Assembly (NCBI GenBank): GCA_937919925.1
Contig: CALFOT010000086.1
Coordinates: 1-64,000 of the forward strand
Direction of reading: 5' to 3'
DNA: 64,000 nucleotides
From: an uncultured bacterium
GTDB taxonomy: Bacteria; Planctomycetota; UBA1135
The notes beneath the pieces are model-generated. The model did not search any database and was not told the DNA's origin. It saw nothing but the letters and a program-made list of their open reading frames with translations. This document shows positions 1 through 64,000 of the stretch, in pieces; position 1 is the first letter of the stretch, and each line of letters starts with the position of its first letter. The position numbers and the translations under genes were made by a program.

Positions 1-42
1 GTTGACCTTGCTGTTGACCTTGCTGTTGACCTTGCTGTTGAC
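1..42. repeat. 12-bp tandem repeat (gttgaccttgct), about 3.5 copies, in frame within the Gln-rich CDS
   Basis: Direct reading: gttgaccttgct x3 then gttgac; encodes QQQG units on the minus strand; may extend beyond the window. Confidence 0.85.
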
Positions 43-478
43 CCTTGGCGCCCTGCTGACCGCGCCGCCCTTGTTGGCCCCGCTGTTCGTGTTGGCCTTG
101 CTGTTCTCCAGCTCGACCCTCTTCCATTTGCTGCGTACGCATTTGATACATCCGCACCGCGCGTGCGGCACTCCGCTCTTCTTCGTTCAGCCGACCATCG
201 CCATCGATATCAAAATCCTTGAGCATTTGTTCACGGCTTGGACGCTGATCCCCTCCGCGCTGCGCGCCTTGAGATTTGCCGCGTTGGCCCTGCTGCGAGC
301 CGCGTTGTGCTTGGCGTTGGCCCTGTTGCTGACCCTGAAGGTGACAATCGCAATCACATTGCTGAGGCTGCGTTTGACCTCGCTGCGCTCCGTCGCCACG
401 ACGAGGGCCCTGTTGGGCGGAAGCGGTACTTGCGCTCAAAGCAAGCACCAGGGGAATCAAAGTAAGTAGGTGTTTCAT
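1..478 (-). CDS. Partial secreted Gln/Gly/Arg-rich protein with an EF-hand motif; continues past the left edge
   Basis: Hand translation of the minus strand from ATG 478: MKHLLTLIPLVLALSASTASAQQGPRRG...QCDCDCHLQGQQQG...MLKDFDIDGDGRLNEEER...GQQQGQQQGQQQGQ. Signal peptide, EF-hand loop DIDGDGRLNEEE and QQQG repeats. Absent from the ORF track because there is no stop inside the window. Confidence 0.8.
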   Translation of the reverse strand, partial: MKHLLTLIPLVLALSASTASAQQGPRRGDGAQRGQTQPQQCDCDCHLQGQQQGQRQAQRGSQQGQRGKSQGAQRGGDQRPSREQMLKDFDIDGDGRLNEEERSAARAVRMYQMRTQQMEEGRAGEQQGQHEQRGQQGRRGQQGAKGQQQGQQQGQQQGQ

Positions 479-538
479 CTTGGGAATCCGGGGTTCGGGA
501 ACAGCTCTATAACCCTAAGGCCCGAGCTGGGTTCCTAA

Positions 539-1711
539 TCACTGATCGTTTTCTACTAATAGCCCTACGCATGCGGCCAAGCCGTGAATATAGGGCAAGC
601 CACAGACTGGGCCAATCTCGCCAGCCACGAATCCACCACTTACAGGAAGTCCAGGCCAATACTGGTGAATCGTTTCGACGTCGTGATCGGCACGTTGAAA
701 AAGTTGCAGGCCTCGGCCAGTACAGGAAAACTGCAGGGCGCCAAGCACTCGCGGACAAAAGGAGCCCGCTAACTCCAATGAGGAGGCTAATTCGGCGTGT
801 GCCGCAATGCGGTCCCGCGCTTGAAACTGCACGGACATGCCTAGGCCAAGATGGTCCCGAACCACAATTGCACCGGCTTCCGGATCTACGCCGACCACGC
901 CACGCACTAACATGTCGCGCCCCGGCTCGCCGCTGTTATTCGCCATTGGAAGAATTCCCACATGCGGGGCGCGCATAAATTTCTGCCGCTCTTCCTCGCC
1001 AACCGCAATGAGTACTTCGCTCAACTCCTCATAAGCGGGGCGACCGCCCAACTCCAAAATCAAATTCCCCTCGCAGCGCGTCACCGTGAAGCGCGGTCCG
1101 ACAGGGCTGCAACCTTGCGCCACCACCGGCTCGATACGAAATGCGCCATCGAGCACAAAGCCAACCGCGCCCTCCGAAGCGATGGCGTGATCAAAGACCA
1201 GCACATTTTCGCCGCGGCGGTCCGCGCCGCTCGCAATGCCGCCAATCACAATCGGCAATTGTTTTTGTGTGCGTATGGATGAAAAAAATGGTTCCAGCGG
1301 AAAACTAAAAGGCTCGGCTATCATCACCGCGCTGGCCGACGGCGGTGCGTCTGGCCAACCGAAGACGCGGCTCTTCGCGGCCTCTAGCTCCAAGTGGAAG
1401 GGAAAGACTTGGGTGCTCGGTAAACGCGCGGCCCATAAAGCAAGGCCTGGCCCAGCTTGTATTTCGCGGCCACTCCCAATTACCCCCGACATGCTACTGC
1501 CGATGATGCTTTTCGGCTTTAGTTCCCGATGAATATAATCAAGAATCAGCCGGGCGTTTTCTCGATGGTGGGTAGTGAAAAAGAGAGTTACTAAATCGGG
1601 AGCTTCCCCGATCGCCCGAAGTACACCACGCACCGCAGCGGCAACGGCCAACCCTGAGTCTTCCAGCGTCGACACGGTTTCCGCAACGGCTGCTTTTTGA
1701 GTAAATTCCAT
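539..1711 (-). CDS. FIST N/C-domain signal-transduction protein
   Basis: 390 aa; ...SIIGSSMSGVIGSGREIQ..., GFVLDGAFRIEPVVAQGCSPVGPRFTVTRCEGN..., C-terminal GALQFSCTGRG...SGGFVAGEIGPV typical of FIST_C. Confidence 0.8.
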   Translation of the reverse strand: MEFTQKAAVAETVSTLEDSGLAVAAAVRGVLRAIGEAPDLVTLFFTTHHRENARLILDYIHRELKPKSIIGSSMSGVIGSGREIQAGPGLALWAARLPSTQVFPFHLELEAAKSRVFGWPDAPPSASAVMIAEPFSFPLEPFFSSIRTQKQLPIVIGGIASGADRRGENVLVFDHAIASEGAVGFVLDGAFRIEPVVAQGCSPVGPRFTVTRCEGNLILELGGRPAYEELSEVLIAVGEEERQKFMRAPHVGILPMANNSGEPGRDMLVRGVVGVDPEAGAIVVRDHLGLGMSVQFQARDRIAAHAELASSLELAGSFCPRVLGALQFSCTGRGLQLFQRADHDVETIHQYWPGLPVSGGFVAGEIGPVCGLPYIHGLAACVGLLVENDQ

Positions 1712-1785
1712 CCCGCTCCTAACTTAGTATCGGCTGAAAATGCGCTCCGCAAGATGGTGAAAAACGGTGGGCGCACTGTACACGC

Positions 1786-2565
1786 CTAATATTCCGAATC
1801 CTTGGTGGGCAGCAAATCGCCAAAGCCGGTCGCTGCATCGAAACTGGTTGGGGCTACTGGATCATCGAAATCTATGATGCGGTAAGTCGCATTCTCAAGG
1901 CGAAACAAGTCTTCCACCAGGCCGTCTTCCATTTCAAAGACCACGCGTAAAGTACCGGTAACTTCCACTGTGTTGTAGGTGTACTCCATGCCGTTTTCGT
2001 CTTGAAGGCTCACGCGCAAAATCTCATTCAGCTGCGGTGGTGCGCCAAAACAGCAGCTAAATAAGCTGCGCACAAGGTGGAACTGACGAATGTGTTCAAA
2101 ATCAATATCGGGCATCATAAAGCCACGAATGGTAAAATTTTTGCCTTCGAGCGCCAACACATGCGCCGGGAAGGGCTGCTTCTTGCCTTCATCAAACTCC
2201 CAGCCACCGAAATCGTGCATATCGACCACAAAAGGTTCTGTGCCGCTGGCCATCGATTTTTTCAAGTTGGCCATACGCTCTTCCAAAGTAACTGCGTTAG
2301 ACCAAGGGCGATCCTCGACCGGTGGTGCTTCCGTAATTTCAAACCGATCGCGCAAGGAACCGCTTGACTCCTCCTCGACCGCAGGTTCTGCGACCACCTC
2401 TACTTCCTTCGGAGCAGCGATTGTGACTGCGGCTGCCGCGCCATCACTCGCGGCGGCGGCTACCGCAGTGGCTGGAGGTTCGTGAACAACCGCTTCTTGC
2501 TTGGAACACGAAAAGCAGAGCAGCGGTGCGCTCGCGAGAGCTGAAAAAAACCAAAACTTCCTCAT
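1786..2565 (-). CDS. Lipoprotein, DUF3299-like
   Basis: Likely start at MRKFWFFSALASAPLLCFSCSKQ (lipobox); FTIRGFMMPDIDFEHIRQFHLVRSLFSCCFGAPPQLNEILRV pattern of DUF3299. Confidence 0.7.
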   Translation of the reverse strand: MRKFWFFSALASAPLLCFSCSKQEAVVHEPPATAVAAAASDGAAAAVTIAAPKEVEVVAEPAVEEESSGSLRDRFEITEAPPVEDRPWSNAVTLEERMANLKKSMASGTEPFVVDMHDFGGWEFDEGKKQPFPAHVLALEGKNFTIRGFMMPDIDFEHIRQFHLVRSLFSCCFGAPPQLNEILRVSLQDENGMEYTYNTVEVTGTLRVVFEMEDGLVEDLFRLENATYRIIDFDDPVAPTSFDAATGFGDLLPTKDSEY

Positions 2566-2569
2566 GCGA

Positions 2570-3907
2570 TTAAATGTTAGACGACAAGTAGTAGGCCGCT
2601 TCCGTACGGTAAGCGGAAAGGGCTGGGATGAGTCCGGCCACGGCACCTGCTAGGGTAACCGCTGCCAGCAATTGCAGCTCGGCAGCGCCAGGAACCACGG
2701 TAACCCGCACTCCGGTAGCAGCATGCACTTGATCCGTTACCGCATAGATTAAAACCCCCGCCAACCCTAGGCCAACCACGCCTCCCAGCAGCGCAATCAC
2801 CGCCGATTCACCGGTCACCAAACCAAGAATGGTGGAGCGTCGAGCGCCGAGTGCGCGCAAAATCGCGAATTCACGTCGGCGTGCGCCCATCGTGTTGTAA
2901 ATCGCCACCATCACGCCAACCAAAGCCACCACCACAATCAATGCGGTAATCAAACGCAACACCATATCGCCCTGGCCGATGATGGAAAATAACTTGCGCA
3001 CTTCCTGGCTTGGATAAACCGCTTGAGCATCAAGACGGTCGTTCAACGAGCGAAAAATGCGCGTACGATAAAAACCGGCTTTGGTGCTCAACATCACCGC
3101 ACTCAGACCACGTGGATCGCGTGTGCCGCCAGCCACCATATCTGCGGTGGCCTCATGCCCGGCAATCACATAATAAGCGCCAATCGGAATTAAAATGGCG
3201 CGGTCGAGCGGCGTGCCGGTCGGCTCCAATACACCAACCACCTCGGTCTCTGCCTCCTGATGGCCGCCGCCGCCGACGCCTTCCACCCCATGCGCTGGCG
3301 TGAACTTCGAACCAACCATCAAGCCCGTATTGCGTGCAACGTCTGCGCCAACCACAGCCTTAAACATGGACTTGAGGTGGGCGTTGTGATCGTGGTCAAC
3401 GTGAGCAGCCTCACTAGAATGCTCCGCAGCGGCTTGCCCGAGTTCGCTTTTCAACTCTGCAAACTCCGCGCGCGAGTAGGCAAACGGGCCGCCGTCGGCA
3501 AAAGCGAGGGGCTCGGCGAGATTCGCCCCACCAAGATGCACGTCGGAAAACAGATTGGAGGTGACCCCCACGATGCGCTGGCCACGAAAACTATCACCAA
3601 CGGCTAGCGGCACGGACCACAGCACACCCGGCGTGGCGGCGATTTCTTCATAAACCGCATACGGCACATTGCCCTGGCTTTGGCCCATGTGGTACAGCGC
3701 GTTCAAAGTCAGTTGCAGGCCTGAACCTTTGGCGCCCACCAGCATGTCGCAGATCGAAGCCGAGCGATTGAAGCCTTGCTCGCTTGCTTCGCGCAGAGCT
3801 CCGACGGTTGCAAAGAGCCCTACTCCAAGCGATACCGATAAGCCAGTCAAAATGGAGGCGAGCTGGCGACGCTTTAAGTTGCGCAACACCATCGTGTGCA
3901 GTCTCAT
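2570..3907 (-). CDS. ABC transporter permease, FtsX/MacB/LolC-like
   Basis: N-terminal TM then periplasmic region; C-terminal ALIVVVALVGVMVAIYNTMGARRREFAILRALGARRSTILGLVTGESAVIALLGG typical of FtsX domains. Confidence 0.85.
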   Translation of the reverse strand: MRLHTMVLRNLKRRQLASILTGLSVSLGVGLFATVGALREASEQGFNRSASICDMLVGAKGSGLQLTLNALYHMGQSQGNVPYAVYEEIAATPGVLWSVPLAVGDSFRGQRIVGVTSNLFSDVHLGGANLAEPLAFADGGPFAYSRAEFAELKSELGQAAAEHSSEAAHVDHDHNAHLKSMFKAVVGADVARNTGLMVGSKFTPAHGVEGVGGGGHQEAETEVVGVLEPTGTPLDRAILIPIGAYYVIAGHEATADMVAGGTRDPRGLSAVMLSTKAGFYRTRIFRSLNDRLDAQAVYPSQEVRKLFSIIGQGDMVLRLITALIVVVALVGVMVAIYNTMGARRREFAILRALGARRSTILGLVTGESAVIALLGGVVGLGLAGVLIYAVTDQVHAATGVRVTVVPGAAELQLLAAVTLAGAVAGLIPALSAYRTEAAYYLSSNI

Positions 3908-4554
3908 TGCAAATCCTCCACGCGCACCGTACTTTCAAATGCAGCCGCCACTTCCATATCGTGAGTCGCGCAAACCACTGTGATGTTCGATTCGCGCGCG
4001 GTTTGAAGCAACATGGCGAGCACCTGCTTGCCGTTTTCATAATCAAGAGCGCCGGTAGGCTCATCCGCCAAGAGCAACTTGGGGCGATTCATCAAGGCTC
4101 GCGCGAAAGCTACACGAGCCTGCTGCCCAACCGACAACTGCCGCGGCATGTGCTGCAAACGATGGCCTAGCCCGACGGCCTCCAGCAGTTCCACCGCGCG
4201 ACCGGGTTGAGGGTGGCCCTTGGCGAAAACAGCCCCCAATTCGACATTTTCCTTCACGGAGTACCCATCGAGTAAGTGGAAGGATTGAAAGACATAGCCG
4301 ATATGGTCGGCGCGAAAACGATCGCGCTGGGCTTCCGAAAGTTGGGCTAAATCCGTGCCGTCTATAGAAACGATCCCTGAATCTGGTTGCACTAGCCCGC
4401 TGAGCAGGTTCAATAAGGTGGTTTTACCCGAACCACTCTCGCCGATAAGCGCGACCTGCCCCCCGCGCGCCACCCGCCAATCCTCGAAGCCCAACACTAG
4501 GCCGGAATCGGCATCGCTGGGATAGCTTTTGTGGATGTTTTGGAGGTGAATCAT
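3904..4554 (-). CDS. ABC transporter ATP-binding protein (LolD/MacB type)
   Basis: MIHLQNIHKSYPSD...GESGSGKTTLLNLLSGL...LSVGQQARVAFARALMNRPKLLLADEPTGALD; overlaps permease by 4 bp. The longer ORF in the track (to 4845) is an N-terminal overextension. Confidence 0.9.
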   Translation of the reverse strand: MIHLQNIHKSYPSDADSGLVLGFEDWRVARGGQVALIGESGSGKTTLLNLLSGLVQPDSGIVSIDGTDLAQLSEAQRDRFRADHIGYVFQSFHLLDGYSVKENVELGAVFAKGHPQPGRAVELLEAVGLGHRLQHMPRQLSVGQQARVAFARALMNRPKLLLADEPTGALDYENGKQVLAMLLQTARESNITVVCATHDMEVAAAFESTVRVEDLQ

Positions 4555-4620
4555 GGCGTCGGGAGAATCGGCGGCAAGGTTAGAATACGCTCCGCCATGC
4601 CCTGCGCTGGCCCCAATGTC

Positions 4621-6669
4621 ATGAGTAAGTACAACATTCAAAAGTTCGCCGTGATTGGCGCCGGCAACATGGGTTCCGGAATCGCCCAAAAAATAGCCAC
4701 CGAAGGCTTCTCTTGCGTCTTGGTTGACCTTGATGATGAAAAGGTCGAGCGCGGCATGAATATCATTCGCGATTTGCTTGCGCAGGGTGTGGAGCGCAAA
4801 GTTTTTAGCCCGAAGCAGGTGGAGCAAATCCTTGCCAACCTGCACGGCACCAGTGATTGGTCAGAGCTGGCTGATGTAGATTTGGTGGTCGAGGCGGTCT
4901 TTGAGAACTTAGATGTGAAGCGCTCTGTTTTTAAACGCCTGTCTGAGAACTGCAAAGAGACCGCCATTCTAGGCACCAACACTTCCTCGTTTTATGTGAA
5001 GGATCTTGCCAGCGCAGTAACAAACCCGGAGCGTTTGGTGGGCTTGCACTACTTCTTCCACCCAGCCAAAAACCGTTTGGTAGAAGTGATTGGCCACGCG
5101 GGCACTTCCGATGAGGCCTATTTGGCGGCCTGGGCGGCGCAGGAAGCGATTGGCAAAACACCGATTTGGTCCTCCGATGCGCCGGGTTTTGTGGTCAACC
5201 GCTACTTCGTGCCATGGGTCAATGAAGGCGTGCGGCTACTCGAAGAGAATGTTGCAAATGTTGCCACGATTGAGTGGGCGGCTAAAAAAGCATTTGGCGT
5301 TGGCATGGGCCCGTTCGAATTGATGAACGTCACCGGAGTGCCGATCACCATGCACGCGGCCAACACTCTGGCGGATGCACTGCATTCTTTTTATGCGCCA
5401 AGCCAAGCGCTGGTTGATTTCTGCGCTGGCAGTGAGCGCAACTGGAACCTTGATGGCCCCATCGACGAAAGCAAGTACGACTCCATTGCCGATCGTTTGC
5501 TAGGCGTAACTTTCTATGTTGCTGCGCAATTAGTGGATGAGGGTGTTTCTTCGATCGAAGATACCGATATCGGCGCCCGCGTTGGCTTGCGCTGGCCGCG
5601 TGGCCCCTTCGACATGTTGAATCGCGTTGGCGTAGAGCGCGCGCGGTGGCTGGCCGAAGCGGTTGCCACCCAATATGGTTTAGCGCTGCCGAAGTTACTC
5701 ATTGATGCGCCAGCTCACGGCCTGCCCATTGAATTGGTGTCCTCCTGTGATGCCGGCGTTGCAACAGACTTGCGCTTCAATAGCCCTGCCACGATGAACG
5801 CCCTGGATAAAAATGTGTTCCTGCAGTTTGATTCCAAGCTGCAGTTGGCACGCGCCACCGGCAAAGCGATTGTGCTGCGAAGCACCGGCAAAGCTTTTGT
5901 CGCCGGAGCGGATATCAAGTTTTTCGTGGATTCCCTCAAGGCCAATAACTACCCATCGATTGCGGAATTTGCTGGCCACGGCCAGAAAATTTTTAAAATG
6001 TTGAGTGGTGGCGAACGTGCCGTAGTAGCGCGCGCCCACGGCTTAGCTTTAGGCGGAGGCGCAGAATTGGCACTTGCCTGCGATTGGATTGTGGCCTCAC
6101 CCAAGGCTGCAATGGGCTTCCCCGAAACCGGAATTGGCATTTTCCCTGGCCTAGGTGGCACGCAACGATTGCCGCGACGAATTGGCATGCCCCTAGCGAA
6201 GTACTTGCTCTATACCGGGCATATTCTTGATGCAAAGTCCGCCCTTTCGATTGGCTTAATTGATGCCGTTGCTGGATTTAGTGACATCGATGAGGTTTGC
6301 CTTGAGTGGGCCGCCAAAAATCCTGCGGCCGAGCGCGAGGCGCCTACCGAATGCCCTGACGGGCGCTGGCAAGCTGTTTGGGATTTCTTCGACAGCAACA
6401 CGGTGGATGAAATCCTCACCGGCGAAGCCGACTGCATGGGGGACGCAATGTTAGAGCAAGCTTGCAAGCGTATGGGGCAAAAATCCTATCACGCCTTGAA
6501 ACTATGCGAAGGCTTGTTTGTAGAAGGTGCCCACCAGGCGCTCGAGCGCGCGCTCGAACTTGAGGGCCGCGATTTGGAGGTCGCATTCCTCCACCCCGAT
6601 GCGTTGGAAGGTTTAAGCGCGCTCCTAGATGGGCGCCGCCCGAGTTTCGCAAAGCCTGCCTTCGCTTAA
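4621..6669 (+). CDS. Bifunctional 3-hydroxyacyl-CoA dehydrogenase / enoyl-CoA hydratase, domain order HAD-ECH
   Basis: N-terminal FAVIGAGNMGSGIAQKIATEG (Rossmann) and HYFFHPA; C-terminal crotonase motifs AFVAGADIKFF, HGLALGGGAELALACD, GIFPGLGGTQRLPR. Confidence 0.9.
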   Translation: MSKYNIQKFAVIGAGNMGSGIAQKIATEGFSCVLVDLDDEKVERGMNIIRDLLAQGVERKVFSPKQVEQILANLHGTSDWSELADVDLVVEAVFENLDVKRSVFKRLSENCKETAILGTNTSSFYVKDLASAVTNPERLVGLHYFFHPAKNRLVEVIGHAGTSDEAYLAAWAAQEAIGKTPIWSSDAPGFVVNRYFVPWVNEGVRLLEENVANVATIEWAAKKAFGVGMGPFELMNVTGVPITMHAANTLADALHSFYAPSQALVDFCAGSERNWNLDGPIDESKYDSIADRLLGVTFYVAAQLVDEGVSSIEDTDIGARVGLRWPRGPFDMLNRVGVERARWLAEAVATQYGLALPKLLIDAPAHGLPIELVSSCDAGVATDLRFNSPATMNALDKNVFLQFDSKLQLARATGKAIVLRSTGKAFVAGADIKFFVDSLKANNYPSIAEFAGHGQKIFKMLSGGERAVVARAHGLALGGGAELALACDWIVASPKAAMGFPETGIGIFPGLGGTQRLPRRIGMPLAKYLLYTGHILDAKSALSIGLIDAVAGFSDIDEVCLEWAAKNPAAEREAPTECPDGRWQAVWDFFDSNTVDEILTGEADCMGDAMLEQACKRMGQKSYHALKLCEGLFVEGAHQALERALELEGRDLEVAFLHPDALEGLSALLDGRRPSFAKPAFA

Positions 6670-6682
6670 GGTTTAAGCTCCA

Positions 6683-7324
6683 TCAAGGCGCAAGGCGTTC
6701 CACTTCCCAGCGGTTATCACTGCTGGGATGAATGTACCGAAAACGATCGTGCAGACGATTTTCGCGCCCTTGCCAAAACTCAATCGATTGCGGCTGAATG
6801 CGATAACCACCCCAGTGCTCCGGCATGGGAACTTCGCCGCCAGCGAGTTTTTTTATCGCCTCGCGTAACTTGCCTTCGAGCAGGCGGCGCGAACTGACCA
6901 CCGAACTTTGTGGCGAAACCCAAGCGCCAAGTTGACTACCCCTTGGCCGGGATGCGAAATACTTAAGTGATTCCATCGCAGTCACGCGCACAGCAGTGCC
7001 CTGAATGATGACCTGCCGCTCCAATGGCAACCAATGAAACAGCATGGAAACGCGCGGGTTTTCCTCAATTTGAAGGGCCTTTGTGCTTTTGTAATTCGTG
7101 AAAAAAACAAAGCCATCCCGATCAAACAATTTCAACAGTACTGTGCGCACGGTGGGCAGGCCGTCGACGGTGGCCGTGGCAAGGCTGAGTGCGCTGTAAT
7201 CAATGAGCCCCGCCGCTTTGGCCTGCTCGAACCATAACTCAAACTGCTTGAATGGATCGGCGTTCAGATCCTCGCGGTTGAGGCCGGTGCGAGAATATTC
7301 GCGGCGTAGGTCACTGAGGTCCAT
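6683..7324 (-). CDS. pdxH: Pyridoxamine 5'-phosphate oxidase
   Basis: 213 aa; MDLSDLRREYSRTGLNREDLNADPFKQFELWFEQA...GFVFFTNYKSTKALQIEENPRVSMLFHW...RLAP C-terminus. Confidence 0.95.
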   Translation of the reverse strand: MDLSDLRREYSRTGLNREDLNADPFKQFELWFEQAKAAGLIDYSALSLATATVDGLPTVRTVLLKLFDRDGFVFFTNYKSTKALQIEENPRVSMLFHWLPLERQVIIQGTAVRVTAMESLKYFASRPRGSQLGAWVSPQSSVVSSRRLLEGKLREAIKKLAGGEVPMPEHWGGYRIQPQSIEFWQGRENRLHDRFRYIHPSSDNRWEVERLAP

Positions 7325-7386
7325 GTGCAGAGTTTAGCGAAATCTGGATGAAGCTCTGCAAGGTCGGGCGGGTAGAATATTTCATT

Positions 7387-9198
7387 ATGGGAATGACCCT
7401 CATTGAAAAGATCATCGCCAATCACTGTGATCAGAAAGTTGCGCCAGGTGCCACAGTCGACATGCGTGTCGATGTGCGCGCGGCGCGCGATTTCGGCGGC
7501 GCGAATGTAGTGAAAAATCTGCGCGCAGCAGGACTCAAAATTGCAGATCCAAGCAAGACTCTCTTCACTTTCGACTGCAACCCTGGGGGCAGTGATCAAG
7601 GTTATGCTGCCAATCAACAACTGTGCCGAGAATTTGCTCGCGAAACCGGGGTGGGCTTGCGCGACGTCACGCAAGGCATCGGTACGCACATCGCTTTTGA
7701 AGACGGCCTAGTGGGGCCGGGCTCGACTTTTGTCAGTACGGATAGTCACGCCAACATCATGGGTGCGGTTGGCGCTTTTGGTCAGGGCATGGGTGACCAA
7801 GATATTGCCTATGCGTGGAGTGCCGGCAAAGTTTGGTTTAAAGTGCCAAAGTCGGCAAAGGTTATTTTGATTGGCACGCCTGGGGCGTTTGCCACGGCCA
7901 AAGATATTGTGCTGAAAATGTTGCAGGTGTTAGGCGCCGGCGGGTTGCTGGGTTACGCCGCGGAAATTACTGGCGATCTTGTAGAAAGCCTCACCCTCGA
8001 AGATCGCGTCACGATTGCGAGTATGTCTACTGAGATGGGTGGCATCATTTCCCTCTTTGAGCCGAACGCGGCAATCCTTGATTTCTGCCGCAACGCTGGC
8101 GGTCGTGATTTTCAACCAATCGCCGCAGATGCAGATGCCCACTATGACAAAATTGTAGAGGTAAATATTGAAGGCCTCGGGCCCATGGCTGCTCGCCCCG
8201 GCCACCCGGAAGACACCACGGATCTTGCCAATGTTGCCGGCCGCAAAGTTGATTCGGTATTTATCGGCTCCTGTACCAATGGTCGTCTCAGCGATTTGCG
8301 TCGCGCCGCACATGTGCTGAAGGGCCGCAAGGTCGCTCCCGGGGTCGTTTTGAAAATTGTTCCAACTACACGTGCCGTTTGGGAAGCTGCGCTCGAAGAA
8401 GGGATTGTAAAAGTCTTCATGGATGCCGGCGCGCTTATCGGAAATGCTGGCTGTGGCGGCTGTGCCGCAGGCCAGCTCGGACAAAACGGTCCGGGCGAAG
8501 TCACGGTGAGTACGGGCAACCGCAATTTCGCCGGCAAGCAGGGCAAAGGGGAAGTCTATCTAGCGAGCCCCGAAACGGCTGCGGCTACGGCCATCGCCGG
8601 CGTCATCACTTCGATTGATGCCATCCCGGAAGAGCCGGTGTTGTTCGAAATCGGCGGGCGTCGTGATGTAAATGGAGAGGCTGCAACGACTGTAACCACG
8701 ACAACTACAAGTGCGAAACCTACCAAGCTAGAGGGCCGCGTTTGGGTGGTGGATGTACATAACATCGACACCGACATGATTTTTCATAATCGTTATTTGG
8801 CCATTACCGAAATGGACAAAATGGGGCAATACACTTTTGACAACCTCAAGGGCTGGGAAGACTTTGCGACCAAGGTGAAGCCTGGCGACATTGTCATGAC
8901 AGGCTCAAACTTCGGTTGCGGGTCTTCCCGCCAACAGGCCGTCGATTGCTTCACGTCGCTTGGTGTGCAAGCGCTTATTGCTGAAAGCTATGGCTCTATT
9001 TACGAACGCAATGCCATCAACGGCGGCATGCCGATTCTGGTTGCAAGTGGTCTAAAGGTTGGCTTAAAAAACGGCGATCTAGTACGGTTAGATTTGGCAA
9101 CGGGGCTCATTACTTGGGATGGCGGTAAGCTGCAAGGCGAGCCGTTCTCTGCCGTTCAAATGCAAATTTACCAGCGCGGCGGTTTGCTCGTTCTTTAA
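7387..9198 (+). CDS. Fused aconitase-superfamily hydro-lyase (3-isopropylmalate/homoaconitate dehydratase-type, LeuC+LeuD in one chain)
   Basis: LeuC motifs GTHIAFEDGLVGPGSTFVSTDSHANIMGAVG, SVFIGSCTNGR, GNAGCGGC; Thr-rich linker; LeuD motifs GRVWVVDVHNIDTDMIF and GSNFGCGSSRQQAV. Confidence 0.85.
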   Translation: MGMTLIEKIIANHCDQKVAPGATVDMRVDVRAARDFGGANVVKNLRAAGLKIADPSKTLFTFDCNPGGSDQGYAANQQLCREFARETGVGLRDVTQGIGTHIAFEDGLVGPGSTFVSTDSHANIMGAVGAFGQGMGDQDIAYAWSAGKVWFKVPKSAKVILIGTPGAFATAKDIVLKMLQVLGAGGLLGYAAEITGDLVESLTLEDRVTIASMSTEMGGIISLFEPNAAILDFCRNAGGRDFQPIAADADAHYDKIVEVNIEGLGPMAARPGHPEDTTDLANVAGRKVDSVFIGSCTNGRLSDLRRAAHVLKGRKVAPGVVLKIVPTTRAVWEAALEEGIVKVFMDAGALIGNAGCGGCAAGQLGQNGPGEVTVSTGNRNFAGKQGKGEVYLASPETAAATAIAGVITSIDAIPEEPVLFEIGGRRDVNGEAATTVTTTTTSAKPTKLEGRVWVVDVHNIDTDMIFHNRYLAITEMDKMGQYTFDNLKGWEDFATKVKPGDIVMTGSNFGCGSSRQQAVDCFTSLGVQALIAESYGSIYERNAINGGMPILVASGLKVGLKNGDLVRLDLATGLITWDGGKLQGEPFSAVQMQIYQRGGLLVL

Positions 9199-9866
9199 CT
9201 GGATTCGGATCGCTTGGATTCAAGTTCGCGCTCCAACAAACTGCACCATTCCTCGAAGCCGTCGCCATCCATCGCCGAGATCGGAAGAATCAAAGCATCT
9301 GGATTCAGCCTCGCGATGTGTTCGATGGCCATTTCCGGCGAAAACGGCAAGTGGGAAAGCAAATCCATTTTGGTCAGCAAGCAAACCGCTGCGCGCGAAA
9401 AAATGGCTGGATACTTCAGCGGTTTGTCTTCACCCTCAGGAGCCGAAAGTAGCACGGTTTTGAAATCGGCGCCCAAGTCATAGGATGCCGGGCAAACTAA
9501 ATTGCTTACATTTTCCAAAAACAAAATATCCGGCATTTCAAACCCTGGTGAGGAAATGCCTGCGCCAACTAAATGAGCATCAAAATGGCAGGCGCCGCCA
9601 GTCACTATTTGAAATGCTGACGCGCCAACTTCTTGAAGCCGTAGCACATCTTCTTCTGTGGCAATATCACCGAGAAGCGCTGCGATGCGCAACTGGCCAT
9701 TAAAATACTCCACCGTCATTTCTAGCAACGTGGTTTTCCCAGAGCCTGGAGAAGAAACCAACTCCACAACCAAAGTGCCGGCTTCCGCAAACATCTTGCG
9801 CAACTCTGCTGCGCACTGATCATTCGTCTCGTGTAGGCGGCGGCGGACCTCAATAATTTCTGACAT
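9195..9866 (-). CDS. hypB: Hydrogenase/Ni-insertion GTPase HypB
   Basis: MSEIIEVRRRLHETNDQCAAELRKMFAEAGTLVVELVSSPGSGKTTLLE; LLGDIATEEDVLRL; LLTKMDLLSHLPF. Confidence 0.9.
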   Translation of the reverse strand: MSEIIEVRRRLHETNDQCAAELRKMFAEAGTLVVELVSSPGSGKTTLLEMTVEYFNGQLRIAALLGDIATEEDVLRLQEVGASAFQIVTGGACHFDAHLVGAGISSPGFEMPDILFLENVSNLVCPASYDLGADFKTVLLSAPEGEDKPLKYPAIFSRAAVCLLTKMDLLSHLPFSPEMAIEHIARLNPDALILPISAMDGDGFEEWCSLLERELESKRSESS

Positions 9867-9870
9867 AGGT

Positions 9871-10242
9871 TTATTGCGGTTGAGTGTTCCTAACCTGATC
9901 GAACTCCAGGGATTCTAATTCGAGCTCCTTACCTCCCTCCACCGCAAGCGGCCCGTGGCAATCGGGGCAATCCAGTAGCCCACATTCGTTGGCGAGCACG
10001 GTATCGCAGCTAGGGCATTTCCGATAAACGGGACACCACTTCACCTCAAGCTGTGCCTTTTCATGAGGGCTCTCGCTCACAACCGCCCGCCAAGCCTGCC
10101 GCAGCGCCTCTGGATTAATAGAAGAAAGCTCGCCGATGGCCACTTTCACGCTCAGCAGTTGGGTGGCCCTTCCCCCATTCTTCTCCTGCATAGCTCGCAA
10201 TGCGCCATGCAAAATTTCTACGGCGATACCAGTTTCGTGCAT
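9871..10242 (-). CDS. hypA: Hydrogenase maturation Ni/Zn metallochaperone HypA
   Basis: Start at MHETGIAVEILHGALRA; zinc site CPSCDTVLANECGLLDCPDCHGP. Confidence 0.88.
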   Translation of the reverse strand: MHETGIAVEILHGALRAMQEKNGGRATQLLSVKVAIGELSSINPEALRQAWRAVVSESPHEKAQLEVKWCPVYRKCPSCDTVLANECGLLDCPDCHGPLAVEGGKELELESLEFDQVRNTQPQ

Positions 10243-10398
10243 TTCCAAATCCTCATACCTCTTTTTATCAAGAATTGACGCCAAAGAGTAGAGAAATCGA
10301 CCGTTTCTTCCGCTTTCGGTAAAGTCACAAATTTGTGGAATTCTTATCTCGCTCCCTTCCAAAGGAGTAATGATTGCCTTCTGCGCCTCTCGGAAAAC

Positions 10399-10779
10399 TC
10401 AGCGCGCCGCATCGATGATCTTCACCATCGTTTCTTCCACCTCGGCAGCGAGATCTGCCAGCGGCGCGTCGGAAACCGTTTGCAGCAAAACGCTCGGCTT
10501 CAACATGCCGATGTAATGAACCCCGCCGTTTTCCCAAACAGAAATACGGCACGGGAGCGCCAGGTTCACTTCGATGTCCGCACTCAAGGCCGTGTGCGCG
10601 TGGTGGGGATTGCACACCTCCAAGACCCGCACTTCGCGGTCGAAAGCAACCCCTTTCGATTCCATCGTGGCGCGCAAATCGTACACATGCAACACCCCAA
10701 ACTTATGGGCAACTGTTGCTTCTACGAGATCGGCCGCGGCCTGATCGATGCTCTTCTCCGTTTTTACGATGTACTTCAT
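10399..10779 (-). CDS. DUF302 family protein
   Basis: MKYIVKTEKSIDQAAADLVEATVAHKFGVLHVYDLRATMESKGVAF...VEVCNPHHAHTALSADIEVNLALPCRISVWE. Confidence 0.85.
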   Translation of the reverse strand: MKYIVKTEKSIDQAAADLVEATVAHKFGVLHVYDLRATMESKGVAFDREVRVLEVCNPHHAHTALSADIEVNLALPCRISVWENGGVHYIGMLKPSVLLQTVSDAPLADLAAEVEETMVKIIDAAR

Positions 10780-10803
10780 GGTTCTTCCTTGTTCTTTCAA
10801 AGC

Positions 10804-11721
10804 TTATTTTGTGGCTTCTGTGCAGATGCCGCGAAAACGGCATCCTCCACATTTACGCGCTTCTGGCGACGCCGGCCAGTTCCCCATCATCAAATCATCT
10901 ACCTCCGGATCATAGTGCACGTCCATCATTTCGCGGATGCTAGTCGACATGTGGTCTTGTGCTTCCGAAAGCCGATTGAGATCAACTGGAATCGATTCCA
11001 CCTTGCCCGCGCCTAGATAAGCTGCGTGAAGAACAATGTTTTCTGGATCGGTGGACCACTTTTCGCACGCATACAGCGCGTAAGTATGCAATTGAAAGAT
11101 ATCCGCTTCGCGAGGCTGGCCAGTTTTCCAATCGTAAATATGAATCATCTCGCCTTCAGCATACGCGAAATCCGGCACCGCATACACTTTGGTACCAAGG
11201 AACTGGTAGGTATCCATCGTTTCTAACGAACGCCACGTATCGGGGTGCGCGTCGCGCGCCGCAGCAAGTTCCGCTGACTCGCAAAAAAACTGCGTGCTGC
11301 GCTCCAGCAACTGCCGCGCCATCTCGGTGCGCTCTTTCGAAATTTCCTGGCCGTAATGATGTTCATTTAAGTGAACACTTTTATTCGGCTGATCTTGCCA
11401 GCCACCTCCCGCCGACTGGCGCCAACCATCGCGAAACAGCTCCACGCACTCCTCCAACAATTCGTTGGTGGTCATCGTGGCGCCGTCGCGCTTCAACTCA
11501 AACCAGCGTTGGATAGCACGATGCGCACAATCGCCGGCATGAGCCGGCAAGGATGTCAGGCACTTGTGCACCATGATTTCATATTTCTGGCCGCGCGGGC
11601 GCTCCGTCCACCAGCCCCAAGAGGCATAGCGGCCATACCAGTACTCGCGCTGGCAGCGTTCCCATTCCTTCGCCCGACTCGCGGACCAAGACAGCTCGCA
11701 TTGAAATTGCTTCGTCGCCAC
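10804..11721 (-). CDS. Cas4/AddB-like PD-(D/E)XK nuclease with predicted Fe-S cysteines
   Basis: WSASRAKEWERCQREYWYGRYA; GEMIHIYDWKTGQPREADIFQLHTYALYA; C-terminal CGGCRFRGIC. Confidence 0.75.
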   Translation of the reverse strand: MATKQFQCELSWSASRAKEWERCQREYWYGRYASWGWWTERPRGQKYEIMVHKCLTSLPAHAGDCAHRAIQRWFELKRDGATMTTNELLEECVELFRDGWRQSAGGGWQDQPNKSVHLNEHHYGQEISKERTEMARQLLERSTQFFCESAELAAARDAHPDTWRSLETMDTYQFLGTKVYAVPDFAYAEGEMIHIYDWKTGQPREADIFQLHTYALYACEKWSTDPENIVLHAAYLGAGKVESIPVDLNRLSEAQDHMSTSIREMMDVHYDPEVDDLMMGNWPASPEARKCGGCRFRGICTEATK

Positions 11722-11802
11722 GCCCCCATCTTAGCTTGGCGCGGTCTCGAATTGCGCCGGAAGCCACAGGCCCCGCGGAGATTGTCCGCGCAAAAATACG
11801 CT

Positions 11803-13323
11803 TTAGTGGCGGAAATGCCGCGTGCCGGTGTGCACCATGCAAACCCCGCGGGCGTCACAAGCGGCAGTTACTTCCGCGTCACGCATCGAGCCGCCAGGCT
11901 GCACAATGGCCACCACGCCAGCTTCGGCAAGGGCTTCCGGGCCATCTGGAAACGGGAAAAATGCGTCGCTACCGACGACTGCGCCCTTGGCCAAAGCGCC
12001 AGCTTTCTTCACCGCGATTTCTGCGCTGTCCACCCGGCTCATCTGCCCCGCTCCTGCGCCCACCAACATGCCGCCTTTGACTAGGCAAATCGAATTGGAT
12101 TTAAGATGCTTTGCAAGTGTTTGCGCCAAACGTAAATCTTGTTCGCAACCTTCCGGCATCGCAACCTTGCCTGCCACATTTAAGACGGCATCAAAGCCGC
12201 TCTTGGTATCCGTTCCTTGCGCCAAAGTACCGCCCCAAATTCGCCGCTCCTCGGTTTGCATTCGCGGCATGCCGATATCGCCTACCTTCACAATGCGCAA
12301 ATTCTTGCCCCACTTCGGGCCGCTGCGCAATAGGGCAACCGCCTCCTCGTCGAAACTGGGAGCTGCTAGAACTTCAACAAAATGACCCGGGCCGGCGAGA
12401 AACTCTGCGCATGCAAAATCGAAGTTACTGTTCAGGGCAATCACCGAGCCAAAGGCTGAAAGCGGATCGCCTTCCCATGCGCGCTCCAAACTCTGCGCGG
12501 CGCTACTACCTAATGCTGCGCCACAAGGATTCGTGTGCTTTACCACCACGGCGGCGGGAACAGGTAAATCATTCACTGCAGCAACCGCACCATCGAGATC
12601 GAGCCAATTGTTGTACGACAACTCCTTGCCGCCCGGCAGAATTTCAGCTGCACCTAAACCAAAGCGAGTGGCGTCGGCGAAAAAGCCTGCTGTTTGATGT
12701 GGGTTTTCGCCGTAACGCAATCCAGCGCCTTCTTGTTCGGCAAACCACCGACCAATTGCCGTATCGTATTCACCGGTGCGCGCGAAAACTTTTGCCGCCA
12801 AACGTTTGCGGGTTGCCAAAGTGGTGCCGCCTTCCTTTAGCTCAGCGGCAACCGCCACATAATCTGCGGTGTCACAAAGAACGGCAACACTCTGGTGATT
12901 CTTCGCGGCCGACCGCAACATGGAGGGGCCACCAATATCAATCTTCTCGATGATTTCTTCGTGGCTTCCGCCCGCCGCAACCGTTTCTTCAAAGGGATAT
13001 AGGTTCACCACGACCATATCAATTGGGCCGATTCCGTATTCCTTCATCGACGCCAAGTGACCTGCATCATCACGCCGCGCCAACAAGCCCCCGTGAATTT
13101 TCGGATGCAAGGTTTTCACGCGACCATCCATCATTTCTGGAAAGCCGGTGTAATCGGCGACCTCGGTAACTTCAAGCCCTGCGGCGGCAAGCGCTTTCAT
13201 GGTGCCGCCCGTCGACAACAGCTCTGCTCCCTGCGCGGCGAGGGCTTTGCCGAGCTCAACAATGCCATCTTTGTAAAAAACACTCAGTAGGGCGCGGCGC
13301 ACGGGGTATCGATCGGTAGTCAT
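11803..13323 (-). CDS. purH: Bifunctional AICAR formyltransferase / IMP cyclohydrolase
   Basis: MTTDRYPVRRALLSVFYKDGIVELGKAL...STGGTMKAL...GRVKTLHPKIHGGLLAR...LRYGENPHQ...VVKHTNPCGAA...SDAFFPFPDG. Confidence 0.96.
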   Translation of the reverse strand: MTTDRYPVRRALLSVFYKDGIVELGKALAAQGAELLSTGGTMKALAAAGLEVTEVADYTGFPEMMDGRVKTLHPKIHGGLLARRDDAGHLASMKEYGIGPIDMVVVNLYPFEETVAAGGSHEEIIEKIDIGGPSMLRSAAKNHQSVAVLCDTADYVAVAAELKEGGTTLATRKRLAAKVFARTGEYDTAIGRWFAEQEGAGLRYGENPHQTAGFFADATRFGLGAAEILPGGKELSYNNWLDLDGAVAAVNDLPVPAAVVVKHTNPCGAALGSSAAQSLERAWEGDPLSAFGSVIALNSNFDFACAEFLAGPGHFVEVLAAPSFDEEAVALLRSGPKWGKNLRIVKVGDIGMPRMQTEERRIWGGTLAQGTDTKSGFDAVLNVAGKVAMPEGCEQDLRLAQTLAKHLKSNSICLVKGGMLVGAGAGQMSRVDSAEIAVKKAGALAKGAVVGSDAFFPFPDGPEALAEAGVVAIVQPGGSMRDAEVTAACDARGVCMVHTGTRHFRH

Positions 13324-13327
13324 GATT

Positions 13328-14426
13328 TTAACGAGTTGCTTTGTTGCGAAGATATTCTTCAATGAAAGAATCTATGTTTCCGTCGAGTACAGACTGCGCG
13401 TTACCGACTTCATGTTTGGTTCGATGGTCTTTGACCATCTGGTAGGGATGCAGAACGTAGGAGCGAATTTGGGAACCCCAAGCGATCTCACCCTTGTTGC
13501 CATACATGGACTTCAATTCTTCATCACGCTCACGTTCGCGCAACTCGAATAATTTTGCAGTCAACATCCGCAATGCAATTTGGCGGTTCTTGAGCTGGCT
13601 GCGTTCGTTCTGGCACTGCACCACAATTCCAGTCGGCAGGTGGGTCATACGCACCGCCGAATCAGTTTTGTTGACGTGCTGGCCACCCGCACCACTAGCC
13701 CGATAGGTATCCACACGCACTTCCTCCATATCGATTTGGATGGCGCCTTCTTCTTCAAATTCCGGCATCACTTCCACCGCGGCAAACGATGTGTGGCGAC
13801 GTCCTTGTGCATCGAATGGTGAAATGCGCACGAGTCGGTGCACGCCACGCTCCGCCTTTAACTTGCCGTAGGCGTATGGCCCACGGAACAACAAGGTGCA
13901 ATGACGAATGCCGCCTTCATCGCTGGGCAACAACTCGATTTCAAGGAGTTCGATTTCTTGACGTTCCCCCCAACGCAAATACATGCGCATGAGCATCTCG
14001 GCGAAATCGGTTGCATCGACGCCGCCCGCCCCCGCCTGAATCGAAAGGAAGGCATTGCGATTATCGTTCTCGCCGCCGAGCATCACCTGAAACTCCAGCG
14101 CCTCCAATTTCGCAATCGCGTTTTGTAGCGCAACTTCAAGATCCTCTTCCACAGCTTTAGCGCCGGCCTCTTCCCCCAACTCAGCCAACATCGCAATCTC
14201 TTCGAGAGATTCCGCGGCGGCATCAATTGGATTGAGCACCGCATTGGTGATTTTTAATTCCCCAATGATTTGTTGCGCGCGCTCTTGGTCATCCCAAAAG
14301 CCCGGCACGAGCATGCTGCTATTCAGTTCTGCGCGACGCTCTAAATGCTTGGCGTAGTCAAAGACGCCTCCTAATCTGTTCGAGGCGACGCTCCATCTCG
14401 GCAGCTTGGTTAAGGGTTTCTTTCAT
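13328..14426 (-). CDS. prfB: Peptide chain release factor 2, expressed by programmed +1 frameshift at an in-frame TGA (14358-14360)
   Basis: Zero frame from ATG 14424-14426: MKETLNQAAEMERRLEQIRRRL then TGA; +1 frame continues DYAKHLERRAELNSSMLVPGFWDDQER...; GGQHVNKTDSAVRMTHLPTG motif. Shift site AGGAGGCGTCTTTGAC. Confidence 0.93.
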
Positions 14427-14467
14427 CTTTGCGCTCGGGGGAAACTTGGGTTCTAGGGAGACTAGTG

Positions 14468-15070
14468 TTAGGAGGCGGCCTTCGCCGCAACAATCGCATC
14501 ATGAAGAGCGTGGTAAAGCGCGGTGTTGGCGGCTAAGGCCAATGGCAAGACCGCCTGTTCTGATTCCAATAAATATTCGGCGCGACGCTCGGGAGTGAAG
14601 ACGCCCTGCATGGAAAGCAAATTATCAAGGCGATCCGCCGCTTTCACAATATGGCTGTCGCGGCCAGCCCAGCGCAGGTGTTCCAGGTAACGCATGTTAC
14701 GAACGAACTTGGTTTCGCCCTCTTTCAATTGCGGGTGCGTTAAGGCACGCACCATATCACCTACCTGATGGCCAAAATCATCTTCCACATCATTGACTGT
14801 TACTTTGGTGTCTTCCGCAACATCGTGCAAAAGACCTGCGCAAATCACGGCGGCATGATTCTGCTGTTGCGCTAACTCCAACAAAATGAGTGCTGTGCGC
14901 AATAGGTGATTCAAGTAGGGCTCGTGTGAGCCTTTACGCGTTTGACCCAAGTGCGCTTGCTTGGCAACTTCCAGGGCATCGGGAATGGATGGCCAAGTGG
15001 AATTTCCAACTTGATTTAGCAAGCGCTGTTCGAGCTGATCAGCGGACAGAGTGTAAAGTTCTTCGAGCAT
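14468..15070 (-). CDS. HD-domain phosphohydrolase (SpoT-like HD)
   Basis: LNHLLRTALILLELAQQQNHAAVICAGLLHDVAEDTKVT...VKAADRLDNL. Confidence 0.8.
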   Translation of the reverse strand: MLEELYTLSADQLEQRLLNQVGNSTWPSIPDALEVAKQAHLGQTRKGSHEPYLNHLLRTALILLELAQQQNHAAVICAGLLHDVAEDTKVTVNDVEDDFGHQVGDMVRALTHPQLKEGETKFVRNMRYLEHLRWAGRDSHIVKAADRLDNLLSMQGVFTPERRAEYLLESEQAVLPLALAANTALYHALHDAIVAAKAAS

Positions 15071-15072
15071 CT

Positions 15073-15768
15073 TCAGCGTATGAGTGTGACAGCCTGGCCG
15101 TCATCTTGGCCTTCGATAACCATATCGCAGAGATTTAGAAACAGCCCAACTTCTGCAACGCCAGGAATCTGTGATAAATCCGCGTGGAGCTGCTCTGGGT
15201 TGGCAATTCCATCCGCAAAACGACAATCAAAAATGTAATTGCCGTTGTCTGTCACAAATGGTTCGCCTTCTTCGGTGGTACGGATGTAGGGAGTGCAGTT
15301 GCCAATTTTGGCAACGCTCTCGCGGGTGGTCACGTGTCCGAAAGGAATCACCTCTACAGGCAAGAGGAAGGTCGTGCCAAGGCGCGCAACACGCTTGCCG
15401 CTGCCAATAATAATGGCCACTTGGGCGCTCGCGGCAGCAACAATTTTTTCCCGCAAAAGTGCGCCGCCGCCGCCTTTGATGAGCCGGAACTTGGAATCGA
15501 CTTCATCGGCGCCATCAATTACCAAATCAAGGGCCGGGTAATGATCGAGATCCGAAATCGGAATCCCCAAGGTTCGAGCGAGCTCTGCGGTCTGTACAGA
15601 AGTGGCCACGCCAACAACTTCTAGGCCCTCTTGCTTGATGCGCTCCGCGAGCGCTTGCAAGAAAAACGCTACGGTTGTGCCGGTACCGAGTCCGAGTTTC
15701 ATCCCGGTTTTCACCAGCTTTGCGGCAGCGTAACCAGCGGCCTGTTTTGGCGAGGTAGCTTCAACCAT
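15073..15768 (-). CDS. rpiA: Ribose-5-phosphate isomerase A
   Basis: KLGLGTGTTVAFFLQAL...DLVIDGADEVDSKFRLIKGGGGALLREKIVA. Confidence 0.95.
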   Translation of the reverse strand: MVEATSPKQAAGYAAAKLVKTGMKLGLGTGTTVAFFLQALAERIKQEGLEVVGVATSVQTAELARTLGIPISDLDHYPALDLVIDGADEVDSKFRLIKGGGGALLREKIVAAASAQVAIIIGSGKRVARLGTTFLLPVEVIPFGHVTTRESVAKIGNCTPYIRTTEEGEPFVTDNGNYIFDCRFADGIANPEQLHADLSQIPGVAEVGLFLNLCDMVIEGQDDGQAVTLIR

Positions 15769-15892
15769 TTTCGCGGCTTATGATACCGCAGCCATTCCTC
15801 CCAATTTTGATGCCATTAAAGACCTTGCGGTGGGTATACTCTGGTGGAGGCTAAATGACATTCGTTCTCAATAAGGCCCCCGCGCCCCTTCC

Positions 15893-16159
15893 ATGATTCC
15901 TCCACCTCCTCACCTCACCCTAGCCGATCTACCTCGCATATTAGTAGGCCGGGTTCTAGGTGTGGATGGAACGAGCAAATTCAGCGAGCGGTTGCGTGAG
16001 CTTGGGTTTTGTTGTGGCACGGAAGTTCGTTTTGAGCGTCAAGCGCCTTTCGGCGGGCCAATCATTGTTAGCCTGCGCGGCTATCGCTTATGCCTGCGCC
16101 GATCCGAAGCCAAATGCATTCGCATTGAAGGCATGGCCGATTCTGGCGGGAATGGCTAA
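15893..16159 (+). CDS. feoA: Ferrous iron transport protein A
   Basis: 88 aa SH3-like; RLRELGFCCGTEVRFERQAPFGGPIIVSLRGYRLCLRRSEA; immediately upstream of feoB. Confidence 0.85.
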   Translation: MIPPPPHLTLADLPRILVGRVLGVDGTSKFSERLRELGFCCGTEVRFERQAPFGGPIIVSLRGYRLCLRRSEAKCIRIEGMADSGGNG

Positions 16160-16162
16160 ACC

Positions 16163-18034
16163 ATGAGCCAAAAGATTCATCTAGCGTTAGTGGGCAGCCC
16201 AAACTCTGGGAAAACCACCCTGTTTAATGCCCTGACCGGCCTTTCCGGGAAAACTGGCAACTACCCTGGGGTCACCGTCGACCGACGTTTAGGCCACTTC
16301 CACATCGAAAACAAGGAAGTGCACTTGTCTGATTTGCCCGGCAGCTATTCTCTGCATGCAATTTCAGAAGACGAGGCCGTCACCGCCAAAGTGCTACGTG
16401 GCGACATGGACGGCGGCATTGTCCCGGATGGAATCGTTTTTGTCGCGGACGCCACCACTTTAGAGCGATCCTTGCCGATGCTTGCGGACGTGCTTCATAT
16501 TGGCCGCCCCACGTTGCTGGTGCTCACGATGGTGGACGAACTAAACGCGCGGGGCGGTGATTTGGATCTATTTAAGCTCCAGGCAAAGCTTGGCATTCCC
16601 ATTGTGGGGGTGGTTGGCAACAAGGGCTTAGGTATCGCCGATTTGCGCTCACGCCTTCCGCAATTTGCCTCCTGGGCACGCGCCAGCAACCTTCCCGCGC
16701 GCGAAACAGAAGCCCGCTTTCAGTGGGCGGATTTGGTCTTGGCAGACGTCACGCGGCACCCACTCTCGGAAAGCCAGATGACGCGCCGCATTGATAGAAT
16801 TCTGCTTCATCCGGTAGTTGGGATTGTGGTCTTTCTGGCCTTTCTGGCGCTCTTTTTCCAGGCTATTTTCAGTTGGGCGGCCCCCGCGATGAACCTCTTT
16901 TCCGGATGGATGGATCACGCCGCTGATTGGGTTTTGGCCAACCTACCTGCAAGCTTGGCAACCGACTTACTTGCCGACGGCATCATCCGTGGTGTCGGAG
17001 CAGTGATTGTTTTTGTACCGCAAATCGCCCTGCTTTTTGCAATGATCTTTTTTTTCGAGGCCTCCGGCTATATGTCACGCGCCGCATTTGTGGTTGACCG
17101 CGTAATGGGTTGGGCCGGCCTCGAGGGGCGCTGTTTTATTTCATTGCTTTCCTCTTATGCCTGCGCCGTACCCGGGATTATGGCCACGCGCACCATTCCG
17201 TCGCCGCGTGACCGCTTGGCCACCATTTTGGTCGCGCCTTTTGCCACTTGCTCCGCGCGCTTACCTGTCTATGCGATACTTATTTCGGCATTTATCCCGA
17301 ACACAACTGTTTGGGGGCCCTTTACATTCCAGGGCCTTACTTTGATGGGCCTTTATGTACTTGGTGGTGTGAGTGCTGTGATTTTCGCCGCCCTGTTTAA
17401 GCGCGGCATGCTGCGTGGCGCCAGCTTGCCCTTCTATCTCGAGCTGCCTCCTTACCGTTTTCCTTCCTTGCGCTCGATTGGCCTGCAAGTCTTCCGCCGC
17501 GTGCGTGTGTTTCTGAAAGACGCGGGCTCGGTCATTCTCATTGGCTCCATCATTCTGTGGTTTCTGCTGAATTTTCCTCGCCATCAATCGCCTGCAGATG
17601 TTGCCCCAGCGATTGCCCATAGGGCGCAAATTGAACAAAGTTATGCTGCCAGTATCGGGCATGCCATGGAGCCCGTTTTCAAACCATTGGGTTTTGATTG
17701 GCGAATTAACGTTGGCCTAGTTGGCTCCTTTGCTGCGCGCGAATTAATGATTACCACCCTCGCGCAGGTTTATGCCTATGAAGATACCGACGGTGATTTC
17801 GCTGGCTTCAGCAATCTTCTTACCAAGCCGGATCCACAAACCGGTGAGCCACCGATGACCTTTGCAAGCGCTGTTGCCCTCTTGCTGTTTTTTGTTTACG
17901 CGCTACTTTGTCTTTCTACTGTGGCGGTCGTCCGCCGCGAAACCAACAGTTGGAAATGGCCAATCTTCATGTTGACCTACATGGGCGCCATGGCGTGGGT
18001 CGCCGGCTTCATTGGCTACAATTTAGCCAAGTGA
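16163..18034 (+). CDS. feoB: Ferrous iron transporter B
   Basis: LALVGSPNSGKTTLFNALTG...GNYPGVTVDRRLG...DLPGSYSL; SYMSRAAFVVDRVM; ACAVPGIMATR. Confidence 0.96.
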   Translation: MSQKIHLALVGSPNSGKTTLFNALTGLSGKTGNYPGVTVDRRLGHFHIENKEVHLSDLPGSYSLHAISEDEAVTAKVLRGDMDGGIVPDGIVFVADATTLERSLPMLADVLHIGRPTLLVLTMVDELNARGGDLDLFKLQAKLGIPIVGVVGNKGLGIADLRSRLPQFASWARASNLPARETEARFQWADLVLADVTRHPLSESQMTRRIDRILLHPVVGIVVFLAFLALFFQAIFSWAAPAMNLFSGWMDHAADWVLANLPASLATDLLADGIIRGVGAVIVFVPQIALLFAMIFFFEASGYMSRAAFVVDRVMGWAGLEGRCFISLLSSYACAVPGIMATRTIPSPRDRLATILVAPFATCSARLPVYAILISAFIPNTTVWGPFTFQGLTLMGLYVLGGVSAVIFAALFKRGMLRGASLPFYLELPPYRFPSLRSIGLQVFRRVRVFLKDAGSVILIGSIILWFLLNFPRHQSPADVAPAIAHRAQIEQSYAASIGHAMEPVFKPLGFDWRINVGLVGSFAARELMITTLAQVYAYEDTDGDFAGFSNLLTKPDPQTGEPPMTFASAVALLLFFVYALLCLSTVAVVRRETNSWKWPIFMLTYMGAMAWVAGFIGYNLAK

Positions 18035-18064
18035 AGCAAGGTCTTCCGCAATCAAGCGTTGCGA

Positions 18065-20848
<2,784 letters not shown>

Positions 20849-20852
<4 letters not shown>

Positions 20853-21988
20853 ACGAGTGCGCTCAGCGGCATGACCACGTAGGTGTAATCGTCACCCAGC
20901 AAAAATTTTGCTGGCCGCGATGGGTCATCGATTTGCAGCTCGATTTGTTCCGAGTGCGCTGCCTTTAGACCCTCTAAAAGAAACGTTGGATTGAAAGCCG
21001 TCTTTAAACCTTCACCACTGTAAGCCACTTCAAAATTTGCTGACGCCCGCCCGCGCCCTTCGTGTTCCGAAGCAATCTCAAGATTATTCGCCGTCATTTC
21101 CAAACGAACCACCGCAGCGGAGTCCAAAGTTAAGTGACTGGCTAAGCGCAATTTTTTAGTGAAGGATTCTCGATGGGCTTGAAGTACATGCTTACCACCC
21201 TGAGGAATCACGTTGGCGTAATTGGGATATTCTCCTGTAAGGACTCGGCCAAAGGATTCAAGATTGCCAAGCTTAAAACCAACCAAGTTGCCAAGAAACC
21301 AAATTTGAATCTCTTGCCCTTCTTCATCTTGACCAAAACGATAAATTTGATCAAGCACTTTGGGCAACAAAACCGAACGTGACTTGCCGCCACTGCCTTG
21401 AGAAGTTGGCCGTTTGATACAAGCTAAGCGTCGCCCATCTGTGCCCACCATCGTTGCTTGTCCATCTGCAATTTCGAGAAGAATTCCTTCCGTAGCAAAA
21501 CGTGTGTCCTGCACGCGTGAAGTTGCAAAGCGGGTGGAGTTCACCATGACCAAAAAATCACCTTTATCCATAACGATATTGGCGTCGCCCGATAATGTTG
21601 GCACGAGTGGGAAACTTTCCGAGTGCGCCGAGGCATTGCTGCCAGCGCTGGACTCAAAAGTTACCAGGGTGCAAACATCTTCACCAGACTCCACCTTGAC
21701 CTGGCCTTTGTCAAGCAAAGTCAGAGTAACGGTATCGGATTCAAGATCCTTGATGATTTCCACAAGCTCGCGGCCAGGGATGACTGCCCAGCCAGGTTGA
21801 TCGACCTGCACAAAATCAATGCGGTAACGCACCGCCATATCAAGGTCATTGGTCATCAGGACGACACAGTCATTTGAGGCTTCGATAAGGATGCCCCCGT
21901 AGACGGGATTAGTTGGTTTACGGTCAATACCCATTTCCACGCGCTGCAAAGCGTTGCGGAAGGCAAGACGGTCAATGAGGATTTTCAT
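20849..21988 (-). CDS. dnaN: DNA polymerase III beta sliding clamp
   Basis: 379 aa; MKILIDRLAFRNALQRVEMGIDRKPTNPVYGGILIEA...GTDGRRLA...ending YVVMPLSALV. Confidence 0.95.
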
Positions 21989-22341
21989 GCTGGGTGGGCC
22001 TTCTTCTCTAAGTTAACGAAGTAAGAATTAGTCGTAGTAGTATAGACGACGGCTGTTTGTGGAGAAAGACATATGTGAGTTCGTAACCTACTTGCAGGAT
22101 GTAGGTTACAGAGGCCTGTTTGGATTTTGTTAAGGCCTAGCAAATGTGCAATCGTTGGGGGTGGTTGTGGAAAGGCAAGGGACTTTCCAACAAGGCTCCA
22201 AGCCCTAGTCGAGAAGTGTTGGGAGGTGTGGAAAAGTGCGGCGGTTGTGCCCGAGATTTCCCCGGTTATGAACAGGTTTTGGCGGACAAAAACAAACCCC
22301 GCACGCTGATGAAGCGCACGAGGTTGGTGAAAAAAATTCAA
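21989..22341. other. Candidate replication origin (oriC) in the dnaA-dnaN intergenic region
   Basis: 353 bp noncoding gap; minus-strand 9-mers TTCTCCACA (22058-22066), CTTTCCACA (22166-22174), TTTTCCACA (22227-22235); perfect 9-bp inverted repeat 22083-22109. Confidence 0.55.
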
Positions 22342-23850
22342 TTAACTGTTCCGTATGCGTCGCTCTAAGTCGGCTAACAGTGATGAGAAATCGCCATCCA
22401 CGCGCCGCCGACTCTCCATTTTCTCGATGGAATAAACCGCGGTGCTGTGATCGCGTCCGCCAAAATACCCACCGATTTCTTCAAGAGATAGATCTGTCAG
22501 AGCGCGCGCGAGAAACATGGCAACTTGTCGCGGATAAACAATAGACTTGCTGCGGCTTTTCGATTGTAAATCAACCAAGCGCACACTGAAGTGGGTGATG
22601 ACGACCGCGATGATGTCATCCATGCGTACAATTCTGTTCAAGCGCGCGGTGCGCTCGGACCCTAAAGCTTGGCGGGCTAGGGGTAAGCTCAGCGGCAGGC
22701 CGTTGAGCATGGCGAGCGCATGCAAGTGCGTGAGGGTGCCCTCTAACTCACGCACGTTGGAATCTACGTGTTCGGCGAGGAAGCGGGCAATCTCATTTGG
22801 CAGCTCGATGCCGATGCGCTCAGCTTTCTTATGAAGAATTGCAGTGCGTGTTTCAAAGCATGGAGTTTCGATTTCCGCCACCAAACCCCATTTAAAGCGA
22901 CTCACCAGCCGCTCTTGAAGAGCAGGGATTTCCCCGGGAGGCGCATCAGAAGACAAGACTATTTGCTTGTTCGCGTTGTGCAGGGCGTTGAAGGTGTGGA
23001 AAAACTCTTCTTGCGTGCGCTCTTTGTTGGCGAGCATTTGGATGTCATCCACTACCAAAACATCCACCTTGCGGTAACGCTCGCGGAAATGGGTGACGCT
23101 GCCTTGCTGGATAGAGCTTACAAAGTGGTTGATGAATTCTTCGCAAGAAAGGAAAGCAATGCGAATGGCAGGGTTGTTGAGGCGCAGCCGATGCGCAATG
23201 GACTGCATGAGGTGGGTCTTGCCAAGGCCGACGGATCCGTGAAGGAACAGGGGGTTGAAAGCGCCCGCGGGGCGGTCTGCGACGCCATGAGCCGCAGCGT
23301 GGGCGAAGCGGTTGCATGGCCCAACCACGAAGTTATCAAATTGATACTCGTGGTTGAGCAGCAAAGGTTCTGCGGTGGGGCACTCTGGGGCTTGAGACTC
23401 AGGCTCCCATTGCGCCGCGGCCTCTGTTTTGTTCGTGACAAGGGGAAGTGCTGCAAAGGAGACGTTCCGCTCGTCGGAAGAAATCATCTGCTCGATATCG
23501 AGCTCGTTGATTTCCAAATCGCAACGATTGACAGACAGAGCACGACAAAGAAGGTGCAAGTGCCGTTCCTGGATTCGCTCTTGGTGAAGCGAAGTTGGGA
23601 CAGAGAGCTTGGCCACTCCCTTTTCTAAAGCAAGGAGTTCTGCGTTGCGCAGCCAGCCGTCCACCTCTGCAGAGCCCAAAGATTCTTCGAGGGCGCAGAG
23701 CGCAGCATTCCATACATGAGACAAATTGGGGTTTGCAGGGGTTTGCACGAGTAATTTTACGGTTCGACGCCCTAAACTCCTCAGGGGAAGGCACTTAGGA
23801 TTGCGGCGGGAAGGAGGGCAATTTAAGGGGGCGCTGTGGATAACTCGCAA
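22342..23850 (-). CDS. dnaA: Chromosomal replication initiator DnaA (true start uncertain, probably about 23700-23760)
   Basis: NPLFLHGSVGLGKTHLMQSIAHRL...VLVVDDIQML...C-terminal KSIVYPRQVAMFLARALTDLSLEEIGGYFGGRDHSTAVYSIEKM. Confidence 0.95.
   Translation of the reverse strand: MRVIHSAPLNCPPSRRNPKCLPLRSLGRRTVKLLVQTPANPNLSHVWNAALCALEESLGSAEVDGWLRNAELLALEKGVAKLSVPTSLHQERIQERHLHLLCRALSVNRCDLEINELDIEQMISSDERNVSFAALPLVTNKTEAAAQWEPESQAPECPTAEPLLLNHEYQFDNFVVGPCNRFAHAAAHGVADRPAGAFNPLFLHGSVGLGKTHLMQSIAHRLRLNNPAIRIAFLSCEEFINHFVSSIQQGSVTHFRERYRKVDVLVVDDIQMLANKERTQEEFFHTFNALHNANKQIVLSSDAPPGEIPALQERLVSRFKWGLVAEIETPCFETRTAILHKKAERIGIELPNEIARFLAEHVDSNVRELEGTLTHLHALAMLNGLPLSLPLARQALGSERTARLNRIVRMDDIIAVVITHFSVRLVDLQSKSRSKSIVYPRQVAMFLARALTDLSLEEIGGYFGGRDHSTAVYSIEKMESRRRVDGDFSSLLADLERRIRNS
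23835..23843 (-). promoter_or_regulatory. Consensus DnaA box TTATCCACA near the dnaA 5' end
   Basis: Plus strand tgtggataa at 23835-23843, exact reverse complement of TTATCCACA. Confidence 0.65.
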
Positions 23851-23890
23851 AAGTTTTCAACAAATCTCCTAAGCCCCTTACTCAAAGGGT

Positions 23891-25081
23891 CTAAAGAACT
23901 GCAACTTCGTATAGGCGGAGAAGCAGCTTGGAAAGTCGTTGGCCTAGGGAATCGAGCTGATTGTGGTCAAAGTCGGGCCCAAAACTGAACCTACAGGTTG
24001 CCATGGCTGTGTTTTCATTTAAGCCCGCCGCCAGCAAGACGGGAGATGCTTGGGCGGCGCCTGACGAACAGGCGGATCCGGCAGAAGCTTCGATTCCTTC
24101 GGCGTCCAAGGCAGGAATGAGAAATCGGCCGTCAAGATTGGGAAAGGAGATGTTGAGGGTGTTGGGCAAAGACTTAGAAGCTTCACCGGGGTGATTAGAA
24201 TAGTGAGGAATATTTGCTTCAACCAAATGCTTCATCAAACGCTGGCAGCATTCTCGGCTTCGTTCGGCGAAGGCTGCTTGGGCAGCCAGAGAGAGACGCA
24301 ACGCATGCGCAAAACTGGCAGCTAGCGCGGGAGATTCGGTGCCGGAACGATGATTGTATTGCTGGCCCCCACCGACTTGCAGAGGGGAAACCATGGCCCC
24401 CTCCGCGATGCGCAATACGCCCACCCCTTTAGGGGCGCCAAATTTATGTCCCGAAAGCGCCATCGTCGACGCGTTCATAATAGAAGGATCAGGAACCAGT
24501 TTTCCAAATCCTTGGGCGGCGTCGACATGCCAGGCGTGCTCGAAACTTGTTGCCCGTGCAATGGGCGCGAGAGTTTGGATCACGCCGGTTTCATTGTTGG
24601 CCCATTGCAAAACGCAAACGGTATGCGGGTGCTGCAAGAGGAATGTCGCCATGGCGTCGGCGTTGACTGCGGCATGGCGATCGATTGCAAAAAGTTCTAA
24701 AACATAGCCCTCTTGTTGCAACAGTTTTAAAGGTGCTAGTGCAGCTGGGTGTTCGGCACGCGAGGCCACCAAAATAGGCTTTTCTCCATGGAATTGAGCC
24801 ATTGCGCGAGCGAGGCCAAGGATGGCCAGATTGTTGGATTCTGTTGCTCCGCTAGTGAAAACAATCTCGCGCGCCGCACAGCCAAGGAGTGCGGCAACTT
24901 CACCGCGCGCGTTTTCAAGAACAGCTTGAGCATGGCGGCCACTGCGGTGAATTGCTGCGGGGTTGCCGCGAGTATCACGCTCCACCGACACGAAGGTTTC
25001 CAGAACCTCCGGGTGAACGCTGAGGCCAGCGTTAGCATCGAGATGGAACCTATTCAGCTTCTTGTTCCAATAGCGGCTCAC
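23891..25081 (-). CDS. Cysteine desulfurase (NifS/IscS family)
   Basis: FHLDANAGLSVHPEVL...FTSGATESNNLAILGLA...HVDAAQGFGK...ALSGHKFGAPKGVG...SAGSACSSGAAQASPVL. Confidence 0.92.
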   Translation of the reverse strand: MSRYWNKKLNRFHLDANAGLSVHPEVLETFVSVERDTRGNPAAIHRSGRHAQAVLENARGEVAALLGCAAREIVFTSGATESNNLAILGLARAMAQFHGEKPILVASRAEHPAALAPLKLLQQEGYVLELFAIDRHAAVNADAMATFLLQHPHTVCVLQWANNETGVIQTLAPIARATSFEHAWHVDAAQGFGKLVPDPSIMNASTMALSGHKFGAPKGVGVLRIAEGAMVSPLQVGGGQQYNHRSGTESPALAASFAHALRLSLAAQAAFAERSRECCQRLMKHLVEANIPHYSNHPGEASKSLPNTLNISFPNLDGRFLIPALDAEGIEASAGSACSSGAAQASPVLLAAGLNENTAMATCRFSFGPDFDHNQLDSLGQRLSKLLLRLYEVAVL

Positions 25082-25928
25082 TGACTCGCGCGGAAACTTC
25101 GGCGGGCACGATTTTCTTAGCGGCCTGGGGTTGGCAAGCGGGAGGCTCGTCTTTCAGCATTCCGAGTCGATCGGACAACTCGCGTGCGATTTCGCGGAAC
25201 TGAATGGCCGCGCCACAATCCGGAGCGTACTCGAAAATAGTTTGGCCGTGGCTTGGCGCTTCGGCAAGGCGCACATTCACGTTCACGTGCGTAGGGAAAA
25301 CGAGGTCACCGAAATGATCATTTAATTCCTGTACGACTTCGCGCGATAAATTACGTTGTTTGCTATAGAGGCCGACCAAAATACCCGCCAATTCAATACT
25401 TGGATTTAGCCGCCGTTTGACGCGCTCGAGCACATCCAACAGCTGCGCCATTCCTTGTAGCGCAAAAAACTCGGCCTGTAGCGGCACAATGACAGAGTCC
25501 GAAGCCACCAAAGCATTGAGCGATAAAGTTCCCAAGGAGGGTGGGCAATCTAACAGCACCAGATCGGGAGCATTTTTGGAGCGCGCCAAATCGTTCAAGG
25601 CTAGGCGCAAAATCCCTTCGCGGCCAATCTCGCTAGATAGTTCACTCTCTGCACCGGTGAGATCAAGATTCGTTGGCGCGATGGAAAGCCCATCAATTTG
25701 AGTGGGCTGAGTGACGTCGGCAAAAGAATGGCCCTGGGTGAGCAAGGTATAGACCGAAGGGTCGCCGGGTTCTGGCATCCGATCGAAACTGATGGAAAGA
25801 TGTGCTTGTGGGTCGAGATCGACCAACAGCACGCGCAGGCCCTGTAAGGCCAAGGCGGCGCCGAGATTTGCGCAGGACGTAGTTTTGCCCACTCCACCCT
25901 TTTGATTGATGATCGAAATGACTTGCAC
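25050..25928 (-). CDS. parA: Chromosome partitioning ATPase ParA/Soj
   Basis: MQVISIINQKGGVGKTTSCANLGAALALQGLRVLLVDLDPQAHLS...LLDCPPSLGTLSLNAL. Confidence 0.93.
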   Translation of the reverse strand: MQVISIINQKGGVGKTTSCANLGAALALQGLRVLLVDLDPQAHLSISFDRMPEPGDPSVYTLLTQGHSFADVTQPTQIDGLSIAPTNLDLTGAESELSSEIGREGILRLALNDLARSKNAPDLVLLDCPPSLGTLSLNALVASDSVIVPLQAEFFALQGMAQLLDVLERVKRRLNPSIELAGILVGLYSKQRNLSREVVQELNDHFGDLVFPTHVNVNVRLAEAPSHGQTIFEYAPDCGAAIQFREIARELSDRLGMLKDEPPACQPQAAKKIVPAEVSARVSEPLLEQEAE

Positions 25929-25946
25929 GCTATCAGAATAGCGAAA

Positions 25947-26924
25947 TCAGGTGTATAGTTGCACGCTTTCCTGATGCATACAGCCCATAAGGGTTGTGAT
26001 GTGGGGAGAAAAGTCTGGATACCCCAACTGGAAAGAGGCAATTGCTGTCAGGAAAGACAGGCCCCGCTCTTGGCTGGCGTCGTGCGGGCGAATCCCCTGA
26101 GCGAGCGTATGCAGCCTGGCGTTGCGGATGCCGACGCGATTGTCACCCGCGCGATCGGCGCGCTCTGAAAATTCCAGAATCGAAGCGCGCCAATCGCGCC
26201 GCAGGCGGGCCCAGGATCCAATAAGCTTGGGATCTACTTCCGCAGCGAGTGGCTTCAATAGAGCTAGGTGCTGTTCATTTTCAGCCAGGAAATGTTTGAT
26301 TTGCTTGCCCAGTCGCCCGGCGGGAATCGGCGGTAAACTGTTTTTGCAGGCACTTTCGCCCTGCAGAATCATTTCGGTGGACAAACCAAGTTCCTGCATG
26401 GCAAGTAAGTGACGCGCAGTAAACCAAGTGATGCCACTTGCTGGCCGGTGCTTTTGCGGCCCCTCAAGTCGGGACGGCGCACCGCGAACAATGGTTTCGA
26501 TTTGCAAACTTGGGAATAAGGTTGACCATAAGGCCGATGCCGCTTCAAGCGGAGTTTGCAGCGCCTGAGGCAGCACAAAATCCACCGCAGCTTGCACTTG
26601 CGCCGTTTCTGGCAAGGTGTCCAGTAAAGCGTGGCGGAAAGCAAGGCGCGAGCCAACGCTAAGCTTGCCGTGATCCGGTATCTCCATGTGCACCACGTCG
26701 CCATGAGCATTTTGCACGGGCAGCTTTAAATCACGCGCCGCAGTCAAGTTGTCATCAAGGATTAAACAGACTTGAGGACGGGCTCCAGGAGTCACTTCAG
26801 ATGCACTTATTGCTGCGGCAGAGCACCGCAGCAGGCAGTTGAATAAGCTTAGGCGACCACCCGCGAAGCTCGGTGCATACACAACGGTGAATGGATCCGC
26901 GTTTTCCAGATATTCCGTGGCCAT
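25947..26924 (-). CDS. Short divergent protein resembling BshC (bacillithiol cysteine-adding enzyme)
   Basis: Start at MATEYLENADPFTVVYAPSF. VCLILDDNLTAARDLKLPVQNAHGDVVHMEIPD aligns by eye with the BshC PVFW-EDHD region; C-terminal RNARLHTLAQGIRPHDASQERGLSFLT resembles the BshC QER motif. Confidence 0.45.
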   Translation of the reverse strand: MATEYLENADPFTVVYAPSFAGGRLSLFNCLLRCSAAAISASEVTPGARPQVCLILDDNLTAARDLKLPVQNAHGDVVHMEIPDHGKLSVGSRLAFRHALLDTLPETAQVQAAVDFVLPQALQTPLEAASALWSTLFPSLQIETIVRGAPSRLEGPQKHRPASGITWFTARHLLAMQELGLSTEMILQGESACKNSLPPIPAGRLGKQIKHFLAENEQHLALLKPLAAEVDPKLIGSWARLRRDWRASILEFSERADRAGDNRVGIRNARLHTLAQGIRPHDASQERGLSFLTAIASFQLGYPDFSPHITTLMGCMHQESVQLYT

Positions 26925-26926
26925 GA

Positions 26927-27829
26927 CTACGACTGGACTGAAACCGCAGCAAGTTGCTGTTTCATTTCGACTACAGCGGCTTCGGTTCGAGTTTGCCAAT
27001 CAGGGAGATGCAACAAATCCTCGCGCTTGTATGCATAGAGGATCGAGCGGCTTGCATTGACGACGGCACCATGCCCATGTTTATCGAAAGCAGCACTTAA
27101 GCCGTTGGCGGTGCCCCCCTGAAAGCCGAAACCTGGGAGCAACAAAATGGCGTTGGGCATCAAGGCGCGGAAATGTGCCAGCTCTTGTGGGCGCGTTGCC
27201 CCCACCACTGCCCCCACCGCAGACCACCCGCCCGCCCCGAGGGACGCTTTCCCCCAGTTCTCGACTTGCCGGGCAACGACGTCGGCCAACGGTGGTGTGC
27301 CGTGATTTTGAAACAGCCCAGCTCCTGGATTAGAGGTCTTTACCAGGAAAAACAACCCAGAGCTATTGTTTTTCGCCGCTGTTAGGAAAGGGTCACACGC
27401 ATCGCTACCCAAGTATGGGTTAATCGTGAGGGCGTCGCATTTGGGGAAAGCATTTTGAAAGCCGCCACCCAGGAACGCTGATGCATAGGCTTCTGATGTG
27501 GAGCCAATATCGCCCCGCTTGGCATCCATCAATACCAGCAGGCCCTGGTCTTTGGCATAGGCGCAAGCATCCGCCAGGGCGGCGAAGCCTGCGGCGCCCA
27601 AAACTTCAAAAAACGCGCTTTGCGGTTTGATGATGGCAATATGAGGCGCAAGCACATCAATCAACGCGCGGTGATATTGCATCAGGGCGGCGGCTGCTTG
27701 AGTGGGGCCGGCCAACACCTGCGAGGCAAAAGGTTCTGGCAAGGAATCAAGACGCGGATCGAGTCCGACCATAGCAGGCGAACCTTTGGCGTCGATAGCG
27801 GCGTTCAGGCGGTCAGGGAACAACATCAT
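26927..27829 (-). CDS. pyrF: Orotidine-5'-phosphate decarboxylase (PyrF type 2)
   Basis: PAMVGLDPRLDSLPE...LLVLMDAKRGDIGSTSEAYA...LTINPYLGSDACDPF...FFLVKTSNPGA. Confidence 0.93.
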   Translation of the reverse strand: MMLFPDRLNAAIDAKGSPAMVGLDPRLDSLPEPFASQVLAGPTQAAAALMQYHRALIDVLAPHIAIIKPQSAFFEVLGAAGFAALADACAYAKDQGLLVLMDAKRGDIGSTSEAYASAFLGGGFQNAFPKCDALTINPYLGSDACDPFLTAAKNNSSGLFFLVKTSNPGAGLFQNHGTPPLADVVARQVENWGKASLGAGGWSAVGAVVGATRPQELAHFRALMPNAILLLPGFGFQGGTANGLSAAFDKHGHGAVVNASRSILYAYKREDLLHLPDWQTRTEAAVVEMKQQLAAVSVQS

Positions 27830-27841
27830 GATGCGCCAAAA

Positions 27842-29017
27842 CTATACCGACAAGCTTGGCTCATCAGGAAGGAAACGCACAAGGATGTTGTCGAGCAACA
27901 GCAAGCCTTGCGCAGTCGTGCGCAAACGTTGCCCCTGTTGCGAGTCCACAAGCTCCAGTAAATGTTGAGCGCACAACGCGGCAATTTCTGCCTGATATTC
28001 CTGCAGTGGGTCTAGCCCGGTTGCGCGGCGCACGCGCTCCAACAACACACCTTCGCCGGGCAAGCGCAAGCCCATCATCAAATGATCGAACAGTACGATT
28101 GGTTTCGCCAGGGATTCTGATTCGGCCACCGGATCCTTACCCGCGAAAACCGCCGCCTCATACTCATGCGGTTTTTCGATGTTGCGTCGCCGAACGCCAT
28201 CGCGCCAACCGGCCGCACCTGCCCCAATGCCAACATAGTTCAGGGAGCGCCAGTAGCTAAGGTTGTGCAAAGAAGCTTCTCCAGGTTGCGCAAAAGCGCT
28301 CACTTCATAGGCTTCATAACCTGCCGCCGCATTGATCTCACGCGTGAGGGAAAACATTTCCGCGCAAGTGTCTTCCTTTGCGGGTTGCCAACGGCCGGCA
28401 TCACGTAAGCGCGTAAGCGCTGTGCCAGGTTCATAGCTCAGCTCATAGCAGGACAAATGTTCAGCGCCGAGCGCCTGGATGGTGGCCAGATCATTTTTCC
28501 ATTCGAGTAGCGTCTGCCCAGGAAAGGCATAAATCAAGTCTAGGTTAATGCGTTGAAAACCAGCCTCGCGCGCATTGTCATAAGCACGCAAAGCATCTTC
28601 GGGAGAGTGCACGCGGTCGTAAGCTTGCAACACATCGGTGCGCAGTGATTGCACCCCAATGGACATGCGTGTCACCCCGTTATCCATTGCAGCTTGCGCA
28701 GTGGCTTTATCAAAGGATTCGGGATTGGCCTCCATGGTGGTTTCAAGAGAACTGGAACGAAACCCGCATATGGTGTTGAGCTCGCATAGCAAGCGCGCCA
28801 GAGTGTGGGCGGGCAATAAGCTTGGCGTTCCCCCACCCAAAAAAACGGTTTGCGGCTTCAAGCCAGCAATGCGCATGCGGGCTTCTTGTAACACAGCATC
28901 GACGTGTTGTTCAAGATTTTGGTTCGTGAATGCGTAGCTATTGAAATCACAGTAGCGACATTTTGAAACGCAAAATGGCATGTGCACATAAAGTGACACG
29001 CCATTTTCTGAGGGCAA
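27842..29017 (-). CDS. hemW: Radical SAM HemW-like (coproporphyrinogen III oxidase family) protein; start approximate
   Basis: VSLYVHMPFCVSKCRYCDFNSYAF...TVFLGGGTPSLL...RMSIGVQSLRTDVLQAYDRVHS; upstream part of the 467-aa ORF overlaps the sigma factor and is likely not coding. Confidence 0.88.
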   Translation of the reverse strand: MPSENGVSLYVHMPFCVSKCRYCDFNSYAFTNQNLEQHVDAVLQEARMRIAGLKPQTVFLGGGTPSLLPAHTLARLLCELNTICGFRSSSLETTMEANPESFDKATAQAAMDNGVTRMSIGVQSLRTDVLQAYDRVHSPEDALRAYDNAREAGFQRINLDLIYAFPGQTLLEWKNDLATIQALGAEHLSCYELSYEPGTALTRLRDAGRWQPAKEDTCAEMFSLTREINAAAGYEAYEVSAFAQPGEASLHNLSYWRSLNYVGIGAGAAGWRDGVRRRNIEKPHEYEAAVFAGKDPVAESESLAKPIVLFDHLMMGLRLPGEGVLLERVRRATGLDPLQEYQAEIAALCAQHLLELVDSQQGQRLRTTAQGLLLLDNILVRFLPDEPSLSV

Positions 29018-29033
29018 CCCGTTACGGATTGCT

Positions 29034-29972
29034 TTATTGTGCGGTGCGCCGCGGATCGGTTTTTTCAATGCTTCCTGCGCGACGCCCGGCGAAGGGCATA
29101 ATTTGTCTCGGCGAGGTTCCTTGGACGACGTAGGCATGTAGTTTGCGCAATGTGTGACTTTCGATTTGACGAACACGCTCGCGGGAAACGCCCAGCGCAT
29201 TCGAAGCCGTTTCCAGGGTTGCTGGTTCCTGGTCGTCGAGACCATAACGCATACGGAGCACGGCTGCCTCGAGCGGATCGATAATCTCTAGAATATCGCG
29301 TAAAGTAGCCAGCGAATCTTCGTGCATTACGATTTCATCAGGTGGCTTGCAATCGCGATTGTGGTCGCGGTGTTGTCCAGGAACGGCGCACATGCTCTCG
29401 TCGCCGAGAGAGGAATCAGCTTCTTGACTACGCAAGGTTTGCTGCACAACCGTGGTGTTTTTGTGGGAAATACCGATTTGCTCAGCAATTTCTAACGGCG
29501 AAGGGCGGTGGCCGTTGTCGTTTTCAATCTCGTGAGAAACGCGATTCCACTTGGTGAGAATCTCCACCATGTAAGAAGGCACGCGGACATTCTTTACCGA
29601 GTTGATGAGAGCGCGCCGAATGGTTTGCTGAATCCACCAAGTTGCGTAGGTGGAGAACCGAAAGCCCGCCTCTGGATTAAACTTGGCAATTCCCTTCAAC
29701 AAGCCGATGTTGCCTTCGGCAATCAAATCGGGAAGGGTAAGGCCGCGATTGCGGAAACGCTTGGCAATGGAAACGACGAGGCGCAAGTTCGCCCGGATCA
29801 TTTCTTCGCGGGCCACCTCGTCGCCCTGCTGAACCAAACGGCCCAATAAGACTTCACGCTCCGCGTTCAGCAGCGGAACTTCGTCGATTTCACGAAGGTA
29901 GGTTTCTAGGCAGCGATCAGAGGCGATGGGTAAGCTCCTGGTGGTTAAACATGAATGAGGCGCAGATATCAT
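29034..29972 (-). CDS. RNA polymerase sigma factor, RpoD/RpoS family
   Basis: ETYLREIDEVPLLNAEREVLLGRL...RANLRLVVSIAKRFRNRGLTLPDLIAEGNIGLLKGIAKFNPEAGFRFSTYATWWIQQTIRRAL...GVSRERVRQIE. Confidence 0.9.
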   Translation of the reverse strand: MISAPHSCLTTRSLPIASDRCLETYLREIDEVPLLNAEREVLLGRLVQQGDEVAREEMIRANLRLVVSIAKRFRNRGLTLPDLIAEGNIGLLKGIAKFNPEAGFRFSTYATWWIQQTIRRALINSVKNVRVPSYMVEILTKWNRVSHEIENDNGHRPSPLEIAEQIGISHKNTTVVQQTLRSQEADSSLGDESMCAVPGQHRDHNRDCKPPDEIVMHEDSLATLRDILEIIDPLEAAVLRMRYGLDDQEPATLETASNALGVSRERVRQIESHTLRKLHAYVVQGTSPRQIMPFAGRRAGSIEKTDPRRTAQ

Positions 29973-30057
29973 CCGCACCTCTATGACCTTTTCGGCAAGG
30001 CGCGTGTTCCCCTTTAGATTTTGCAAATAACAAAAGGGATGGCTCATTTGGGCCGAA

Positions 30058-31431
30058 ATGAGAGAATCCACATTGCAAGACGCCCCCCCTACCATGGCTT
30101 CCTTACCCTCATGGCCCGAAGAAGGCCCTAGACGTAGCCTCTTAACCGAGGCTAGATTCGCTCAAGCCCTTTATAAAGAAGGGTTTGAGTTCGTTCAAGA
30201 ACTACAATTTTTGCGTTCTATCGGCACCGACGGCTGGATGGAGCGTCGCCTTTATGCCCTTTACCGGAAAAGCACCGATATCGAAACTTTTCTGGATGAT
30301 CATGGCGCCCCGGCGAACCAAACTTTTTTTATGACTCGGGAGCTGATAGCCGGAGCCCGCTGGCTTTCCCTTGCCTGCTCCTGCTTGGTCCATTTGCGCA
30401 GCCGCTTGAAGGCCTATCCCCAGGCCAACCTAGAATGGGCCCAGGCGCGGTTACCGGATCACCTGCAAGTAGCCATTGATTGCTTTGGCAGCTACCTTGT
30501 GAAATGCGCCGAAGGTATTTCTGAAGAATGGGTTAGATTGGGCCTCCCGTGGCCAGAAAACGCCCAAAGTTCGGTCGCAAGTCATGCTGCCCCGAAACTG
30601 ATCCTGCCGGCGAATAGATTGCCAGAAGCTGATGAACGCGCAGAAGCGGGCCAACAGGCCTCCCTTCCTGCGGCCCGCTTGGTTGGTAGAGTTTTACGTC
30701 TCTTGAATATCTGGGCTCCCTTACGAGGCGTGGGCACTGGCACGCACGAGGAGCGCCAAAGCTTTATGGAGAATTTCTGTAGTGAGGCCACGGCGCGGGA
30801 TTTTGAGTCGCGGGTACACAACCTGCAAAGCGAGTACGACTCCAATATTCGAGGCTCTGCAGAGGAGAAGGAGCATGCCGACCTGCTGCGGTTGCGCGGT
30901 GGAATCAGCCAATGCCTACATTTATTGGAGGCGGTGACCGCCTTGACCCACCTTTATGAGCGCCACCAGGTTCACCAGCGCCACCCGGCCACTCGCCGGG
31001 TTCTTGCGCGCATTGTGGACTGGGAGGAATATCTTCGCATCACGATTGAGTGTTGTATTTTGCCTGCGTTTTTCAGCCTTTCTCACGCCGAGGACGTGGT
31101 GGCAGGCCTGCTGAAGATACTTACGGTACAATCATTTAGGGATTTTGAAATACCAGATGGAGTTTCTTTACACGCTCGTCCCCTATCTTTAATTGTCGGC
31201 ATTGTGCACCACTTTGGCTTGCCGGTAGAGATCGAAATTCACGGAAAACGCGCCAGCGCCGCAAGCATGATGTCGATGCTGATTCTTTGTGGAAGCCACC
31301 TAGATGCCAAATCCGTTCGCTTCCACGGTGACGCAGCAGTGCTCACCGATTTAGAGGATTTGTTTGAAGCAAGGCTGGGTGAGGATGGCCTGGAAGCTTT
31401 CCCCCCCCGCCTGAAGTATTTGATTCGGTAG
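30058..31431 (+). CDS. Uncharacterised ~360-aa helical region with C-terminal HPr-like domain
   Basis: C-terminal FEIPDGVSLHARPLSLIVGIVHHFGLPVEIEIHGKRASAASMMSMLILCGSHLDAKSVRFHGDAAVLTDLEDLFEARLGED shows the HPr LHARP active-site motif and SMMSMLIL motif; N-terminal portion unrecognised. MASLPSW at 30094 is an alternative start. Confidence 0.7.
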   Translation: MRESTLQDAPPTMASLPSWPEEGPRRSLLTEARFAQALYKEGFEFVQELQFLRSIGTDGWMERRLYALYRKSTDIETFLDDHGAPANQTFFMTRELIAGARWLSLACSCLVHLRSRLKAYPQANLEWAQARLPDHLQVAIDCFGSYLVKCAEGISEEWVRLGLPWPENAQSSVASHAAPKLILPANRLPEADERAEAGQQASLPAARLVGRVLRLLNIWAPLRGVGTGTHEERQSFMENFCSEATARDFESRVHNLQSEYDSNIRGSAEEKEHADLLRLRGGISQCLHLLEAVTALTHLYERHQVHQRHPATRRVLARIVDWEEYLRITIECCILPAFFSLSHAEDVVAGLLKILTVQSFRDFEIPDGVSLHARPLSLIVGIVHHFGLPVEIEIHGKRASAASMMSMLILCGSHLDAKSVRFHGDAAVLTDLEDLFEARLGEDGLEAFPPRLKYLIR

Positions 31432-31477
31432 TAGAATGGATTTTCCGGCATTTTTGCGTTAGTCTCAGCACCTAAGC

Positions 31478-32380
31478 ATGGCAAACGCACCTTCTAAACG
31501 CCTCGGCAAGGGCATTGGCTCCTTGCTTTCCAATAAACACGCTACCGACTCCCTCGGCGGGGACGGAAAACTTTGGGTTTCACGCGATGAAATTAGGCCG
31601 AACCGCGAACAGCCGCGGATAGCCCTCGACAAGGGGGTTGAAAGGCTGGCCGAGTCTTTACGGCGTCATGGGATGATGCAGCCTATTCTGGTGACCCACC
31701 GGCCTGAAGGCGGCTACGAAATCCTTGCTGGTGAGCGCCGTTGGCGGGCCGCCGAGCTTGCTGGCATGAAAAGTGTGCCCGTGATCCTGCGGGAAGGCAC
31801 CCTTTCTGGTGACGAGCGGCTGGAACTGGCGCTAATCGAAAACGTTCAGCGTGAAGACCTCGATTCCATCGAAAAGGCCAGGGGCTGCTCTCGCCTTATG
31901 ACGGAGTATCAACTCACCCAAGAAGAGGTCGCCCTGAAGTTGGGCTACCAGCGCTCCACCGTGGCGAACCTCGTGCGACTTCTTGATTTGCCAATCGAAA
32001 TCCAGCACGATGTTTCACGTGAAACAATTAGCGCAGGGCATGCGCGCGCGCTCCTGCAATTACGCGATTCGCCGCTGCAAGCCCAGGCTTGGCAAGAGAT
32101 TAAGGCCAACGATGTTTCGGTACGGGGGGCGGAGAAGCTCTGTTCCACCCTGGCAAAAGGGGAGCGTTCTCCCAAACATTTACCGCGAACCGCAAAGCCA
32201 GCCTGGGCGGCGGAGCTTCAAGATCGGTTAACAAGAAGCCTAGGCCTCCGCGCCGAGATCAAGCTCCACGGGCGGGGAGGTGGCAAGCTCGTTCTGCATT
32301 TCGCCGAACTGGACGACCTTGATCGTTTGGTTCAGGGAATCAACCTTCCTTCCGAAATGGAAGATTTGACGGCTGGATAA
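31478..32380 (+). CDS. parB: Chromosome partitioning protein ParB/Spo0J
   Basis: MANAPSKRLGKGIGSLLSNK...VSRDEIRPNREQPR...YEILAGERRWRAAELAGMKSVPVI...LALIENVQREDL. Confidence 0.95.
   Translation: MANAPSKRLGKGIGSLLSNKHATDSLGGDGKLWVSRDEIRPNREQPRIALDKGVERLAESLRRHGMMQPILVTHRPEGGYEILAGERRWRAAELAGMKSVPVILREGTLSGDERLELALIENVQREDLDSIEKARGCSRLMTEYQLTQEEVALKLGYQRSTVANLVRLLDLPIEIQHDVSRETISAGHARALLQLRDSPLQAQAWQEIKANDVSVRGAEKLCSTLAKGERSPKHLPRTAKPAWAAELQDRLTRSLGLRAEIKLHGRGGGKLVLHFAELDDLDRLVQGINLPSEMEDLTAG
32011..32026. promoter_or_regulatory. parS centromere site inside parB
   Basis: tgtttcacgtgaaaca, exact 16-bp palindrome matching consensus TGTTTCACGTGAAACA. Confidence 0.93.
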
Positions 32381-32387
32381 AAAGAAT

Positions 32388-32413
32388 CGCTGACCGAGCT
32401 GAGTCGGCCAGCG
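32388..32413 (-). terminator. Likely intrinsic terminator for the cyclophilin-like gene
   Basis: Minus strand CGCTGGCCGA-CTCAGC-TCGGTCAGCG (10-bp stem, one mismatch) followed by ATTCTTTTTAT. Confidence 0.55.
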
Positions 32414-32431
32414 GTTAAGCCGGAGAAATTT

Positions 32432-33331
32432 CTAAAGGATGGCCGCAGAAGTTACAGAGAAAGTAATCTCTGGATCCGCTCCCGTGATGGCTGTCTTTAG
32501 TTCCGCGAAACCCTCCGTGATGACTCCAAAGACGGTTGCCTGGCCGTCGGCAAAAGAGTTGTCTTCGAGCAGAATCTGGATTGCGTCAACCTCTTGTTCG
32601 CCAGGGACACTGGGCTTGGGAATCATAGAAACAGCCCCGGCCAGGTGAAAATAGCCAAAGTCCCTCTCGAGTGGTGGCGACGTTTCTGCCCCAAGTCCTT
32701 TCAGCTTAAGGGTTCGACCAGCAAAGGATTCCAAGGCCATGCCGTTGAAACTGCCGGCTTCCACGGCGGCCAGGAATACGGCGGACGAGCCCGGCGCCGA
32801 ATCTTCGAACAGGCCGACCGTAAATTCGTAAGAAGTTTCCAGAGAATCACTTACAACGAATTTAACGTGGCTGCCTTGGGGTTCCGGATTGTGGAAGACT
32901 TTGGAACCGCCTGCCTCCCTTTCTGCGACACGCTGGAGCAGGAAACTGGCTAAGGGTACAGGGCCCTCTGGCGAGGCAATCTTCCAGTTGGCCGCGTCGC
33001 CAGTGCTCAAAGCTTCCAGCTCGGGCTTTAAGGTTGCTAGAGCCATGGTGCTGTTTTGTAGCAAGGCCGCTTTGGTTGCGCCAAAAACTACCCACGGAAA
33101 AATGCGATCGTCTTCGCGGGCCAATTGCAGGGTGGAGGCTAGGTTTTCGTCGAGAATCAAACCATTTGTCACCGTCTGAAAAAGGGACCAAGATTCGGTG
33201 AGTTTGCCATTACGCAGACTCGGGCCGAACCGTTCGTTGGCTGCCATGGCAAGAATGCCGAGCAATAAGACTAGCAAGAAGAGGCGATTCTTCTTTAACC
33301 AATCGAACAGGGGAGTGTCTTCGAATTCCAT
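32432..33331 (-). CDS. Membrane-anchored cyclophilin-like peptidyl-prolyl isomerase (divergent)
   Basis: N-terminal TM LFLLVLLLGILAMAA; FTVGLFEDSAPGSSAVFLAAVEAGSFNGMALESF...QILLEDNSFADGQATVFGVITEGFAELKTAITG. Confidence 0.6.
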   Translation of the reverse strand: MEFEDTPLFDWLKKNRLFLLVLLLGILAMAANERFGPSLRNGKLTESWSLFQTVTNGLILDENLASTLQLAREDDRIFPWVVFGATKAALLQNSTMALATLKPELEALSTGDAANWKIASPEGPVPLASFLLQRVAEREAGGSKVFHNPEPQGSHVKFVVSDSLETSYEFTVGLFEDSAPGSSAVFLAAVEAGSFNGMALESFAGRTLKLKGLGAETSPPLERDFGYFHLAGAVSMIPKPSVPGEQEVDAIQILLEDNSFADGQATVFGVITEGFAELKTAITGADPEITFSVTSAAIL

Positions 33332-33539
33332 GTGCTGCTCTAAAGCTTGTGTTTACAGGCGGATGCGAGTGATTGCCTGCAAGGGCGGCGCGCCAACAGG
33401 GAGGCCCACCGCAAGTGGTTCAGAATCCTATCGGAATCCGCTAGTTGCGACATGAATATTTGTGCATTCCAGGGGAAGAAAGTCGCCTGCACAATTCGTT
33501 TTGGCTCGTAAACTGTGCACCTCGCTGAAACAACAGCCC

Positions 33540-35543
33540 ATGAAAACACTCTCCTCCTTACTACTAGGCCTTTCTTTAATTGGTGGCTTTAGCGTCTCCG
33601 CCAATGCCCAGTTCGCCCCTCAAGCTCACGAAGTTCAACGCGCCTCTTTTGCGGACCGCCTTCCTGCTTCGTCCATAGTCTATTTCGAGATTCCTGATAT
33701 CGCCAATCTGCGCGCAGGGATTCAGAAATCCAGCCTAGGCAAAATCTACAACGATCCGGAAATGCAAACCTTTATTGGGGAAGGCCTTTCCATCCTGGAT
33801 CAAAGTTGGGTAGAAGTGCGTGGCATGGCTGCAGGTCTTGGCGTCCCCGAAGAACTTACTTACTGGGAGGCCCTGCGCTCTTTGGAGTTTGGATTTGCCC
33901 TTGAGGCACAACCAGGCTTAGAGAACCCATTTTCTGAAGAGCCCAATATTTACTTTGGTGCCCGCGTTGGTTTATCCGAAGGCCTTGGCATGCCCATTTT
34001 CACGATGCTGACCAAGGTTTTGGAAAGCGAAGGTTTCGAGGTTGTTGGAACCGAGTCTGGCCAAGCTTTAGTGCTGACTCAAGGTGGAATATTTAATCCG
34101 GAGGAAGAATGGTTTTCGGTGGAAATTTCACAAGAAAAGGATGACATTGTTTTTGAGTTCACGATGGGGGTGAAGCCAGCCGGCAGCCTTTCTGCTACCA
34201 CCGGATTTGCTAACGCACATCGGTCCATGTTCACCGAGGGCGCTGTCGTTTTTGGTTACTTGCAAATGCAAGATTTGATGCAAACTATGTTAAAGGGACT
34301 TGCCACGGAGCAACCTGAAATCCATGGCCTCGCTGCGATGATTTATGATCGCTTGTTCAAGCCACTGCAAAACGTATCCTTTTCTTCCGGTTGGACGGAT
34401 GAGGGATCTTTTACCCAGGCTCGCGTGGAGTTAAGTGAAAACCCAGGGGAGTTGTGGACCGCAGGCAAAGCAGATCTCGCGTTGCTTGATTTTGTACCAG
34501 CGGACTCCTCTGCTTTTTATGTGAAGGGAGTGTCTGCTAAAGCTTGGGGCGGTTTCCTTTTGGAATGTATTGATGCTGCCGGCTCCTTAGAAATCTCGGA
34601 AGGTGTGAAAGGCATGGATATTCTGCAAGGTCAAAATGCAGAAATGTTCGGCTGGTTGTTCGGCGAAAAACGCGCGGAGCTCGAAGGGGCGTTGGCTGCA
34701 ATCGGCTCTCAATCTTTCGGCTACTCGGTCTCACAAGGAATGGCGAGCGAGTCCGTCAACCTTTTGCAGTTGAGCGATGGCCCAGCTTTCTCTGCAATGC
34801 TCGAGCAGCTCATGCCGCGCTTGCGCGAAACCCTCGAGGAGCTAGGTGCGCCTCTGGGGCTGGATATGAAATACGTGCGTCGTCGGGTGCAACAAGAGGA
34901 TGGCACCATGACGAATGTACCGGGCCCAGCGTATTACACGCTCAATCTCGATGGTCTTGCACAGATTCCTCCGCAAGCCGCGGTGATCCTTGGAAGTTTG
35001 CAGCCCACCATGGGCGTGACGGAAGATGGGTGGTTGGTCTTTTCGATGTCGAAGCAGCGCGTGCGCACTCTGTTGTTGAAGGGGCTTGAAAAGCCCGAAG
35101 CTAGCATAAAGACAAATCCAGAAGCCAATGCTTTCGTGAAGAGCTTGGATTCTTCTGTCTTAGCCGTTGGCTGGTCTGATCCGCGCCCCACGGTGAGCGC
35201 CATCGCTGGCTTAGCGGTTGGTTTTGCGCCGATGGCATTCAACATGGTGCCTGAAGATATGGATCTTCCAATTGATGCGGAGAACATCCCTTCGGCGGAT
35301 TTGTTCACGCGTTACTTGCGTACCAGTGAAACTGTTTCACGCGCATCCGGCAACCTGCGCACTTGCACAAGCGTGGGTAGTTTTGGGTTTGCCGATATCT
35401 TTACGGTATTAGGCAGCTCGGCGGCGATTGCGCCTCCGATTGCGCAGTATTTCATGTTGAGCCAAATGAGCGGTGGGCCGCAACCACAATTTGTGCCGGC
35501 GGACTCAGCACCACCAGAAGCTGAGTACGACGAAGAGTTCTAG
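33540..35543 (+). CDS. Secreted protein of unknown function
   Basis: Signal peptide MKTLSSLLLGLSLIGGFSVSANAQ from ATG 33540; long open frame; no family recognised with confidence. Confidence 0.75.
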   Translation: MKTLSSLLLGLSLIGGFSVSANAQFAPQAHEVQRASFADRLPASSIVYFEIPDIANLRAGIQKSSLGKIYNDPEMQTFIGEGLSILDQSWVEVRGMAAGLGVPEELTYWEALRSLEFGFALEAQPGLENPFSEEPNIYFGARVGLSEGLGMPIFTMLTKVLESEGFEVVGTESGQALVLTQGGIFNPEEEWFSVEISQEKDDIVFEFTMGVKPAGSLSATTGFANAHRSMFTEGAVVFGYLQMQDLMQTMLKGLATEQPEIHGLAAMIYDRLFKPLQNVSFSSGWTDEGSFTQARVELSENPGELWTAGKADLALLDFVPADSSAFYVKGVSAKAWGGFLLECIDAAGSLEISEGVKGMDILQGQNAEMFGWLFGEKRAELEGALAAIGSQSFGYSVSQGMASESVNLLQLSDGPAFSAMLEQLMPRLRETLEELGAPLGLDMKYVRRRVQQEDGTMTNVPGPAYYTLNLDGLAQIPPQAAVILGSLQPTMGVTEDGWLVFSMSKQRVRTLLLKGLEKPEASIKTNPEANAFVKSLDSSVLAVGWSDPRPTVSAIAGLAVGFAPMAFNMVPEDMDLPIDAENIPSADLFTRYLRTSETVSRASGNLRTCTSVGSFGFADIFTVLGSSAAIAPPIAQYFMLSQMSGGPQPQFVPADSAPPEAEYDEEF

Positions 35544-35551
35544 GGCTCCAT

Positions 35552-36541
35552 TTGTTGAAACGAATTTTTCACGTGGCGCTCTCAGCATTTTTGCTGGGAG
35601 CGCCACTCTTTATTTCTTCGGCTTCTGCACAGGATGGGGGAGCCGCAATTCGTGGACGTACCGAGCATTTTGATTGGAGCACCCCTGCAAATTTGGTTGC
35701 CCGCACGCGACCATTAAGCAATCTTGTGGAGCAGGATCTAAAAGAGATTAGCGCATGGTTGGGCTTGCCGAATGCGCCGCGCGGCCAATTGTTGTGGGTA
35801 GAGGATCGTGCCCAATTGGATGCACTGCTCGGCTTCCAATCCCCGGATTGGTTTGCGGCCGTGACTCAAGCTGGGCAAGGCCGCATCATCATGGTCGTTG
35901 GCCAGGCGCAAAGTCAGGAGCAGCTTCACGCTACTTTGCGGCACGAATTAGTGCACTGGGCGATGCAGGGCGTCGGCGGGGAAGCCTTTGCCCGCTTGCC
36001 CGCCTGGTTTCACGAGGGCGTAGCGGAGGCCTGGGTAGATCAACATCTGCTCGGCGCGGTCAGCGCACCACTTGGCTGGCAGGCATTTCGAAATGAACTG
36101 CCATTGCTTTATCAGTACAACGGTGGTTTTGGGAAAGAGCCACTGCACGCCTCCGAGGGGTACGCATTGGCGTACGAATTTGTTGAGCGGCTTACCCGGA
36201 TGTTCGGCGAAGATGTGATCCAACAAATCATGGCGCAGTTACAGCAAGGTCGCTCGGTGGACGCAGCGTTAATTGAGGTTACAGGTCTTGGTCTTATTGA
36301 CCATGAGCAAGAAATGCGCCGCGAATTGGGCTCGTTGAACCGATTGTTGTCAGACTTATACCCGCAATTTTTCCTGTTCATGACCTTGCTACTATTATTG
36401 GGCTTTCCTTTCGCGATGCGTCGACGTCGGCAGAAGTGGGAGCGCGTTCAAGCGCGTTGGGCAGCCGAAGATTTAGAAAACGAGGAAGCACTCGACGTAG
36501 ACGGCCAGCAACCAGACGATAGGCCTCGGTCATCTTTTTGA
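35552..36541 (+). CDS. Secreted metallopeptidase, peptidase-MA-like, C-terminal TM
   Basis: TTG start; signal peptide; LRHELVHWAMQGVG...LPAWFHEGVAEAWV (HExxH); TM near the C terminus FFLFMTLLLLLGFPFAMRRRR. Confidence 0.75.
   Translation: MLKRIFHVALSAFLLGAPLFISSASAQDGGAAIRGRTEHFDWSTPANLVARTRPLSNLVEQDLKEISAWLGLPNAPRGQLLWVEDRAQLDALLGFQSPDWFAAVTQAGQGRIIMVVGQAQSQEQLHATLRHELVHWAMQGVGGEAFARLPAWFHEGVAEAWVDQHLLGAVSAPLGWQAFRNELPLLYQYNGGFGKEPLHASEGYALAYEFVERLTRMFGEDVIQQIMAQLQQGRSVDAALIEVTGLGLIDHEQEMRRELGSLNRLLSDLYPQFFLFMTLLLLLGFPFAMRRRRQKWERVQARWAAEDLENEEALDVDGQQPDDRPRSSF
35573..35606 (+). terminator. Terminator-like hairpin overlapping the signal-peptide codons of the next gene
   Basis: gtggcgctctcagc-attttt-gctgggagcgccac: 14-bp stem with a single U-G pair, then tctttatttctt; 30 nt after the stop of the upstream gene. 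Confidence 0.5.
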
Positions 36542-36551
36542 ATCCCTTCTC

Positions 36552-37253
36552 GTGAAAGCCAAACAATCTCTCCGCCGCCGTTGGACGAAACGTGTGTCTA
36601 GTTCCTTGCTGCGGGCCATCGGCCCGAGCCTGGTTCGTGTGCTGGCTTGGAGTTGGAAAACACGCTTTGTGAACCGTGATCAAATCGAATCGCATCACGG
36701 CGGCGGCAGCGGCCCAGTGGTTGCATTTTGGCATCAACAAATCCCCGCAGCGATTGGTTCACACTTTGGTTACCCCGCATGTGTGCTGATTAGTCAGCAT
36801 CGGGATGGCGAAATGATTGCGCACATTTCTAAGCGTCTGGGTTTTCACACTATGCGAGGCTCTTCTTCGCAGGGTGGCGCGCAAGTCGTTCGGGAAATGT
36901 TGGAGGGTAACTTCGGCGAGGACGCGCTTTGCTTTACGCCCGACGGCCCGCGTGGCCCGTGCTTTTCGGTGGCACCGGGCATGGTTTTTATTGCGGCGAA
37001 AAGTCACCGACCAGTGGTGCTAACAGGATTTGCTGCTTCCAAATTTTGGCAGGCGAAATCCTGGGATAGAATGGTCATTCCGAAACCCTTCGCGCGCATC
37101 GTAATCACTTATAGTGATCACCTTGGCGTGCCAGATGAAGCCGCAGGGGAAGAAGGGGAGGCGCAAGAGCGATTTAGAGAAACCGTTCGCGTTGGCATGG
37201 ACCAGTGTGAGCAACAGGCACAAGAAGAACTCAAACGGTGGATGGCAAAATGA
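36552..37253 (+). CDS. Lysophospholipid acyltransferase family (DUF374)
   Basis: VVAFWHQQIPAAIG...VLISQHRDGEMIAHISKRLGFHTMRGSSSQGGAQVVREML...ALCFTPDGPRGP. Confidence 0.85.
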   Translation: MKAKQSLRRRWTKRVSSSLLRAIGPSLVRVLAWSWKTRFVNRDQIESHHGGGSGPVVAFWHQQIPAAIGSHFGYPACVLISQHRDGEMIAHISKRLGFHTMRGSSSQGGAQVVREMLEGNFGEDALCFTPDGPRGPCFSVAPGMVFIAAKSHRPVVLTGFAASKFWQAKSWDRMVIPKPFARIVITYSDHLGVPDEAAGEEGEAQERFRETVRVGMDQCEQQAQEELKRWMAK

Positions 37254-38158
37254 GTAGCTCTACCCAAGTCTTTCAATTAACTGCAGCCGCGGCCACCGAT
37301 TTACGCGCGGCACTCAACCAGGCAGGTTTCGAATTTCGCACCCTACAACATGCTTTGTTTCAAGCGCGCGGCGAAGGTGTCGTTGCAAGCATGTATCGAA
37401 GTGGCAAGTTGGTTGTACAGGGGCAAGGCGCCGACGCTTGGCACACCCGCTACCTTGGCGCCCAAGAAACGCTGCAGAAGCGCACCTCAAGTACAGCTTC
37501 AGCGCATGATTTGCCGGCCGTTGCGGATAGTTTTGGCTCGGATGAAGCGGGCAAGGGCGATACCTTTGGCGCCCTCGTGGTAGGTGCGGTTGCCGTTCCT
37601 GCGGCACTCGAGGGAAAACTTCTTGCTAGTCGCGTGGCGGATTCCAAAAGCTTAAGCGATGATTTAATTCGCACTCTGGCGCCTTGGTTGAAAGAGAACT
37701 TTCCCTTTACACTGCGCGTTTTGCCGCCTCCCGAATACAATCAGCGCTGGACTGCCGCTGGGTGTAACGTCAACAAACTATTGACCGAACTTCATTTTGA
37801 GTGCCTTCATGAACTGTACAACGAGTGTGGATTTCACATAGCCGTGGTCGATCGTTTTTCATCTTCGTCGCCCGTTACTGCGCGCTTGGGCACAGCATTA
37901 CCTGGTTTGAAGGTCGTGGAAGTACCACGCGCCGAACGCCACGTGGCAGTGGCTGCCGCTTCGGTGATTGCGCGCGATGCTTTCTTAACGAATATGGAAG
38001 AACTCTCCGCGCAGTGGGCGCTGGATTTTCCACTCGGTAGCGGTTCTCCGGTTTCGCCCGCCATGCGACGTTTTGTTGAATTACATTCGCCGGCACAAAT
38101 GGCGCAAGTCGCGAAAGTTCATTTTAAGAATGTTCAACTTTTTTTAGCGAGAAACTGA
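37250..38158 (+). CDS. rnhC: Ribonuclease HIII
   Basis: N-terminal substrate-binding-like domain; SFGSDEAGKGDTFGALVVGAV (D-E-A-G-K-G-D motif); RVADSKSLSDD; NVNKLLTELHFECLHEL. Confidence 0.85.
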   Translation: MSSSTQVFQLTAAAATDLRAALNQAGFEFRTLQHALFQARGEGVVASMYRSGKLVVQGQGADAWHTRYLGAQETLQKRTSSTASAHDLPAVADSFGSDEAGKGDTFGALVVGAVAVPAALEGKLLASRVADSKSLSDDLIRTLAPWLKENFPFTLRVLPPPEYNQRWTAAGCNVNKLLTELHFECLHELYNECGFHIAVVDRFSSSSPVTARLGTALPGLKVVEVPRAERHVAVAAASVIARDAFLTNMEELSAQWALDFPLGSGSPVSPAMRRFVELHSPAQMAQVAKVHFKNVQLFLARN

Positions 38159-38159
38159 A

Positions 38160-38696
38160 ATGGATTCTAACTCTCGAATGGCACACGATGGAGCACCCCA
38201 CAACTTCGTGGCTCTTGGCATAAAGGTGTTGGTGGTTTCGGATTCGCGCACGCTGGAAACCGATTTGTCGGGGCAGTACATCGAACAATGCTGTTGCCAA
38301 GCCGGGCACAATTTCCTGGAGCGGCTGGTGGTTGCCGACGAAGCTCAACAGATTTCTGCGAAGGTGCAAGAGTGGAGCGCCACAGCGGAAGTCAAAGTTG
38401 TAATCGTTACTGGAGGTACTGGCGTCACCCAACGCGATGTCACACCAGAAGCGCTTGAACCGCTCTTCCACAAAACGCTTGCGGGGTTCGGCGAGCTCTT
38501 CCGCATGTTGTCTTATGCGGACATTGGCGCAGCGTGTATCCAATCGCGCGCCACCGCTGGTTTGATTGGCGATTGTTTGGTATTTGTAATTCCTGGCTCA
38601 AGCGGTGCATGCCGCCTTGCCATGGAACGCATCATCCTTCCTCAACTCGATGCGCGTACCAAGCCTTGCTCTTTCGCGGGTTTGCTGAGCGGTTAG
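38160..38696 (+). CDS. moaB: Molybdopterin-binding protein MoaB/MogA family
   Basis: IKVLVVSDSRTLETDLSGQYI...VVIVTGGTGVTQRDVTPEAL...GELFRMLSYADIGAACIQSRATAGLI...VIPGSSGACRLA. Confidence 0.88.
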   Translation: MDSNSRMAHDGAPHNFVALGIKVLVVSDSRTLETDLSGQYIEQCCCQAGHNFLERLVVADEAQQISAKVQEWSATAEVKVVIVTGGTGVTQRDVTPEALEPLFHKTLAGFGELFRMLSYADIGAACIQSRATAGLIGDCLVFVIPGSSGACRLAMERIILPQLDARTKPCSFAGLLSG

Positions 38697-39151
38697 TCTT
38701 TGCTGTCGTTGTTGGTGAGATCGTCAGCGACTTGCTTGCTCGATTCATCGTGCCCGTCCGCGACATCGCTCGCGTTGTCGTCGGCAGGGTCGAGATTTTC
38801 CCCACTGGCAACCGTATCGGTGGGGGAGCTCCAACTTTTACGTGTCGTTTCTACTTCGATTTCCTCTGCTTCCTCGCCAGCGGCTTGCGGCCACTTGGGC
38901 TGCGATCCCGCGAAAGGATTCAGGTCACTTTGGAAGTCTCTAGCGATATCGCGCATGCCACCCGTTTCGCGGCGGATATCGCGCAGCGCATCTTCCAGCC
39001 CGGTCTCGCGCTTCAGGTCATTTAGGGAACGGCGAAAGCCAAACCAAACGCGGCCAACTTGGCGCATAACCTCCGGCAGCTGACCGCCGAATAGCAGCAG
39101 GCCAATCACGGCAGCGATGGTTAACTCCGACGGTCCGATGAAGGCAATCAT
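38693..39151 (-). CDS. Sec-independent translocase TatA/TatB family
   Basis: MIAFIGPSELTIAAVIGLLLFGGQLPEVMRQVGRVWFGFRRSLNDLKRE, acidic/basic tail. Confidence 0.85.
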   Translation of the reverse strand: MIAFIGPSELTIAAVIGLLLFGGQLPEVMRQVGRVWFGFRRSLNDLKRETGLEDALRDIRRETGGMRDIARDFQSDLNPFAGSQPKWPQAAGEEAEEIEVETTRKSWSSPTDTVASGENLDPADDNASDVADGHDESSKQVADDLTNNDSKD

Positions 39152-39154
39152 GGC

Positions 39155-41575
39155 TCAGTTGAACCTTAGTCTAGTTAAATCCCGGCTTCCATAGGAGTCC
39201 ATAAAGAAGCGCGGGCTTAAGTTGAAGTAGAAACCAGATTCGCCAGTGAATTGGATTTTGGTATAGCCCATTTCAAACAGGAAATCATGGCCGTAATATT
39301 GGGTCGCGAATCCAGAGCGAAGACCGGCATTGCCGTCAAAATTGACGGATTGCTGAAAGCCAATCGCCCATTGTTCGGTGAAACGCAAGCCGCCAAATAG
39401 GGAGCCCAAGGCCGCATCCGCGCTAGTGCGGTTCGTTTCGAAGTAGCTCGCACCGTAGTAAAGGCTACTGTTGGGCCGAATGAAGAGGCGAGTGAAGATT
39501 TCTTCCGTCTCAGCGACTTCAAAGTCATGGCGGATTCTTGCATCCCAAGTCACGCCGCGCAGGGTTTCACCAAACGTTCCAGGAGTCCATACCACTCGTA
39601 ATTCGGCAGGACCAATACCGGCGCCTGGTTGAGCGCGCGGGAATGGCGCGATGGGGGAATGTAATAAATTCGTACCATCCGTGTACCAAGGAAGGAGCAG
39701 GTTGACGTCCAGCCATGGCGAAGTGGTTTCTGGGGCATAGAAAAATTGCCGCAAAGACATCTCTGCGACCTCTCCATCCACGAGGATATCGTTGCCGTCA
39801 AAATCGAGAATCTGCCCAGAGGGTTCGCGGTTGGCGGTTCGGGAGCGTAAGTGGAGTTGTGGCAACACTTTATGACGCCAGCCATCCGCGTAGCGCTTCT
39901 CTAATACGAGCCCGGTTTCAAAGAAAACCTCAGAATACAGCTGCTCGTCTTGATCGGCGCTGCTGGTATCGTCTTGCCAAAGAGAGCCATTTACGCGGAT
40001 GCCAGGGCGCAGGAACAGTCCGCTGGTGTTCATGGGCACAGCTGCTTCGCTCCAAATTCGCGTGCGGGTGCGGGTGACCGTGGGCAAACTGCCAAATGGT
40101 GTGACACCGGCCGCAACCAAATTGCGGTCGCGCAGGCGGTAGATACCCAAATCAGTTCCCCAATCCAGATTCACCGGGCTGTGCCGTTTTTTGCCTCCCA
40201 GGAAGCCGGTCGGCAGTTCAAAAAGGCTGCTCGAAAAAGAATCCATCGCGACGCGTGGCAAGACGTCGAGTGACTGTTCGGCATGATCCGGAGCCCGACC
40301 GAGGCCCTCGATGGGGGTGTAGCCAACGTCATCCAAACGGTAGGCCGCCTCTGCCACGAAGAAAGTGTTTTCGCCACCGCGGCGCAGGTAAAGGCGGGAT
40401 TCTGCATCATCCATCCGCTCCCATTCGCGACGGAAAAATTCAGGATCGATTAATGGATCGGAAGTGTATGCCAAGTTGGCGTCAAAATCCCAATCCTTAT
40501 TCAAATTCCAGCGGTTGTACCAACGCAGACGTTGGCGCGTATCGGAGCTGCGCCCCAGCGAGGCCTTGAGACTGTGCTTATCCTCGGCGCCGTCCTCAAG
40601 ATGGAAAACATCCAAGTAGCCGGTGTAATCCGGGGCGCTGGCGTCGAGGCGCAAGTGCAGCGGATAACCGCGCCGGGCACTGTAGGCGGGAGTGAAATTC
40701 CAATCGATTTGAAATTTGCCCTGATTGGATTTGTAGACCCCTCCAAAGCGCGGCGTGATGGTGTTGCCAAGTGAGCGCGAGGAATCGAAGGTGATGCCGC
40801 GAAATCCCATAAAACTATCGCCCGGGGCGAAGTCTGGCGTGGGTACGGGCAACAGCTTGACGCCAAGAATTTGCAGCCAGCCGCGCGACGGTCGCCAAAT
40901 AAAATTGTCGCCATCGGTGCGCTCGGCCACCAGCTCACCAAAAAATACGCTGTAGTGGGGTGGCCGCTCTAAACAAGTGGAAACTGCCGTATCGATGGCG
41001 TGCAAGCTGCCGTCGGGATGCTCTTGAATGGACTTCGCTGCCAAGCGCATCGGCCAGCCGTTAGGGCCGCCCGCACCTGGCGGGAAATCGAGCACAGCGA
41101 TCGTGGCTTCACTGCGCCCTTCGGCTGGCCAATCCTGCAGCCGATCACATTGCATGAGCAAACCTTGCGCGGCAATGACGACGTGTCCATCAAGGCGGAT
41201 TTCACGAATGAGGCGATCATCTTCGGGTAAGCCCAGAGCCATCAAAATACGTCGACTCCACAGGCCGCCCAAAAAAGTATCGCTCTGGATGGGTTTGGAG
41301 ATGACTTCGTCGCCTGGAGTGATGGGAGCGCCTTCTTCAAGCCCGACAAGCTTGCGGTACTCCACCGCATCAAACCAAATTGTGGCGCGGTCAGCGCGCA
41401 GTTCCAGATCAGGGCCCAATAAATGAATTTGCTCAATGCGATAAACCATCGCACCGTTTTCTTCGCGCGAATCGATTGCTTCTGTGGTGAGCTCAAAACC
41501 ACCTTGACCACCGCTCACTAGGGGTGGCTGTGGATCTTGCGCCGCGGCAAGTAGCAGGCAAATCAGGGACAGCAT
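39155..41575 (-). CDS. LptD-like outer-membrane LPS assembly protein
   Basis: 806 aa, signal peptide, N-terminal OstA-like region (ELRADRATIWFD), beta-strand-rich C-terminus ending LRFN; adjacent to the LptA/C-like gene. Confidence 0.7.
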   Translation of the reverse strand: MLSLICLLLAAAQDPQPPLVSGGQGGFELTTEAIDSREENGAMVYRIEQIHLLGPDLELRADRATIWFDAVEYRKLVGLEEGAPITPGDEVISKPIQSDTFLGGLWSRRILMALGLPEDDRLIREIRLDGHVVIAAQGLLMQCDRLQDWPAEGRSEATIAVLDFPPGAGGPNGWPMRLAAKSIQEHPDGSLHAIDTAVSTCLERPPHYSVFFGELVAERTDGDNFIWRPSRGWLQILGVKLLPVPTPDFAPGDSFMGFRGITFDSSRSLGNTITPRFGGVYKSNQGKFQIDWNFTPAYSARRGYPLHLRLDASAPDYTGYLDVFHLEDGAEDKHSLKASLGRSSDTRQRLRWYNRWNLNKDWDFDANLAYTSDPLIDPEFFRREWERMDDAESRLYLRRGGENTFFVAEAAYRLDDVGYTPIEGLGRAPDHAEQSLDVLPRVAMDSFSSSLFELPTGFLGGKKRHSPVNLDWGTDLGIYRLRDRNLVAAGVTPFGSLPTVTRTRTRIWSEAAVPMNTSGLFLRPGIRVNGSLWQDDTSSADQDEQLYSEVFFETGLVLEKRYADGWRHKVLPQLHLRSRTANREPSGQILDFDGNDILVDGEVAEMSLRQFFYAPETTSPWLDVNLLLPWYTDGTNLLHSPIAPFPRAQPGAGIGPAELRVVWTPGTFGETLRGVTWDARIRHDFEVAETEEIFTRLFIRPNSSLYYGASYFETNRTSADAALGSLFGGLRFTEQWAIGFQQSVNFDGNAGLRSGFATQYYGHDFLFEMGYTKIQFTGESGFYFNLSPRFFMDSYGSRDLTRLRFN

Positions 41576-43975
41576 TTAATCAGCTTCGAATTGAGCGCCG
41601 CGGGAATCGAACAGGCCAGAATCAAGGTTGTAGCGCAGCCATTCTCCAATCATGCGGCGGCCGTCATCGGCGCGTAAGCGCGCAGGTAGGTTTGCCGCGC
41701 CGATGGAAGTAATCGTACTCGCGCGAGTATCCAATTCGATATGCGGCCCGCGCGCTTCCACCATGTCGCGTCGCAACACGGCATCACCAACGAGTAAGAG
41801 GAGATGCTTGTCATCCTCCAAGCGCGTCCAGTCCATGCGGTCGGCACTCCCCGTAAGGTCTGTGGAAAGAAAGCGCGCGTTCCCTTCAGCCCAACCAGAA
41901 TCTTCGCGGAACTCTAAGTTTTCGGCGTAAAGTTCGGCTGCGCTTTCTTTGCCCGCACCTTGGTAAGAAGCAAAGGCTTGGCGGTCGATGGCCAGTTTGC
42001 CATCCGAGTGATAGCGCAGCACTTCGCCACGCCCCTGGAAAAGTGCGCCATCTTCAAGCGCACCAGCAAGCCACGCAGTTTCATTCCGCCCATCGCGAAA
42101 TCGAGTACCGGCTTGCAACTCCAAGCGCTCATCGGGTATCAAAATCGCCCGCGCACCTTCACCAGTCATAGCCCCGCCGAGGCGCACATGATCGATTAAC
42201 TCCCAAGTTCCAGTGGCAGCATCTTGGCGGATTTGATCGGCGTAAATCAACACACGATCACCACTCAAGTGCAGCGCTGCAGCCGGCAGACTCACCATTG
42301 GAGATTGTAAAACTTCCACCTGGGTGCCGTCCCAAATCAACAGTCCACAATCCAATTGAGCCTCATAGTTGTCAAGCTGATAAGTTCCATGCACGCGCTT
42401 ATTGCGCGCTGGGTCGCCACGCATTTCAAAAGACTTCTCTCCAGTTTGCTGAAGATGTTCGCCGACTAAAGTGCGCCCTTGATAAGTGACCTGTAGATTT
42501 CCATTGGCATTTGTGCGTCGCACATCGGGCTGCAAGGAAGTTGCACCGTGCTCCATTAGGGAAATAAAACTATCCCCGCGGGCGTACAAATCTTCATTGT
42601 CGATGACAGCTTTAGTGGTGAAAGTAACATTCGTTTCCACTAACCCATCTTCCGTGAAGTGAATCGCTGGACTACGCAACCACTGCACATCGGATTCATG
42701 GGGTATCAATTCGGCATTGCCCGTGAGGAACCAATTGCCTGCGCGGTCGCTTTCTAATAAATCGGCACTGCCGCTGCCGTCATCGCCATCCGCAGCGACA
42801 TGGCCGCCCACTAACCACTTGTGCGGCGCAAGTTCCGCCCAATCACCTTTCAAGATGCCGCGATTATGTTTGGCGACGACATGATCCTCCAGTCTTACCG
42901 TATCTGTTTCTGGGGTGTAACGTGCAAAACCATCTGAGGATGCCCAATCAAAGGAACGGTCGTGTGGTTCGACGCGCACCGGACCAAGTACGGTGAGGTC
43001 GTGTAGAACACCGAGACTATCCCACGCAACAATGGAGCTCGCGCCAAGCATGTGTAAGGATTGTCCGGTCCAGTCGGTAGGGCCGTCAGCAGTGGCGCGA
43101 TCGGGGCGCCAACTTCCTTGTGCATCAGGCACGAGCTCAATCGAAAGATCTTTCGTAAGCAATTTTCCCGGCATGGCGGATTCCGCTGGAAACCACGATT
43201 GGACTTCCTCTAAGGCATATAGCTCGAGGCGATAGCCACCGTTTTTACCCGGGAAAAACGCGCCTGGGCCATCGCATTCGCCGCGATAAGAGGTGCCGTC
43301 ATTACCACGAATAATCCAACTTAATACGCCATCAAGAGGTTGAAACTCGACGCGCGAAAGGCTTGGATCAAAAAACAGATCTGCACCTTGAAGCTGCAGG
43401 TTGCCAGAAGTCATCGTGAACGGGCCGCGACCAAAGACTTGATCGGTGGAGGGGTCTAGATCTGCGTGCTCAGTTTCCAAAACCAAGGATCGCCCTTCCG
43501 TGAATTCAGGCATAGTGAGCACGGGCTTCTCGAGCTGCCAAAGTTTTTCCATATCAAAAGTGAAGCGATCGGCGGATTCATCCAGCGGCATCCAAGCTTC
43601 AGGAGCAACTACAGTGAAAGCTGTGCGTGTAGTACGACCTGGCTCTGCATCGAGGGAATCAATGACAACGGCGCTCATCGCAACGCCATCAGCCAGCGGT
43701 TTGGGGTCGTCGCCAACAACGCGGAAGCGCGGCACGAATAAGGTTGTGCCATGGTCTTGAGGCACCCGCTTTTCAGCGACGAGGTTAATGGGCCCGCGAA
43801 AGGCAATCTCAAAGACGCCAACCCCACGTAGCTTTTGAAGAAAACCCGGAGGGCCAGGATCGGCGGAGTGGCTAACCAATGCTGCCGCGCGTGCATGATG
43901 GAACATATTGAGGCCGACCCAAAACACGACCAACGCGGCACCGCCAAGGCCGACAAAGCGGAGGCCCCGGTTCAA
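41576..43975 (-). CDS. Large LptC/LptA (OstA)-like protein; start approximate
   Basis: N-terminal TM GLRFVGLGGAALVVFWVGLNMF; repeated OstA-like units (DRVLIYADQIRQDAATGTWELIDHVRLGG; GSADRMDWTRLEDDKHLLLLVGDAVLRRDMVEARGPHIELDT). Confidence 0.65.
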   Translation of the reverse strand: MNRGLRFVGLGGAALVVFWVGLNMFHHARAAALVSHSADPGPPGFLQKLRGVGVFEIAFRGPINLVAEKRVPQDHGTTLFVPRFRVVGDDPKPLADGVAMSAVVIDSLDAEPGRTTRTAFTVVAPEAWMPLDESADRFTFDMEKLWQLEKPVLTMPEFTEGRSLVLETEHADLDPSTDQVFGRGPFTMTSGNLQLQGADLFFDPSLSRVEFQPLDGVLSWIIRGNDGTSYRGECDGPGAFFPGKNGGYRLELYALEEVQSWFPAESAMPGKLLTKDLSIELVPDAQGSWRPDRATADGPTDWTGQSLHMLGASSIVAWDSLGVLHDLTVLGPVRVEPHDRSFDWASSDGFARYTPETDTVRLEDHVVAKHNRGILKGDWAELAPHKWLVGGHVAADGDDGSGSADLLESDRAGNWFLTGNAELIPHESDVQWLRSPAIHFTEDGLVETNVTFTTKAVIDNEDLYARGDSFISLMEHGATSLQPDVRRTNANGNLQVTYQGRTLVGEHLQQTGEKSFEMRGDPARNKRVHGTYQLDNYEAQLDCGLLIWDGTQVEVLQSPMVSLPAAALHLSGDRVLIYADQIRQDAATGTWELIDHVRLGGAMTGEGARAILIPDERLELQAGTRFRDGRNETAWLAGALEDGALFQGRGEVLRYHSDGKLAIDRQAFASYQGAGKESAAELYAENLEFREDSGWAEGNARFLSTDLTGSADRMDWTRLEDDKHLLLLVGDAVLRRDMVEARGPHIELDTRASTITSIGAANLPARLRADDGRRMIGEWLRYNLDSGLFDSRGAQFEAD

Positions 43976-44487
43976 GTGGTGTACGCGCGAGCATGCGCGG
44001 AGATGAGCAGGTCGCAAACTTCGCGTACGGCACCGTGACCAGCAGTGGCCCGCGTTACCCAATCAGCATGTTCGCGCACTTCACTTACCGCGCTGGGTGG
44101 AGCAAAGCGCAGACCAGCTTCTTGGAACATCGCGAGGTCTGGGAGGTCGTCGCCAATGGTGGCCACTTGCTCGCGTTGCAACCCACGCGCGGCAATGAGT
44201 TCTCGAATGAGCGGCCCCTTATCGAGGGAGCCAAGATAAATTTTTTCAATACCTAAACGGCGCGCCCGATGTTCCACTGCTGGATTTCTACGGCCACTGA
44301 TGACGGCGATTTCAATACCCGTACGCAGTAAGCGCACAATGCCAAGACCATCCAGAATGGAGAAGGTAGTACTCTCGGTTCCATCTGCGTGCACCATGAT
44401 GCGGCCGTCGGTCCAAACACCATCCACGTCAGAAACAAACAGCTTGATAGCTGCCGCGCGGGTGCGCAGTTCGAGGGGGAAAGTCAA
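43972..44487 (-). CDS. kdsC: 3-deoxy-D-manno-octulosonate 8-phosphate phosphatase
   Basis: AAAIKLFVSDVDGVWTDGRIMV...ISGRRNPAVEHRARRLGIEKIYLGSLDKG...ATIGDDLPDLAMF. Confidence 0.92.
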   Translation of the reverse strand: MTFPLELRTRAAAIKLFVSDVDGVWTDGRIMVHADGTESTTFSILDGLGIVRLLRTGIEIAVISGRRNPAVEHRARRLGIEKIYLGSLDKGPLIRELIAARGLQREQVATIGDDLPDLAMFQEAGLRFAPPSAVSEVREHADWVTRATAGHGAVREVCDLLISAHARAYTT

Positions 44488-45470
44488 ATCCGGACCTCCA
44501 GTAAATCTTGGACATCGACAAGGCCAACAACTCGGCGGCTGCCTTTGGCAACCACAGGCATTTGGTCGACGTGCGTGTCTTTGAATAAGCGCAGCACCTC
44601 GCCAACCAATTGATCCTCACAAACATGACGCGGGTTGGCGGCCATGTGCCTGACGATATCTTCCATCATGGGCAGGCTGCCGCTTTCGGCGAGTCGGCGC
44701 AAATCACCATCCGTGAAAATGCCGGCTAAATCGCCATCGGCGTTGACAACTAAGGCCGCGCCCGGGCGCCCGGGAGTACGAGTCATCACGGTGAGCGCCT
44801 CACCCACGGTACTACCCATAAGAACTAAGGGAAGCTGTTCGCCGCTGCGCATCATTTCACCTACCTTCATCAAGGACTTGCCTAGCGAGCCGGCAGGGTG
44901 ATACCGCGCAAACTCTTCCCGCGTAAAATCGCGGCCCTCTAAAACGGCCATCGCAAGCGCGTCGCCGAGAGCGAGCATGCAGGTGGTACTTACGGTGGGG
45001 GCCAAGCCAAGTGGGCAGGCCTCGGGGGCGTCACCGAATTCCATCACCAAATCAGCGTGCAGGCCCAACGGTGAGTGGGCAGAAGCGCAAATCGCAATCA
45101 CGCTGGCGCCGATGGATTTGACCGCCGGCAGAAGTTGTACTAGTTCCCGGGTGGCCCCGCTTTTGGATAGCGCCAACAACACATCTTCGGGGCGTAAGCG
45201 GCCAAGGTCGCCGTGGAGGGCTTCGGCGGGATGTAAAAAAAGGCTCGGTGTGCCAGTGCTAGCGAGCGTTGCGGAAATTTTCTGGGCGACAATGCCAGCT
45301 TTGCCCATACCACTGACCACCACGCGGCCCTTGCAGCGCAAAATTTGTTCACTAGCCGCGCTAAAAGAAGGCCCAATACGGCTAGAAAGCGCGTTCAAGG
45401 CTTCCGCCTCGAGTCGCAGAACTTCTAGCCCACGAGCAAGAGCGCGAGTTGCGTCAAAAACCATTGGCAT
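44484..45470 (-). CDS. kdsD: Arabinose-5-phosphate isomerase (KdsD/KpsF)
   Basis: GRVVVSGMGKAGIVAQKISATLASTGTPSLFLHPAEALHGDLG...CBS pair C-terminus. Confidence 0.93.
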   Translation of the reverse strand: MPMVFDATRALARGLEVLRLEAEALNALSSRIGPSFSAASEQILRCKGRVVVSGMGKAGIVAQKISATLASTGTPSLFLHPAEALHGDLGRLRPEDVLLALSKSGATRELVQLLPAVKSIGASVIAICASAHSPLGLHADLVMEFGDAPEACPLGLAPTVSTTCMLALGDALAMAVLEGRDFTREEFARYHPAGSLGKSLMKVGEMMRSGEQLPLVLMGSTVGEALTVMTRTPGRPGAALVVNADGDLAGIFTDGDLRRLAESGSLPMMEDIVRHMAANPRHVCEDQLVGEVLRLFKDTHVDQMPVVAKGSRRVVGLVDVQDLLEVRI

Positions 45471-45550
45471 TGGCAGGAAAGGGGGTGGGAAAGGCCACGC
45501 CCGGGCTTATTGTAGGGGAAGCTAGGCCGTGGGAGAATGACGGCCATCTT

Positions 45551-46222
45551 ATGGATCCATTCACCCTCATTGGCGGCATTGCAATCGTGGTCTTCGGCAT
45601 CACGACGCACGAGGCGGCGCACGCTTATGTCGCCGACCGCTTGGGCGATCCAACCGCGCGGCTGATGGGGAGAATAACGCTTAACCCTATTCCCCATATA
45701 GACTTATACCTAACCATCATCATCCCACTTTTGATGTTCTACACCACTGGCTTCGTCTTTGGTGGCGCCAAACCGGTACCCGTGCAGATCCATCGTATGC
45801 GTAACCCCTTGCGTTCGATGGCCCTGGTTGCCCTGGCTGGACCAGGGAGCAACTTGTTACAGGCTTTACTTTGGGGCGGTTTACTGAGTTTCTTTACCAA
45901 CATGGGCTATTGGGAGCCAGAATCCAGAGGGGTGATGGTTCTTCAAGTTGGAATTTTTGCCAATGTGCTGTTGATGGTTTTCAACTTGATGCCGATTCCT
46001 CCGTTGGATGGCTCGCGCGTTGTCATGTACTTCCTGAAGGGTGAGGCGCAGCGCACCTATATGGCGATGGAACGCTTCGGCATCTTGATCCTGCTAGGCC
46101 TTCTGTTTGTTGTGCCGGCTTTTCGTGGTTTGCTTCATTATTGCCTTGCTACTGTGGGTAATCTAGTGGCAACGGTCACCATGTTGCCAGATCATGTCGC
46201 TTGGTTTCCGCCGTTAGGCTAA
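45551..46222 (+). CDS. Site-2 protease (M50) family membrane protein
   Basis: VVFGITTHEAAHAYVADRLGDPTARLMGRITLNPIPHIDL; NLMPIPPLDGSRV. Confidence 0.9.
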   Translation: MDPFTLIGGIAIVVFGITTHEAAHAYVADRLGDPTARLMGRITLNPIPHIDLYLTIIIPLLMFYTTGFVFGGAKPVPVQIHRMRNPLRSMALVALAGPGSNLLQALLWGGLLSFFTNMGYWEPESRGVMVLQVGIFANVLLMVFNLMPIPPLDGSRVVMYFLKGEAQRTYMAMERFGILILLGLLFVVPAFRGLLHYCLATVGNLVATVTMLPDHVAWFPPLG

Positions 46223-46230
46223 CACCACGC

Positions 46231-47157
46231 ATGATTGAGCCCGTCGACCCGGAACAACTGCCGCCTTCCCGCCATCATCCGGTGGTTGAGGAAAGCGCAA
46301 ACAGCATCGCCAAGCCGGTTTTCACCGTTGAGTTGGAGCGCGTGTTTTTTGGACCGCTGGATTTGCTGCTCCAACTGGTGCGCGATAAAGAGCTCGAGAT
46401 CCACTCCGTTTCGCTGGCCAAAGTTTGTGATGCTTACTGCAGTTTTGTCCGCAACCTGAAGGATGTGGATGTTGATGAAGCGGCGGATTATTTGGTCATT
46501 GCTGCCACGTTGCTTTCGATTAAAAGCCGCTCTTTGTTGCCCCAGGAAGAAATTGCCGCGGATGAAGACCCGTTTGACCCTGGCGAGGAACTGGTCCATC
46601 AATTGATGGCCTACAAGGAGTTGCGTCGCGTGGCCGGTTTGCTCCACGATGCTTGGGATCACCGCAGTAAAATGTTGTCTGCGGGTGGGCGCTGGCTGGG
46701 CAAGGTTGATGAGCCCACGCCAACCGAAGAAGAGGAAGATGGGTGGGACCTCGGCGACGTTTCCATCTGGGATTTACTGAAAGTTTTCACGCGCCTGGAA
46801 GCTGAAACCGGCTTCATGCGCCCGCATCATGTGCGGCCCTCGGGCAAGCCACTGCGCGCTTACGTCGAAGATCTTTGGCACAAAGTGCAACAAGTGGCGG
46901 AAACGAGCCTGCGCGCCATTTTGCAAGAGGATGGAATTTCGCGTGGCGACGCCGCCTACTATTTGGTCGCTCTGCTGGAGCTTGCGAAGCAACAACAGAT
47001 TGATATCAAACAAGAGGCCCCTTTCGCAGATGTACTCGTAAGACATCGCGCCGAAGCCGGCGTTTTGCATCTTGAGGACATCGACGAATCCTTTGACCGT
47101 CAGCATGATGAGTTCGATCCTGAATTGGGTGAGCTCATTGGCGACGTTCCGTTGTAA
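46231..47157 (+). CDS. scpA: Segregation and condensation protein A
   Basis: FFGPLDLLLQLVRDKELEIHSVSLAKVCDAY...EAADYLVIAATLLSIKSRSLLP...AYYLVALLELAKQQQIDIKQEAPF. Confidence 0.92.
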   Translation: MIEPVDPEQLPPSRHHPVVEESANSIAKPVFTVELERVFFGPLDLLLQLVRDKELEIHSVSLAKVCDAYCSFVRNLKDVDVDEAADYLVIAATLLSIKSRSLLPQEEIAADEDPFDPGEELVHQLMAYKELRRVAGLLHDAWDHRSKMLSAGGRWLGKVDEPTPTEEEEDGWDLGDVSIWDLLKVFTRLEAETGFMRPHHVRPSGKPLRAYVEDLWHKVQQVAETSLRAILQEDGISRGDAAYYLVALLELAKQQQIDIKQEAPFADVLVRHRAEAGVLHLEDIDESFDRQHDEFDPELGELIGDVPL

Positions 47158-47181
47158 ACATAGAAAGAAAGAAAAATCATC

Positions 47182-47505
47182 ATGTCGAATGCAATCGATG
47201 TTACTGACGAGACCTTTGAAGCCGAAGTTCTCCACTCCACAACCCCAGTGTTGGTTGATTTTTGGGCACCTTGGTGTGGCCCCTGCAAAGCGATGGGCCC
47301 TGCGGTCGATCAATTAGCAGCTGAAACAGCGGGCAAGCTGAAAGTTGTCAAGCACAACACTCAAGATGAGCCATCGACAGCGAGCGATCTTGGTGTGATG
47401 GGGATTCCATGTTTTATCGTGTTTAAGGGCGGCGTCGAAATCGCGCGCAACGCTGGCATGATGAACTACGATCAGTTTAAGGCCTTCGTTGCGCCGCACA
47501 TTTAA
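47182..47505 (+). CDS. trxA: Thioredoxin
   Basis: PVLVDFWAPWCGPCKAMGPAVDQLA...GIPCFIVFKGG. Confidence 0.95.
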   Translation: MSNAIDVTDETFEAEVLHSTTPVLVDFWAPWCGPCKAMGPAVDQLAAETAGKLKVVKHNTQDEPSTASDLGVMGIPCFIVFKGGVEIARNAGMMNYDQFKAFVAPHI

Positions 47506-47548
47506 GTTCAGCGCTTAGCGCTCGAGCTACCCTTATCTGCCCATCATT

Positions 47549-48493
47549 TTGCGTGTAGCATTTCTCGGTTCTCCACCCTTTGCCACCGAGGTTTTTACTA
47601 CCTTGGTGAAGGGTGGCGTGGAGATTGTTGGGCTGGTGACGGCACCCCAGCGCGTGGCCGGTCGCGGTCGTAAAGAGGCGCCAAATCCGTTGGTGGATTT
47701 CGCAGTGGAACAAGACATTCCAGTTTTGCGCCCCGAGTCCGCTCGCGCTTTTGATTTCAAAGCTAGCTTTGCAAGTTGGGATGCGGATGTTGGTGTGGTG
47801 ACAAGTTATGGCCAGATTTTGGACGCAGAGCTTTTGGCTATCCCGCGTTGTGGTTGTTTAAATTTGCACGGCTCCTTGTTGCCACGTTGGCGTGGTGCCA
47901 GTCCGATTCAAGCAGCCCTACTTGCTGGAGATACAGAAACTGGGGTAAGCGTGCAACGTATGGTGCTTGCCTTGGATGCTGGCAATGTGATTGCGGAGCA
48001 ACGCTGTACCATTGGCCCACGTGAGACAGCGTCGCAGTTGTTCGAGCGTTTGGTCGTCGCTGGCTCGGCCTTGTTGCTCGATGTGATGCGGGCTGGACTT
48101 GCTGCGGGAGACTTTCCTGTTGGCCACCCTCAAGATGCGGCCGCAGTCACGGTTTGTAAGCGCGTTCAAAAAAAGGAGGGGAAGATCGATTGGGCAACGC
48201 CGGCGCTGGACATCGATCGTCGGGTGCGTGCCATGAGTGGCTGGCCTGGGGCGCAGACGAATTTGCCGGACGGAATGCCGATTCAAATTCACATGGGAGA
48301 AATACGCAATGATTTCGAATCGGCTGCGCCCGGCACCGTCATCTCCTTGGACGGTGGAATTGGAGTTGCCTGTGCCTCTGGTACATTTGTGATTACGGAA
48401 TTGCAGCGCCAGGGTAAAGCGCGCTTAGCTGCGGAGGATTTTCTACGCGGTGCCAAGTTAGCGGTAGGAGAAGTGTTGAGAACCATAGCATGA
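47549..48493 (+). CDS. fmt: Methionyl-tRNA formyltransferase
   Basis: RVAFLGSPPFATEVF...SYGQILDAELLAIPRCGCLNLHGSLLPRWRGASPIQAALLAGDTETGVSVQRM. Confidence 0.95.
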   Translation: MRVAFLGSPPFATEVFTTLVKGGVEIVGLVTAPQRVAGRGRKEAPNPLVDFAVEQDIPVLRPESARAFDFKASFASWDADVGVVTSYGQILDAELLAIPRCGCLNLHGSLLPRWRGASPIQAALLAGDTETGVSVQRMVLALDAGNVIAEQRCTIGPRETASQLFERLVVAGSALLLDVMRAGLAAGDFPVGHPQDAAAVTVCKRVQKKEGKIDWATPALDIDRRVRAMSGWPGAQTNLPDGMPIQIHMGEIRNDFESAAPGTVISLDGGIGVACASGTFVITELQRQGKARLAAEDFLRGAKLAVGEVLRTIA

Positions 48494-49860
48494 GAGAAAA
48501 ATCAGATTTCCCGTTTGGCGCACGCCGTGTGGTTTGGGAGCTGTTGCTGGCAGGCGGTGATTTCCCAACACGGCGCTTTTCTAGGGCAGTGGAAGACGCT
48601 GGTTTGGAGGCCCAAGATCGCGCATTTGCCCGCGAATTGTTGGCCGGGGTTTTACGCACGCAAGGAACACTCGATAAAATCATCGCAGCTTATTGCAGCA
48701 AAAGGGTAAAAGACCCGCTCCTTGCTACGGCATTGCGTATGGGCATTTATCAGTTGCTCTATATGGATCGAGTGCCATCGCACGCGGCAATTGATACTAC
48801 TTTACGCGCGGTTCGCCCTGAGGTACCAACGAAGATTAGTTTTTTGAATGGCGTTCTTCGTTCGGTTTCGCGTGGCTCGAATAAGGGTGAAGAAAATGAT
48901 TACCCGGCAGCTCACGCTCTGCCCTCGCCAGCTTGGCGTTTTAATTGCAAAGTATTTAGTAGTCCAGAAAAAGAACCGCTGCGATATTTAGCGGAGACTA
49001 GTTCGTATCCGAATTTTTTGACGAAGCGTTGGGTGGAAGGTGTTGGCGAGGCGGTTACGCGGGAACGCTTCGCGGTTTTGAATAAGCCCGCTGCGTTGTG
49101 GTTGCGGGTGAATACTTTGCGCGCAACGGTTGCGGAGGTTCGTGAAAAGTTAAGTGAATTTGGCATTCAACTTGCAGAACAACAAGCAGATCATCCGGAA
49201 GTTATGTTGCGCATCATCCCAGGTGAAAACCGCGCTCCGGTTCCAGCCTGGCCAGGCTTTGAAAACGGTGAGTGGGCGGTGCAGGATCTAACCTCTTATT
49301 GTTCGGCTGCCGTTGGAATGCCGAAAGCTGGCACGCGCATTTTAGATTTGTGTGCAGCACCAGGGGGCAAGAGTTTTGCAATCCTGGAAATGTGTGGTGG
49401 GGAGGTGGAAGTGGTCGCTTGCGACATTAACGCCAAGCGTGTGGAAAATATGCGCCTTGAAGCGCAGCGCCTTGGCCACAAAATAGAAATCCGCACCATT
49501 CAAGAAGACGGCAGCGATTTGCCTGAGGGCCCTTGGGATTTGGTTCTTTGTGATGTACCTTGTTCCAATACGGGCGTTTTGAATAAACGCTCGGAGGCGC
49601 GTTGGCGTTTTTCGAAAATCGAGCTGCATCGTCTTGTCACCATTCAGAACTTGTTGCGCAAAAAATTGCTTTTGCCAGGGTTAAGTGCTTCTACGCGGAT
49701 ACTATGGACCACTTGCTCTATGGAGCCAGAAGAAAACCTCGAGGCCGCGTCGCGCGTCGCCAAACATGGTCACCGTCAAGTCGTAGACAGTATCGTGTTC
49801 GAACCTACCCTTGAGCAGGCAGGTGGCTTTGCTGCCTTGCTCGCTCCTGAAACCAATTAA
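48490..49860 (+). CDS. rsmB: 16S rRNA m5C967 methyltransferase-like (NusB + RsmB fold)
   Basis: NusB-like N-terminus RAFARELLAGVLRTQGTLDKII; ILDLCAAPGGKSFAILEMC; LVLCDVPCSNTGVLNKRSEARWRF; LWTTCSMEPEEN. Confidence 0.92.
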   Translation: MREKSDFPFGARRVVWELLLAGGDFPTRRFSRAVEDAGLEAQDRAFARELLAGVLRTQGTLDKIIAAYCSKRVKDPLLATALRMGIYQLLYMDRVPSHAAIDTTLRAVRPEVPTKISFLNGVLRSVSRGSNKGEENDYPAAHALPSPAWRFNCKVFSSPEKEPLRYLAETSSYPNFLTKRWVEGVGEAVTRERFAVLNKPAALWLRVNTLRATVAEVREKLSEFGIQLAEQQADHPEVMLRIIPGENRAPVPAWPGFENGEWAVQDLTSYCSAAVGMPKAGTRILDLCAAPGGKSFAILEMCGGEVEVVACDINAKRVENMRLEAQRLGHKIEIRTIQEDGSDLPEGPWDLVLCDVPCSNTGVLNKRSEARWRFSKIELHRLVTIQNLLRKKLLLPGLSASTRILWTTCSMEPEENLEAASRVAKHGHRQVVDSIVFEPTLEQAGGFAALLAPETN

Positions 49861-49866
49861 TTTATT

Positions 49867-50418
49867 TTGTCTAAAGAAAAACCTATTGTTGTCAGTCGTC
49901 GCCGAAGACGGCCTTCAGGGCGCGGTAGTACGTGGCTTGGCCGCATTCTATTTCTACTTGGCGGAATCGTTGGGACCTTGTTTTACTTGGAGGTGCGCGA
50001 AGTTGGTTTTGAAGCGGCCGTGCATAATCTCCAGGCGTATGTTGTTGGTCAAAGAGAAGAGTCTATTTCCCTGCAGAAACCTCTTAGCGGTGGGCGGGTG
50101 GTTGAAGCAGTGGATGCAGATACGCGGCCAATTCATCAGCAGGACATCCGTTGGGAGGCCGCGATTGTCTTAGCCGAAGAAGGGGCAAAACAACGGACCG
50201 ATGCTCTATTTGAGCATTATGAAGGCGCAGGCGATCCCTTTCTTTTGCGAGAACAAAGTCGGCAAGCTTTCGATAAACTTAGTAAAGCGCTCCTCGACCT
50301 ACATGCAATGCGCGAAGAATACAGCCACAGTCCATCGTCGCGCATAGCGCTTGATTTTCAGATTGCGCGCTTTGAAAAAATTGTGGAAAGCATGAACGAG
50401 AAAAACCACCGACGTTAA
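49867..50418 (+). CDS. Hypothetical single-pass membrane protein
   Basis: TTG start; basic N-terminus RRRRRPSGR then [17 protein letters not shown]. Confidence 0.6.
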
Positions 50419-50420
50419 TT

Positions 50421-51257
50421 TTGATCAAACTCGGCTACAACTCCAACGGTTTCACCTCGCACCGCCTCGAGGACGCGGTGCCTTGGCTTGCTGAGTTGGG
50501 TTATCAAGCGCTTGCCCTCACGCCTGATGTCGGCCACCTTGATCCGGCCAACACGAGCGAGAAAGAAGTGCAGCGCTTCGGCGAGTTATGTAAGCGTCAC
50601 GGCTTGAGTGTGGTGGTCGAAACTGGCGCTCGTTTTGTTCTCAATCCGCGCCGCAAACATAGACCGAATTTGCTGGAGGTGGATGAATCCCACCGTCAAC
50701 GTCTGGATTTTTTACACCGCATGGTGGACTGGTGTGGTTTGCTTGGTTCCAAGGTGTTGTCGTTTTGGTCGGGAGTGCTGCCAGAAGGTCAATCTGACGA
50801 AGGCGCACACACCCGTTTTTGCACCGCGATGCAAGAGCTTGCCGTGCATGCGGAACCTATGGGCATTCGCCTGGGCGTGGAGCCTGAACCGGGCCATTGG
50901 TTGGCCAACTTGAGCGATTGGCAACGCCTGCGCCAAGATCTACCAGCCGAACTCGGGCTTACTCTAGATGTGGGGCACTTGCTGGTGAACGATAGTTACA
51001 CCCTTGAGGAAGCGCTAAAAGAGTTTGGGGCGGATGTCGTTAATTTACAATTCGACGACATGCGTTTTGGAGAGCATTTTCACCTTGCTCCTGGCGAAGG
51101 AGACGTCGATTGGTTGGCATTAGCCGCTGCAGTTGGCGCTAGCAGGCTAGAAGTCCCAGCGTGTTTTGAACTGAGCCGAGACTCCCATCGTTTCCATGAG
51201 TTGGCCCCGCGCTGCAGTGAAATGTGGCGAGCTCTGGAAGAGCGATTACGCTTATGA
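50421..51257 (+). CDS. Sugar phosphate isomerase/epimerase (AP endonuclease-2 TIM barrel)
   Basis: [35 protein letters not shown]...[16 protein letters not shown]...[12 protein letters not shown]. Confidence 0.8.
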
Positions 51258-52849
51258 GTGATGTCGATTCGGTTGTTGCGAGAGTGGCGGGGCAAGCACG
51301 CACTTGGAATGCGCTGGATTCCTCGCAGCGCGCCGGTATCTTGCAAAGTTGTCGCAAAGGTGTTTTTCAAATTGCTGAAGAATGGGCGCAACAAAGTTGT
51401 ATCGCCAAAGGCATTTCCATAGATGCTCCGGCCGCAGGTGAGGAATGGTTTACCGGACCAGCAATTACTTTGCGCCACTTGCGTCTTTATCGCGATACTT
51501 TGTTGCGTGGCGGCAGCGTTCCCAAAGCGTTGCTGAAACCATATTCTAGCGAGGCCAACTATTCCCGCTGCGGTTGGTCAGCACAAGTGTTTCCACAAGA
51601 GAAATGGGACTTCGCGTTGTTCCCTGGAACGACGGCCGAAGTGCGGGGCGCGGCGGGAAGCGAACCAACTTGCTCAACGCGCGAGTCAAGTGGATGCGCC
51701 GCAGTTTTGGGCGCGGGCAATATCAGCTCCATTCCGCCATTGGATTTTCTCTATCAACTGTTAAAAGAAAACCGCGTTGTGGTGGTGAAGCTGAATCCTG
51801 TCAACGCCTATTTACGACCGCTCTTTGAAAGAGCATTTATGCCCTTAGTGGCGGCGGGTTTTCTTGGTTTTGTGGATGGTGGCGCCGAGGTTGGTGCCGA
51901 ATTGGTGGCGCATGAGCAAATCGATGCAGTGCATATCACCGGCAGTGAACATAGCTTTCGAGCCGTAGTTTCGAGCCCCGCTGTGCGCAAAAAAATCATC
52001 ACCGCTGAACTCGGTTCCGTCACTCCCGTTTTGGTGGTACCAGGCGCATGGTCGAGGAGAATGGTTGTTTATCAGGCCGGACAAATTGCCGGAATATTGG
52101 CTGTCAATGGCGGCTTCAATTGCAACACGCCGAAGGTCCTTCTCACCTCCAGCACCTGGCCGCAGCGAACACTATTTCTAAGCGAGTTACGCAAGGCCTT
52201 CGCTGCGATGCCGCCGCGCAAAGCGTGGTATCCTGGAGCCGAGGAGCGCTGGACGAAGTTTATTCGTGAGTATGGGGGTGAAGTTCCGCCGCGTCGCTCC
52301 GGTGAATTGCCTCTTACTTTGTTGACCGGGGTTTCGCCTGACGCTTCCGAGCTAGCTTTAGCACAAGAAGCTTTTTGTCCGATTCTTGCAGAATGCGCAC
52401 TCGACGCCGCTGGCGAGGAGTTGTTTTTGCAGCGCGCAGTTGATTTCGCAAATGAAAAAATTGCCGGCACCTTGTCGTGCAATATTCTTGCCGCCCCGGC
52501 CACTCCCCGCCAGGCACTTGAAACGGCGATCGATCGCCTCAATTATGGCACGGTGGGAATCAATACGTGGGCAGGCCTTGGTTTTGCGCTCGGGCCAACG
52601 CCATGGGGCGGCTTTCCAGGACACACACTAGATGCGCCTGGATCCGGAATTGGTGTGGTTCACAACACGTACTTTTTTGATCACGCAATCAAATCCGTAA
52701 TTCGCTCCAAATTCAAAGCGCCACGCAAAACAATCTGGACACCGGGCTTCAAGCACTTGCTCAGCCTAGGGAAAAATCTTGTCGATTATGAATACGAACC
52801 TAGCTTCGGCAAGCTGCTGAAGTTGGTGCCTGCCGCATACCTGAGTTAA
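51254..52849 (+). CDS. Aldehyde dehydrogenase family protein (atypical)
   Basis: [64 protein letters not shown] (candidate catalytic Cys). Confidence 0.75.
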
Positions 52850-52944
52850 GGAAGCCCAGATTTTTTCGTACGGCGGCCCAGCGGCCGGAATCCCAGGCTC
52901 CGCGTTGCTTCAACCTTCCCGAAACAATCAGAGTTTGCCTAATT

Positions 52945-53688
52945 TCAGTTCCAGAGCTGGCCGCCGTCGACCCGAATTACCTGTCCGGTGATTTGGCGGG
53001 CACCATCGCTAACCAGAAAATCAACCGTGGCGGCAATATCTTCGGGCACGCCAAGCGCGCCAGTGATGGTTTCTTCGCGTGCAGCATCGCGGAACTCAGC
53101 AGGAACTGCGAGGGTCATTGGGGTATCAATCCAGCCCGGTTCAATCACGTTTGCAGTGACTCCTTTGCGACCCATTTCCTTGGCAACGCTGCGTGCAAGA
53201 CCAATCAACCCAGCCTTACTTGCGGCGTAGGTGGTTTGGCCAAATTTGCCGCGCGATCCATTGATAGAGCCCAGAAAAATAATGCGGCCCCAACCGCAAT
53301 CACGCATTACGGATGCAGCAGCTTTGGTGAACAACCAGGCGCCGCGCAGATTCACGCCAATCACGGCGTCGAAATCAGCCGTGTCTTGTTTCCAGATCGC
53401 ACGGTCGCGGGTGATTCCTGCACAATGGACCAAAATTTGCGGGCGGACTTTGGCACATAAGTCGTTGACCGATTGTTCATCCGCACAGTTTGACTCCAGG
53501 CCGGATGCCTGAAATCCAGCATGCGTGAGTTCCTCAACCAGCGCCGCGGCTTCCGCTTGCTGGCCTATGTGAGTAAACACCACCTTGTGCCCCGCGGCTG
53601 CCAACGAACGCACGATTGCGGCACCGATTCCACCACTGCCACCAGTGACTAAAGCTGATACCGCGCGGACGTTCATCGATTCTTCCAT
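52945..53688 (-). CDS. Short-chain dehydrogenase/reductase (FabG-like)
   Basis: ALVTGGSGGIGAAIVRSLAAAGHKVV...GRIIFLGSINGSRGKFGQTTYAASKAGLIGLARSVAKEMGRKG... Confidence 0.9.
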   Translation of the reverse strand: MEESMNVRAVSALVTGGSGGIGAAIVRSLAAAGHKVVFTHIGQQAEAAALVEELTHAGFQASGLESNCADEQSVNDLCAKVRPQILVHCAGITRDRAIWKQDTADFDAVIGVNLRGAWLFTKAAASVMRDCGWGRIIFLGSINGSRGKFGQTTYAASKAGLIGLARSVAKEMGRKGVTANVIEPGWIDTPMTLAVPAEFRDAAREETITGALGVPEDIAATVDFLVSDGARQITGQVIRVDGGQLWN

Positions 53689-54455
53689 TCGGGCCGACGC
53701 TTCTCAAGGAAACTTTGCAGGCCTTCGACCGCATCTTCAGTGCTCATGAGGTCTTGAAGGTATTGTTTTTCAAGCTCCACTAGAGTTTCGCCCAAAGCTT
53801 TGCGCCATGGATGACGCGTGGCGCGGCGAGTTTGGCGGAGGGCTTCCGCAGACAAGTTGCTCAGATGATCGGTAATCCAAGCCTCCACTGCTTGATCAAG
53901 CTGGCCGGACGGGGCTTCGATATCTGCGATGCCAAGGCGAAAGGCTTCCGACCCAGTGATGATGCGTCCGGTCATTAACATGCCAGCGCTGCGCCCAGCC
54001 GTTGCGCGCAGCGGTAGGAGCGCGGCGCCTGCTGGCGGAAATACACCCAGCATGACTTCCGGGCAGCCAAGTTGTGCTGCAGGATCTACGGCGATCAAAT
54101 CGCAAACCATTGCAAGTTCAAAACCACCACCTAGGCAACGGCCGCGAACGGCGGCAATCACCGGCGGCAAATCTTCAGCATTAAAAGCGCGCAGTGCAGC
54201 GTGAAACTCGGGAATCATTTTTTCAAATTCGCCGGGTACATGCTCGGGAACACTTGCGCCATAGCTGAAGTGATTGCCTTCGCCGCGCACGATAATGCAC
54301 TTCAGGCTTTTGTCTGCGGCGCACTCGCGCAAGGCCGCTACGATTCCATTCATCGTGGCGCGGTCAACAATGTTGGCCGGCATGGGTCCAAATTCAATCA
54401 CTGCAGCTTGGCCATCCAAAATGCGGGTGCAGCTGACCTCGGCGACAGTCTTCAT
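53673..54455 (-). CDS. dch: Cyclohexa-1,5-diene-1-carbonyl-CoA hydratase-like (crotonase family)
   Basis: Crotonase fold with NHFSYGASVPEHVPGEFEKMI and RGRCLGGGFELAMVCDLIA; overlaps oah by 4 bp. Confidence 0.8.
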   Translation of the reverse strand: MKTVAEVSCTRILDGQAAVIEFGPMPANIVDRATMNGIVAALRECAADKSLKCIIVRGEGNHFSYGASVPEHVPGEFEKMIPEFHAALRAFNAEDLPPVIAAVRGRCLGGGFELAMVCDLIAVDPAAQLGCPEVMLGVFPPAGAALLPLRATAGRSAGMLMTGRIITGSEAFRLGIADIEAPSGQLDQAVEAWITDHLSNLSAEALRQTRRATRHPWRKALGETLVELEKQYLQDLMSTEDAVEGLQSFLEKRRPEWKNR

Positions 54456-55594
54456 GATTGATCCCCACCCAAGGCGTGTGCATCTGTGGCGTAAGGCGCG
54501 AAGGTCTTCACAAATTCATCATTCCAGCGCGCACCATTCGCTAGCCCACGACGCATCTCAATGAAATCCGCCTGACGTTCTTCGCGTGGCGCAAAGTTGA
54601 AGGTGCGGAAGCCGGCGCGGCCTTCGGTCATCATATTTAATGCCAACCATGCGCGGTTACTTTCCTTATTCGCATCCCAGTGGGCGAGCTTGTGCTTACG
54701 CAGATTCTCTAAGGTGTAAGTCGTGCAATCAGGCATGGTGTTTGCCAACTTCCATGCCAGTAATTCGGTTTCTTGATCGAGCAAAGTAAAATCAATTTCA
54801 CATTCCGCCATCAATTCCTTTGCGGCTTTCAAATCACTTCCAACTTTCGCCATTCCCCACATGGGGCGGCCCCAAGAATCAAACCAAGCTTCGGTGTAAG
54901 CCATCGGGTTTGGCAAATATTCGCCATCCTTTTTCATCACTGGAGCGATGCCATTGATCAAGCCGTAGCCCAAGGCCTGATGCGCAGTCCAGGTTTCGCA
55001 CAAAGTGCAAGACTCCACCGCCTTCGCCCAGCCGACAAAGAGTGGCAGGAAATCAGTCGAGCCGCCAACCGGAGCCGAGCCATGTTTCGGACCCGCCTGC
55101 CCAAAGCGCGCAGTATCGGCGGCAACGGTGAAATCACAGGCCATGCCGATTTCCTGCCCGCCACCAATGCGCATGCCATTCACGCGGTTAATCACAGGCT
55201 TGTCACAAGCCATCAACGCCGAGACCATGTCATTAAACAGGCGCATGTAACGACGATACTCATCAGGCCGGCCGGAATACTTCTCTGCATAATCCTTGGT
55301 GTTGCCTCCAGTACAGAAAGCCTTATCGCCCACCGCAGTAAAGATGACGCACTGCACCGAAGGCTCATTGGATGCCTGCCGCAACGCCAGAATAATTTCC
55401 TTCACGGCAGTTGTGGTGTAGGAGTTGTACTGCTTTGGATTGTTCAATGAAATCCAGGCATTAAATAAGCCCTCTACAACTGATCCATCTGCGTTTCGTA
55501 ACGGGCGCAGTTGGTAAAGAACTTCCGTATAGGCATATTTCGGATTGAGCTCGTGGTTAACAAAAGAGGCGGCGGTGTCGGTGGAAGTGGTCAT
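54452..55594 (-). CDS. oah: 6-oxocyclohex-1-ene-1-carbonyl-CoA hydrolase (Oah/BamA)
   Basis: 380 aa; ISLNNPKQYNSYTTTAVKEIILALRQASNEPSVQCVIFTAVGDKAFCTGGNTKDYAEKYSGRPDEYRRYMRLFNDMVSAL...FGQAGPKHGSAPVGGSTDFLPLFVGW: Oah/BamA signature regions. Confidence 0.9.
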   Translation of the reverse strand: MTTSTDTAASFVNHELNPKYAYTEVLYQLRPLRNADGSVVEGLFNAWISLNNPKQYNSYTTTAVKEIILALRQASNEPSVQCVIFTAVGDKAFCTGGNTKDYAEKYSGRPDEYRRYMRLFNDMVSALMACDKPVINRVNGMRIGGGQEIGMACDFTVAADTARFGQAGPKHGSAPVGGSTDFLPLFVGWAKAVESCTLCETWTAHQALGYGLINGIAPVMKKDGEYLPNPMAYTEAWFDSWGRPMWGMAKVGSDLKAAKELMAECEIDFTLLDQETELLAWKLANTMPDCTTYTLENLRKHKLAHWDANKESNRAWLALNMMTEGRAGFRTFNFAPREERQADFIEMRRGLANGARWNDEFVKTFAPYATDAHALGGDQS

Positions 55595-56652
55595 GGAATC
55601 AGGACAGGGCGTTCAGGGATTTTGTGAGCTTGTGCAGCATCGAGTACGGCGTTGATTTCCGACATTGGAAAGTGGCGCACAAATGGCTTGACCTTGACTT
55701 TGCCTTCGCGAATCAAATCAAGCGCGGGTTTATAGAGTTGCGGGCGGCAACCCCAGTTGCCAAACGCAGTGGCGTCGAAAGCCATCAGGTTCGACAAACG
55801 TACTGGTACGCGGTCTAGGCAAAAACCAACGATGCCGACCACGCCGGAGAATGTCATCAGCGCCCACGCCAATTCTTGGCCCTGTGGGGTGCCGCTCATC
55901 TCCAAGACTTTGGTACCAAAGCTTGGCAAGCCAGCTTCTTTGCAGGCAAGCTTTACGGCTTTGCGCGCATCTTTGATGTCCAGGCCGCGCGTATTGACGA
56001 TGCCGTCGGCGCCATACTCGGCCGCGCGACGAAGTTTTTCATCATCAATATCAATCGCAACTACCCGAGCGCCAAAAGCTTTTGCAATTTGCACGCCAAA
56101 GCTGCCGATGCCACCGGCACCGATCAACACGACGCCATCGCCAGGCTGCACATCTGCGCGTACCATCGCTTGGTATGGTGTGGTGACGGCGTCAGCAAGC
56201 ACGGCGACATCCGCTAACTCAATACCCTCTGGCAAATCGCCGGCATCCACCAACCACTGCGCTGGCACCACAATGTGGGAAGCAAAGCCGCCGTGAAAAT
56301 CATTGCCGGGCATTTTTTGATTGCGGCATGAAGTTTCTTTGCCAGCGCTACACAGCTCGCAAGCGCCGCACGGAAGCACCGCAGGAATGACTACATCCTT
56401 GCCCGCCCACTGGGTGGAATCCCTACCTACAGTTTCCACAGTGCCAGCAATTTCATGGCCGAGGGCAACGGGAAGTTCATGATTGGTACGCACGCCACCA
56501 AACAAAAAACCCAAATCGGTATGGCACAAGCCACAACCAACCACGCGCACAATCACTTCATCGGGTGCAGGCGTTGGCAGCTCAAACTCCGAGCGCTCAA
56601 GTGGAGCGCCCGGGGCAGTCATGAGCCAACGGAAAGTAGATGGAGTAGTCAT
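55591..56652 (-). CDS. had: 6-hydroxycyclohex-1-ene-1-carbonyl-CoA dehydrogenase (zinc MDR family)
   Basis: VVGCGLCHTDLGFLFGGVRTNHELPVALGHEIAGTVETVG...VIPAVLPCGACELCSAGKETSCRNQKMPGNDFHGGFASHIVVPA; position next to oah. Confidence 0.88.
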   Translation of the reverse strand: MTTPSTFRWLMTAPGAPLERSEFELPTPAPDEVIVRVVGCGLCHTDLGFLFGGVRTNHELPVALGHEIAGTVETVGRDSTQWAGKDVVIPAVLPCGACELCSAGKETSCRNQKMPGNDFHGGFASHIVVPAQWLVDAGDLPEGIELADVAVLADAVTTPYQAMVRADVQPGDGVVLIGAGGIGSFGVQIAKAFGARVVAIDIDDEKLRRAAEYGADGIVNTRGLDIKDARKAVKLACKEAGLPSFGTKVLEMSGTPQGQELAWALMTFSGVVGIVGFCLDRVPVRLSNLMAFDATAFGNWGCRPQLYKPALDLIREGKVKVKPFVRHFPMSEINAVLDAAQAHKIPERPVLIP

Positions 56653-56673
56653 CAGCTCAATAGGGCAGAAGTT

Positions 56674-57873
56674 TTAACGGTAGGCGGGAATGCCTGTGAC
56701 CGTGTGGCCAATCACTAAAGAGTGCACTTCATGGGTGCCTTCGTAAGTCAGGACCGACTCCAGGTTGCACTGGTGACGGCCGGTCTGATACTCTAAAGTC
56801 ACACCGTTTGCGCCAAGCATCGTGCGGCATTCGCGTGCGATCTTGAGGGCGATTTCGACGTTGTTGCGCTTCGCAATCGATACTTGGTGGGGTTGAAGTT
56901 TGCCAGCATCTTTCAAGCGGCCCAAGCGTTCTACGAGCAGCTGCGCCTTGGTGATTTCAGTGGCCATCCAAGCGAATTTGTTTTGCGTGGTTTGGTAAGC
57001 GGCAAGAGGCTTATCAAAAATCTGACGCTCTAAGGTGTAGCGACGTGCTTCATCAAAGCAGGCTTGTGCAGCGCCAACCGCGCCCCATGCAATGCCGTAG
57101 CGCGCTTGCGTCAAGCACATCAAAGCACTACCTAAGCCGGTCACCCCAGGCATGCGGTTTGCTTCAGAAACCCGCACATCTTTGAGCACCAATTCGGAAG
57201 TCACGCTCGCGCGCAAAGACCACTTGTGCTTTTGTTCAGGGGCGGAAAATCCTTCACTATCCGTATCCACGATAAAGCCTTGCATATTGCCTTCTTCATC
57301 GCGGCACCAAACAATCGCCACGTGCGAGCCAGTGCCGTTGGTGATCCACATTTTCTGGCCGTTGAGGATCCAATCCTCTCCATCGCGTCGGCACTTCGAG
57401 CGCAGTCCGCCAGGATCGGAGCCAAAGTCTGGTTCCGTCAGGCCGAAGCAACCGATAATTTCGCCGCTGGCGAGGCGCGGCAAATACTTCATCTTTTGCT
57501 CTTCCGAGCCATAAGCTTCGATGGGATACATCACTAACGAAGACTGCACGCTTGCAAAGGAGCGAATGCCAGAATCGCAGCGCTCGAGTTCTTGGCAAAC
57601 CAAGCCATAGACGGTGGCAGACATGCCCGCGCCACCGTACTTTTCATCCACCACAATACCGAGCAAGCTTAACTCGCCAAGTTGGGGGATAATTTCTGTA
57701 GGGAAAGTGCCGTTTTCCCAGTGCGTTGCGATGCCCGGCATAATGCGTTCATCGACAAAGCTGCGCACCATGTCGCGCACCATAAGCTCCTCTTCACTGA
57801 AGAGGTCCTGGTAGTTGAAGAGGTCGAGCTCCTGAAAGCCCGCGGTGGTGTGAATCTTGTCTGCGACGGCCAT
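56674..57873 (-). CDS. gcdH: Glutaryl-CoA dehydrogenase-type acyl-CoA dehydrogenase
   Basis: ELERCDSGIRSFASVQSSLVMYPIEAYGSEEQKMKYLP...CFGLTEPDFGSDPGGL...GIAWGAVGAAQACFDEARRYTLERQIFDKPLAAYQTTQNKFAWM...LTYEGTHEVHSLVIG. Confidence 0.85.
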   Translation of the reverse strand: MAVADKIHTTAGFQELDLFNYQDLFSEEELMVRDMVRSFVDERIMPGIATHWENGTFPTEIIPQLGELSLLGIVVDEKYGGAGMSATVYGLVCQELERCDSGIRSFASVQSSLVMYPIEAYGSEEQKMKYLPRLASGEIIGCFGLTEPDFGSDPGGLRSKCRRDGEDWILNGQKMWITNGTGSHVAIVWCRDEEGNMQGFIVDTDSEGFSAPEQKHKWSLRASVTSELVLKDVRVSEANRMPGVTGLGSALMCLTQARYGIAWGAVGAAQACFDEARRYTLERQIFDKPLAAYQTTQNKFAWMATEITKAQLLVERLGRLKDAGKLQPHQVSIAKRNNVEIALKIARECRTMLGANGVTLEYQTGRHQCNLESVLTYEGTHEVHSLVIGHTVTGIPAYR

Positions 57874-58071
57874 GGCCTTGCTTGATGGGTTGCTGAGAGG
57901 AGTGAGGCTCGGATTAAGCCCGCCAGAACAGAACGCTCAGCAATTCAGGCGCCGCGGATGGGCACCGGCGCGCGGCGGCGTTCAGCGGCCCCATGATAGT
58001 CGTGCGAAAACGATTGCGGCAGCCCAGAAAAGGGTCTGAAGCGCCACAAAACAGCTGCTATTGTGACGATT

Positions 58072-59304
58072 TCAAGTTATTTGCAAGACGCCCGCAGCCG
58101 CCAACACCTCTTCTTCTTTCAACAGGCGGTTGGAATTTTTGGCAGCACTAAGAACTGCCGCGATGCGCTCCTCGGTGGCATCGTGCCCACGCTGCTCCAG
58201 GAACCAAATGACATTCGATTTCCCGCTCATTGGGCCGACTGAAATTTTCTGTTCCAGACCAAAATCACCGGCGGGTACACCCGAATAAACCAAATCAGAT
58301 AACCAACGATTGCCCGTCTTCAGCGCCTTGATCACAGCCGCAGCATGCACACCTGTAGCGGTTTCAAAAGCATCCTCCCCAAATACCGGGTATTCCGGTC
58401 GTATCGGGCGGCCGGTCGCCTCGCTGGCGAGCTTCACGTACTCGCCTAAGCGCGTAAGATCGCGCTCCACCCAACCGAGCAATTTCAAGTTTACCAACAG
58501 CAAATCCATCTCGGTATTGCCTGCGCGCTCGCCAATTCCAAGCGCAGTGGCGTGAGCACGTTCGGCACCAGCGGCTAACGCACTAATGGTATTGATCAGC
58601 CCCAGTCCACGGTCGCGATGCCCATGCCAATCAAGTCCAACATGGCTGGCGCCGCGCTCGGCAAGGAAAGTGCGCAAGTATTCAAAAATATTACGCACGG
58701 CATAAGGAATCACGCCGCCGACGGTATCACAGATGCACAACCGATCCGCGCCTTCATCAATCGCGGCGCCGTTGAGCTGATCCAGAATTTCTGGAGTGCT
58801 GCGCACGGTGTCTTCGGTGACAAACATGAGCGGCAAATCATTCTTTTTCGCAAAACGCACCGCATCGCGCACCAGACCAACCATTTTCTTGATATCCCAG
58901 TTTTCGGCATAGGCGCGAATCGGTGAGCTACCAATAAATGCACAGACCTCAATTGGCGCGCCACTCTGTTGCACCATATCCACAACGGGCTCGATATCAG
59001 AAATCATCGTGCGGCAGGCCACATTTGGCGTGATGCGCAGCGGTTTCATTTCCTTGGCAATGGCCAAAATATGATCACGCGCATTTGCGCCAGCACCGGG
59101 CAAGCCAATGTTGGCACTATTGATGCCCAGGGCTTCCATCAAATGCACCAGCTCGATTTTCTTATCCAGTGGCGGATCCATGACGCTTGGGCATTGCAGC
59201 CCATCACGCAAGGTTTCATCGTCCAGCATCACTTTCCCGGCGGGAGGTGGCTCATGGTGAGGGCCGACGCCGGCCCAATCGTAAATAAGATTTTTGCTTT
59301 CCAC
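58072..59304 (-). CDS. DRE-TIM metallolyase (2-isopropylmalate/homocitrate synthase / HMG-CoA lyase-like)
   Basis: KVMLDDETLRDGLQCPSVMDPPLDKKIELVHLMEALGINSANIGLPGAG...LDWHGHRDRGLGLINTISALAAGAERAHATALGIGERAGNTEMDLL. Confidence 0.8.
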   Translation of the reverse strand: MESKNLIYDWAGVGPHHEPPPAGKVMLDDETLRDGLQCPSVMDPPLDKKIELVHLMEALGINSANIGLPGAGANARDHILAIAKEMKPLRITPNVACRTMISDIEPVVDMVQQSGAPIEVCAFIGSSPIRAYAENWDIKKMVGLVRDAVRFAKKNDLPLMFVTEDTVRSTPEILDQLNGAAIDEGADRLCICDTVGGVIPYAVRNIFEYLRTFLAERGASHVGLDWHGHRDRGLGLINTISALAAGAERAHATALGIGERAGNTEMDLLLVNLKLLGWVERDLTRLGEYVKLASEATGRPIRPEYPVFGEDAFETATGVHAAAVIKALKTGNRWLSDLVYSGVPAGDFGLEQKISVGPMSGKSNVIWFLEQRGHDATEERIAAVLSAAKNSNRLLKEEEVLAAAGVLQIT

Positions 59305-59321
59305 GGTGGGTGCCTGGAGGC

Positions 59322-60452
59322 TTAAGATCCGGTTTCGCCCAGCAAGAAATCTTCAAGATCTTGCTGGCTCCATTTCGGAGACCGACCGAGTCCGGCCAGG
59401 ACGCGTTCTACGACCCAGTCGGCGAGACTCAGCGGCACGGCCAGCATTTTCGCAGAATCCTCACCCTCGGACAGAATAATTCCCTCGCGTCGCAAACGAC
59501 CCTTCGCAGAGAGCAAGGAGCGTGTCGTGAATGCGGCATCACGACGGTCTGCGACTAGGCGCAAGCACTCCATCGGGTTGACATAGATATCAGCCTCGAG
59601 AATTTCGGCGAACAGCAAATGGGTAATGACCAGCAAATGGTTCTGGTTCAGACGATATTCCGCCGCGAGCTTTTCAATCCCAAATTCACGGCTTTCCGAA
59701 GTGCGCAACAAACGTTGACGAATTCCCACCCAGCTGTCCCGCGCGGCTTCGCAAAATTCCAAAGTCTGTGGATGCGGTGGCCGATCAGGCTCGCCGTCAA
59801 ACAGGATGGAGGTGCGTTTTAGGCAAGCTTGACGCCAAGCAAACAAATCCCAGAGGTACTCCTGTTCGCTGGCATACGGAGTGGTGTTGCGTGGAATTTG
59901 CGGCGATTCTGCAGTGGCGTCTTCGAACTCCGCCTCAGGCACTTGTACTTCGAGAGGCGCCGAGTGCGGCCAAAACAGAGCGAGCGCTGTGGGTGTAGGC
60001 AAGAGAAAGGCATCTAGCGGATCGAGACCATTGCGGCTAATTTCAGAGGAAATCCACTGTTTGGTGCGTAAGGCGGATCCAGGGCTAAGAATTAGCAAGG
60101 CTTCGCTGCGGGCAACGCCGGCCCGCAGAAGTAAACCAATCAAAGTGGAGCCAATCAGTGGCTCGGTATTTCCCGAAATGCGGCGATGAAAAAGTAGCGC
60201 CAGCACCAACAGCTCCCGGCCGCTTAGGGTTGCGGCTAGGGGTTGGCCTTGGATGCCGGGGAGCAACTCAAAAGTTTGCGACTCTAAAGCGGCAACACGT
60301 TCGCGGGTACGGCGCAAGCTATCTTCGGAAGGGGTCGCGCCGCGGGCAGCATTATCTTGAAGTGTACGCAGCTGATCGCATACATCTAAAAGGCCATCGA
60401 GAGGAGTTTGGGTAGTCACGATTCCGTTCCAGCCTAGCAGGCCGCGTGTCAT
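59322..60452 (-). CDS. Uncharacterised protein, possible internal duplication
   Basis: 376-aa frame. Two similar-looking segments: GRELLVLALLFHRRI...GVARSEALLILSPGSALRTKQWISSE and NHLLVITHLLFAEIL...RDAAFTTRSLLSAKGRLRREGIILSEG. Confidence 0.6.
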   Translation of the reverse strand: MTRGLLGWNGIVTTQTPLDGLLDVCDQLRTLQDNAARGATPSEDSLRRTRERVAALESQTFELLPGIQGQPLAATLSGRELLVLALLFHRRISGNTEPLIGSTLIGLLLRAGVARSEALLILSPGSALRTKQWISSEISRNGLDPLDAFLLPTPTALALFWPHSAPLEVQVPEAEFEDATAESPQIPRNTTPYASEQEYLWDLFAWRQACLKRTSILFDGEPDRPPHPQTLEFCEAARDSWVGIRQRLLRTSESREFGIEKLAAEYRLNQNHLLVITHLLFAEILEADIYVNPMECLRLVADRRDAAFTTRSLLSAKGRLRREGIILSEGEDSAKMLAVPLSLADWVVERVLAGLGRSPKWSQQDLEDFLLGETGS

Positions 60453-60485
60453 CGGTAGCGTCAGCGGCAGGTTTTTTGCCCGCGG

Positions 60486-60800
60486 TTATTTCTCCTCCAG
60501 GAGCTCGGCACCCCAGTCACGTAACTGGCGCACAGCCTCTTCACCATAGACGGGAACCGCCCAGCGCTTTGATTTTGAAAAAGCCTTGCCGGGGATAAGG
60601 CCAACTTTCCACAATAAACGGCAAACCAGTGCGACCTCGTCTTCATCTTTCAAAATAAGGCGCACTTCCCAACCTTTTTTGTACTTGGAATAGCCTTCGG
60701 TTAAGCGCGCAGCATCCGGCTCCCGACAATAGGAATTGCGGTTGAAGAAGCGCCCCAGGCGTCGTTGGTCCGAGCGGCGGCTGACGGAAAGCTTGGCCAT
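60486..60800 (-). CDS. Small conserved-looking hypothetical protein
   Basis: Start MAKLSVSRRSDQRRLGRFF; ends WGAELLEEK; the longer ORF would overlap the mgtE start. Confidence 0.55.
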   Translation of the reverse strand: MAKLSVSRRSDQRRLGRFFNRNSYCREPDAARLTEGYSKYKKGWEVRLILKDEDEVALVCRLLWKVGLIPGKAFSKSKRWAVPVYGEEAVRQLRDWGAELLEEK

Positions 60801-60847
60801 GACGCGATGATAAGAAAAAGTGGCCGCGGAGGGGTACGATAGTCCGA

Positions 60848-62215
60848 ATGGCTCGTGTCCGTCGCCGCGAACTGCGTCAGCAGGTATTAGAAGCTCTCCG
60901 CAATTATTTGGGAGCTCCTGGAGATGAGCCATTTGTGCCTGCCGATGCCCACCACGCCGCGGACTTGGCGGATGTCATGTGGATGGATTTGGAGCCGGAG
61001 GAGGCCCGCAAGGTTTTTCATAGCCTGGAGCTTAAGGCGGCCGCGGAAGTGCTCGCGGAAGCGGAGGATAAGTTTCAAGCCTTATTGTTGGAGGGCGCCG
61101 ATCCAGAGTTCGTCGGCAAACTGCTCAGTGAACTTTCTTATGACGACGGCGCCGACTTACTCGAGGAACTGCCAGAGGAATTGCGGCTTGAGGTGATGTG
61201 TTTTGTGAATCCGGAAGACGCTGCCGAGCTGCGCCACCTTTCGGAATATGATCCCCACAGCGCTGGCGGCATGATGACCACCGAGTTTCTAACGGCGGGA
61301 ATGAGCGAGAGTGTTGGCGACATCTTGAGGCGGATCAAACGCGATGAAGGAGAATCAGAATCGATTCATGCGGTGTATGTCGTGGATGAAGTCGGCACAC
61401 TGCAAGGTGTAGTCAGTACGCGGGAATTGCTCGAAGCGAGTATTCACGATCAAGTTGCCAACATCATGATTCCGGATGTGATTAAGGCAAGAGTGGATGA
61501 AGACCGCGAAGATGTGGCGCACCGCATTTTGCATTACAACTTGGACTTGATCCCGGTGGTGGATCCACGTGGTGTGATTGTGGGTGTGGCAACTGCCGAT
61601 GATGCTCTTGAGGTTCTTGAAGAAGAAGGTTCTGAAGATGCTCTGTTATTGGCCGGTGCACACGGCGGCTCCGGCGCAGGGGAGCCATTACTCACCATGG
61701 TTGGTCACCGCGCGCCAATGCTTGCGATCCCAGTGGTGGCGGGTTTATTGATGTCAAAATTTATGGGCTATTTCCAAGACCCAAATGTGGCCGTTGGTCA
61801 GTTTCAGGTTTTCGTGCCCTACGTCCCGTTGGTGTTGGCCTTGTCTGGCAACGTTGGCATGCAAACATCGGCCGTGATGGTGCGTGGTTTTGCGGTGGGT
61901 CAGATTGTTCACGGCCGGCGCCTAGGCGTCTTTTTAAGTGAGATTAAGGTCGGGTTTGCGCTCGGACTCATCTGTTCCGCTTTTGCAGGCCCGGCCATGG
62001 GTTTGCTGCTCGGCAACATGCTGCATGGTTTGACGCTTGGTTTTGCGGTGATGATTGCCATGGGGTGGTCTGCCACAGCTTCCAGTTGTATTGCCCTTGG
62101 AAGTGAAGCAGTTGGGCTCGATCCAGCGTTGGTTTCCGGCCCTCTCATGATGGCCGTGAGCGATCTTTCTGCCGTGGTTTTGTTTCTTGGCATGGCGTCT
62201 GCCCTCATCACCTGA
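60848..62215 (+). CDS. mgtE: Magnesium transporter MgtE
   Basis: ADLADVMWMDLEPEEARKVFHSL...EYDPHSAGGMMTTEFL (CBS pair) ...LSGNVGMQTSAVMVRGFAVGQI. Confidence 0.93.
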   Translation: MARVRRRELRQQVLEALRNYLGAPGDEPFVPADAHHAADLADVMWMDLEPEEARKVFHSLELKAAAEVLAEAEDKFQALLLEGADPEFVGKLLSELSYDDGADLLEELPEELRLEVMCFVNPEDAAELRHLSEYDPHSAGGMMTTEFLTAGMSESVGDILRRIKRDEGESESIHAVYVVDEVGTLQGVVSTRELLEASIHDQVANIMIPDVIKARVDEDREDVAHRILHYNLDLIPVVDPRGVIVGVATADDALEVLEEEGSEDALLLAGAHGGSGAGEPLLTMVGHRAPMLAIPVVAGLLMSKFMGYFQDPNVAVGQFQVFVPYVPLVLALSGNVGMQTSAVMVRGFAVGQIVHGRRLGVFLSEIKVGFALGLICSAFAGPAMGLLLGNMLHGLTLGFAVMIAMGWSATASSCIALGSEAVGLDPALVSGPLMMAVSDLSAVVLFLGMASALIT

Positions 62216-62229
62216 TTCTCCATTTCGAT

Positions 62230-63336
62230 TTGAATCGTCGCCGCACCTTTTGGCTGTTGCTTGCAGTACTTTTGCTTGCCGGCGCGTTTACGGCTTGGGC
62301 GAATCAGCCGTACAAAGTAGTGGGCCGATCGATGGAACCCACTTTTGTAGACGGGGATTTGTTAGTGCTGCGTAATGCCACACCTCAAGTGGGAAGCCGT
62401 GTGGTGTTTCGCGAACCCGATAGTGGCAAAGTTGCGGTGAAATCTGTGGCGGGCTTGCCCGGCCAGCGTGTGCAGTTTGTTGAGAACGATTTATATCTAG
62501 ACGGAAAAATTCACCGTCGGCCAATCTATTCGGCTACCGATTTAGTGCCCATGCTCGATACTGCGCATCATCTTGCAGCGTCAAGCGAAACGCTTAGCTT
62601 TCCATTTTCTGAAGCAGGGTTTCTTTACCAAGGAGCGCAGTGGAAGCTTGAGGGCCGCGGGGCTGTCTTTTTGAAGAAGCAGCCACTTGATTCGTATTTG
62701 CTGCGCGATTCCTTTTGTGCAGGCGATGTTTTCGCGAGTGACTTAGGAGTGGAGGTTGCCTATGAATTGCTCGCACCCGCTTCGGAACTGCACTTATTCC
62801 TCCATAAAGGGCGGTCTCTATTTACCTTGGTTTTGGCCGACGGCGGCAGCAAGTTGCGGCTACTGCGCGTGGATCAACCAGATGATCAAACGGAAATCTT
62901 GTTAGAGCTGGAAGTCTCTCCACCCCGCCCTCAGGGCAGTGCGTTTTTTACGCTTGCCAATCGCGCCATCATTTTTGCGCTTGACGGGAAGCCGCTCATT
63001 GATGGAGTTCCATACCAGCTTGCTACACCACCACCACTCAGTGATGGTCCGCTGGATTTACCAACCTTTGAACTTGCTGGCGTCGGCGGGGTGGGGCCGT
63101 TGCTTATTGGGCGCTTGCGGCTTGGTCGCGATATTTCTTATCGTTCGACCGGAACCTGGGGGGGTGGAAAGGCGTTTCAGTTAGCCGACGATGAGTATTT
63201 TTTAATCGGTGACAATCCCTCGCAAAGCCGCGATTCCCGCAACTACGGTGCTGTTTCCAGCGACCGGATTTTGGGGACCGTTGCCTATCGAGCCTGGCCA
63301 CTTGGCTGGAGTGAACAGGGATGGGCCCGTGACTGA
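62230..63336 (+). CDS. lepB: Signal peptidase I with a large insertion
   Basis: KVVGRSMEPTFVDGDLLVLR (catalytic Ser box), KVAVKSVAGLPGQRVQF (Lys box), YFLIGDNPSQSRDSRNYGAVSSDRILGTVAYRAWP; about 130-residue insert between boxes. Confidence 0.88.
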   Translation: MNRRRTFWLLLAVLLLAGAFTAWANQPYKVVGRSMEPTFVDGDLLVLRNATPQVGSRVVFREPDSGKVAVKSVAGLPGQRVQFVENDLYLDGKIHRRPIYSATDLVPMLDTAHHLAASSETLSFPFSEAGFLYQGAQWKLEGRGAVFLKKQPLDSYLLRDSFCAGDVFASDLGVEVAYELLAPASELHLFLHKGRSLFTLVLADGGSKLRLLRVDQPDDQTEILLELEVSPPRPQGSAFFTLANRAIIFALDGKPLIDGVPYQLATPPPLSDGPLDLPTFELAGVGGVGPLLIGRLRLGRDISYRSTGTWGGGKAFQLADDEYFLIGDNPSQSRDSRNYGAVSSDRILGTVAYRAWPLGWSEQGWARD

Positions 63337-63940
63337 ACAGCCTCTTGAGGCGCCATCTCAACAAGGCGAAGATCCAGGCGTCAGCATGATGCTTGCCTTT
63401 CAACAAGGCGATGACTCCGCTTTTGAGCAGTTGCTCGAAACCTATCAAGGGGCCGCTTTCTCGATGCTGAGGCGTATTCTTGGGCCATACGCTCCGATTG
63501 AAGATCTGGCACAAGAGGCTTTTCTGCGGGTTTGGCGGAGCCGCGCGCGTTATCAGGCTGCCGGCAAGTTCACCACTTTCTTGTATCGCATTACCTACAA
63601 TTTGGCACTGAACCGACTTCGGGACGACAAGCGTAAGCCATTGTATTCTATGCCACGCACCTCAGATGGTGCCGATTTTCCTCAAGAGGATCTAGCAAGT
63701 AGCGGGCCCGCCACCGAGGTGAATGCCGGAGATTGGGCGCTAATCGTGCGGCGTTGCTTGCTTGAACTTCCGGAGAACCAGCGTGCCGCCTTGGTGTTTC
63801 AGCACTATGACGGCTTAGAGTTAGATGACATTGCCGAAATTCTCGGCAGCAGCTCGAAAGCTGTGAAATCCCTACTTCACCGTGCGCGTACTAACCTTCG
63901 CACCCTCTTAACCCCCTATAGGGAAGCGGAAAATGACTGA
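63329..63940 (+). CDS. ECF-type RNA polymerase sigma factor
   Basis: GTG start giving VTEQPLEAPS...; DDSAFEQLLETYQGAAFSMLRRILGPYAPIEDLAQEAFLRVWRSRARY...LDDIAEILGSSSKAVKSLLHRARTNLRTLL. Confidence 0.88.
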   Translation: MTEQPLEAPSQQGEDPGVSMMLAFQQGDDSAFEQLLETYQGAAFSMLRRILGPYAPIEDLAQEAFLRVWRSRARYQAAGKFTTFLYRITYNLALNRLRDDKRKPLYSMPRTSDGADFPQEDLASSGPATEVNAGDWALIVRRCLLELPENQRAALVFQHYDGLELDDIAEILGSSSKAVKSLLHRARTNLRTLLTPYREAEND

Positions 63941-64000
63941 TTGGCTTGAAGAAACACTAGACCGCGATTTTGGCGAAGCTGTCCCGGAAGGGTTTGCTTC
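63933..64000 (+). CDS. Start of a downstream gene, partial (possibly an anti-sigma factor)
   Basis: ATG at 63933 overlapping the sigma stop: MTDWLEETLDRDFGEAVPEGFA...; runs off the window. Confidence 0.4.
   Translation, partial: MTDWLEETLDRDFGEAVPEGFA

Follow-up and report, generated by a model that had tools for sequence, protein, structure and literature searches.

The locus described here raises the question of whether HPr, a small phosphate-relay protein that is usually standalone, is encoded as the C-terminal part of a much larger protein in an uncultured Planctomycetota bacterium, and what such a protein might do. The gene lies in a 64,000-nucleotide stretch of one contig (hereafter the window) and its features are listed in Table 1. 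The initial annotation described it as a candidate new protein family with a large helical N-terminal region joined to HPr, beside a sigma factor gene and parB, and suggested a phosphorylation-responsive regulator linking carbon state to transcription or the cell cycle.

Table 1. Features of the HPr-fusion locus in window coordinates.
Feature	Position	Strand	Evidence
HPr-fusion gene	30058..31431	+	457 aa; open reading frame and translation, shared domain order in relatives
All-helical N-terminal domain, residues 26-357	30133..31128	+	AlphaFold2 model of the domain alone, pLDDT 92.8, pTM 0.92; no known family
HPr domain, residues 358-442	31129..31383	+	PF00381; predicted strand/helix order; Foldseek TM 0.82-0.84 to HPr
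Codon of H372, HPr phospho-His (His15 equivalent)	31171..31173	+	H372, R374 and P375 invariant in 97/97 proteins
S403 codon, aligned with HPr Ser46	31264..31266	+	Ser in 70/74 and 15/23; lost where HPr carries the insert
Family-specific C-terminal tail ending ...LPxxLxYL	31384..31428	+	P449, L452, Y454 and L455 conserved
Divergent sigma-70 family gene (RpoD/RpoS-like)	29034..30095	-	Sigma70 r1.2, r2 and r4; neighbour in 70/79 named loci
parB, downstream neighbour	31478..32380	+	ParB_N, HTH_ParB and ParB_C; neighbour in 66/79 named loci

A two-domain protein with a C-terminal HPr fold

The fusion is a real two-domain protein in which a conserved all-helical domain is followed by a genuine HPr fold, and the architecture proposed for the open reading frame was confirmed by AlphaFold2, Foldseek and Pfam. 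The whole chain was modelled by AlphaFold2 with a mean pLDDT of 91.7 and a pTM of 0.88. Purifying selection on the gene was evident from comparison with relatives of 69% identity (dN of about 0.23-0.24, dS of about 3 or saturated). Alignments of the relatives begin near residue 13, so that the ATG at 30094, which would give a 445 aa product, is a likely alternative to the listed start. A same-genus copy (L012, G002:C25:184007-185344) has one internal, in-frame TAA stop, which may be a sequencing error or mark a recent pseudogene.

The C-terminal domain proved to be an HPr open-faced sandwich by predicted fold, and Foldseek aligned it with HPr crystal structures at a probability of 1.00 (TM-to-target as in Table 1). 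The Pfam PTS-HPr family (PF00381) matched residues 362-437 with an E-value of 3.5e-6 and 27.4 bits, against a curated cut-off of 23, and matched all 74 diverse family members examined (E up to 1). A profile of the family searched against PDB sequences matched solved HPr structures at an E-value of 5e-14. The domain is divergent, with 27 bits to PF00381 and a TIGR01003 score under that model's cut-off (28.8 vs. 47.9 bits). Canonical HPr (PF00381, TIGR01003) and Crh/NPr share the open-faced fold and the H-x-R-P motif with the fusion, and the Ser46 position is kept in the fusion's short form (see below), whereas in the fusion HPr forms the C-terminal part of a roughly 450 aa chain that ends in a conserved tail. 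The tail pattern, G441-E442...P449..L452.Y454-L455, is a family signature according to conservation among 97 proteins.

The phospho-His codon lies where the initial annotation placed it, and the H-x-R-P phospho-site (H372/R374/P375) was invariant in the 97 proteins, which come from several phyla. The motif was kept even in members whose HPr domain is otherwise remodelled, and the phospho-site is the feature maintained by selection. Neither of the two outcomes named beforehand as counting against the HPr reading, a different C-terminal fold and a non-conserved His, was found. The divergence of the domain from PF00381, together with an insert of about 100 aa in some lineages, would be consistent with an HPr domain that has lost phosphate carrying and serves only as a docking or structural binding module. 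We consider this very improbable, as the catalytic pair H372/R374 and P375 remained invariant across several phyla despite heavy change elsewhere in the domain.

An all-helical domain with invariant charged and histidine residues

The initial annotation recognised nothing in the first 360 or so residues, and this region remained a helical domain outside the curated Pfam and NCBIfam families. Its confident stand-alone model (Table 1) had no match among PDB folds by Foldseek (best E-value 0.19, TM below about 0.3), and viral folds gave none. Searches of curated Pfam, NCBIfam and PADLOC returned no family, with scattered weak matches in one to three members only, and an identity as a PADLOC defence family was discarded. 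Because all-helical folds are handled poorly by fold search, the comparison with PDB and viral folds supports the modelled domain as a new fold only provisionally.

Two further candidates were rejected. The polyphosphate-binding CHAD domain was only a weak Foldseek listing (probability 0.33, TM 0.20) and was absent among the 50 matches listed for the helical domain alone. For an internal duplication of the domain, D80...A98...H112...R116 lined up in register with D261...S284...H298...R302 both visually and with hhalign, but the match fell short of significance (P = 0.08).

Six residues of the helical domain (E76, D80, N87, H254, D261, and R280) were invariant in 97/97 proteins and seven others (E243, R247, Y260, H288, H298, R302, and H303) were nearly so. 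Invariant charged and His residues make it most likely, on this sequence evidence, that the domain has a binding role, for a ligand or a partner, or is enzymatic.

Distribution of the family and loss of the Ser46 position

The two-domain architecture recurred in several bacterial groups when homologs with the same arrangement were sought, in agreement with the proposal of a new family. Relatives, counted when full-length or nearly so, were present in 59 of 294 Planctomycetota genomes (a match with E < 1e-30 covering the helical domain), in 29/297 genomes from the phylum to which a deltaproteobacterial carrier belongs, in 10/289 genomes of the Oligosphaera phylum, and in Bacterium UASB270. Every relative protein that was read through contained the helical domain followed by the HPr domain; thus, no helical domain lacking HPr was encountered among them.

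Two forms of the family were distinguished. The short-HPr form comprises the window protein and the deltaproteobacterial group. The insert form, found in the Oligosphaera phylum, UASB270 and some Planctomycetota, carries about 100 extra residues in or immediately following the Ser46 region (L119, L120, L164-L171, and L195-L200); its members keep the phospho-His motif, and most have lost the Ser.

The segment initially assigned to the regulatory-Ser helix does have a Ser at the Ser46 position: S403 lies 31 residues past the phospho-His, the same spacing as in canonical HPr. A Ser is kept at this position in the window protein and most short forms and has been lost in several whole lineages, which leaves the Ser, and HPr kinase (HprK) acting on it, unsupported as a regulatory input. 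Searches with PF07475 and TIGR00679 detected HprK in none of 13 genomes of the order; the host genome is 87% complete, and these searches also missed B. subtilis in the control set. HprK is likely absent from the genome. As an input it was rejected because neither model matched in the 13 genomes and the Ser is not universal.

PTS components and known HPr fusions

Enzyme I (EI) and HprK were said to be missing from the window. This is correct for the window, but the genome as a whole encodes a number of PTS components. Enzyme I (G000:C75) is complete by motif, and three EIIA domains were found. A standalone HPr is encoded on G000:C10 within an HPF-EIIA-HPr cluster (L135:7430-8493, minus strand), and this cluster of standalone HPr, EIIA protein and ribosome hibernation factor is a regulatory-PTS core. 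A second EI-like protein of 577 aa (G000:C87, L137:6165-7898, minus strand) retains the phospho-His motif NSHGSI, but its active-site Cys is replaced by Tyr and a PEP-site motif is missing; it is possibly a pseudo-EI, judging from these motifs. An EI of the G000:C87 type was rejected as a dedicated partner of the fusion, because genomes of the same order that lack the fusion can also carry two EI-like genes. Co-occurrence with EI was likewise rejected as evidence: EI was present in 54/54 fusion-bearing genomes vs. 53/55 genomes without a fusion match, and a component nearly as frequent without the fusion says nothing about a specific link.

Planctomycetes were placed in a regulatory EI group, most members of which do not have PTS transporters (PMC2405797). 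As in the transport-free regulatory PTS of Planctomycetes and Proteobacteria, EI, HPr and EIIA are encoded in the host genome, but the fusion protein would be a component additional to these three.

HPr fusions are already known, and the uncharacterised partner domain is what is new here. In a survey of 222 genomes, HPr was usually fused with EIIA (PMC2405797). The multiphosphoryl transfer proteins FruB/FPr and DhaM likewise join HPr to another domain, but they carry EIIA and sometimes EI (PMC2405797), whereas the partner in the fusion is all-helical with no PTS match; PF00381 was the only match in the chain, with neither an EIIA nor an EI domain. The fusion could nevertheless be a multiphosphoryl-transfer protein in which the phosphate of His372 is passed to one of the conserved His residues in the helical domain (H254, H288, H298 or H303), making that domain a new phosphoryl acceptor comparable to the EIIA of FruB/FPr and DhaM. 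The prevalence of EIIA among described HPr fusions (PMC2405797) and the conservation of these four His residues agree with such a transfer. The helical domain, however, matched no EIIA family or fold and no adjacent PTS gene was seen at the window locus, and we regard this reading as distinctly unlikely.

Gene neighbourhood

The sigma factor and parB genes noticed beside the fusion gene belong to a conserved neighbourhood in which pyrF, hemW and the sigma gene (all minus strand) precede the fusion gene (plus strand), followed by parB (plus strand in the window). Among 79 named loci, the sigma gene was a neighbour in 70, hemW and parB each in 66, and pyrF in 50. The listed start of the sigma gene overlaps the fusion gene, so its true start is probably further downstream. 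An extra open reading frame, metallophosphoesterase-like by eye, lies between the fusion gene and parB in several of the loci read.

The sigma/parB synteny is strong in one branch of Planctomycetota only, and most relatives elsewhere lack it. In 12 further Planctomycetota loci, sigma and parB genes were nearby in 6/6 with the short-HPr form; with the insert form, parB was found in 0/6 and a weak sigma match in one. Neighbours differ in the deltaproteobacterial group, with pheST/MerR-like genes in a subset and dnaG-rpoD near the fusion gene in three loci (both by eye). At one deltaproteobacterial locus (L188:7373-9597), a gene that appears RapZ-like by eye directly follows the fusion gene. RapZ genes often occur in PTS-Ntr clusters.

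On the complete Pla86 chromosome, about 21 kb separate the fusion gene from the end of the record, and the record opens with a dnaA-like gene (by eye). This position indicates that the sigma/parB synteny may partly reflect an origin-proximal block, and the conserved cluster probably lies close to the replication origin. A parA-like gene was also seen by eye near the ends of this chromosome (L140, L141). The suggested link to transcription or the cell cycle comes only from synteny in one Planctomycetota branch, possibly in part an effect of origin proximity.

The neighbouring sigma gene also invites comparison with E. coli Rsd. Rsd is likewise an all-helical protein that works with HPr and involves a sigma factor: in E. 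coli it is bound by dephosphorylated HPr, which prevents it from binding sigma-70 (PMC8509676, PMC4598750). By analogy, the fusion could be a built-in anti-sigma factor, comparable to Rsd and HPr in one chain, whose helical domain would bind the neighbouring sigma factor under the gate of HPr phosphorylation. The frequency of the divergent sigma gene and the presence of dnaG-rpoD near three deltaproteobacterial copies are in line with this analogy. Rsd, however, is a separate 158-residue protein (PMC8509676), and the helical domain did not resemble it in sequence or listed fold: Rsd was not found with the profile against PDB sequences or among the 50 Foldseek matches listed per model, and an Rsd-like fold was rejected. 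Moreover, most copies outside the one Planctomycetota branch have no sigma gene nearby, and the adjacency is explicable by origin-proximal synteny. An anti-sigma role seems quite improbable.

Proposed function and significance

The invariance of H372, R374 and P375, the HPr fold and the presence of EI, HPr and EIIA genes in the genome favour reading the fusion as the output component of a PTS with a regulatory rather than a transport role, with the helical domain controlled by phosphorylation of His372. We hold this with moderate confidence, giving it about an even chance. In this mechanism, enzyme I would phosphorylate His372, directly or via the standalone HPr. The HPr domain would pack against the helical domain at a defined site; the whole-chain pTM is above expectation for a free-floating HPr and suggests such packing in the model. 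A change of charge at His372 would then alter the packing and switch the activity of the helical domain. The partner of the helical domain in the window lineage may lie in transcription or in chromosome maintenance near the origin, a weakly supported suggestion. A bolder form of the regulatory-PTS reading, possible but unlikely, makes the helical domain a novel enzyme or signalling module whose fold lies outside the PDB and which is switched directly by PTS His-phosphorylation; in this Planctomycetota branch it would link PEP/carbon state with the neighbouring sigma factor or with chromosome functions close to the origin.

No description of a fusion of HPr with this helical domain was found in the freely accessible journal literature; the label "HPr family phosphocarrier protein" may already be attached to such sequences in databases. 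Surveyed HPr fusions pair HPr with other PTS phosphoryl-transfer domains, whereas the partner here is an uncharacterised domain conserved across several bacterial groups. The recurrence of the pairing in at least three bacterial groups suggests that the fusion is probably a genuine, uncharacterised PTS output. The invariant residues and confident models make mutagenesis and structural work immediately possible. The protein would thus offer a direct handle on the role of the transport-free PTS in Planctomycetota and their relatives, since the domain attached to HPr should be the output.
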